Part shown: one piece after another, positions 1-36,648 of the stretch
How positions within the stretch are numbered: position 1 is the stretch's first letter
Layout: the number at the start of each line of letters is the position of its first letter
Origin: Candidatus Hydrogenedentota bacterium
Lineage (GTDB): Bacteria > Hydrogenedentota > Hydrogenedentia > Hydrogenedentales > CAITNO01
Assembly (NCBI GenBank): GCA_012730105.1
Contig: JAAYBJ010000026.1
Span: forward strand, 1-36,648
Length of the DNA stretch: 36,648 bases
Direction of reading: 5' to 3'
The notes under the pieces: model-generated
Seen by the model: the letters and a program-made list of their open reading frames with translations, nothing else
What the model was told of the DNA's origin: nothing
Database searches by the model: none
Translations under genes and position numbers: made by a program

Positions 1-123
1 CGGAATATTCCGAATATCAATGTGCGGACCGCCGCGGAGGTAAGCCCTCTCGACGTCATCAACGCGACGCGCGTCCTGCTTCAACGGGAAGCGCTCCCGA
101 AACTTGAGGAACGACTGTCATGA
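1..123 (+). CDS. rplD: 50S ribosomal protein L4, C-terminal fragment
   Basis: Frame 1 is open from the window edge to TGA at 121-123 and gives 40 residues. They include the segment NVRTAAEVSPLDVINATRV and end in LPKLEERLS. This matches the C-terminal end of L4, where the 'vYdlln...l.lt..al..leerl' pattern is typical, and the position directly before rplW is the expected one. Its stop overlaps the rplW start (ATGA), so the two are translationally coupled. L4 binds 23S rRNA, lines the exit tunnel and in some bacteria autoregulates the S10 operon. The 5' part lies outside the window. Confidence 0.85.
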   Translation, partial: RNIPNINVRTAAEVSPLDVINATRVLLQREALPKLEERLS

Positions 124-419
124 CCGTGGAATATCATAAAATCATCGACCGCCCCATCGTTACCGAAGAGTCGCAGATCCTGCGTGAAAATGGAAATCAT
201 TATGTGTTTCGCGTGAGTTCATCGGCCAACAAGCGCCAGATCCGCGAAGCCATTGAAGAAATGTACCGCAAGGAAGAAATCAAGGTGGTTTCCGTCAACA
301 CGATGAATTACAGCGGCAAGACGCGCAGACCGCTTGGCACGCGCCGTTCCGGACGACGTGCCCATTGGAAAAAAGCCATCGTGACGCTGCGGCCGGGCGA
401 TGTGATCGAACTGATCTGA
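120..419 (+). CDS. rplW: 50S ribosomal protein L23
   Basis: This 99-residue protein has the L23 pattern throughout: '[11 protein letters not shown]' near residues 9-19, '[19 protein letters not shown]' near 28-46, '[15 protein letters not shown]' near 56-70 and a C-terminal '[13 protein letters not shown]'. L23 sits at the peptide exit site and is the docking point for trigger factor and SRP. The ATG overlaps the rplD stop (ATGA), with a GAGGA-like sequence about 7 bases upstream. rplB follows 13 bases after the stop. Length is normal. Confidence 0.97.
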
Positions 420-432
420 TGGAGATGCAGAC

Positions 433-1260
433 ATGCCATTGAAAAGATTTAAACCATATACCCCGTCCCGCCGTACCATGACGGTGTCGGATTTTGCGGA
501 GTTGACAGACAAAAAACCGGAAAAGAGGTTGCTGCGATCCAAAAGTCGGATCAGCGGACGCAATAATGCCGGTCGTATTACGATGCGGCGGCGTGGCGGC
601 GGCGCCAAGCGCCAGTACCGTATTGTTGATTTTAAGCGTGACAAGGATGGAATTCCGGGCAAAGTGGCCTCTGTGGAATATGATCCCAACCGCACCGCAC
701 GCATTGCCCTGATCGTTTACGCCGACGGTGACAAGCGTTACGTGATTGCGCACAAGTCCGTGAAGACCGGGCAAAGCGTAATGAGCGGTCCCAAGGCGGA
801 GTTTGAAGCCGGAAACGCCCTGCCACTGGCGAGCATACCGCTGGGCAGCCTGGTGTATAACGTGGAACTTACTCCGGGCAAAGGCGGGCAGATCGCCCGC
901 GCGGCCGGCAACAAATGCCAGGTGCTTGCCAAGGAGGGGCGCTTTGTGGTGCTGCGGCTGCCGTCAGGCGAGATGCGCCGCGTGCAGAGCGAATGCCGGG
1001 CCACCCTGGGCGAAGTCGGCAACGAAGAGCACTCCAACGTGGTGCTGGGCAAAGCGGGCCGTTCCCGCTGGCTGGGGCGCAGGCCGAAAGTGCGCGGCGT
1101 GGTTATGAATCCCGTGGACCATCCGATGGGCGGCGGCGAAGGCCGTTCGTCCGGCGGCGGGCATCCGGTATCCCCCTGGGGCATGCCGAGCAAGGGATTT
1201 AAGACGCGCAAGAAAAAGAACCGTTCCAATCAGTTTATTATCAGGCGGCGCAACGCGTAG
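433..1260 (+). CDS. rplB: 50S ribosomal protein L2
   Basis: A 275-residue protein beginning [14 protein letters not shown], the standard start of L2. The N-terminal OB-like domain carries '[20 protein letters not shown]' near residues 44-63. The C-terminal domain carries '[16 protein letters not shown]' near 222-237 and then the GG(G)HPVSPWG segment. The conserved histidine of 'NPVDHP' lies in the region that contacts the peptidyl-transferase centre. Length is typical. ATG at 433 is preceded by GGAG at 421-424. A 94-base gap with a small GGCC-GCAA-GGCC hairpin separates it from rpsS. Confidence 0.98.
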
Positions 1261-1354
1261 CGCGTGAGCCGGATGTGATTCTTCGGGGCCGCAAGGCCGC
1301 CGGGAAATTAGGTAAGAGCCGTTTACGGGCATAACCGATAGAAGGAGAAAACAG

Positions 1355-1618
1355 GTGCCCCGTTCACTGAAAAAAGGTTATTTCATAGACGATCACCTGT
1401 TGCAGAAAGTGGAGAAGCAACAGCGCGAGAGAGATAGGCGTGTAATCAAGACCTGGTCGCGCCGCTCCACCATCGTTCCGGACATGGTCGGATTGACCTT
1501 GGCCGTGCATAACGGGAAGACGTTTATTCCCGTATTTGTCACGGAGAATATGGTCGGCCATAAACTGGGCGAATTCGCTCCCACCAGGACGTTCCGCGGA
1601 CACGCGGGCGGTAAATAA
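1355..1618 (+). CDS. rpsS: 30S ribosomal protein S19
   Basis: An 87-residue protein starting with GTG behind GAAGGAG (1341-1347). It begins [19 protein letters not shown], and '[18 protein letters not shown]' and '[18 protein letters not shown]' follow, all diagnostic of S19. It binds 16S rRNA in the small-subunit head, paired with S13. rplV starts 14 bases downstream. Nothing is unusual apart from the GTG start, which recurs in this operon. Confidence 0.97.
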
Positions 1619-1632
1619 CAGGAGACCGGGTA

Positions 1633-1980
1633 ATGTTAACAGCCAGGGCAACATTGCGGAATGTGCGGTTGTCGCCGCGCAAGGCGCGCCTCGTAGCCAA
1701 TCTCATCCGGGGTAAGCGTGTTTTGGAGGCGCGTGATATTCTACAGTTTGCATTGCAGCGCTCCGCGGAACCCATTAAGAAGCTGCTTGATTCCGCCGTG
1801 GCGAACGCGGAATGGCGCGCCCGGGAAGGGCGTCGCCGCATTGATACGGACGAACTTATTGTAAAAACCATCATGGTGGACGAAGGGCGCACATTTTACC
1901 GTTACAGCCCCATGCCGCGCGGACGCGCAGGGCGTGTCCGCCACCGCAGCAGTCACGTAACGCTGACCATTACGGAATAG
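1633..1980 (+). CDS. rplV: 50S ribosomal protein L22
   Basis: A 115-residue protein with the L22 pattern: '[20 protein letters not shown]' near residues 9-28 and the C-terminal '[19 protein letters not shown]' hairpin and strand. L22 reaches into the exit tunnel through its extended hairpin and contacts all 23S rRNA domains. ATG follows AGGAGACCGGGTA. rpsC starts 11 bases after the stop. Confidence 0.97.
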
Positions 1981-1991
1981 AGGAGATACGC

Positions 1992-2807
1992 ATGGGCCAG
2001 AAAATACATCCCTTTGGGTTCAGGTTGGGCGTGATACAGAATTGGTCGTCCATCTGGTACGCGGACAAGGACTACGTCGAGTTGCTGCACAAGGATCTCG
2101 AAATCCGCAAGTATGTAAAGCAGCGGCTTGAAAAAGATCCGGACAACCCGAAGGCCGAAGTGGCGAAGATCGATATCGAACGCGCGGGGCGCAAGACGAA
2201 AGTCCATATCTATACGCCGCAGCCGGCCTATGCCATCGGCCAGAAAGGCGACCGTGTAGAACACCTGCGCCAGGAACTCGAGGCGCTTACCGGCCACGAA
2301 GTTGAAGTCAATATCTGCGAGGTGGCCGTGGCGGATCTGTGCGCACAGCTGGTTGCCGAACGGCTTGCCGGGCAACTGGAGCGGCGCATTTCCTTCCGTC
2401 GCGCCATGAAAAAGGCGATGCAGAATACTATGCGCCTGGGCGCCAAAGGCATCCGCATTCGCGTGGCCGGACGGCTTAACGGCGCGGAAATCGCGCGCGC
2501 GGAACAGTCTCGTGAAGGTAGCGTGCCCCTGCACACACTGCGGGCCAATGTGGACTACGGTACGGCCACAAGCCGGACCACCTATGGCGCCATTGGTGTC
2601 AAAGTATGGATATACCTGGGCGACATCATGCCCGGCGAAATGGTAAAGTTCGGTGTCGATGCCGGCATTAAACGGCCGCAGGACGGCCGCGGCGGACGCG
2701 GTGACCGCGGTGACCGTGGTGATCGCGGCGATTCGAAGTCGTCGCGAGGCGGCGGTGGCCGTGGTGGACGGAGGCGTCCGGAACGGTCAGAATCGTCCCC
2801 CAAATAA
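1992..2807 (+). CDS. rpsC: 30S ribosomal protein S3 with an extended RGD-repeat tail
   Basis: This 271-residue S3 starts [14 protein letters not shown], the classic N-terminus. A KH domain follows, including '[20 protein letters not shown]' near residues 73-92. The S3 C-terminal domain has '[19 protein letters not shown]' near 138-156 and '[20 protein letters not shown]' near 189-208. Bacterial S3 is usually about 210-240 residues. Here the last ~40 residues are a low-complexity Gly/Arg/Asp/Ser tail with repeated GRGDRGD units and then poly-Gly/Arg. ATG follows AGGAG at 1981-1985. S3 helps form the mRNA entry tunnel, so a basic tail there could touch mRNA; that is inference. Confidence 0.97.
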
Positions 2808-2875
2808 TAGCGCGGACGGCAAAGGTTTATGGAATTCAAGCGCTGAAAGGCGCATAGCGTGGAGATAGAGCAGTT

Positions 2876-3286
2876 ATGTTGATGCCAAAGCGTATGAAAT
2901 ACCGCAAGGTGCAGCGCGGGCGCCGGGCGGGCGCCAGTAAGGGTGGTTTCAACCTTGAAGAGGGTGAATTCGGTCTGAAAGCGATGCAGGACGGCTGGAT
3001 TACGGCGCGCCAGATTGAAGCCGCGCGCGTGGCGATTACACGTCATCTGCGCCGTGGCGGGAAGGTGTATATCCGCATATTCCCGGACAAGCCGATTACA
3101 AAGAAGCCCGCGGAAACCCGCATGGGCAAAGGAAAAGGCGCCCCGGAAGAGTGGGTAGCCGTCATCAAGCCCGGCCGTATCATGTTCGAGATTGAAGGTG
3201 TCGGCGAGCCGCTCGCGCGGGAGGCCATACGCCTTGCAGGATTCAAACTGCCGATAAAAACGAAATTTGTTTCACGGACGCAATAA
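2876..3286 (+). CDS. rplP: 50S ribosomal protein L16
   Basis: A 136-residue protein starting [19 protein letters not shown], the usual bacterial L16 N-terminus. It contains '[18 protein letters not shown]' near residues 41-58 and '[19 protein letters not shown]' near 70-88. L16 is needed to organise the A-site region of the large subunit. GGAG lies about 11 bases before the ATG. The 68-base gap after rpsC holds no other gene. Confidence 0.97.
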
Positions 3287-3320
3287 GCGAATAGCCCTTT
3301 ACCATGGGAGTTCAGGACTG

Positions 3321-3533
3321 GTGAGAGCCAAAGAGTTACGAGATAAAACAGATGATGCGCTGCTGAAAATAATCGAGGAGCGCCAGGCTGACATTGTCAA
3401 TTTCAGGTTGCAGCTGGCGACCGGTGTCGTCGAGAATTGCCGCCGGGCCCGGGAAGCGCGCAGGGATATCGCAAGAGTCAAGACAATCATGAAAGAGCGG
3501 GTAATCGCCGCGGCGAAAGGGACCAGCAAGTAA
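3321..3533 (+). CDS. rpmC: 50S ribosomal protein L29
   Basis: The frame is open from further upstream, but the homologous part begins at the GTG at 3321: [17 protein letters not shown] and so on, giving 70 residues. That is a normal L29 length. GGAG at 3307-3310 and AGG at 3314-3316 lie upstream. The protein is two helices, with the L29 '[20 protein letters not shown]' segment. L29 sits beside L23 at the exit site. Its TAA shares one base with the ATG of rpsQ (TAATG), so the two are coupled. Confidence 0.93.
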
Positions 3534-3817
3534 TGAGCACGGACGTCACTCAGCAGGTGGAAACAGCGCAGACCAACCGCAAAGAGCGCGTGGGCGTTGT
3601 TACAAGCACTTCTATGAACAAGACGATCACGGTCGCCGCGGCGCGCGTGAAGGAGCACCGTTTATACAAGAAAGCTTTGCGCCAGACCAAGAAATTCAAA
3701 GCCCATGACGAGACGGAAACGTGCCGGGTCGGCGATTTGGTGCGTATACGGGAAACTCGCCCGCTGAGCAAGACCAAGCGGTGGCGCCTGGTCGAAGTGA
3801 TTAAACGCGCCGAATAA
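3533..3817 (+). CDS. rpsQ: 30S ribosomal protein S17
   Basis: A 94-residue protein starting at the ATG overlapping the rpmC stop. S17 signatures are '[18 protein letters not shown]', the 'KFKAHDE' segment and '[19 protein letters not shown]' (the VGD.V.I.E.RPLSK.K motif). It is an OB-fold protein that nucleates 16S 5'-domain folding. A longer upstream in-frame reading exists but overlaps rpmC and is not homologous. The roughly 15 residues before the core domain are a Gln/Thr-rich extension. Confidence 0.95.
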
Positions 3818-3836
3818 CGGTGAAGGAAACGGAACG

Positions 3837-4205
3837 ATGATTCAGATTTATTCAAAACTAACTGTTGCCGACAATTCGGGCGCGCGGCAGATTCGTGTCA
3901 TTCAGGTTATGGGTGGTTCCAAGCGGCGGTATGCCGGTCTGGGCGATATCGTGACCGCGAGTGTGCGCGAGGCCCTGCCCAATGCCGCCGTGAAGAAAGG
4001 TGATGTGGTCAAGGCTGTAATTGTGCGGATAAAACAGGATACGCAGCGTCCGGACGGCACGGTCATTCGGTTCGATTCCAATGCGGCGGTTATTATCAAT
4101 CCGCAGAAAGAGCCGCGTGGAACCCGTATTTTCGGGCCGGTGCCGCGTGAGTTGCGCGAAGGCGGGTTCCTTCGTATTCTGTCATTGGCGCCAGAAGTAC
4201 TATAG
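3837..4205 (+). CDS. rplN: 50S ribosomal protein L14
   Basis: A 122-residue protein with the standard L14 start and motif '[20 protein letters not shown]' near residues 5-24. The C-terminal '[17 protein letters not shown]' and '..LSLAPEVL' are also typical. L14 contributes to intersubunit bridges. Length is exactly that of the family. ATG follows GAAGGAAACGGAACG. It is followed by rplX after 14 bases. Confidence 0.98.
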
Positions 4206-4219
4206 GAAGCAGACAAACC

Positions 4220-4531
4220 ATGTATATCAGAAAAAAAGATATCGTTGTCGTGACGAGCGGCCGCTACAAAGGACGGCGCGGACGTGTACTGGAGGTTTAT
4301 CCCAGCAAGGGCACGCTTCTGGTGGAAGGTGTGAACATACACAAGCATCACACGAAGCCCGGGCGGAAGAATCAGACCGGGGGTATTATCGAACGCGAAG
4401 CGCCGATACATATATCCAATGTGATGGCCTGGTGCGAATCCGCCAAGGCGCCGTCCAGGATTTCAATGAAGCGCCTCACGGACGGCGGTCGGGTGCGTAT
4501 CTGGAAAATTAATGGAGAAAATGTGGATTAG
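4220..4531 (+). CDS. rplX: 50S ribosomal protein L24
   Basis: A 103-residue protein with an N-terminal KOW motif, 'VVVTSGRYKGRRGRVLEVYP', followed by 'VEGVNIHKHHTKP' and 'GGIIEREAPIHISNVM'. L24 is an assembly initiator of the large subunit at 23S domain I. ATG follows AGGAAGC. Most bacterial L24 proteins have a Cys-rich or Lys-rich C-terminus; here it ends GGRVRIWKINGENVD without a zinc motif. Confidence 0.96.
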   Translation: MYIRKKDIVVVTSGRYKGRRGRVLEVYPSKGTLLVEGVNIHKHHTKPGRKNQTGGIIEREAPIHISNVMAWCESAKAPSRISMKRLTDGGRVRIWKINGENVD

Positions 4532-4547
4532 TCCCCGAAAGCCGCGG

Positions 4548-4569
4548 GGCGGCCTTAAACAGGGCCGCC
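4548..4569 (+). other. GC-rich hairpin between rplX and rplE
   Basis: GGCGGCC (4548-4554) pairs perfectly with GGCCGCC (4563-4569) around an 8-base loop. There is no T-run after it, so it is unlikely to be an intrinsic terminator. It lies inside the 78-base gap between rplX and rplE, where the spc operon begins in E. coli. It could be an RNA structure for mRNA stability, processing or translational control; that is inference. Confidence 0.4.
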
Positions 4570-4609
4570 GACAGCGGCAGGGATAACATATCGACCGGGA
4601 GAGTTTACC

Positions 4610-5155
4610 GTGGCCGTAAGACTTAAAGAAAAATATGACAGCGAAGTCGTCGCCGCGCTGCGCGAACAGTTCAAGTATGAAAATGTCATGCAGGTGCCCC
4701 GCCTTGAAAAAATCGTTGTGAACATGGGCGTGGGCGATACTATCGCCGATGCGAAGATGATGGATGTCGCCGTGGCGGAGCTTGCGCTTATAACCGGGCA
4801 GAAACCTGTCGTCAGGAAGGCGAGAAAGTCCATTTCCAACTTCAAACTGCGGGCCGGGGCAAACGTGGGATGTATGGTTACCCTGCGCGGCAGATACATG
4901 TGGGAGTTTATGGACAGGCTTTTCAATATTGCCATTCCCCGTATCCGCGACTTCCGCGGTCTGTCGCCGAAGGCTTTTGATAAATTCGGAAATTACACAC
5001 TGGGCATTCGCGAACAGACCATTTTCCCGGAAGTGGATTTGGACAAGGTGACGCGGGTGCGCGGCATGAATATTACCTTTGTGGTCAAAAACACGGAGTC
5101 AGCCGAGGAAAGCCGGGCATTGCTGCAGCGTTTGGGAATGCCCTTCGCCAACTGA
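4610..5155 (+). CDS. rplE: 50S ribosomal protein L5
   Basis: A 181-residue protein starting at GTG. L5 hallmarks are '[15 protein letters not shown]' near residues 29-43, '[21 protein letters not shown]' (given here as two overlapping motifs, [11 protein letters not shown] and [10 protein letters not shown]), and '[19 protein letters not shown]' near 114-132. The C-terminus is '..LL..LGMPFAN'. L5 binds 5S rRNA and contacts P-site tRNA. Length is normal. The start sits just after 'CGGGAGAGTTTACC', a reasonable SD. Confidence 0.97.
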
Positions 5156-5205
5156 GGTTTCTGGAAACAAGACGCCCTCCGGCGTCCAAGACAAGGTATT
5201 GTACA

Positions 5206-5511
5206 TTGGCCAAGACTAGCAAGATTGAAAAAATGAAGAAGCAAATGCGGCTGGCGGCGAAATATCGCACCCGGCGGCAGGCCCTGAAGGCGCGCGTTAT
5301 CGATGCCGGCCTCACCATGGAAGAACGCCTGGAGGCGTCCCGGCAACTGGCTCAGCTGCCGCGCAATTCCAGCCCGGTCAGGCATCGCAACCGCTGCAAG
5401 GTTACCGGGCGGCCGCGGGGTTATCTCCGCAAGTTCGGCATGTCGCGCATTTCCCTGCGCGACCTGGCGCACGAAGGCAAGATTCCCGGTGTTACAAAAT
5501 CCAGTTGGTAA
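5206..5511 (+). CDS. rpsN: 30S ribosomal protein S14 (zinc-free long form)
   Basis: A 101-residue protein beginning at TTG 5206 with AAGG upstream; [14 protein letters not shown] is the expected start of long S14. The C-terminal core '[19 protein letters not shown]' and '[18 protein letters not shown]' is diagnostic. Only one Cys is present, so this is the C-minus form lacking the CxxC..CxxC zinc ribbon of the 61-residue version. It functions in the 30S head near S3 and S19. Confidence 0.95.
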
Positions 5512-5544
5512 GCCCCTTTTCCGAAAACAAGGAATGATGACGTT

Positions 5545-5943
5545 ATGTCGATGAGTGATCCTATCGCCGATATGTTGACCCGCGTAAGAAACGGCCTGCA
5601 GGCGGGCAAAGAATCTGTGGATGTGCCGCGTTCCAACCTCAAGGTCGCCATTTGCCGGGTTCTTGCCGAGCAGGGCTATATTACCGGCTTTGAAGAGGCG
5701 GAGAATCCGGCGCCCGGTATTGTGCGCATCAAGTTGCGCTACTTATCCGACCGAAAGCCGGTGCTTCAGGGCGTAAAGCGTGTCAGCAAGCCCAGTTTGC
5801 GCGTTTATGTCAGCCATGATGAAGTGCAGCAGGTCAGAAGCGGCCTGGGCATTTCCATACTCAGCACCTCGAAAGGGGTGATGACGGGCAAGCAGGCGCG
5901 CGCAAAGAAACTCGGCGGCGAACTTTTGTGTGAAGTGTGGTAA
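5545..5943 (+). CDS. rpsH: 30S ribosomal protein S8
   Basis: A 132-residue protein that starts MSMSDPIADMLTRVRNG, the S8 signature. It ends with 'GLGISILSTSKGVMTGKQARAKK' (recognisable as STSKGVMTGKQAR) and 'GGELLCEVW', the conserved S8 C-terminus. S8 binds the 16S central domain; in E. coli it also represses the spc operon by binding rplE mRNA. Whether that regulation exists here cannot be judged. ATG follows GGAATGATGACGTT. Confidence 0.98.
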   Translation: MSMSDPIADMLTRVRNGLQAGKESVDVPRSNLKVAICRVLAEQGYITGFEEAENPAPGIVRIKLRYLSDRKPVLQGVKRVSKPSLRVYVSHDEVQQVRSGLGISILSTSKGVMTGKQARAKKLGGELLCEVW

Positions 5944-5995
5944 GACACCCGGTGTCGGATTTCTTGTCGAACCGTTATACAGGAGACAGAATAAA

Positions 5996-6532
5996 GTGTC
6001 ACGTATAGGAAAACTGCCGGTTGAACTTCCTGCCGGTGTAAAATGCGAGATTACGGGAAGCCGCGTCAAGGTTTCCGGTTCCAAGGGATCCCTTGAGTCC
6101 TCCTTCTCGCCTGAAATCAATATCGCCTTGGAAAATAATGCCGTTATCGTAACCCGGCCAAGCGATAAAATTGAGCATCGCTCTTTGCACGGACTGACGC
6201 GCGCCCTGATAAACAACATGGTTGTGGGCGTCAGCGAGGGCTACCGCAAGACGCTCCTGGTGGAGGGGACAGGCTATCGCGCCTCGATTCAGGGAAAAAA
6301 TCTGAATCTCCAGGTGGGTTACAGCCACCCAGTGGTCATTGAGCCTCCCGCCGGCATTGGTTTTGAGGTGGAAGGCACGCAGACCATACATGTGTCCGGA
6401 ATAGACCGGCAGCAGGTAGGGCAGGTCGCGGCCAATATCCGCAAGATTCGGCCGGTCGAGCCTTACAAGGGCAAGGGCATCCGGTATCAGGGCGAATATG
6501 TGCTGCGCAAGGAGAGCAAGGCGGGCGCATAG
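5996..6532 (+). CDS. rplF: 50S ribosomal protein L6
   Basis: The frame is open from upstream, but L6 homology begins at GTG 5996 (SRIGKLPVELPAGV), preceded by AGGAGAC at 5981-5987. That gives 178 residues, normal for L6. Two tandem domains are visible; the second has 'VEGTGYRASIQGKNLNLQVGY' (EGTGYRA motif). The C-terminal signature 'QVAANIRKIRPVEPYKGKGI' is followed by 'RYQGEYVLRKE..K'. L6 lies near the sarcin-ricin loop and factor-binding site. Internal ATGs are inside the conserved domain, so GTG is the most probable start. Confidence 0.96.
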   Translation: MSRIGKLPVELPAGVKCEITGSRVKVSGSKGSLESSFSPEINIALENNAVIVTRPSDKIEHRSLHGLTRALINNMVVGVSEGYRKTLLVEGTGYRASIQGKNLNLQVGYSHPVVIEPPAGIGFEVEGTQTIHVSGIDRQQVGQVAANIRKIRPVEPYKGKGIRYQGEYVLRKESKAGA

Positions 6533-6577
6533 TCCGCGGGCGGTTACCGGTAACGTGGATTCTTTGAAAGGTTAGTC

Positions 6578-6931
6578 ATGGCTAAAACAGATAAAAAAAT
6601 TGCATTGTTGAAGCGGCGCGTGTTTCGGGTGCGTAAAAATATGAAGGGCACCCCGGAAAAACCGCGCCTTCGCGTCACCCGAAGCACCAAGCATATCTAT
6701 GTCCAGTTGATTGATGATATGGCGGGCCGCACCCTCGCGGCGGTTTCCTCGGTGGCGCTCAAGATACCGGGCGGCAACATTGAAGCCGCCAAGCAGGTGG
6801 GCAAGGAAATCGGTGAACGCGCCAAGGCGCTTGACATCCGCCAGGCTTGTTTCGACCGCGGCGGCCATCTGTATCACGGACGGGTCAAGGCGCTTGCCGA
6901 AGCGGCGCGCGAAGCCGGGCTTCAGTTTTAG
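6578..6931 (+). CDS. rplR: 50S ribosomal protein L18
   Basis: A 117-residue protein with L18 hallmarks: '[19 protein letters not shown]' near the N-terminus, '[19 protein letters not shown]', and the C-terminal '[20 protein letters not shown]' (exactly 20). It binds 5S rRNA together with L5. ATG follows GAAAGGTTAGTC. Its TAG overlaps the AGGAG Shine-Dalgarno of rpsE. Confidence 0.97.
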
Positions 6932-6942
6932 GAGTACGACAT

Positions 6943-7494
6943 TTGAGTACGGCAACTCTCAACAAAAAAGGCGACCAGATGAATCGCAGATTCGACTCGG
7001 ATTCGGAAACGAATGCACAGGAAGGCCTGATCGAGCACGTGGTCAAAATTTACCGCGTTGCCAAGGTGGTAAAAGGCGGACGCCGGTTTAATTTCAGCGC
7101 GCTAGTCGTTGTGGGCGACGGGAAAGGCAATGTCGGCGCCGCGCTGGGCAAGGCGGCCGAGGTGCCGGACGCGATTCGCAAGGCCGTGGATAAGGCGCGA
7201 AAGAGCATGATTCAGACGCCCTTGGTGAACACCACCATCCCTCATGAAGTCACGGGGAGACTGGGCGCTGCGCGCGTCCTTTTGAAGCCCGCATCCAGGG
7301 GTACGGGCATCGTGGCCGGTGGGCCGGTGCGTGCTGTGGTGGAAGCGGCCGGATACGAAAATATTTTAACCAAGTCCCTTGGATCCGACTGCGCAACGAA
7401 CATTGTGTGGGCGACTATTGAGGGCCTCAAGATGTTGCGCAGGGCCGAAGAAGTTGCCGCGGATCGCGGAATGGATGTGGCCGAGGTGCTGTAA
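6943..7494 (+). CDS. rpsE: 30S ribosomal protein S5
   Basis: S5 is recognised by '[20 protein letters not shown]', '[20 protein letters not shown]' and the C-terminal domain with '[21 protein letters not shown]'-type sequence (core [13 protein letters not shown]) and '[13 protein letters not shown]'. I chose TTG 6943 as start because AGGAG (6930-6934) sits 8 bases before it, giving 183 residues. The alternative ATG at 6979 gives 171 residues but has a weaker SD. Both starts precede the conserved domain. S5 acts in translational accuracy and mRNA unwinding. rpmD (L30), which usually follows, is missing: the next 72 bases contain no such gene. Confidence 0.95.
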
Positions 7495-7566
7495 ACCGGT
7501 CGGTGGACCATGACGAAACCGCTTAGGGCCACGCAGCCCTGAACGGATGGAAGGATACAATACGAT

Positions 7567-8040
7567 ATGGAACTGCATGCATTGAAAAGCGCTTCCGGCG
7601 CCAGAAAAGGCAAGAAGAGGGTTGCGCGCGGTCATGGCAGTGGTTGGGGCAAGACGGCCGGCCGTGGTCACAAGGGTCAGAAGTCCCGCTCCGGTTATAC
7701 CCGCAAACCCGGTTTCGAAGGCGGCCAGATGCCGTTGAACCGGCGGCTGCCCAAGCGCGGTTTTTACCATGAGAAGCGTTATCCCCTGGCGGAAATTAAC
7801 TTGGACGTGCTGGAAAGCGCCTTCAACGACGGGGACGAAATTACCGTCGAAACGCTGCGGGAAGCGCGGATCATCAAGACCGCCCGCGGTGGCGTGAAAG
7901 TGCTTGGCCGGGGGGAAATCAAGAAGCGGTTGAATCTGAAGGTACAGGCGGTCAGCGCCAGCGCCAGGGTCAAGGTTGAACAGGCCGGCGGCGCGGTTGA
8001 AATCGTCGGGATGCTTTCAGGCGACACTGCGGCCGAATAG
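7567..8040 (+). CDS. rplO: 50S ribosomal protein L15
   Basis: A 157-residue protein with the basic Gly-rich N-terminal extension 'RVARGHGSGWGKTAGRGHKG' followed by 'FEGGQMPLNRRLPKRGF', the L15 signature. The C-terminal globular part has 'KVLGRGEIKKRLNLKVQA'. L15 binds late in 50S assembly. ATG follows GGAAGGATACAATACGAT. It directly precedes secY, as in nearly all bacteria. Confidence 0.97.
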   Translation: MELHALKSASGARKGKKRVARGHGSGWGKTAGRGHKGQKSRSGYTRKPGFEGGQMPLNRRLPKRGFYHEKRYPLAEINLDVLESAFNDGDEITVETLREARIIKTARGGVKVLGRGEIKKRLNLKVQAVSASARVKVEQAGGAVEIVGMLSGDTAAE

Positions 8041-8071
8041 TATTTTTTATGACCGGTAAGGAGCATTAATC

Positions 8072-9406
8072 GTGGCGGAACCGATAGAAGCCTTTAAGAA
8101 CGCTTTTAAAATTCCCGAACTGAAAAGCCGGATACTGTTTACGCTGGCGATGCTGGCCGTATACCGGCTCGGCGCCCACGTGCCAGTGCCTGGTGTGGAT
8201 GGCAGCGCGTTGGCCAACATGCTGGGCCAGAGCGGCGGCCTGCTGGGCTTCTATGACATGTTTACGGGCGGCGCCTTCAGCAACGCCACTGTCTTCGCCC
8301 TCGGGATCATGCCCTATATCACGGCATCCATTATCCTCTCGCTGCTGGTGAATGTTATCCCGGCGCTTGAAGAACTACAGAAGCAGGGCCAGGAAGGCCA
8401 GCGCAAACTCAATGATTACACCCGGTACGGCACCATAGTGCTTTGTATTGTGCAGTCAGTTGGTATTTCCTTTTATTTGCAGAGCATGGGACCGGAAATC
8501 GTGCCTAGACCGGGGGTCTTCTTTATTGCTTTGACGATGATTACCCTTACCGCGGGTACGGCGTTCATCATGTGGTTGGGTGAACAGATCACGGAATCGG
8601 GCATTGGCAATGGCATGTCCCTCATTATCTTTACCGGCATCATCGCCGAAATGCCCAATGCCGTGATGAACCTGTTCAGCCTGTTGCGGAACGGCCAGAT
8701 TTCCATGGCTACCGCGCTGGTGCTGGCGTTCATGATGGTCTTCGTTGTGGCAGCCGCCATCATTATCACCACCGGACAGCGCCGTATCCCGGTGCAGTAT
8801 CCCAGGCAGGTAAAGGGCCGGCGGGTATCCGGCGGCCAGCGCACCTATCTTCCGCTTCGCGTAAACCAGGCCGGTGTTATTCCGATCATTTTTGCCAGTT
8901 CGATCCTCATGCTGCCCAATTCACTTATACAAATCGTACAAATTCCATGGACGTGGCTGGAAACCGCGCTGAGCGCCGCCATGAATCCGCTTGGATTGAT
9001 ATACAACGCCCTTTATGCCCTGTTGATTGTGTTCTTTTCCTTCTTCTACACGGCCAGTACCTTCCGGCCCGCGGAAATGGCCGACAACATGAAAAAGTAC
9101 GGCGGGGTCATCATCGGCGTGCGGCCGGGTAAGGCCACGGCTGATTATCTCGGACGGATCATGACCCTGGTTACCTGGTCGGGTTCGGTGTTTCTAGCCG
9201 CCGTGGCGCTCGTGCCCGTCATTATTGTGCAGGTTCTTCGTGTTCCGGACATGACCATCGCCCACTATTTCGGCGGTACGACACTGCTGATCCTGGTGGG
9301 TGTCGCGCTTGACACCATCAAGCAAATAGAACAGCACCTGGTGATGCGGCACTATGAAGGGTTCAGCAGCACCCGTGGCGGCCGGATACGTTCCCGGCGG
9401 CTCTAA
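8072..9406 (+). CDS. secY: Protein translocase subunit SecY
   Basis: A 444-residue polytopic membrane protein starting at GTG behind AAGGAG (8058-8063). It has about ten hydrophobic segments. SecY signatures are 'YRLGAHVPVPGVD' near residues 31-43, the plug and TM2 region 'NATVFALGIMPYITASIILS' near 91-110, and 'WLGEQITESGIGNGMSLII' near 168-186. The cytoplasmic-loop basic residues 'RRIPVQYPRQVKGRRV' lie near 237-252, and 'TFRPAEMADNMKKYGG' is in the C-terminal half. It forms the SecYEG channel for protein export and membrane insertion. adk, often next in line, is not present. Confidence 0.98.
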   Translation: MAEPIEAFKNAFKIPELKSRILFTLAMLAVYRLGAHVPVPGVDGSALANMLGQSGGLLGFYDMFTGGAFSNATVFALGIMPYITASIILSLLVNVIPALEELQKQGQEGQRKLNDYTRYGTIVLCIVQSVGISFYLQSMGPEIVPRPGVFFIALTMITLTAGTAFIMWLGEQITESGIGNGMSLIIFTGIIAEMPNAVMNLFSLLRNGQISMATALVLAFMMVFVVAAAIIITTGQRRIPVQYPRQVKGRRVSGGQRTYLPLRVNQAGVIPIIFASSILMLPNSLIQIVQIPWTWLETALSAAMNPLGLIYNALYALLIVFFSFFYTASTFRPAEMADNMKKYGGVIIGVRPGKATADYLGRIMTLVTWSGSVFLAAVALVPVIIVQVLRVPDMTIAHYFGGTTLLILVGVALDTIKQIEQHLVMRHYEGFSSTRGGRIRSRRL

Positions 9407-9436
9407 CGACAAGCGCGGCCTGCGGCAAAGTGCAAA

Positions 9437-9464
9437 GTTAATGCCAAACGTGATAGAATATAAT
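9437..9464 (+). promoter_or_regulatory. Candidate promoter upstream of map-infA
   Basis: A perfect -10 box TATAAT lies at 9459-9464 in the 129-base gap between secY and map. The -35 region is poor: GTTAAT at 9437-9442 with a 16-base spacer. A start near 9471 would give a leader of about 65 bases. The leader contains the palindrome CCCGATCGGG (9510-9519) a few bases before the map start. It could supply a second promoter for map, infA and the alpha-operon genes. Confidence 0.4.
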
Positions 9465-9535
9465 GCTTTTCTGGGATGGCGGTGCGCTCGGCGCGGAGAA
9501 CGGAAGGCCCCCGATCGGGAAACCCGGTGTATTGA

Positions 9536-10312
9536 ATGATTTCAATACGAACCGAAAGAGAAATTGACATACTGCGTCAGGCGAATGCCATCGTTGCACA
9601 GGCGCATAAACAAGTGGCGAAGTTGATCGTTCCTGGAACGTGTACGCGGGAACTGGACGAGATCGTGGAAGCGCTGATTCGTGATGCCGGTGCGACGCCC
9701 GCATTCAAGGGGTATCACGGGTATCCCGCGTCGATTTGCGTGTCCATAGACAATGAAGTGGTCCATGGAATCCCCGGCAAGCGGATGTTGCGGGCTGGCG
9801 AGATTGTAAGTGTGGATATTGGCGCCTGTTATAAAGGTTATTATGGCGATGCTGCGACCACGCATCCGTGCGGTCCGGTGGATGCCGTGAGGTTGCGCCT
9901 TCTCGATATAACGGACATTGCGCTGTCGCGCGCGATCAAAGCCGCGAAAGCCGGCAATTATTTGAATGAAATTGGAACCGTAATCGAACGGACGGCCCGT
10001 CAAGCGGGCTTTGATGTCGTGCGCAATTATGTCGGTCACGGTATTGGCGTGGAGATGCACGAAGACCCGCAGGTGTTCAATTTTGACGCCGGAGAAGCGG
10101 GTCCGCGCCTTGAAGAAGGCATGGTGCTCGCCATCGAGCCCATGGTAAACGCGGGCACATGTGATGTCCGCGTCAAGCGGGACAATTGGACCGTGGTTAC
10201 ACGGGATGGCAAGCCGAGCGCGCATTTCGAGCACACCGTGGTGGTGCGCAACGAAGGCGGTGAAATATTGTCATGGTGTGATGATCCCGTCTGGGGCATT
10301 CGCGATGAGTAG
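9536..10312 (+). CDS. map: Methionine aminopeptidase, type I
   Basis: This 258-residue enzyme removes the N-terminal Met from nascent proteins, acting at the ribosome exit. The five metal ligands are visible in order: the two Asp of 'SVDIGACYKGYYGDAATTH', the His of 'YVGHGIGVEMHEDP' near residue 168, the Glu of 'EGMVLAIEPMV' and the Glu of 'HFEHTVVV'. There is no N-terminal zinc-finger or SH3-like extension, so it is the short bacterial form. The Cys after the first Asp (DIGACYKG) is somewhat variable in the family. Its place between secY and infA is standard. Confidence 0.97.
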   Translation: MISIRTEREIDILRQANAIVAQAHKQVAKLIVPGTCTRELDEIVEALIRDAGATPAFKGYHGYPASICVSIDNEVVHGIPGKRMLRAGEIVSVDIGACYKGYYGDAATTHPCGPVDAVRLRLLDITDIALSRAIKAAKAGNYLNEIGTVIERTARQAGFDVVRNYVGHGIGVEMHEDPQVFNFDAGEAGPRLEEGMVLAIEPMVNAGTCDVRVKRDNWTVVTRDGKPSAHFEHTVVVRNEGGEILSWCDDPVWGIRDE

Positions 10313-10364
10313 CGCGAGCCGGCTGGGACGACACAGGAAATGAATGGATTGTGATGGTACTTAA

Positions 10365-10580
10365 ATGAAAGAAGAGGCCATAGAAGTTGAAGGCAAAGTG
10401 ACGGAAACGTTACCCAATGCCATGTTTCGCGTTGAATTGAAAAATGGCCACAAGATTCTCGCGCACATTTCCGGGAAAATGCGCATGCATTATATCAGGA
10501 TTCTTCCCGGGGATGTCGTCAAGGTTGAAATGTCGCCCTACGATTTGAGTCGCGGGCGCATCATTTACAGGCAGAAATAG
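10365..10580 (+). CDS. infA: Translation initiation factor IF-1
   Basis: A 71-residue OB-fold protein starting [21 protein letters not shown], with '[20 protein letters not shown]' and the closing '[20 protein letters not shown]'. It occupies the 30S A site during initiation and works with IF-2, encoded further along in this window. Length is family-typical. The SD is weak: only a GATGG-type sequence lies before the ATG. The next expected gene, rpmJ, is absent. Confidence 0.97.
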
Positions 10581-10612
10581 CATGCCTGTGCCGGAGTTTC
10601 GTGCGTGTCTGA

Positions 10613-10629
10613 ACGCGTACCGTACGCGT
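10613..10629 (+). repeat. 17-bp palindrome in the infA-rpsM gap
   Basis: ACGCGTAC-C-GTACGCGT is a perfect 8+8 palindrome with one central base. Outside it, CATGCC (10581-10586) and GGCATG (10631-10636) could extend a looser structure. It lies in a 137-base gap where rpmJ (L36) would normally be. No translated frame in this gap resembles L36. It may be an operator or an RNA hairpin in the leader of rpsM; there is no T-run. Confidence 0.45.
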
Positions 10630-10717
10630 CGGCATGTTCCGGGCGTTGTTAAAAAAACGATGGTGTCGCCCCGAAGGCGCCGCCCGAACCTAAGTTCATG
10701 CATGGGAGTGAAAGTAC

Positions 10718-11089
10718 ATGGCACGTATAGTTGGTGTTGAACTGCCGCGTGAAAAGCGCGTGGAAGCAGGCATACAGGCGATTTACGGCATTGGCCCGAG
10801 CCGTGCAAAGCAATTGCTGAGCAGGATCGGCGTCAATCCCGACACGCGAATCCGCGATCTTACCGATGAAGAAGTCAACAAGATCTCCAGCGTGATTCAG
10901 AGTGATTACAAGGTTGAAGGCGACTTGCGTCGTGAAGTGACGGCGAATATCAAGCGGCTCATGGACATCAGCAGCTATCGCGGTCTGCGGCACAAGCGCG
11001 GATTGCCGGTGCGCGGCCAGCGCACCAGCACCAACGCGCGCACCCGTAAAGGCCCGCGGCGGATGGCGGTTGTCAAGAAAAAGTCCTAA
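10718..11089 (+). CDS. rpsM: 30S ribosomal protein S13
   Basis: A 123-residue protein with the S13 start '[18 protein letters not shown]', '[18 protein letters not shown]' and the C-terminal '[20 protein letters not shown]' followed by 'TRKGPRR'. It sits in the 30S head, contacts S19 and P-site tRNA, and forms bridges to the 50S. ATG follows GGGAGTGAAAGTAC. Confidence 0.98.
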
Positions 11090-11164
11090 GCTTTCCCATA
11101 TCCAGCGTGGATTACTCCAAATACAAGCTATTTAAAAGCGGTTAATGCCGGGAGAGAATTGAAC

Positions 11165-11563
11165 GTGGCTAAAGAAAAAAGAAAAAGCAAGATTAAGAAG
11201 CGCAAGGTGCATCTGAACGTCACTTCGGGCGTTGCCCATATTCAGGCGACCTTCAATAACACCATTATTTCCATCACGGACCCGCAGGGCAATGTGATCT
11301 CCTGGTCGAGCGCCGGCCAGGTGGGCTTTTCGGGCTCACGGAAAAGCACCGCATTCGCCGCACAGCTGGCCGCGGAACAGGCAGGGAAAAAAGCCCTTGA
11401 CCTGGGTTTGCGGGAAGTGCGTGCTTATGTGAACGGGCCGGGGTCGGGCCGTGAATCGGCCATACGTGCCATTCAAGCGTGCGGCTTGAACGTCACGTTG
11501 ATTCGCGATGTTACCCCGATTCCCCATAACGGGTGCCGCGCGCCGAAACGCCGGCGCGTCTGA
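11165..11563 (+). CDS. rpsK: 30S ribosomal protein S11
   Basis: I chose GTG 11165 as start because it gives MAKEKRKSK, the usual S11 N-terminus, and lies 10 bases after GGAG (11151-11154). A TTG at 11159 would be only 4 bases from that SD. The 132 residues include '[20 protein letters not shown]', '[20 protein letters not shown]' and the C-terminal '[19 protein letters not shown]'. It forms the 30S platform near the Shine-Dalgarno helix. rpsD (S4), usually next, is not here; rpoA follows instead. Confidence 0.96.
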
Positions 11564-11662
11564 CGCTTGGCGCTATAGGGGCAAAACGGTGCTAAAACCG
11601 TTATGTCTGATGGTGTGTTATTTTGTTTTTCAAACAGCCCGAGTGTGGAAAGGCGTGAAACC

Positions 11663-12724
11663 ATGAGCGAAAGAGATTTCAGCATTCCAAAGATGTACAA
11701 GATGGGAGAAGATGCGACCGACCGCTACGCGCGCATCAGTGCGGAGCCCTTTGAGCGCGGATACGGCACCACGGTCGGCAACGCGTTGCGGCGTGTGCTG
11801 TTGTCTTCGTTGCCGGGCAGTGCGGTTACGGCGATCCGTTTCGAGGACGTGCTTCACGAGTTTTCGGCCATTCCCGGTGTGTATGAAGATACCACGGACG
11901 TGGTGCTCAATCTGAAGCGCTGCAGAATCCGGCTTAATGAGGGCGAGTCTCTTATTTTTACCTTTACCCACAAGGGTGAAGGGCAGATTACCGCTGCCGA
12001 CCTGTTCAAGGGGCAGCCCATAGACGTGTTCAACCCGGAACTAGTTGTGTTTACGGCGACGCAGAGCAACACCACGGTTCAGATGGAAATCAAGGTCGCC
12101 AAGGGTCGGGGTTTCGTTACTGCGGACAAGTTCGAATTTGAACACGCGCCCCTGGGCACCATTTACTTGGACGCGAATTTCTCGCCGATTACCAAGGTCA
12201 ATTTCCAGATTGAAGACGCCCGCGTGGGGCAAATGACCGATTATGACCGCCTGGTGCTTGACGTGCACACGGACGGTTCCGTCACCCCGGAAGAGGCGTT
12301 GCGCAGTTCCGCCGCCCTGCTTATCAAACACTTCAATATTTTCACACTGCATGCCAGTGAAAAGAGTCTTGAAGGCGATGATGAAATGGCGGAGAATATG
12401 GAATTGATGCGCACGCTGTCGCGTTCCATAGATGAGTTGGAATTGAGCGCCCGCTCCGCGAACTGCCTGAAGGCGGCCAAAGTGACCACCATCGGCCAGT
12501 TGGTCTCCATGACGGAAGAGGAAATGATGGAGCTTCCCAACTTCGGCAAGAAGTCACTGGAAGAGATCAAAGTCCTCCTTGAAGCCCAAAAGCTGAACCT
12601 GGGCATGATGGCCCATGCCCCGGTGAAGGGCGCCCAAGACCTGAAAGACATTGAAGAAGAAGATGAAGACGAAGAACTGGAAGAAGACGGCGAACCCGTT
12701 GAAAACATGGATGAGGATGAATAG
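11663..12724 (+). CDS. rpoA: DNA-directed RNA polymerase subunit alpha
   Basis: The frame extends upstream, but the conserved protein begins at the ATG at 11663 ([14 protein letters not shown]), giving 353 residues. The N-terminal dimerisation domain has '[20 protein letters not shown]' and '[17 protein letters not shown]'. The C-terminal domain has '[20 protein letters not shown]' and '[17 protein letters not shown]', the DNA- and activator-binding alphaCTD. About 25 very acidic residues (Glu/Asp runs) follow the usual end, so the protein is longer than the typical 310-330. rplQ starts 2 bases after the stop. The SD is weak (AAAGGCG). Confidence 0.97.
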
Positions 12725-12726
12725 TC

Positions 12727-13101
12727 ATGCGACATAGAAAAGCCGGCAGAAGACTCGGGCGCAATATGGCCCACCGGAAGGCGACCCTGAAGCATCTCGC
12801 AGTTGCCTTGTTCAAGCACGATGCCATTGAAACGGGCGTATACAAGGCCAAGGAACTCCGCATGTTCGCCGAACCGCTGATTACCCTTGCCAAGACGGAT
12901 TCCGTGGCCAACCGCAGGCTTGCATTCGCCAGGCTGCGCGACGAGGACGTGGTCCGGAAATTATTCACGGTTATCGGTCCCGCTTTCGTCGACCGTCCGG
13001 GCGGCTATACGAGGATTATGCGCCTTGGCAGGCGAGTCGGCGACGCGTCGGAAAACGCGCGCATCGAACTGGTCGGCCTGGGTGAGTACAAAGTGGACTG
13101 A
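12727..13101 (+). CDS. rplQ: 50S ribosomal protein L17
   Basis: A 124-residue protein with the L17 start '[20 protein letters not shown]', '[14 protein letters not shown]' and '[20 protein letters not shown]'. It ends 'ARIELVG', as the family does. It is the last gene of the supercluster and is coupled to rpoA (2-base gap). A strong hairpin terminator follows 34 bases later. Confidence 0.98.
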
Positions 13102-13134
13102 TACCGGTATTCCCCCGCCCAAAGATAATGACAA

Positions 13135-13170
13135 AAAAGCAGCAGCGGTGATCTCCGCTGCTGCTTTTGT
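13135..13170. terminator. Bidirectional intrinsic terminator between rplQ and a convergent gene
   Basis: AAAAGCAGCAGCGG (13135-13148) pairs perfectly with CCGCTGCTGCTTTT (13155-13168) around a 6-base loop. The stem is flanked by A-runs on the left and T-runs on the right, so it can terminate in both directions. It lies between the end of the rpoA-rplQ transcript (+) and the convergent minus-strand gene ending at 13186. Confidence 0.9.
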
Positions 13171-13185
13171 TCGATGTCCGGGTGA

Positions 13186-14520
13186 TTACTTGAACCAGGG
13201 GGCCAGGTCAATGCGGGTAAAAGGACGGTCCGTAGCGGGGACAGGGGGATTGTTTCCCGCATTAGCCACATACAGGGTGTTATTTTTGGGGTCAAAGACC
13301 ATGGAATGAAGCGTGCCGTTATTGTATACGGGCTCGGTGGCCAGCAGCTGGATGGCTTCCCGAACATCCACTTTGCCGGGCTGTTTTTCTATTTCCCGGC
13401 TCAGACATTCATAGCGCTTCCAGGAATCTTCGTTTTTAAGCAGAGGAAGCAATGTTTCAATGTCGGTCTCGGAAGTCACCGTGAGGCCGAACTCCTCGCC
13501 CATCCCGATGCCGAGCCGCAGTAGTTGGTCCATGCCGACAGGGTGGTTGGTGCGCCTCACCATGTCTTCCATGCCCCAGTGGCCGGTTCGCTCGCTTTCC
13601 TTTGCGTCCATGGGTTCAAAAACGGTGCAGTATTTGGCGTCCGTTTCGAGCGCGCGTCCACTTGGGATTTTGCCGTCTCCCAGGATAAAATTCCAACCCG
13701 TCGTCCTGTTGCAGGTTTCGATGAAGGTTACCGCCTCCTCCAGGGTTGCGGATTTTTCAAGAGTCAGGCGCATCTGCAGGAACAGGGGCAGGCCGTCGAA
13801 GGTGGCGTCCGGCGAAGGCAGCGTCATTTCACCCATGGTGATGCCCTTGCTGTTCATGCCGCTGACGCTGCCGATCCCGCCCGCCCAGCCGACCATCATA
13901 AACGGGAAGCCGCCCTTGGGCCGCCACACCAAAACTACATGACTGTCCTGGGCGTCGCCCTTGATGTTCCAATCCAGATTGCGTCCGTGCAGCAACCTGC
14001 CGTCCGTGGTCCATTTGCCCCAGCAGGCGAAATTGGAGCAGGCGGGCGGGCCATCGGGCGGGAAATGCAGGATTTCGGCCTGTGTGATGCCGAGACGTAT
14101 CTCCTCGTAGGTGATCTCGTATCCCGCTTCCTGAACGCCGCGGGTCAGGCCGCGCAGTTCTTCCTTTGCAGATTGCGGGAAAAAGTTTTCCATCCTTTGT
14201 GACTGCGCAATAACATACTCCCGGGAATACCCGCGGTTCCAAAGCGCTTTGGGCATGTAGCCTTCTTTAATAATATAATTGATTTTGCCGGCGAGCAGTT
14301 TGCCGTGCTGGTACCCCATCTCCTCCGGCGTGCCTTCCATGACCAAGACAGGGTGCTCTCCTACTTGGTACAACTTCCCGGCGCCTTCTTCCGCCACCAG
14401 TGTGACTTCCGGTGATTCAATTATCGTGACTTCCCGGGCGTGGACCGGGGCGATCCACGCAACGCCTCCCAAAACGACAATCAGAAACAGCAGACCCCGC
14501 ATAGTAGTTTTTCTGGCCAT
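13186..14520 (-). CDS. Exported C45-family Ntn-hydrolase (acyl-CoA:6-APA acyltransferase-like)
   Basis: This 444-residue protein starts MARKTTMRGLLF, with a clear signal peptide (hydrophobic core to about residue 25, cleavage near VHA-R). The chosen ATG has AAAGGAAA 5 bases upstream; longer in-frame starts would put extra residues before the signal. The mature part fits the C45/AAT superfamily: 'EMGYQHGKLLAGKI' near residue 67, the likely nucleophile Cys at about 161 in 'PACSNFACWG', and then 'GRLLHGRNLDWN' about 15 residues on. 'GWAGGIGSVSGMNSKGITMG' and a late 'NGTLHSMVFDPKNNTLYVA' also match. Family members self-cleave before the Cys and hydrolyse or transfer acyl-amide groups. The substrate is unknown. 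An envelope location is inferred from the signal. Confidence 0.82.
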   Translation of the reverse strand: MARKTTMRGLLFLIVVLGGVAWIAPVHAREVTIIESPEVTLVAEEGAGKLYQVGEHPVLVMEGTPEEMGYQHGKLLAGKINYIIKEGYMPKALWNRGYSREYVIAQSQRMENFFPQSAKEELRGLTRGVQEAGYEITYEEIRLGITQAEILHFPPDGPPACSNFACWGKWTTDGRLLHGRNLDWNIKGDAQDSHVVLVWRPKGGFPFMMVGWAGGIGSVSGMNSKGITMGEMTLPSPDATFDGLPLFLQMRLTLEKSATLEEAVTFIETCNRTTGWNFILGDGKIPSGRALETDAKYCTVFEPMDAKESERTGHWGMEDMVRRTNHPVGMDQLLRLGIGMGEEFGLTVTSETDIETLLPLLKNEDSWKRYECLSREIEKQPGKVDVREAIQLLATEPVYNNGTLHSMVFDPKNNTLYVANAGNNPPVPATDRPFTRIDLAPWFK

Positions 14521-14718
14521 AGTGATTTCCTTTCCCGGCATGTAAAACCGCCTTTTCCCTAAGTACGCAGTGTTAAACGGACAAACCACAATCCTTAGAC
14601 TCGCTTTACAGGGTTTGGGCTACAAGTATACTAAAAAGGACCATGACATCCGGACACGACAGTGTTAACCGCAGGATGCGGGGGACGGATTCTTTCCCTT
14701 CGGGATGGGCCCGGTAAA

Positions 14719-15708
14719 TTAACGAATCAGCGTATTTCCGGAAGCGGCGACATGTGACTTCTGCAGTTGATTTGCTTTCGACAACCACCCAGCCAGACGC
14801 CGCAAGTCGTCGTCCGTGGTTCCTCGGGGTCCGAGGCCGAGGGCGGGATAGAGGCAGCCGCGAACAATCCATACCAGAAACAGGAACGAGGCCAGCGGAT
14901 ACACAATGCCGTTGAGGATTTTGATTACGGCAAGTTTTCCGACAGAGAGCGTAATGTCTCCCAGCGCGGTACGGGAGTAGTCGGCAATCCTGGCGACCTC
15001 GTTCTTGAGCGCCGTTGTTTTCTCCGTAAGTCCCTCTGCATTTTGAAATTCGTCCATTGAAAACACCTCCCCCATTTTTTCAAAGGACGACCACATGTCC
15101 TGGCCCAATACCATGGTGGTATGCCTGGAAAGATAGGCCGCCCCGTAAACCGTGAGCGGAAGGATGGCCATCACCATCAACGCGCACAGCAAAAACATGG
15201 GCCCGACCTTCTTCAGCACCTGCCGGGTAGGATTTTCCGAGTGCAGGACCATCCCGGCCAGGGTATCCAGCAGATACGCGGTGACGCATATGACGAGAAA
15301 CGGTTGCGCCACCGCATTGGTCCCCATCAGGATGGTCTTGGCCGACAGCAGATATACCATGCTCAGGAGCAGAAGTTTCCAGGCGACATTTATGTATTCT
15401 AAAATGGGCTGCAGGGCATCTCCGGCTTCTATGTTCATGTTTGCCGAGGCCACCAGAAGGTTCGCTTCCATCTGGGTAGTGGAGCCCTCGATAATATCGG
15501 CGCCGGCCTTGGCAATGCCGAGAGGTATCATAAGATGCATCGTATCTTTCAGGGATTCGTCCAGGTAGTTCTGATTATACGTTGCAAGGGATCGTGTCAG
15601 TGCGTCTGTTATTTCCGTCAGTCTCCCGGACAGCGTAAGCCACAGTATCGCACCGAGGAATACAATGAAGATGCTTGTTTTCCACCACGAGGTGTTGTTA
15701 TGGTCCAT
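14719..15708 (-). CDS. Multipass membrane protein of unknown family
   Basis: The start ATG at 15708 (MDHNNTSWWKT) has AGGAG 7 bases upstream; 329 residues. Hydrophobic stretches lie near residues 11-27, 108-128, 133-155, 169-193 and 260-285, so about five membrane spans. Two loops are likely: an amphipathic one (about 30-105, rich in acidic and helical sequence) and a second (about 196-258) with possible coiled-coil character. The C-terminus is soluble, with 'GPRGTTDDDLRRLAGWL'. I recognise no family. It is divergently oriented to the serpin gene (132-base shared upstream region), and it lies upstream, 198 bases away, of the C45 gene on the same strand. Confidence 0.75.
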   Translation of the reverse strand: MDHNNTSWWKTSIFIVFLGAILWLTLSGRLTEITDALTRSLATYNQNYLDESLKDTMHLMIPLGIAKAGADIIEGSTTQMEANLLVASANMNIEAGDALQPILEYINVAWKLLLLSMVYLLSAKTILMGTNAVAQPFLVICVTAYLLDTLAGMVLHSENPTRQVLKKVGPMFLLCALMVMAILPLTVYGAAYLSRHTTMVLGQDMWSSFEKMGEVFSMDEFQNAEGLTEKTTALKNEVARIADYSRTALGDITLSVGKLAVIKILNGIVYPLASFLFLVWIVRGCLYPALGLGPRGTTDDDLRRLAGWLSKANQLQKSHVAASGNTLIR

Positions 15709-15840
15709 TCCACTTCTCCTTGTTTTGGATCGCATATTTCCTGATACTTAAGGGTAAGAAAGTTCGATTCTTCATGATAAAAAGCATGGGCATGTAAACG
15801 AGATAACCGTTCCGGACGTTAAGGTGAAAAGGAGAAAAAA

Positions 15841-17037
15841 ATGAAACCCTGTTTTGTTTCAACACTTGCGGTAACGGCCATCCTTTTTATGCAAGGCGCT
15901 TTCTCAGATAACGTTCAAGCCCTGCAGGAAGGCAACAGCGCCTTTTGTTTTGATTTGTACCGGGTTCTTCGAAATGAAGAGGGCAACCTTTTCTTTTCGC
16001 CGTACAGCATTTCCACGGCGTTGGGCATGACCTATGCCGGCGCCCGCGGTGATACTGAAACGGAAATGGCGACCGTTCTCCATTTTCCCTGTGGCCAAAA
16101 TACTGTGCACGAATCCTTTTCGAAGCTTCAGTCTCATTTGACTTCGATTCAGGACAAGGGAACTGTCCAGCTTAACGTAGCCAACGGCCTGTGGATCCAG
16201 CAGGACTATCCTCTCTTGGGCGATTTTCTAGACCTGACCAAAAAGCATTATGGCGCCGGGATACACCCTGCCGATTTCGCAGGCAATACGGAAGCCGCTC
16301 GGAAAGCCATCAATACCTGGGTGGAACAGGAGACCCGGGAAAAGATACAGGACCTGATCAAGCAGGGAATGTTAGATACCGCTACGGTGCTTGTATTGTG
16401 CAATGCCATTTATTTTAAAGGAGACTGGCTCAGTGCGTTTGATAAAGTGAAAACACGGGACGCGGATTTCCATGTCGGTCCGGGGAAAACCGTTAAGGCG
16501 CCCATGATGAACCAGAGTACGGAAGTAAAATTCCGGCGTTTCGAGGGTTTCAGCGCGATAGAACTGCCCTATGTGGGCAACGACCTGTCCATGGTGGTCT
16601 TCCTGCCTGAACAACAGGACGGTCTGTCGGCATTCGAAGAAATGCTAAATCATGGCACGGTCAAAGCATGGCTCGATGATCTCTCGAATACAAGTATTTC
16701 GGAGGTGAATCTCAGTCTGCCCAAGTTTAAGGCAACCTGTGAATTTGACCTGTCTGCGGTTCTAATAGAAATGGGCATGGAACATGCCTTTTCAGGCGCT
16801 GATTTTTCGGGAATGACCGGCCGGAAGGATCTTTTCATCAGCAAGGTCGTTCATAAGGCTTTTGTGGATGTGAACGAGGAAGGCACTGAAGCGGCCGCGG
16901 CCACGGCGGTCATTATGGACAAGGCCTTTCACCGGCCATTGGCTTTCAGGGCGGACCATCCATTCGTGTTCCTGATCCGGGAGAATGAGACAGGAAGTGT
17001 TTTGTTTGTGGGCAGGATAGTGGATCCGACACTGTAA
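15841..17037 (+). CDS. Exported serpin (serine protease inhibitor), inhibitory type
   Basis: This 398-residue protein has a signal peptide (core residues 8-20, cleavage near AFS-D), so it is likely periplasmic or secreted. Serpin landmarks run in order: 'NLFFSPYSISTALGMTYAGA', 'LNVANGLWIQ' near 111, 'LCNAIYFKGDW' near 186, 'IELPYVGNDLSMVVFLP' near 240, 'LSLPKFK' and the closing 'ADHPFVFLIREN'. The reactive-loop hinge EEGTEAAAATA (residues 346-356) has Gly at P15, Thr at P14 and small residues at P12-P9, the pattern of inhibitory serpins. The scissile bond should fall near residues 361-363 (K-A-F), so an elastase- or chymotrypsin-like target is plausible. AAGGAG lies 6 bases before the ATG. 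The GH89 gene follows 60 bases downstream. Confidence 0.95.
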   Translation: MKPCFVSTLAVTAILFMQGAFSDNVQALQEGNSAFCFDLYRVLRNEEGNLFFSPYSISTALGMTYAGARGDTETEMATVLHFPCGQNTVHESFSKLQSHLTSIQDKGTVQLNVANGLWIQQDYPLLGDFLDLTKKHYGAGIHPADFAGNTEAARKAINTWVEQETREKIQDLIKQGMLDTATVLVLCNAIYFKGDWLSAFDKVKTRDADFHVGPGKTVKAPMMNQSTEVKFRRFEGFSAIELPYVGNDLSMVVFLPEQQDGLSAFEEMLNHGTVKAWLDDLSNTSISEVNLSLPKFKATCEFDLSAVLIEMGMEHAFSGADFSGMTGRKDLFISKVVHKAFVDVNEEGTEAAAATAVIMDKAFHRPLAFRADHPFVFLIRENETGSVLFVGRIVDPTL

Positions 17038-17097
17038 TGTAACAGGTCGGCGGGTGGAGCGGTGGGTTGCATAAGCGCCTACGGTGGAGTTTCTGAC

Positions 17098-19290
17098 ATG
17101 AGATATCTTACAGCCACTTGTATGTTTATTGCCCTTGGATGCTGTGCCGCCGCTTCCGGGGAAAGCGCACAGGAGGCGGTCCGGGGCCTTGTGTCTCGAC
17201 TCCTTCCGGATCATGCGGAAGCATTCTTGTTTGAACCCCTGCCGCCTGAAAATGATCGGGACGTGTTTGAGATTGAAGCGCAGGGGGGGACGGTGGTCGT
17301 GCGCGGTTCAACCGGTGTTGCTATGGCTTCAGGACTGAACTGGTACCTGGAACAGTGCTGCGGCACAAGCGTGTCTTTGCGAGGTAATCAACTGAATTTG
17401 CCGGATCCGCTGCCGATGCCCGAAACGAAAATACGTATAGTCACTCCTTTTCGGTATAGGTATTGTTTTAATTACTGCGTTTTCAGTTATTCCATGGCGT
17501 GGTGGGATTGGGAACAATGGGAACAGGTAATCGACTGGATGGCCCTGCAGGGAATAAACATGCCTCTTGCGGTCACTGGACAGGAGGCGGTTTGGCGTTC
17601 GGTGTACCGGGAAATGGGCCTTGATGACGATGATCTGGCCGCTTTTTTTGTAGGCCCGGCCTTTCTGCCCTTCGGTTGGATGGGCTGCATGGACGGCTGG
17701 GGTGGTCCGTTGACGGATGACTGGGTAGACCGGCATGCGGCGCTGCAATGCAAAATAGCGGCGCGTGAACGCGCCTTCGGTATGACGCCTGTTCTCCAGG
17801 GATTCACAGGCCACGTTCCGGCGGCGCTTGCCAGGGTTCGACCGGAAGCGAAGTATCAGCAACTCCCAAGTTGGTGCGGTTTTCCCGGCACGTTATTTGT
17901 GGATCCACAGGACCCGCTTTTTAAAGAAATAGGTTGGCGTTTCATTGAGGAACAAACCCGAAGCTTCGGAACGGACCATTACTATGCGGCGGACACCTTT
18001 ATCGAGATGTCGCCGCCCAGTGACGATCCCGCTTTTATAAAAACCATGGCGGAAGCGGTCTATGGTGGCATGGCGGCGGCTGACCCGAAAGCGAAGTGGC
18101 TGATGCAGGGCTGGCTATTCGTTAATAATCCCGATTTCTGGAAAGAAGCCCAGACGGAAGCGCTATTGACGGCGCTGCCGAATGAAAAAATGCTTGTGCT
18201 GGACCTGTGGTGTGAAAATGAGCCGGCTTGGAATCAAACCCGGGCGTTTTATGGCAAGCCCTGGCTGTGGTGCATTATACAGAGTTTCGGCAACCAGGTA
18301 AGCCTGCATGGGGGCCTGCCCCAGATAGTGCGAAACCTCAAGCAAGCCCTGGAAAGCCAGGATCGGGGCGACCTCCAGGGCATGGGGCTTATCATGGAAG
18401 GGTTGGACTACAATCCCGTGGTGTTCGACCTGATAGGCGATCTCTTTTGGCAGCCGGAGTGTCCCGGCCTCGACGCTTGGATTGCCGCCTATGTCCTGCG
18501 CCGCTACGGTCGAGATCATGCGGATGTCCTGGAAGCGTGGCAACTGCTGCTCGACACGGCTTACCGGGTTCCAGGGCACGCCGGGTCGGACATTTGCCGC
18601 CGCCCTGTTCTGGAGGATGCGGGACAGGTGCCTGGTTCCAGGCGAGGCTATGATGTTGTTCGATTAGCCCGGGCGTGTGATTACCTGCTCAGGGCCCCCG
18701 GAGAACTTCAAGAGTGCGATACGTACCGTTACGATCTTGTCCATGTCCTGCGGCAGGTGTTGTCCGATCTGGCGGTACCCTTTAGTGCGGAAGTGTCGGC
18801 GGCTTATCATGCGGGCGACCGGGAGCGTTTGACGGCGGCGGGAAACCGCCTTCTGGAACTGTTAAGCGATACGGATAGTCTGCTGGCGACCCGTGGGGAG
18901 TTCCTGCTTGGCAGCTGGCTGGCCGAAGCCCGCAGTTGGGGGCGCACGGCGGAAGAAAAAGCCCACTATGAATGGAATGCCCGTAACCAGATTACGCTCT
19001 GGGGCCCCGAGGACAGCAGATTGCATGATTATGCCGCCAAGCAGTGGTCGGGCCTGGTTGGCGGATTTTATCTGCCCCGTTGGAAGATGTTCGTGCAACG
19101 CCTGGATGAAGCCCTTGCAGCGGGAATTCCCTTTGACGCCGCTGCCTGGGAAAAGGAGATTCGCGCCTGGGAGGCCGGATGGACCCGTCAACAGGAGTCC
19201 TATCCTGAAATGCCCTCGGGAAATGCGGTGACGGTTGCCCGGCATTTATGGGAGAAATATCACGAGGCAGCTCTAAAAGAAGGGGGATGA
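17098..19290 (+). CDS. Exported alpha-N-acetylglucosaminidase, GH89 (NAGLU-like)
   Basis: The start ATG at 17098 has GGTGGAG 8 bases upstream; 730 residues. The N-terminus is a signal peptide, possibly lipoprotein type (a Cys pair follows 'IALG'). An N-terminal alpha/beta domain is followed by the GH89 barrel: 'MAWWDWEQWEQVIDWMALQG' (20), 'GINMPLAVTGQEAVW', then 'HYYAADTFIEMSPPS'. The acid/base Glu in DTFIEM is at about 303 and the nucleophile Glu in 'IMEGLDYNPVVFDL' at about 434. These correspond to the known catalytic pair of human NAGLU (E316/E446). A helical C-terminal domain completes it. The family removes terminal alpha-linked GlcNAc from glycans such as heparan sulfate or mucin. Pairing with a serpin suggests action on host- or protein-derived glycans; that is inference. 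Confidence 0.93.
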   Translation: MRYLTATCMFIALGCCAAASGESAQEAVRGLVSRLLPDHAEAFLFEPLPPENDRDVFEIEAQGGTVVVRGSTGVAMASGLNWYLEQCCGTSVSLRGNQLNLPDPLPMPETKIRIVTPFRYRYCFNYCVFSYSMAWWDWEQWEQVIDWMALQGINMPLAVTGQEAVWRSVYREMGLDDDDLAAFFVGPAFLPFGWMGCMDGWGGPLTDDWVDRHAALQCKIAARERAFGMTPVLQGFTGHVPAALARVRPEAKYQQLPSWCGFPGTLFVDPQDPLFKEIGWRFIEEQTRSFGTDHYYAADTFIEMSPPSDDPAFIKTMAEAVYGGMAAADPKAKWLMQGWLFVNNPDFWKEAQTEALLTALPNEKMLVLDLWCENEPAWNQTRAFYGKPWLWCIIQSFGNQVSLHGGLPQIVRNLKQALESQDRGDLQGMGLIMEGLDYNPVVFDLIGDLFWQPECPGLDAWIAAYVLRRYGRDHADVLEAWQLLLDTAYRVPGHAGSDICRRPVLEDAGQVPGSRRGYDVVRLARACDYLLRAPGELQECDTYRYDLVHVLRQVLSDLAVPFSAEVSAAYHAGDRERLTAAGNRLLELLSDTDSLLATRGEFLLGSWLAEARSWGRTAEEKAHYEWNARNQITLWGPEDSRLHDYAAKQWSGLVGGFYLPRWKMFVQRLDEALAAGIPFDAAAWEKEIRAWEAGWTRQQESYPEMPSGNAVTVARHLWEKYHEAALKEGG

Positions 19291-19356
19291 CGCCCGCAGG
19301 CGATGCAGGTTCTGAAGGTTTCGGCAAAACACCCGGGTTCTCAAGACCTGCCATGA

Positions 19357-19362
19357 TATACT
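19357..19362 (+). promoter_or_regulatory. Candidate -10 box for corA
   Basis: TATACT at 19357-19362, part of TGATATACT, lies in the 113-base gap between the GH89 stop and the corA GTG. The matching -35 region is weak. A transcript starting near 19369 would give a 35-base leader. Confidence 0.3.
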
Positions 19363-19403
19363 TTACTTGCGTTGGGTGGTCAACACTACAAGGATTGCAT
19401 GCC

Positions 19404-20468
19404 GTGGCGAAGAAAAACAGCTCTTACAAAAAAAAAGTCGCCCTGCCCCCGGGTTCACTGGTTCACGTGGGCAAGGCCAGTGGCACAGAGGTGCGGCTCA
19501 CGGTTATCGCCTATGACGCAAGCCAGTATTACCACACGGTCATCCAGGATCTGTCTGAGGTGGACGCGTATGCGCAGCGGGCCGCTGTGACCTGGCTGAA
19601 TATCGAGGGACTGCATGATACCCGGCTTCTGGAGGCTATCGGGAACAAGCATTCCATTCACCCGCTGACCCTGGAGGACATCCTGAACACAAACCAGCGC
19701 CCCAAGGCCGACTTTTTTGACGAGTATGTCTATTTCGTGCTCAAGATGATCCGTTATGATAATGTGCGCAAAGCGCTCGATACGGAACAGATAAGCCTGG
19801 TACTGCTTCCCAACATGGTCATTACCTTTCAGGAACATCCGGGTGACGTGCTCGATCCGCTGCGCCAGCGTCTTGAAAAGGCAAAGGGCAGGGTCCGCCA
19901 TGAAAGCGCGGATTTTCTGTTTTATTCCATCATAGACGTCATCATAGACCATTACTTTGTGTGCCTTGAGGACATGGGCGAAGAAATAGAGGGCCTGGAG
20001 GCGCAGGCACTTGAGAATCCGGTGCCCGGCCTGGTGCCCAGTCTGCAGCACATCAAACGGGACTTGCTGATCATGCGCAAGGGGGTGTGGCCGCTTCGGG
20101 AACAAATTACCGCGCTGTTGCGTGAGGAGCATCCGATAATACAGGCTTCCACGGCCATTTATTTGCGCGACCTGTATGACCATACGATCGCCATTATCGA
20201 CACCGTGGAAAGCTTTCGTGACATGACCTTCGGCCTGCTTGATGTCTATCTCTCCAGCCTGAGCAACCGCATGAACGAAGTGATGAAAGTCCTGACGATT
20301 ATTGCCACTATTTTTATTCCATTGACCTTTATTGCCGGCATTTACGGCATGAATTTCCAACATATGCCGGAACTGGGCATGAAATGGGCTTATCCTGTCA
20401 CATTAGGCGTGTGTGCGGTGATCGCCGGCGCCATGCTTGTTTTCTTTCGCAGGAAACACTGGTTATAA
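19404..20468 (+). CDS. corA: CorA-type magnesium/cobalt transporter
   Basis: I chose GTG 19404 (AKKNSSYKKKVALPPG), with AAGGA 9 bases upstream, giving 354 residues, typical of CorA. Earlier in-frame starts run back into the GH89 gene and lack homology. The cytoplasmic domain includes 'VTWLNIEGLHD' and 'HPLTLEDILNTNQRPKAD'. The long stalk helix is followed by two C-terminal membrane spans, with the selectivity motif GMN in 'AGIYGMNFQHMPE'. The protein ends in the basic RRKHWL. It forms a pentameric Mg2+ channel in the inner membrane. hslU follows 84 bases later. Confidence 0.95.
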   Translation: MAKKNSSYKKKVALPPGSLVHVGKASGTEVRLTVIAYDASQYYHTVIQDLSEVDAYAQRAAVTWLNIEGLHDTRLLEAIGNKHSIHPLTLEDILNTNQRPKADFFDEYVYFVLKMIRYDNVRKALDTEQISLVLLPNMVITFQEHPGDVLDPLRQRLEKAKGRVRHESADFLFYSIIDVIIDHYFVCLEDMGEEIEGLEAQALENPVPGLVPSLQHIKRDLLIMRKGVWPLREQITALLREEHPIIQASTAIYLRDLYDHTIAIIDTVESFRDMTFGLLDVYLSSLSNRMNEVMKVLTIIATIFIPLTFIAGIYGMNFQHMPELGMKWAYPVTLGVCAVIAGAMLVFFRRKHWL

Positions 20469-20552
20469 TAGGTACCAGCAGGGGGAGTGCGGCGGCCACG
20501 CGGGCGGAGCGAATAACAAGGTGATTCTGCCACACCACAAAAGGAATTACGG

Positions 20553-21944
20553 ATGCATCAGTTCACACCCAGAGAAATTGTTCAGGAACTGGACAAGTAC
20601 ATCATCGGACAGGAAAAAGCGAAGCGCAAAGTGGCCATTGCCCTGCGCAACCGCTGGCGCCGCCTGCAGCTTCCTGAATCCATGCGGGACGAAGTCATAC
20701 CTAAAAACATTATTATGATCGGCTCCACCGGGGTCGGTAAAACCGAAATCGCCCGGCGTCTCTCCAAAATGGCTGACGCGCCGTTCGTAAAAGTTGAAGC
20801 AAGCAAGTTTACGGAAGTGGGATATGTGGGGCGCGATTGTGAATCCATGATTCGTGAACTTACCGAAGTTGCGGTCAAAATGGCCCGCGAAGAATTGCGC
20901 CAGGAATGCGAAGGGAAAGCCCGTCAGCAGGCGGAACGGCGTCTGTTGGATTTGCTGCTGCCGCCGCGGCGCCAGGGCGATCAACGTCCGGACTTCCACC
21001 CGATGGATCCCTCGGCGGGTGATGAGCCGCCGGTGGAACCGGGCGCCGTTGCCGAAGAAAAGGCCCGGCAACTTATTGCCAGGAAGCTTGCCGCGGGCGA
21101 ATTGGACGAACGCGAAGTGGAACTTACAGTATCCGAATCCAATCAGAATGCCATGTTGCAGGTGTTTGCCGCAAGCGGCATGGAGGAAATGGGCCTGAAC
21201 CTGCAGGATATGTTTGGCCAGATGACCCCCAAGAAGAGGAAGAACAAGAAGGTGACCGTTGCGGAAGCTCGGGAAATCCTGCTCCAGGAGGCTTTGCAGG
21301 AAATGATCGATATGGACCTGGCCGCCCGGCGCGCTATCGATCGGGTCGAAAACAGCGGTATTGTTTTCCTGGATGAAATTGACAAGATCGCCGGCAGGGG
21401 TGGGTACTCCGGCCACGGGCCCGACGTGTCCCGTGAGGGTGTGCAGCGGGATATTCTGCCCATTGTGGAGGGTAGCACCGTCATTACCAAGTATGGCTCC
21501 GTGCGCACCGACCACGTCCTGTTTATAGCCGCTGGAGCCTTTCACAACGCGAAGGTTTCAGACCTGATCCCGGAATTGCAAGGACGTTTTCCAATCCGTG
21601 TGGAACTGGACAGCCTGCACCAGGAAGATTTTGTGCGTATCCTCACACAAACCGAGTGTTCCCTGATCAAGCAATACCAGATGATGCTGGAAACGGAAGG
21701 GGTGACCCTGGAGTTCAAAGAAGGGGCGGTGGCGAAAATCGCGGAAATTTGTGAGCGTGTAAACACAGAGTCGGAAGACATCGGCGCGCGTCGGCTGCAT
21801 ACCATCATGGAATATCTGCTGGAGGATGTGGCCTTTACCTCGCCCGAGCGTTCGGGAGAAACAATTACAATTACGCCGGATTTTGTGGAAGCCCAACTGG
21901 TCAATATTGTGGAACACCAGGATCTGAACCAGTATATCCTCTAA
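20553..21944 (+). CDS. hslU: ATP-dependent protease ATPase subunit HslU (ClpY)
   Basis: A 463-residue AAA+ unfoldase. It starts with 'FTPREIVQELDKYIIGQEKA' and has Walker A GSTGVGKT (57-64, Ser replacing the commoner Pro). The GYVG pore loop is at 90-93, and Walker B 'VFLDEIDKIAGRGG' is near 271. An I-domain (about 110-245) is rich in charged residues. Sensor-2 'ESEDIGARRLHTIMEYLLED' and the C-terminal tail 'DLNQYIL', the part that docks into HslV, are intact. HslU unfolds substrates for the HslV peptidase. hslV normally lies just upstream, but corA is there instead and no hslV is visible in the window. Confidence 0.97.
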   Translation: MHQFTPREIVQELDKYIIGQEKAKRKVAIALRNRWRRLQLPESMRDEVIPKNIIMIGSTGVGKTEIARRLSKMADAPFVKVEASKFTEVGYVGRDCESMIRELTEVAVKMAREELRQECEGKARQQAERRLLDLLLPPRRQGDQRPDFHPMDPSAGDEPPVEPGAVAEEKARQLIARKLAAGELDEREVELTVSESNQNAMLQVFAASGMEEMGLNLQDMFGQMTPKKRKNKKVTVAEAREILLQEALQEMIDMDLAARRAIDRVENSGIVFLDEIDKIAGRGGYSGHGPDVSREGVQRDILPIVEGSTVITKYGSVRTDHVLFIAAGAFHNAKVSDLIPELQGRFPIRVELDSLHQEDFVRILTQTECSLIKQYQMMLETEGVTLEFKEGAVAKIAEICERVNTESEDIGARRLHTIMEYLLEDVAFTSPERSGETITITPDFVEAQLVNIVEHQDLNQYIL

Positions 21945-21959
21945 GGCGGCATGAGAGCC

Positions 21960-22646
21960 ATGATGCGTTTTACTTCCCTGGAGAGGGCGGGACTTGGAGT
22001 CGCTGTCATCTCTGACAAGACAGACGGCGACTGTGGCAGCCGGCCGGAGATGCGCGCCAATGTGCAAGCGTTCCTGGAAAGGTCGGGCAGGTTGCCGCGG
22101 CGGCTTGTGCGGCTGCGGCAGGTGCACGGGAACCGGGTTGTTGAGGCCGGCGGCTTGGGTGACACGCCCGGCATGGATCCGGTGGAAGCGGATGGCATGT
22201 TCACGGATGAACCCGGAATCGCACTGGGTATCAGTGTGGCGGATTGTGCGCCTGTGATGCTGTATGATCCCCTGAGGCGGGTGATTGCCGCGCTTCATGC
22301 CGGCCGTGAGGGCACGTTGTGCAATATCGCTGCGGCGGGGGTACATGCCCTTGCCGAACGGTTCGCATGCTCGCCGGCATCCCTGCTGGCCGTGGTCGGC
22401 CCGTGTGCCGGCCCCTGCTGCTATGAAGTGTCGCCCGAATGTGCGGAGCGCTGGCGTGCTGCCGGGCTTCCTGCATGTCATCGCCACCTGGACCTGGGGA
22501 CGGCGAATCGTATGCAACTTGAAAAAGCCGGTCTAATCAGGCACAATATAGAAGTTGTGCCCCACTGCACTGTATGTGGCGGTGTGTTTTTCAGTTATCG
22601 CGCCGGCGAAATATCCAACAGGAATCTGGTGGTAATGATGCTTTGA
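21960..22646 (+). CDS. pgeF: Peptidoglycan editing factor PgeF / YfiH-type laccase-domain protein
   Basis: About 228 residues. The conserved motifs are 'RQVHGNRV' (metal His), 'EADGMFTDEPGIALGISVAD' followed directly by CAP (metal Cys), 'AALHAGREGTL' (metal His) and 'GPCAGPCCYEVS', ending with 'DLGTANRMQLEKAG'. Members of this family are cytosolic enzymes that remove wrongly incorporated L-Ser from UDP-MurNAc or act as purine-nucleoside phosphorylases; older names are multicopper polyphenol oxidase. Three close ATGs exist (21951, 21960, 21963). I chose 21960 because AAGGCGG (21943-21949) is 10 bases away; ATG 21951 would be only 1 base from it. It forms an operon with hslU. Confidence 0.92.
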   Translation: MMRFTSLERAGLGVAVISDKTDGDCGSRPEMRANVQAFLERSGRLPRRLVRLRQVHGNRVVEAGGLGDTPGMDPVEADGMFTDEPGIALGISVADCAPVMLYDPLRRVIAALHAGREGTLCNIAAAGVHALAERFACSPASLLAVVGPCAGPCCYEVSPECAERWRAAGLPACHRHLDLGTANRMQLEKAGLIRHNIEVVPHCTVCGGVFFSYRAGEISNRNLVVMML

Positions 22647-22722
22647 GCCCGTAACACAGCGCTGTCTGCGACAGCCATTCAGCCTATACCACGGCGTTTG
22701 CACACGGTTGGGCGACGGCCGG

Positions 22723-22752
22723 TTGCGTCTGGACAATAGTGTATGCTATAGT
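22723..22752 (+). promoter_or_regulatory. Candidate promoter for the rimP-nusA-infB operon
   Basis: TTGCGT (22723-22728) and TATAGT (22747-22752) are separated by 18 bases. A start near 22759 would place the hairpin at 22777-22798 only about 18 bases into the transcript. It is the best-scoring pair I could find between pgeF and rimP. Confidence 0.5.
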
Positions 22753-22776
22753 TATGATGCAAATAACGGCCAAAGT

Positions 22777-22813
22777 AAAGTGGGTCTCGGCCCACTTTTT
22801 TTGTTGTTTTTTA
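22777..22813 (+). terminator. Terminator-like hairpin in the rimP leader
   Basis: AAAGTGGG (22777-22784) pairs perfectly with CCCACTTT (22791-22798) across a TCTCGG loop. A run of seven T's and then TTTTTT follow, a textbook intrinsic terminator. It lies 30 bases before the rimP start and downstream of a candidate promoter. It may end the hslU-pgeF transcript or attenuate the rimP operon. Similar terminators before rimP are known in other bacteria (rimP-leader attenuators). Confidence 0.8.
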
Positions 22814-22842
22814 CAGTGGCCGATTGCCGGAGAGGCAAGGAT

Positions 22843-23301
22843 ATGGACGCAGATTCTCTTGTGCGCCGCGCCTGGCAGGCGCTGGAGGACGACCTCCAAA
22901 CCCTGGGTTACGAATTGATTGAAATTGAACTGGCGCGACAGGGCGGTTCGCTCCTGTTGCGTTTGTTTATAGATAACGAAGGTTCGCGGATAACCCTTGA
23001 TGATTGTACGCGGGCCACGCATATGCTGAGTCCGTTGCTGGACAGTCTGGACTTCATCCCGGAGCGGTACCTTCTTGAAGTGTCCTCGCCCGGATGGAAC
23101 CGGCCTGTCCGCAAAGTGGAGCATTTCCAACGCTATATAGGATATCCCTTTCAGGTGACGGTTGCCACGCCGGTTGAGGGCCGCAGCCGTTTTAAGGGTG
23201 TTTTGACCGGCGTTGAAACCGATATCATCCGGTTGGACTCGGGCGGCGCTGATGTTGCGCTGCATTTAAACAACATCAAGAAGGCAAGGCTGGATCGATA
23301 A
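22843..23301 (+). CDS. rimP: Ribosome maturation factor RimP
   Basis: The start ATG at 22843 has GGAGAGG 7 bases upstream; 152 residues. Upstream in-frame codons would pass through the terminator hairpin. RimP signatures are 'LGYELIEIELARQGGSLLLR', 'LFIDNEGSRITLDDCTRATH' and 'RYLLEVSSPGWNRPVRKVEH' (the LEVSSPG motif), with a small C-terminal SH3-like domain. It binds 30S precursors and helps S12 and S19 loading. The neighbours nusA and infB are the standard operon partners. Confidence 0.95.
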   Translation: MDADSLVRRAWQALEDDLQTLGYELIEIELARQGGSLLLRLFIDNEGSRITLDDCTRATHMLSPLLDSLDFIPERYLLEVSSPGWNRPVRKVEHFQRYIGYPFQVTVATPVEGRSRFKGVLTGVETDIIRLDSGGADVALHLNNIKKARLDR

Positions 23302-23323
23302 CCGCTGGTTAAAGGAGAAGACC

Positions 23324-24550
23324 TTGGTTGACAATCTTAAAATGATACTGCAGCAACTCGAAGCGGAAAAAAGCGTGGACCGCAATACGCTCGTTGAAGC
23401 GATTCGGAGCGCCATCGAGATTGCGGCGCGCAAGGCGATGCATCGCGCCGCACACGTTTCCGTTGAAGTTGATCCGCAGTCGTTGACCTTTAATGTCTTT
23501 GAAATCAGGCTGGTAACGGAAAAGATACAGGACCCTTCCTCTGAGATACTGCTGGAAGACGCGCTCAAACTGAACGCCGATGTCGTGGTGGGCAACAGGC
23601 TCAAGGTGCCTGCGGAACCGGCCAATTTCGGACGCATTGCCGCGCAGACAGCCCGGCAGGTGATCGCGCAGAAAATCAAGGACGCGGAACGCGAGCGTAT
23701 TTTCGAAGAATTCAAACAACGGGAAGGTGATGTGGTTACCGGTACCGTAAAGCGGACCATACCGGGTGGGCTGCTGGTGAGTGTCGGCCAGGTGGAGGCC
23801 GTGCTTCCCATGCGGGAACAGTCACCCCGCGAGAAATACAAGATTGGCGACCGGGTCCGGGCCATTGTCATTGAAGTCAATCGTGCGGCGCACGGCACCC
23901 GGGTGCTTTTGTCACGCACCTCGCCAGATCTTGTGCGGGCGTTGTTTGATATGGAAGTGCCCGAGATTTACGACGGCACGGTTGTCATCAAATCCATTGC
24001 GCGGGATCCCGGCAGCCGTACCAAGGTGGCGGTTGCCTCCATGGATTCAAACGTTGACGCCGTCGGCGCCTGTGTCGGGCTTAAAGGCGCCCGGGTCCGG
24101 GCTGTCGTGGAAGAATTATGCGGCGAGAAGATTGATATTATTCGCTGGAGCGAGAATCCTGTTGATTTGTGCGTTCATGCCCTGAATCCGGCCGATATCC
24201 TGAATATCGAGCTTAACGAGGAAATGAAGCGCATACACGTGCAGGTGCCCCAGGATCAGCTGTCGCTTGCCATCGGCAAGCGCGGACAGAATGCGCGCCT
24301 GGCCTCACAGCTGGTGGGATGGAATATTGATATCCGGGGGGATGCGGAACCGGTGGAAGACGATGACGAAGCGCCGGAGGCGGATTCCTTACCGTCGGCC
24401 CAGGATGAGCCCGCCGCTCCCGAAACCGATTCCATGACCCCGGAAGAGGACAAAGACGCCGCAACGGAAACGGAGCCTTCCCCGGAGAAAGATGCCGCGG
24501 AAGAGACAAGTGATGCGGCGGAACCGCTTTCGGATGATGATGAGGAATAA
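23324..24550 (+). CDS. nusA: Transcription termination/antitermination protein NusA
   Basis: A 408-residue protein starting at TTG behind AAAGGAG (6-base spacing). The domains in order are: the NusA N-terminal RNAP-binding domain (about 1-125), S1 (about 130-200, 'EGDVVTGTVKRTIPGGLLVS'), KH1 with 'GSRTKVAVAS' and 'DAVGACVGLKGARVRAVVEE', and KH2 with 'LSLAIGKRGQNARLASQLVG'. There are no C-terminal acidic AR repeats as in E. coli. Instead about 60 residues of Glu/Asp/Pro/Ala-rich, probably disordered tail follow. NusA binds RNA polymerase and nascent RNA, tuning pausing and termination. Confidence 0.97.
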   Translation: MVDNLKMILQQLEAEKSVDRNTLVEAIRSAIEIAARKAMHRAAHVSVEVDPQSLTFNVFEIRLVTEKIQDPSSEILLEDALKLNADVVVGNRLKVPAEPANFGRIAAQTARQVIAQKIKDAERERIFEEFKQREGDVVTGTVKRTIPGGLLVSVGQVEAVLPMREQSPREKYKIGDRVRAIVIEVNRAAHGTRVLLSRTSPDLVRALFDMEVPEIYDGTVVIKSIARDPGSRTKVAVASMDSNVDAVGACVGLKGARVRAVVEELCGEKIDIIRWSENPVDLCVHALNPADILNIELNEEMKRIHVQVPQDQLSLAIGKRGQNARLASQLVGWNIDIRGDAEPVEDDDEAPEADSLPSAQDEPAAPETDSMTPEEDKDAATETEPSPEKDAAEETSDAAEPLSDDDEE

Positions 24551-24594
24551 CAGCCTTAAATGATAAGGAAGACGTATCGCACAGAATCCGTGAA

Positions 24595-24610
24595 CCGGGA
24601 ATAATCCCGG
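24595..24610 (+). other. Short GC hairpin upstream of infB
   Basis: CCGGGA-ATAA-TCCCGG is a perfect 6-bp stem with a tetraloop in the 96-base nusA-infB gap. No T-run follows, so it is not a standard terminator. It may be an RNA processing or stability element. Confidence 0.35.
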
Positions 24611-24646
24611 GGTAGTAGCACTTTAGTTTCAGGAGGTCCATAGTAT

Positions 24647-27598
24647 ATGCAAACCATTGTCAGTTTGGCGGAGCGGCTTGATATGACTGCCGAGGAGGCG
24701 GTCAAAGTCCTTCGAAAACTGCAGATTGATGTGGAAGGTGTTGATTCGGAGATTTCCGAAGAAGCTACAGACCTCCTGCTGGATATCGATGAAGACCGAT
24801 CGGTTCTCGATAAAAAACTGGCCCAGATAGCAGAACGCGAAAAGAAGGAACGGGCGAAAGAGGAGGCGGCGGCTGCGAAGGCCGAAGCCAAAGCCAAGGC
24901 CAAGGCCAAGGCCAAAGCGAAAGCCAAGCCAAAACCCAAGCCCAAGCCCAAGCCCAAGCCTAAAGCAAAACCCAAAGCGGCCGCGAAGAAAAAGACTGCG
25001 GCGCCCAAGGACAAGAAGGCGGAAGAGGCCGCCGCGGAGGAGCCCGAAGAAACGGATGAACCCGCCGCGGAAGAAGAGGCCGTTATTGAAGTGGCGGTTG
25101 TTTCCGAAGAGGAGATTTCCGCGCCTGTTGCTGAGGTTGTTGAAACGGTTGTCCCGGCGCATGAACTTGAAATTGAGCATCCTGTGCCGGAGGAAGAACC
25201 GGCAAAGCCGCCGGTAAAAGTTCAGAAACCCAAGGCTGAAATCATTACCGCATCGGAAGAGGAACTGCTCGCGGAGCGGGAACGCAAGGAATCCCGGACG
25301 CCGGTCGACGAAGGCGAAACTGCCAGCGCGGCTACGGGCGTACTTGCTCAGGCTGAATTACGCCATGAAGCGGAAGAGCGCCGGCGCGTGGAACGCGAGC
25401 AAAAAAATCGGGAGCAGAAGGGAACGCAAGGTGCGCGCGTGTCTGATTTGCGACCGGATCCGGAAATTGTCGCCGCAGTCATCCGGCGCGACCAGGAACG
25501 GAAACGCAAAGTGGAGGAAGAGCGGGAGTACCGCCAGTCCAAACGCGGGGTAAAACGCAAGGATGACGGCCCGCTGACCACTTCACTCGCGGTGGAAGCG
25601 CTTCCGGAGGACGTGCAGGCCAAGCTGAAACACAAGCGGGAACCGGTTGTGGAAGCAAAGCCGGCCAAGAAACGCGTCAAGCGGGCGGAACGCTCCCGTA
25701 TTCGTGAAGATAATATGCGCCGTGAGGCTGTCGCCGCGGTAAAAGAATTTCAAGCGGGCGCCGTTTTCGGCGCGCGCAAGCGCCGTAAAAGAAGGCGCGA
25801 GGAGTCCCAGATAGATACCTCAGAAGAAGTCATGGGCGGCACCATTGAAGTTGATGAGATGGTGACGGTTGAAGGCCTTGCCGCCCTGATGGAAGTTTCC
25901 GTAAGCGAAGTGATTCTCGCGCTTATGGACGAAAATATCATGGCAACAAAAAACCACCAGCTGGACATGGATGCCGTCCGGCAAGTGGCGGAAAAGTTTA
26001 ATTTTGCCGTCAAGGTGGTGATCCCCGAAGAGGAGGAACTCTTCACGGAAGAATCCGATCCCCCGGAATCACTCGTTTCCCGTCCGCCCGTCGTTACGGT
26101 AATGGGACATGTCGATCACGGCAAGACTTCACTTCTCGACGCTATCCGCACCACCAAGGTCGCGGAGGGTGAGGCAGGCGGCATTACCCAGCACATTGCC
26201 GCTTACGATATTGAGGTGAACAACGGCCGTGTCACCTTTTTGGATACGCCGGGTCATGAAGCTTTCACGCAAATGCGCGCCCGCGGCGCCCATGTCACGG
26301 ATATCGTGGTGTTGGTGGTCGCGGCGAATGATGGCGTAAAACCGCAGACCGTTGAGGCGATAAATCATGCCCGCGCCGCAGAAGTGCCCATCGTGGTCGC
26401 AATCAACAAATGTGACCTGGCCAATGCCCAGCCGGACCGGGTGCGGCAGGAATTGACGCAGTACGGCCTGCTGGATGAGGCTTGGGGCGGCAAGACCATC
26501 ATGAAAAACATTAGCGCCAAGATGAACCAGGGCGTAGATGAACTCATGGAAATGCTGGTATTGCAAGCCGATCTCCTGGAACTCAAGGCGAATCCCGACA
26601 AGCGGGCCCGAGGCACTGTTATTGAAGCCGAGCTGACCACCGGTCTCGGACCCGTGGCGTGGGTGCTTGTGCAAAGCGGCACACTGCGCGTGGGCGACGC
26701 TTTTCTGGCCGGGCAAAGTTACGGACGCATACGCTCCATAACAAACTGCCGCGGCGAATCCGTCCAGGAGGCGGGCCCCTCCACCCCGGTGATTGTCACG
26801 GGGTTCAACCAGCCTCCCGACGCGGGCGATATCTTTATCGTGGCCGCCGAAGAACGGGTCGCCCGCGGTATCGCTGAAAAACGCGAGGCCCGGGCGCGCG
26901 TCAAGCGTGGGCCCGCCATGCGTCACATGACGCTGGAAGACTTTCATGCCCGATTCACCGGCCAGGAGAAAAAAGTCCTGTACATTATCCTCAAGGCGGA
27001 TGTGCAGGGTTCGGTGGACGTGTTGCAGTCCAGTTTTGCGAAAATAGGCAATGAAGAAGTGTCCATCAGTGTCGTGCATGCGGGCGTTGGCGGTATCAGT
27101 GAATCCGACGTGCTCCTGGCCGAGGCGAGCGACGCCGTGATCATCGGGTTCCATGTTACCGCGAATGCCAAGGTCAAAAAAATGGCGGAACATGCCGGCG
27201 TTGAAATTCGGAGCTACCGCATCATTTACGAGGCGCTGGACGAAGTGCGCAGCGCCCTGGAAGGCATGCTCGCCCCGGAAACCCGGGAAGTGGTTACCGG
27301 ACATTCCGAAGTGCGCGAGGTGTTCCATTCCTCTGCCCTGGGCAACATTGCCGGATGTTATCAGACCGACGGGGAAACCTCGCGCGGGTCCCTGGCACGG
27401 CTTATCCGCGATGGTGTTATCGTGTACGAAGGGCAAATCAACTCCTTGCGCAGACACAAGGAAGATGTGCGCACTGTGGCCACGGGTTTTGAATGCGGCA
27501 TCAAACTTGAGCGTTTCGACGACATTCATGTGGGTGATATCATCGAATCCTTCAAGCTGGAGTCCGTTGCCAAGACGCTCGAACAGGAAAGCACGTGA
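24647..27598 (+). CDS. infB: Translation initiation factor IF-2
   Basis: A 983-residue GTPase starting at ATG with AGGAGG 10 bases upstream. An N-terminal IF2_N domain (about 1-50, '[20 protein letters not shown]') is followed by a long charged linker. The linker contains an (AK)n and then (PK)n repeat at about 79-106. A second IF2_N-like domain lies near 405-460. The G domain starts near 487: G1 GHVDHGKT, G2 'GGITQHI', G3 DTPGHE, G4 NKCD (the Cys is a variant of the usual NKID/NKMD), G5 SAK. Domains II-IV follow and end with '[12 protein letters not shown]'. It recruits fMet-tRNA to the 30S subunit and promotes subunit joining. Its TGA overlaps the next gene's GTG. Confidence 0.98.
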
Positions 27599-27876
27599 CC
27601 ATAGGCCTGTTGCAGCTGGAATTGCTCCTGCCCGAAGCGCATTCTCTGAAAGACAAGCGGCGTGTGATCAAGAGCTTGAAGGACCGGCTGCACGGCAAAT
27701 TCAACTGTTCGGTGGCCGAAACGGGCGGTCAGGAGCTGTGGCAGCGCTGCACCCTTGCCGTATGCATTGTGGGCGGGGAATCCCGGCACGTGAATAGTCA
27801 GCTCAGCGCCGTTGTTACCTTTATTGAGATGAATAGTCCGGCCGTGCTGGCGGATTACAGGATAGAGATGTTATGA
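27595..27876 (+). CDS. DUF503 family protein (YlxP-like)
   Basis: A 93-residue protein whose GTG overlaps the infB stop (GTGA) and whose stop overlaps the next ATG (ATGA). It has the DUF503 pattern: 'LLLPEAHSLKDKRRVIKSLK', followed by 'FNCSVAETGGQELWQRCTLA' and a final helix. The family is small and dimeric, with a ferredoxin-like fold. It is usually encoded between infB and rbfA (ylxP of Bacillus), and a role in ribosome assembly is presumed. The overlaps on both sides indicate tight translational coupling. Confidence 0.93.
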   Translation: MTIGLLQLELLLPEAHSLKDKRRVIKSLKDRLHGKFNCSVAETGGQELWQRCTLAVCIVGGESRHVNSQLSAVVTFIEMNSPAVLADYRIEML

Positions 27877-29219
27877 AAGCAAAAGGCAGAACGCTCCGTG
27901 TCGGCGCCCTTATCAAGGAAGAAATCGCGAAGCTTATCATGAAAGGGCTGAAAGACCCGCGCATCGGTTTCGTGTCCATAATGGATGTGCGTATGTCCAG
28001 TGATCTGCGCTATGCGAATGTGTATGTCAGTCTCTTCGGTTCGGAATCCGAACGCAAGAGTTCGCTTATCGGACTGCAGCATTCCTCCGGCTGGATACGC
28101 CATGAAGTGGGCAAATATCTGCGGATGCGCGTTCTTCCCGAAATTCGCTTTTTCCCGGACGACACTCTTGACAAGGTGTATCATCTGGAGGAGGTTTTCG
28201 AGGAGATCCACGCCGAACAGCAGCAGCAACCGATGTTGGCCCTGTCTCTCGAAGAAGCCGTCGCCACGTTGCGGACCGGCGCCCGTTTTTATATTGTATC
28301 GCATGTAAACCCGGACGGCGATGCCATAGGAAGCATGCTGGCCTTGCGTCTTCTGCTGCGCCATTTCGGAATTACGGAAATTGTCTGCGCCCTGGACGGA
28401 GCGGTTCCTGCCATATACAAGGATCTTCCCGGCGCCGACACCATTGTCAACGCGGCCACTGTGCCGGCGGAATATGACATCGCGGTATTGGTGGATTGTG
28501 GGTGTCTTTCCCGTGTGGGCGACCTGGCGGAACACATTCCCTTCGGGAAAAGAATCCTGATTTTTGATCATCACCAGGAAGACGGCGAACCTGGCGCCTC
28601 GGGCATCGTTGATACCCGGTATGCGGCAACCGGCGAGCTTATCGCGGAGTTGTACAAGGCGGCTGGTGCGCCTTGGACGGAGGAGTCTGCGGCATGTCTG
28701 TATGCGGCGGTAGCCACAGACACCGGATGCTTCCGGTTCTCCAATACCACCTCACGTTCGCATCACCTGGCCGCTGAGTTGATGGAGGCGGGCATCGACA
28801 TTGGTCTGCTGAACAAAAAGTTTTTCAGTGATGTCAGCCGGATGAAATTTGAATTGATGCGGCTTGCCCTCTCTCACGTGGAGTTTCATTTTGGCGGCGC
28901 CGTGGCGTTGTCCCGCTTGACCGGCGAAGATCTGCGGGAAGCGGGCGCGCAAAGGGAAGACGCGGAAAACCTGATCAATATCTGGCAGGCGGTGGACAGC
29001 GTCCGGGTCGCCATTCTCCTGAAATCCTTTGAACCGGATAAGGTCCATGTGAGTTTCCGTTCCGACGCCACCTTCGATAGTGCCGCGTTTTTGCGCCGTT
29101 TCGGCGGCGGCGGCCACGCCCCCGCCGCGGGCGCAACCCTTGAGATGCCCCTGGAAGACGCGCGTGAAAGTATTCTCACTGCGCTGGGCGGGCATAAATC
29201 CTTTCTGAAAAGCTCCTGA
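27873..29219 (+). CDS. Fusion of ribosome-binding factor A and a DHH/DHHA1 phosphoesterase (RbfA-NrnA)
   Basis: One uninterrupted 448-residue frame. Residues 1 to about 115 match RbfA: 'RTLRVGALIKEEIAKLIMKG', 'LKDPRIGFVSIMDVRMSSDL', 'LRMRVLPEIRFFPDDTLDK'. After a QQQQ linker (116-119) comes a full NrnA-like module. It has H144 and D148/D150 in 'SHVNPDGDAIGS', D208 in 'LVDCG', DHH 232-234, D283 in 'ATDTGCFRF', and the DHHA1 motif GGGGHAPAAG at 411-420. RbfA matures 16S rRNA on the 30S. NrnA-type enzymes degrade short RNA oligonucleotides and often dephosphorylate pAp. In most genomes these are two adjacent genes. An in-frame ATG at residue 121 (28233) might allow a separate NrnA product, but the nearest AGGAG is 27 bases away. 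Confidence 0.92.
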   Translation: MKAKGRTLRVGALIKEEIAKLIMKGLKDPRIGFVSIMDVRMSSDLRYANVYVSLFGSESERKSSLIGLQHSSGWIRHEVGKYLRMRVLPEIRFFPDDTLDKVYHLEEVFEEIHAEQQQQPMLALSLEEAVATLRTGARFYIVSHVNPDGDAIGSMLALRLLLRHFGITEIVCALDGAVPAIYKDLPGADTIVNAATVPAEYDIAVLVDCGCLSRVGDLAEHIPFGKRILIFDHHQEDGEPGASGIVDTRYAATGELIAELYKAAGAPWTEESAACLYAAVATDTGCFRFSNTTSRSHHLAAELMEAGIDIGLLNKKFFSDVSRMKFELMRLALSHVEFHFGGAVALSRLTGEDLREAGAQREDAENLINIWQAVDSVRVAILLKSFEPDKVHVSFRSDATFDSAAFLRRFGGGGHAPAAGATLEMPLEDARESILTALGGHKSFLKSS

Positions 29220-29271
29220 ACCACGGTTCCTTGAGCCGGGCAACGAGTGATTATCCTGGAGTACCATCACC

Positions 29272-30171
29272 ATGCAGCTTAATGGCATTCTGCTTGTGGA
29301 CAAACCCCCGAACATGACCTCCCATGACGTGGTCGATGTATTGCGCAAGGCCACCGGCATCCGCAGGATTGGCCATACGGGCACGCTGGATCCGCTGGCC
29401 ACGGGCTTGCTCGTTATGTGTATCGGGCAGGCCACGCGGTTGTCGCAATATCTTTCCGGCCTGGACAAGGCCTATGAGGGCGCCATGCGTTTGGGGCTCA
29501 CTTCTTCATCTCACGACCTCGGCGGCGAGATGGTGGCGGAAGTGCCCGTGGACCCGGAAATGACCCTGGAACGTATTCAAGCAGCCTGTGATGCATTCAC
29601 AGGCGATATCCAGCAGGTGCCGCCCATGGTGAGCGCCGTCAAAATCGGGGGCAAGCGTCTCTATAAACTGGCGCGTGCGGGCCAGGAAATCGAGCGGCCG
29701 TCAAGGCCCGTGACCATTCGTGAATTTACGGTAACCCGGTGGAATCCGCCGGATGCCGACCTGCGGGTCCAATGTACCAGCGGCGCCTATGTCCGGACCC
29801 TTTGCCATGATGTCGGCCAGAGCCTGGGCTGTGGTGCGCTGCTGGCACGGCTGCGGCGCATCCGGGTGGGCAGATTCAGCCTTGAGGATGCCGCGCCCCT
29901 TGATGTGCTTGATACGCCGGAAGCGGTGTATCTGCGTTTGCTTCCCATGGGGGAGGCGCTCGATCTCCCGGCCGTGATCGTGGACAAGGCGCGCGAACAG
30001 ATGCTGCGTGAAGGCACCGCGATTTCCGGGGCCGCCCTTGAGGGCGGCTGCCCGGTCCAGTCCGGCATGGTGCAGGTAAAAAATCGGCAGGGTGGACTGG
30101 TCGCGCTGGCGGTCGCCTCGCCCACCGCGGCGGGGGCGCGCATTCAGCCGAAGTGCGTGTTCGCGCCGTAA
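29272..30171 (+). CDS. truB: tRNA pseudouridine(55) synthase TruB
   Basis: A 299-residue protein with 'GILLVDKPPNMTSHDVVDVL' at the N-terminus. The catalytic Asp40 lies in 'RRIGHTGTLDPLATGLLV'. 'QVPPMVSAVKIGGKRLYKLA' and 'CTSGAYVRTLCHDVGQSLGC' follow, and a divergent PUA-like C-terminal part runs from about 220. It makes pseudouridine 55 in the T-loop of tRNAs. ATG lies 11 bases after CTGGAG. Its end overlaps the upstream-open frame of ribF by position, but the chosen ribF start is 23 bases downstream. Confidence 0.97.
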   Translation: MQLNGILLVDKPPNMTSHDVVDVLRKATGIRRIGHTGTLDPLATGLLVMCIGQATRLSQYLSGLDKAYEGAMRLGLTSSSHDLGGEMVAEVPVDPEMTLERIQAACDAFTGDIQQVPPMVSAVKIGGKRLYKLARAGQEIERPSRPVTIREFTVTRWNPPDADLRVQCTSGAYVRTLCHDVGQSLGCGALLARLRRIRVGRFSLEDAAPLDVLDTPEAVYLRLLPMGEALDLPAVIVDKAREQMLREGTAISGAALEGGCPVQSGMVQVKNRQGGLVALAVASPTAAGARIQPKCVFAP

Positions 30172-30194
30172 ACCCGTTTAGTGGAGGCCTTGTT

Positions 30195-31109
30195 GTGCAG
30201 TGCATTGAAGATGTAAGAAGCACGAAAGCGCGTTTCGACGCCCTAGCCCTGACCGTGGGCTGTTTCGACGGGGTGCATCTAGGTCATCAGGAGATTATCC
30301 GCGCCCTCCGCGAAGAGGCGCGCATCGTCGGGGGCGTGCCTGCCGTCATGGTCATCGAACCCAATCCCCGCCTTTTTTTCGCGCCCGAGCATTCTCCCAA
30401 TATTTTGACGGATCTTCCTTATAAGAAGCGATTGCTGGAGGCGCTGGGCGTGGAAGTGCTTTATGTTCTTCCCTTCGACCGGCAAACCGCCTCCATGAGC
30501 CCCGCGGATTTCGTTGACGCCATCCTGGTAAAACAATGCGGCGTCAAGGCCGTTGTGGTCGGCCATGATTTCGCTTTCGGACACCGTGCCCAAGGCAACT
30601 ATGACTATCTGAAAACAGCCGCAGCGCGGTACGGCTTTCGGGCTCGTCAGGTGGATCCCTTGATCGTGGAGGGAGAGCGGGTAAGCAGCACCCTCATTCG
30701 CGAGCGGGTGGTGCAGGGCGAGGTGGAAGACATCGAACTATATCTTGGCCGGAAATATACTTTGTGCGGTACCGTAATGCCTGGGCGGGGTATCGGCAGA
30801 ACGCTGGGTTTTCCCACGGCCAATCTCGATATCGGACAATGTTGCGTGCCCGCCCACGGCGTATACGCAGCCGAGGCGGTTGTGGACGGGCGTCGGCACA
30901 AGGCGGCTGTCAATATCGGCATCGCGCCCACCATTCGCGGCAGCCTGCGCCTGGTGGAGGCGCACCTGCTGGATTTTGACGGGGATTTGACGGGAAAGGC
31001 CCTGGACATCGTGTTCCATAAGCATCTTCGCCCAGAAAAAAAATTCGCTTCCCGCGAGGAACTGACGACCGCCATTGCCAGGGATGTGGAAACGGTTCGG
31101 GGAATGTAA
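30195..31109 (+). CDS. ribF: Bifunctional riboflavin kinase / FAD synthetase RibF
   Basis: I chose GTG 30195 (QCIEDVRSTKARF), with GGAGG 7 bases upstream; 304 residues. The N-terminal FMN adenylyltransferase domain has 'LTVGCFDGVHLGHQEIIRAL' (GCFDGVHLGHQ nucleotide-binding motif) and 'VVVGHDFAFGHRAQGNYDYL'. The C-terminal flavokinase domain has 'GRGIGRTLGFPTANLDI' (the PTAN metal/ATP motif) and 'GVYAAEAVVDG'. It converts riboflavin to FMN and FAD. It closes the conserved rimP-ribF run, as in many bacteria. The next gene is convergent only 13 bases away, with no obvious hairpin between. Confidence 0.96.
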   Translation: MQCIEDVRSTKARFDALALTVGCFDGVHLGHQEIIRALREEARIVGGVPAVMVIEPNPRLFFAPEHSPNILTDLPYKKRLLEALGVEVLYVLPFDRQTASMSPADFVDAILVKQCGVKAVVVGHDFAFGHRAQGNYDYLKTAAARYGFRARQVDPLIVEGERVSSTLIRERVVQGEVEDIELYLGRKYTLCGTVMPGRGIGRTLGFPTANLDIGQCCVPAHGVYAAEAVVDGRRHKAAVNIGIAPTIRGSLRLVEAHLLDFDGDLTGKALDIVFHKHLRPEKKFASREELTTAIARDVETVRGM

Positions 31110-31122
31110 TCCCGGGAGCGGG

Positions 31123-32133
31123 TCACCGCCAGCGGTGGACCGCTTCAACCAGTGCCTGTACGTTTTCAAAGGGGGCGTCGTTCTCGATTTCCACATAGAA
31201 TATGCCACCGCCGCGTGATGCATGAAACCGCTCCGCATAGGCTTTGATGACGGTCTCAATTTCTTCCGGCGTTCCCCGGGGAATGAGATACTGCCGGTCG
31301 GGATGAAGATACAGGGTCACCCTATGTTCAGCGCATGTGTCGAACAGGGAAGGATCGGCTTCAAAGAATCCGATTTGGGGCCAGAGGCCGTGGATGCCGA
31401 GGTGGATCAGTTCATCGAGAATTCCATCCATGAATCCGCAGCAATGAAAAAAGACCTTTCCACCAGCCTTGTGAACGGGCGCCATCAATCGCGCGTACCT
31501 GGGTGCGAATAACTTCCGGAACAAGGCGGAGGGAATGAGGGGTGCGCCCTGGGCGCCCCAGTCGTCGCCGAACATGATGACATCCGCACCCGCGTCAAGC
31601 AGGCCGTGGATCACCTGAAGCCAATATTCGACCAGGCGGTCCAGGAACCGAAGGAAGGCCGTGGCCTCGGTCAGGAGGTCCATGAGCACCTCGTCCATGG
31701 GCCTCAGGGCGTGCAGCCGTTCGAAAATGGAAACGGTCCCGGCAAAAACCAGGTATTCTTCCCGTTGTTTCGCCAGGGTTACACGGTCGGGAAGCGGGAA
31801 GGGGGGAAAGGCATAGGCTGCGGCCGCTTCCCAGTTTTCAAACGGATACCGCCGCGGATGTCCCCACACCCCGTAGATGAGATGTTCCCATTCCGTGCCC
31901 CACTCATCCGTGCGGATTTCGTGATAGCGTCCTGAAGCGTCCACGGTGCCCTCAGGCGGATGAGGAATGGCGTCAAAAACTACGGGGTTGTCCGGCGGAT
32001 AGGCGTTGAACAGATCCAGTAATTTTTTCCCATGGACGTTCAATCCTGCCGGGGACGGGTGGTAGACCACCGGGATCCGGTCTGGCCCGTTGAACGCGAA
32101 AGCATCCAGCATCCGTTGACGGGGCGTTGTCAT
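31123..32133 (-). CDS. Uroporphyrinogen decarboxylase-fold protein (URO-D superfamily, probable methyltransferase-like)
   Basis: A 336-residue protein with AGGAAG about 6 bases before the ATG. It begins 'MTTPRQRMLDAFAFNGPDRI', typical of the URO-D superfamily. The fold features 'DAGADVIMFGDDWGAQGAPL', 'LFRKLFAPRYARLMAPVHKA' and 'GGKVFFHCCGFMDGILDELI' follow. The H-x-C (His230, Cys232) of HCCG matches the zinc-thiol site of MtaA/MtbA-like corrinoid methyltransferases. The Arg-rich N-terminal signature of true HemE is absent, so heme synthesis is unlikely. The substrate is unknown. Expanded sets of such genes are common in Lentisphaerae, Hydrogenedentes and related MAGs (general knowledge). Confidence 0.85.
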   Translation of the reverse strand: MTTPRQRMLDAFAFNGPDRIPVVYHPSPAGLNVHGKKLLDLFNAYPPDNPVVFDAIPHPPEGTVDASGRYHEIRTDEWGTEWEHLIYGVWGHPRRYPFENWEAAAAYAFPPFPLPDRVTLAKQREEYLVFAGTVSIFERLHALRPMDEVLMDLLTEATAFLRFLDRLVEYWLQVIHGLLDAGADVIMFGDDWGAQGAPLIPSALFRKLFAPRYARLMAPVHKAGGKVFFHCCGFMDGILDELIHLGIHGLWPQIGFFEADPSLFDTCAEHRVTLYLHPDRQYLIPRGTPEEIETVIKAYAERFHASRGGGIFYVEIENDAPFENVQALVEAVHRWR

Positions 32134-32217
32134 GCATCTTCCTGCCTGTTATGAGGCGTTACAAAGGCTTTCGATCCGGCGTGCCCGCGGGGCCTTACCC
32201 CTGTCCGGGCGCTCCCC

Positions 32218-32979
32218 TTACTTTTTCCCCGGTCGGGTGTGTTTCAGGAACCAGTCATAGAGTGCGGGATTGTTATAGGTCTCCGTCCAGGAATCGTGTC
32301 CGGCCTCGGGATACACGGTGAATTCCACATTTCCTTTGGCCTTTTTCAGGGCGTCTACCATGAGCTGGGAGGCCAGGATCGGCACCACGTCATCCTTGGC
32401 GCCATGAAACACCCAGACGGGAAGATGGGCGATCTTGCGGACCCGGTAAGGTTCCCCGCCGCCGCAGATGGGGACGATGGCCGCAAAGCGGTCCGGGTAT
32501 TCGCAGGCCAGGCGCCAGGTGCCGAAACCGCCCATGCTCAGGCCGGTCACGTAAATCCTGTCCTCGTCAATCCGGTACTTGGCGGTGACGTGGTCCAGCA
32601 GGGCGTTCAAGGTGTCGATCTGCGGGCCGTCGCTCCACCAGGCGTCTTCCGGACATTGCGGTGACACCACGACGAAGGGAAAATCCTTTTTCCCTTCCGC
32701 GATGAGTTTCGGCGGGCCGTGCACTTCCACCTTGCTTAAGTCGTCGCCCCGCTCGCCAGCCCCATGGAGAAACAGCAGGAGCGGCCATTGCTTTCCCGGG
32801 GTGTCATAGGCTTCCGGAAGATACAGCAGATAATTTGCTTCCACGTTTTTTTCAATCTCCGTTTTGAAGGACTGCGCCTGTTGACATGCGCCTGTATCCG
32901 TTTTCGGCAGCGTGCTGCATCCCATGCCGTAAAGCAACGGGATAAGCGCCAGTGCCGGTACAATGAACCGTTTTTTCAT
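32218..32979 (-). CDS. Predicted lipoprotein alpha/beta-hydrolase (esterase/peptidase-like)
   Basis: A 253-residue protein. The N-terminal signal ends 'LLYGMGCSTLP', a probable lipobox with lipidated Cys21 (the residues before Cys are not the strict consensus). The hydrolase domain has the oxyanion segment 'LLLFLHGAGERGDDLSKV', nucleophile Ser148 in GLSMGG, Asp196 or 197 in 'HGAKDDVVP' and His228 in 'EAGHDSW'. This is the layout of secreted phospholipase/carboxylesterase or prolyl-oligopeptidase-type esterases, often linked to polysaccharide or feruloyl-ester breakdown. GGAAGGA lies about 8 bases before the ATG. It is co-oriented with the URO-D gene downstream (84-base gap). Confidence 0.88.
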   Translation of the reverse strand: MKKRFIVPALALIPLLYGMGCSTLPKTDTGACQQAQSFKTEIEKNVEANYLLYLPEAYDTPGKQWPLLLFLHGAGERGDDLSKVEVHGPPKLIAEGKKDFPFVVVSPQCPEDAWWSDGPQIDTLNALLDHVTAKYRIDEDRIYVTGLSMGGFGTWRLACEYPDRFAAIVPICGGGEPYRVRKIAHLPVWVFHGAKDDVVPILASQLMVDALKKAKGNVEFTVYPEAGHDSWTETYNNPALYDWFLKHTRPGKK

Positions 32980-33085
32980 TATGTTTTCCTTCCTGCGCCG
33001 GTTTTATTGATGGGGCGAAACATACTTGTTATCCAGAGGAAAGTATGGTTGTTTATTCGCGTGCAGTTCAACCTTTTGTTCGTAT

Positions 33086-33121
33086 TAAAAGGACCGAAAG
33101 GACAAAAAGGACACAAGGGAC
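33086..33121 (+). repeat. Four tandem 9-bp repeats (consensus nnAAAGGAC)
   Basis: TAAAAGGAC, CGAAAGGAC, AAAAAGGAC and ACAAGGGAC follow one another without a gap in the 151-base space between the two minus-strand genes. The period is exactly 9, with GGAC invariant. It starts ten bases past the 3' end of the glycosidase-like gene. No hairpin or coding role is apparent. Confidence 0.8.
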
Positions 33122-33130
33122 ACTCCAGAA

Positions 33131-34381
33131 TCACTGTTCCCGGTTTTTCAGCATGGCGCGAATGCCGGCCAGCGGCAGGGCAGCGCTCGCCAGGTAATTG
33201 GGCAGCACGCGCTTTTCTCCGAAGATCCATTCGCAGGCACCCGTCTTTTGAAAGGAAGCCACCATGTCGATCACGGTTTTATCCGCGAGCGTCGGGTCGG
33301 CGAGGTTCAGGGTATATACGAACCATCCCGTCGGCGTGGCCCAGTAACCGCCGTTCTGATAGGTGTCCGGCTCGCAGCCCTTTTCCCAGTACACCCCGCC
33401 CGGCAGATGCCGGATCTGGCCTTCCTGTACAATCGCCGCGTAGTGCTCCTTGAAATACCCGGCTATGCGCTTGGCCTGTGCATCATCCGCCACGCCCAGA
33501 TACACGGCAAAGGCGGAACCCCAGATATCGTGTTCCCGGCAACGGTGTGTGGCGGCGCGGAACAGTCCCGTATCGGTGTCCCAGAAAACACTTCGGATGC
33601 TCCCTGACACCCGCTCACTTTCCGCTTTCCACTTCACGGCATCTTCCGTACGCCCGAGCGCTTCGAGCAGCTCCGCAAGTTGGCCTTCGGCCTGAACGTA
33701 CAGCAGCGAGCAAAACAGCACGTCCCCTTCTTTCCGGATGGTATCGCTGAAGCCGTAGGGGCAACGGTCCCACGTCTTTCCATCTCCCGGCCTGATATAC
33801 ACTAGCCCGGTATCTGGGGTGCGCGGCACGGCGTTCATCGTCTTGATCAGGGGCTCAATAATTTCCTCGAGCAAGAGCCGGTCCTTCGTCTTTCGCCAGG
33901 TATGCCACGCCACATTCACGGTGAACTGGGAGCCGTCCGCTACCGGATGGTCGCCCATTGAACCATAACCGGGCATATAGATGGGCGTGCCGTCAAACTT
34001 CACACAATCCACACCCGCCCCGTTGGCATCCATGCTCCGGACAAACAATCTGCACGCATCGGTGAGTTCTTTATCCGAATACGCGTCGACCGCCCCTTCC
34101 AGCGTATACGCGTAGTCCCTTAGCCAGAACGCCTCGTAGCCGATGCCGACCTGCGGCGGGAACGCGGACGTGCCGTCGTTCATGGTTCGCTTCGAGGCCA
34201 CAATGATTCTATGCGCTTCCTGTTCGAGCCAGGTAACGGCTTCGGATACGGTCATGGTAGAAGACTCCTGGGCTTGCGCACGGATAGGTACTACTGGAGA
34301 GATCAAGGCCAAGGAGAGTACTAACAACAACGTTTTAACCACAGTGTTCGTTAGACTTGTTATCGGATTTAGATATGGCAT
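33131..34381 (-). CDS. Exported six-hairpin glycosidase-like protein
   Basis: A 416-residue protein with a signal peptide (core about 15-32, cleavage after AQA). The mature part has alternating helices and acidic motifs of (alpha/alpha)6 glycosidases: 'YEAFWLRDYAYTLEGAVDAY' near 82-101, 'VADGSQFTVNVAWHTWRKTK', 'RCPYGFSDTIRKEGDVLFCS' near 206-225, 'EHDIWGSAFAVYLG', and 'YQNGGYWATPTGWFVYTL'. The Asp/Glu in 'WLRDYAY' and 'IRKEGD' are candidate catalytic acids. I cannot assign a GH family; GH15-, GH63- or GH37-like clan members are the nearest in appearance. AGAGGG lies 7 bases before the ATG. A role in extracellular sugar breakdown is inferred from the fold and signal. Confidence 0.78.
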   Translation of the reverse strand: MPYLNPITSLTNTVVKTLLLVLSLALISPVVPIRAQAQESSTMTVSEAVTWLEQEAHRIIVASKRTMNDGTSAFPPQVGIGYEAFWLRDYAYTLEGAVDAYSDKELTDACRLFVRSMDANGAGVDCVKFDGTPIYMPGYGSMGDHPVADGSQFTVNVAWHTWRKTKDRLLLEEIIEPLIKTMNAVPRTPDTGLVYIRPGDGKTWDRCPYGFSDTIRKEGDVLFCSLLYVQAEGQLAELLEALGRTEDAVKWKAESERVSGSIRSVFWDTDTGLFRAATHRCREHDIWGSAFAVYLGVADDAQAKRIAGYFKEHYAAIVQEGQIRHLPGGVYWEKGCEPDTYQNGGYWATPTGWFVYTLNLADPTLADKTVIDMVASFQKTGACEWIFGEKRVLPNYLASAALPLAGIRAMLKNREQ

Positions 34382-34459
34382 ACTGTTTCCCTCTGTTACG
34401 TTAACAAAGAAGGCAACGCAGTGAGGTAGTCCTGTAAAATCATATCCGCATGACCCACA

Positions 34460-34803
34460 CTAAGCGTATGCAAGCGTTACAATGATTCCCAATATAATCG
34501 CAATTGACAGAATAACTGTAAGGACCGAAAACAGTTTCCTTCGCTGCTGTTCGAACAATCCCGCAATTCCCAAGATAATAGGACAGATATAATACAAAGC
34601 CCTGTTGGACAGCAACACCGGTAAGGCAATAGCAACAGATTCTCCGTCTCCGCGTTTGATTTTCATAAACGACCAGACTAAGACCTCCACAAGAAGCCAG
34701 GTCACAATTAAAAAGACAACAAACGACGCTATACCGAATCGCGCATGCTTTTCTTCAGGGGTTGTTCCGTTATGTCTTCATGATGGTTCGGAGTGTTCCT
34801 CAT
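34460..34803 (-). pseudogene. Small multispan membrane protein gene, apparently frameshifted
   Basis: The 3' frame encodes hydrophobic spans (about 81 residues from a GTG at 34705) ending 'IILGIIVTLAYA'. Reading it backwards, the coding sense continues upstream as 'PEEKHARFGIASFVVFLIV', a typical first span of small membrane proteins, but no start codon exists in that frame before a TGA. A good start, ATG 34801-34803 with GAGG 7 bases upstream, opens the other frame as MRNTPNHHEDITEQP and then hits TAG at 34729-34731. One extra base in the G-run 34758-34761 (C-run on the coding strand) or the T-run 34749-34752 would join them into about 114 residues. No canonical slippery heptamer is visible. 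It is either a real mutation or an assembly error. Confidence 0.6.
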
Positions 34804-34940
34804 AAATATCCTCGATTTTTTTTCAGAAATTTTAGGCGTCCTTACAATATCACAAATATTATGGGGCAGCCAACGCGCGGAATCAGGAAATGCCTGAAAA
34901 TCAGGGGACATCTATTTGATAAAACGTGTCTTGCATTTTT

Positions 34941-34976
34941 CCGTCTAAACAACTCGATATGCTACACTTTAGACGG
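34941..34976. promoter_or_regulatory. Perfect inverted repeat upstream of the small-protein/nucleotidyltransferase pair
   Basis: CCGTCTAAA (34941-34949) and TTTAGACGG (34968-34976) are exact reverse complements, 9 bases each, separated by 18 bases. The spacer contains TATGCT (34958-34963) and TACACT (34963-34968), possible -10 boxes. The repeat ends 57 bases before the ATG at 35034, so it is well placed as an operator. No T-run follows. The rest of the 230-base gap (34804-35033) shows nothing else I can name. Confidence 0.55.
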
Positions 34977-35033
34977 GTATCAATATGAACGCACATCGGT
35001 TCCGGGCAGATGAATACGATCAAGGGCGTTAAA

Positions 35034-35231
35034 ATGTCAGATATTATTGAAGCATACAAACTTCTCGGCGATGAGAAAGACGATTTCGACATTTCTTTTT
35101 GGCAGACACAGGGTCCTGTGGCCATATTTGAGGCTGCCATGCAAATGATTCTGGACGCGGAACTGATAAGGAATGGTCATGTTACTGAACCGCGATTGGA
35201 TAGAACTGTTGAGTCTTTTCAACGTCTATAA
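35034..35231 (+). CDS. Small protein of unknown function paired with a nucleotidyltransferase
   Basis: I chose ATG 35034 because AAGGG (35022-35026) lies 7 bases upstream; an earlier ATG at 35010 has no SD. The 65 residues are mostly helical and acidic, with 'DIIEAYKLLGDEKDDFDISF' at the start. No signal or membrane span is visible. It overlaps the next gene by 53 bases in another frame, which indicates translational coupling and that the two work together. I recognise no family. Small partner plus nucleotidyltransferase is the layout of several toxin-antitoxin types (MNT/HEPN, AbiE), but this partner lacks a visible HEPN RxxxxH motif. Confidence 0.7.
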   Translation: MSDIIEAYKLLGDEKDDFDISFWQTQGPVAIFEAAMQMILDAELIRNGHVTEPRLDRTVESFQRL

Positions 35232-35625
35232 GATTCGATACATGGTTGTGGGGGGATATGCCGTTATGCGCTATACGGAGCCGCGTTTCACGAAAGATTT
35301 GGATTTGTGGGTGTCAACCGACAAAGCGAATGCAGAAGCGGTTTATGATGCACTGAAAACATTTGGGGCGCCGTTGACCGCCCTGACGGCGGCGGACTTC
35401 AGTGTTCCGGGTTATTTCTATCAAATGGGGTGCCCTCCATTACGCGTAGACATTATGCTTTCCATTCCTGGCGTCACATTTGAAGAAGCATGGGACAGGC
35501 GTGAATCCGTAACGATTTCCGGGCAACCGGTTCCTTTCATTTCCAAACAAGATTTGATTAAAGCCAAAGAAGCCAGCGGTCGGCCCCAGGATTTACTTGA
35601 CGTTGAAAACCTGAATAAAGGGTAA
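35179..35625 (+). CDS. Small Pol-beta-type nucleotidyltransferase
   Basis: ATG 35179 has AAGGA 6 bases upstream; the ATG at 35173 would have no spacing. The protein has 148 residues. The minimal nucleotidyltransferase core is complete: 'YMVVGGYAVMRY' (GG at 25-26), 'TKDLDLWV' with Asp40 and Asp42, and a third acidic residue, Asp91, in 'RVDIML'. The C-terminus 'SKQDLIKAKEASGRPQDLLD' is typical of small stand-alone members (AbiEii/DUF6036-like). Such enzymes transfer NMP to a protein or RNA; several are toxins or antitoxins. The target here is unknown. It overlaps the 65-residue gene. Confidence 0.85.
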   Translation: MLLNRDWIELLSLFNVYKIRYMVVGGYAVMRYTEPRFTKDLDLWVSTDKANAEAVYDALKTFGAPLTALTAADFSVPGYFYQMGCPPLRVDIMLSIPGVTFEEAWDRRESVTISGQPVPFISKQDLIKAKEASGRPQDLLDVENLNKG

Positions 35626-35728
35626 ATCCCTCTGGCACCTAAATCCCGAGAGGCCGTCCGTACTACAGATATAAAGCGGCTGGTTGATGAAGAAGATCCG
35701 ATTGCGGATTAAAGCGGAAAACTCTCGG

Positions 35729-36648
35729 ATGCGCACCTCTTTTATAACCCTTATGACTGCGGTGGCGCTTTTGCTCGGAGGGGCGGCGGCAGCGCAGCCC
35801 CAAGACTTTCAACCGGTCATGGAATTCCTGCCGCGTTATTGCGGCATGGACCTGACGAACGGGTTATATCTGTGTTCCTCCCGTAAAACGCTGTTCGCCT
35901 ATGACATGAACAGCGGCGCCAGAGCCTGGTCCTATACTGCTGACCCGTCTGTTCGATATCTCAACGCGGTTCAGACAAAAGGCGGGATGATTGTATATCC
36001 TTATAACAAGGAAACTGTTAATACCATTGATGTTATTGTATTGGATATACACACCGGGCAGGTGAAGTGGCGCTATACGCACCGTTGCCCGCACAGCTTC
36101 GAGGGTATCATTGGATGGCCGGAAAGTACCTGGTATTTCCTGTGGCTAAGCCGGGCGACGGAAGAAGAATCCCGTCGGGACTATTACGTTGTGTTTTGTT
36201 CGCAGGACGGCACAAGGCAAATCCCGTGCCCGGTCAATGGACGCCCTGTCCAATGGTTGGAAGAAGGCCGAACGTTGTTGCTTGCGGACGGCAATCGTGT
36301 GCTGCAATGGGATATTGACAGTGGAGAGGTAAGGGACCGATCCGTACAGGATGTTGGGCGTTTTCGAGGGTGTTTGCACAATGGCAACCTGCTCTTTGTC
36401 AGAGATTCTACCTACTTCACCCATCCGGGAACCTATGAGATTGTCGATGACGCTACAGGGCAGTTTGTACGGCGCGTACCCATGCCGGAACATGCCAGAT
36501 CGGGCACCAAGCCGGTTATGGATGGGAAGGTGCTTTTATTTGAAGAGAAAGAGGGTAGTACCCTTTGGTTGGTGGATGCTGATACGGACGCATTGCGCGT
36601 TACGCTGCACGGACCGGGCCATAGTTTTAGACCATCGTCCTGCCGTCA
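35729..36648 (+). CDS. Exported beta-propeller (PQQ-repeat-like) protein, 5' part
   Basis: The frame stays open to the window edge, so the 3' end is missing. From ATG 35729 the protein begins MRTSFITLMTAVALLLGG, a signal peptide with cleavage near AAAA-QPQ. An in-frame ATG at 35687 would add MKKIRLRIKAENSR before it; neither has a strong SD. The mature part shows repeated blade-like units: 'LYLCSSRKTLFAYDMNSGAR' with AWSY, 'VLDIHTGQVKWRYTHRC', 'VLQWDIDSGEVRDRSVQD', 'YEIVDDATGQFVRRVPMP' and 'LWLVDADTDALRVTLHG'. The D-x-x-(T/S)-G-x-x-x-W pattern is that of PQQ/quinoprotein-type propellers. It is not necessarily an enzyme; no catalytic motif is seen in the visible 306 codons. Confidence 0.75.
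   Translation, partial: MRTSFITLMTAVALLLGGAAAAQPQDFQPVMEFLPRYCGMDLTNGLYLCSSRKTLFAYDMNSGARAWSYTADPSVRYLNAVQTKGGMIVYPYNKETVNTIDVIVLDIHTGQVKWRYTHRCPHSFEGIIGWPESTWYFLWLSRATEEESRRDYYVVFCSQDGTRQIPCPVNGRPVQWLEEGRTLLLADGNRVLQWDIDSGEVRDRSVQDVGRFRGCLHNGNLLFVRDSTYFTHPGTYEIVDDATGQFVRRVPMPEHARSGTKPVMDGKVLLFEEKEGSTLWLVDADTDALRVTLHGPGHSFRPSSCR

Follow-up and report, generated by a model that had tools for sequence, protein, structure and literature searches.

The serpin gene and the GH89 alpha-N-acetylglucosaminidase gene which lie side by side in the window (the whole stretch analysed, 36,648 nucleotides, being one whole contig of a draft genome of 5.63 Mb in 343 contigs) belong to a genus-limited cluster of exported proteins and not to a general serpin-GH89 system. 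Linkage of the two genes was found in three species of one genus of Candidatus Hydrogenedentota, while the genomes surveyed contradict a specific serpin-GH89 partnership holding generally across the phylum. The preferred explanation, held at a probability of roughly one half, is that of a small genus-specific exported cluster in which a suicide-substrate serpin would guard exported proteins, GH89 included, from serine proteases.

The serpin and its reactive loop

Two exported-type proteins encoded as neighbours on the same strand, as proposed by the sequence-only reading, were confirmed as a complete serpin (15841-17037) and a complete GH89 enzyme (17098-19290); both are real homologues of their families, far beyond chance. 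The serpin (398 residues, + strand) carries a full-length serpin domain (PF00079, 428 bits, profile positions 2-370 of 370 covered), and is the only serpin found in the window's genome. A Shine-Dalgarno-like AGGAG (15830-15834, + strand, read from the sequence) stands six bases before its ATG, from which a probable Sec signal peptide, MKPCFVSTLAVTAILFMQGAFS (15841-15906), was read by eye; a lipobox pattern has no match in this N-terminus. Signal peptides had been claimed for both proteins and, judged by eye, both N-termini do look Sec-like.

The hinge and reactive centre loop, EEGTEAAAATAVIMDKA-FHR, run from E346 (P17) to R365 (P3') at 16876-16935 (+ strand), as placed by alignments and a register count. 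The hinge EEGTEAAAATA had been assigned to the inhibitory type, and EEGTEAAAA at residues 346-354 indeed fits the pattern E-x-G-T-E-A-A-A-A given for P17-P9 of inhibitory serpins (PMC10090351). Among solved structures the best match is 8gxv (320 bits), which bears the title 'Proteinase inhibitor I4 serpin' and is taken to be chloropin of Chlorobium limicola because its loop shows Arg-Ser at P1-P1' as the paper gives. Chloropin is described as a proven inhibitor, with its P1 Arg inferred by mass spectrometry (PMC10090351). The window serpin has the same hinge pattern and an equal hinge-to-P1 count, whereas in the register with chloropin (hinge glycine counted as P15) its P1 is Ala362 (16924-16926), followed by Phe363 as P1'; Lys361 is a possible alternative P1. 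A P1 Ala points to elastase- or subtilisin-like proteases as targets, and the three subtilisin-family matches of the own genome are possible own targets. The window serpin is a predicted inhibitor, whose inhibition and target we infer from these residues. The serpins of two sister species (G002 and G003) match the window serpin at every loop position from the hinge up to P1, with FHQ or SIR coming next, while the whole serpins of the three congeners are ~71% identical. An AlphaFold model of the serpin, made from 2 sequences for inspection of the loop, was unusable (pLDDT 36.6).

A heparin-type cofactor link, in which GH89 would trim a serpin-activating glycan, was considered because chloropin is accelerated ~17-fold by heparin with the involvement of lysines 126, 127, 268 and 269 (PMC10090351), and because the window's genome has seven heparinase II/III-domain matches. 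It was rejected, as K126, K127, K268 and K269 of chloropin correspond to Asp105, Lys106, Asn247 and Asp248 of the window serpin (numbering set from P1 = Arg383), three of the four lysines of the patch thus not being kept.

The GH89 enzyme, the gap and the surrounding genes

The exported GH89 protein (730 residues, + strand) is composed of three NAGLU Pfam domains (N, TIM-barrel and C; 92, 457 and 284 bits, each above the curated cut-off) and is the genome's sole strong GH89 match, a second, weak match (38 bits) lying elsewhere. Its mechanical open reading frame begins at GTG 17062; ATG 17098 is the preferred start because GGAG (17086-17089, + strand) stands eight bases upstream and because the N-terminus that follows, MRYLTATCMFIALGCCAAASG, is of the export type. 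This N-terminus is also compatible with a lipobox (Cys15). Human NAGLU (4XWH, 563 bits) ranks first among its relatives of solved structure, and both this protein and CpGH89 (2VC9, 396 bits) align over near the whole length with both catalytic Glu, the window enzyme differing from them in being bacterial and exported. Glu303 (18004-18006, + strand) aligns with Glu483 of CpGH89 and Glu434 (18397-18399, + strand) with Glu601; at these two columns 2VC9 has Glu, and Gln stands in the E483Q/E601Q mutant (chain 4A4A). Since both catalytic Glu are present, an active GH89 is expected. The serpin and GH89 are two ordinary members of their families, probably active, with export-type starts.

Action on the alpha-GlcNAc ends of animal-type glycans had been attributed to the enzyme. 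The GH89 is of the active type, but 'animal-type' is not the sole possibility, because Bt3590 of Bacteroides thetaiotaomicron, a bacterial NAGLU homologue, cleaves heparosan oligosaccharides (PMC8225759) and because Hydrogenedentes are named as one of the phyla with an enrichment of enzymes that act on sulfated and uronic-acid polysaccharides (PMC12555021).

With GH89 starting at ATG 17098, the spacing of 60 bases on one strand that had been reported for the pair is exact (17038-17097, + strand, read from the sequence). A consensus scan gave no promoter- or terminator-like site within this gap; over 15600-19500 it gave two promoter-like sites vs 2.5 expected from shuffles and nine terminator-like sites vs 5.1 expected (sd 2.5), so that the scan decides little. 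The two genes are probably co-expressed, and we infer co-transcription. G002 and G003 share a CGTGCTATAATAA stretch ~55 bases upstream of the serpin start, perhaps a promoter of its own (judged by eye); it is absent from 15736-15840 of the window, also read by eye.

Upstream, and divergent from the serpin, the window encodes a membrane-type protein of 338 residues (14719-15735, - strand), with no Pfam match and found in none of the five related genomes searched; 13186-14589 (- strand) encodes a C45-type autoproteolytic acyltransferase/hydrolase whose N-terminus is of the export type. Further downstream, a single open reading frame (27873-29219, + strand) joins RbfA (residues 1-114, above the cut-off) to an NrnA/DHH-type phosphoesterase part (residues 125-424; 94 bits, below the NCBIfam cut-off), and its homologue of like length in the congener G001 (L114:419-1759) is 75% identical.

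Linkage within the genus and beyond

Adjacency in one genome alone weighs little and was therefore tested in relatives, with a sample of 147 genomes (own included; 68 from the phylum and 79 from other phyla). Serpin matches occur in 35 of the 147 and GH89-family matches in 22 (within the phylum, 15/68 and 21/68, respectively), and both genes in seven. In three of these, all of one genus, the genes are linked: the window's genome (G000), G002 and G003. The remaining four (G052, G055, G058 and G063) have them on different contigs, so that outside the genus both genes occur in 4/143 genomes and never on the same contig; the GH89 matches are weak or partial in three of the four (52-76 bits) and full in G058 (482 bits). 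The phylum without the genus shows 4 co-occurrences in 64 genomes vs 3.4 expected (p 0.45); with the genus included, the count is 7/68 vs 4.6 expected (p 0.12). Six further genomes of the family (G004, G007, G009, G012, G014 and G016) have GH89 and no serpin. Thus, a general serpin-GH89 pairing is not borne out, as the phylum outside the genus is unlinked with co-occurrence at chance, and linkage in independent lineages was not found among the 147 genomes. Since only one of the 79 genomes from other phyla (G082) has GH89, this thinly sampled set hardly tests linkage. Among 14 control genomes, Bacteroides ihuae matches both families.

Within the genus, linkage is kept in 3/3 congeners having either gene; G001 (95% complete), the remaining congener, lacks both. 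The neighbourhood search which the sequence-only reading had proposed thus recovered the linkage in two congeners, but direct adjacency in the window's genome alone among the 147. G002 and G003 have the order serpin, an exported middle protein of 387 residues and GH89 on one strand, with serpin and GH89 72-73% identical to the window copies. In both, the cluster comes after a PQQ-propeller gene; the window genome's orthologue of this gene (on contig C202, 78%) has no serpin beside it. The window pair directly precedes corA, which in G002 lies on contig C99 while the single serpin of that genome lies on C514. The PQQ orthologue without a serpin and the placement of corA indicate that serpin and GH89 are linked at two different chromosomal places. 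Alignments of the window's 60-base gap to the four gaps of the sisters were equalled in score by 260 to 498 of 500 shuffles, and hence do not discriminate between the window's genome having lost the middle gene and the sisters having gained it.

The region downstream of the PQQ gene looks as if it were an insertion hotspot. In G003 and in the window's genome it holds a GGACTYAAAGGAC inverted repeat (L095:8387-8438 and L141:4559-4627), and in G002 a 23S-IVP-like gene (L094:18322-18891; weak match, below the Pfam cut-off) stands between the PQQ gene and the cluster.

The middle protein (L095:5782-6945, - strand, and its relatives), which separates serpin from GH89 in the sister species, belongs to a family present in 20 of the 147 genomes, the window's genome not among them. 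This family is strongly conserved (71% mean column identity, 13 sequences), with a D-x-E-P-Y-G motif and an export-type start. Neither Pfam nor NCBIfam gave a match for the G003 copy; a glycosidase-like nature would be a guess. A profile search against solved structures gave a lone weak match to AcrIF9 (E 0.018), which was not credited, and an AlphaFold model built from one sequence (pLDDT 41.8) was too poor for use.

The neighbours of other serpins, scanned as 19 proteins from 14 of 20 loci, vary widely: a GH95 protein (G058), a sulfatase of the SGSH type close to the G059 serpin, a protein with a collagen-binding domain (G052), a second serpin (G106), a transglycosylase, phosphoesterases, kinases and an S41 peptidase, among others. 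No GH89 occurs among these 19 proteins, two of which match nothing, and no protease inhibitor among ten GH89 neighbours at seven other loci, four of which match nothing; no enrichment is claimed from these counts. Serpin neighbours so varied, along with the pair being split in the sister species, indicate that the serpin needs no glycosidase.

Protection, chance and the meaning of the cluster

Under the preferred explanation, the serpin would be translocated by Sec and would fold into its metastable state; a protease cleaving the reactive loop near Ala362 would be held as a covalent complex once the cleaved loop inserts into sheet A. Such suicide-substrate trapping is the usual route of serpins. 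The proteases, elastase- or subtilisin-like, would come from neighbours or from the cell itself, and the task of the serpin would be the broad one of guarding exported proteins, including a GH89 that would cleave terminal alpha-GlcNAc off glycans scavenged by the cell; contact between the two proteins is not required. In favour of this explanation stand the complete serpin with its inhibitory hinge and its kinship to chloropin, the three domains and both catalytic Glu of GH89, the order and strand shared with G002 and G003, the loop kept identical up to P1, and the subtilisin-family matches as possible own targets. So do quick trees, in which the GH89 and serpin copies of the three species both group as (G000,(G002,G003)) at similar depth, with SH-aLRT support for the genus clade of 100 (GH89) and 94 (serpin), as expected if both genes were present in the common ancestor. 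The protective purpose is a proposal, and the linkage lends mild support to a functional link, since a single block translocation would keep the genes together without selection.

The pair could instead be chance neighbours, two accessory exported-protein genes joined once in the ancestor of the three species and carried since as a block, which is a tentative reading of some weight. It accords with linkage that is limited to the genus, direct in one genome, at differing places and with the middle gene present or absent, as well as with the chance-level co-occurrence outside the genus. In the serpin tree, the genus clade adjoins a serpin of another phylum (that of G073), the four sampled genomes of which lack GH89, and serpin and GH89 thus had separate earlier histories. 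Further, the two genes have the lowest GC3 of the ten window genes measured (0.58 for the serpin and 0.61 for GH89 vs 0.64-0.71), a newcomer-like composition that fits late arrival weakly. Against mere chance stand the linkage retained, at two places, in every congener having either gene and the lack of GH89 in the congener without a serpin. An assembly artefact joining two places of the draft genome is highly improbable as the source of the direct adjacency: the draft is in 343 contigs, the sequence on either side of the pair is unlike that in the sister species and the GC3 of the pair falls below that of the eight other genes, but the genes are linked in two other drafts at 72-73% identity. 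The pair itself is therefore no artefact, and at most its place in the window's genome could be.

Dedicated protection, in which the serpin would specifically shield GH89 (and, in the sisters, the middle protein) at the same site in the manner of cellulosomal serpins, is unlikely. Export-type starts and gene order in common speak for it; six genomes of the family, on the other hand, manage GH89 without any serpin, and the anchors may differ, as a lipobox fits the sister serpins and the window GH89 and not their respective partners. Cellulosomal serpins sit in the cellulosome via dockerins, whereas the window serpin consists of the serpin domain only and neither protein of the pair has a dockerin or another joining domain. 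The clostridial cellulosomal serpins and Dpi nevertheless provide a precedent, the former being described as shielding complexes of glycoside hydrolases against proteases of the subtilisin type (PMC12484212). Such a pairing was not familiar to the sequence-only reading, yet the idea of protection has forerunners, the cellulosomal serpins of Clostridium thermocellum having been proposed as guards of secreted glycoside hydrolases (PMC12484212). In the open-licence literature, no report was found on a serpin in Hydrogenedentes or on a serpin joined with a polysaccharide utilization locus; the one paper found that names both serpin and GH89 (PMC4971063) mentions the two separately. It is similarly doubtful, and a long shot, that the cluster is an export module with the serpin co-expressed with, and specifically stabilising, GH89 and (in the sisters) the protein of the undescribed family, as a scaffold-free counterpart of the cellulosomal serpins in a glycan scavenger.

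As the evidence stands, the cluster exemplifies accessory exported genes at the level of a genus and draws attention to the uncharacterised family of exported proteins encoded between the two genes in the sister species. If it works as a unit, gene order would here link a bacterial serpin to an enzyme of glycan degradation outside any cellulosome, and the patchy distribution of serpins among bacteria would gain an explanation open to testing.
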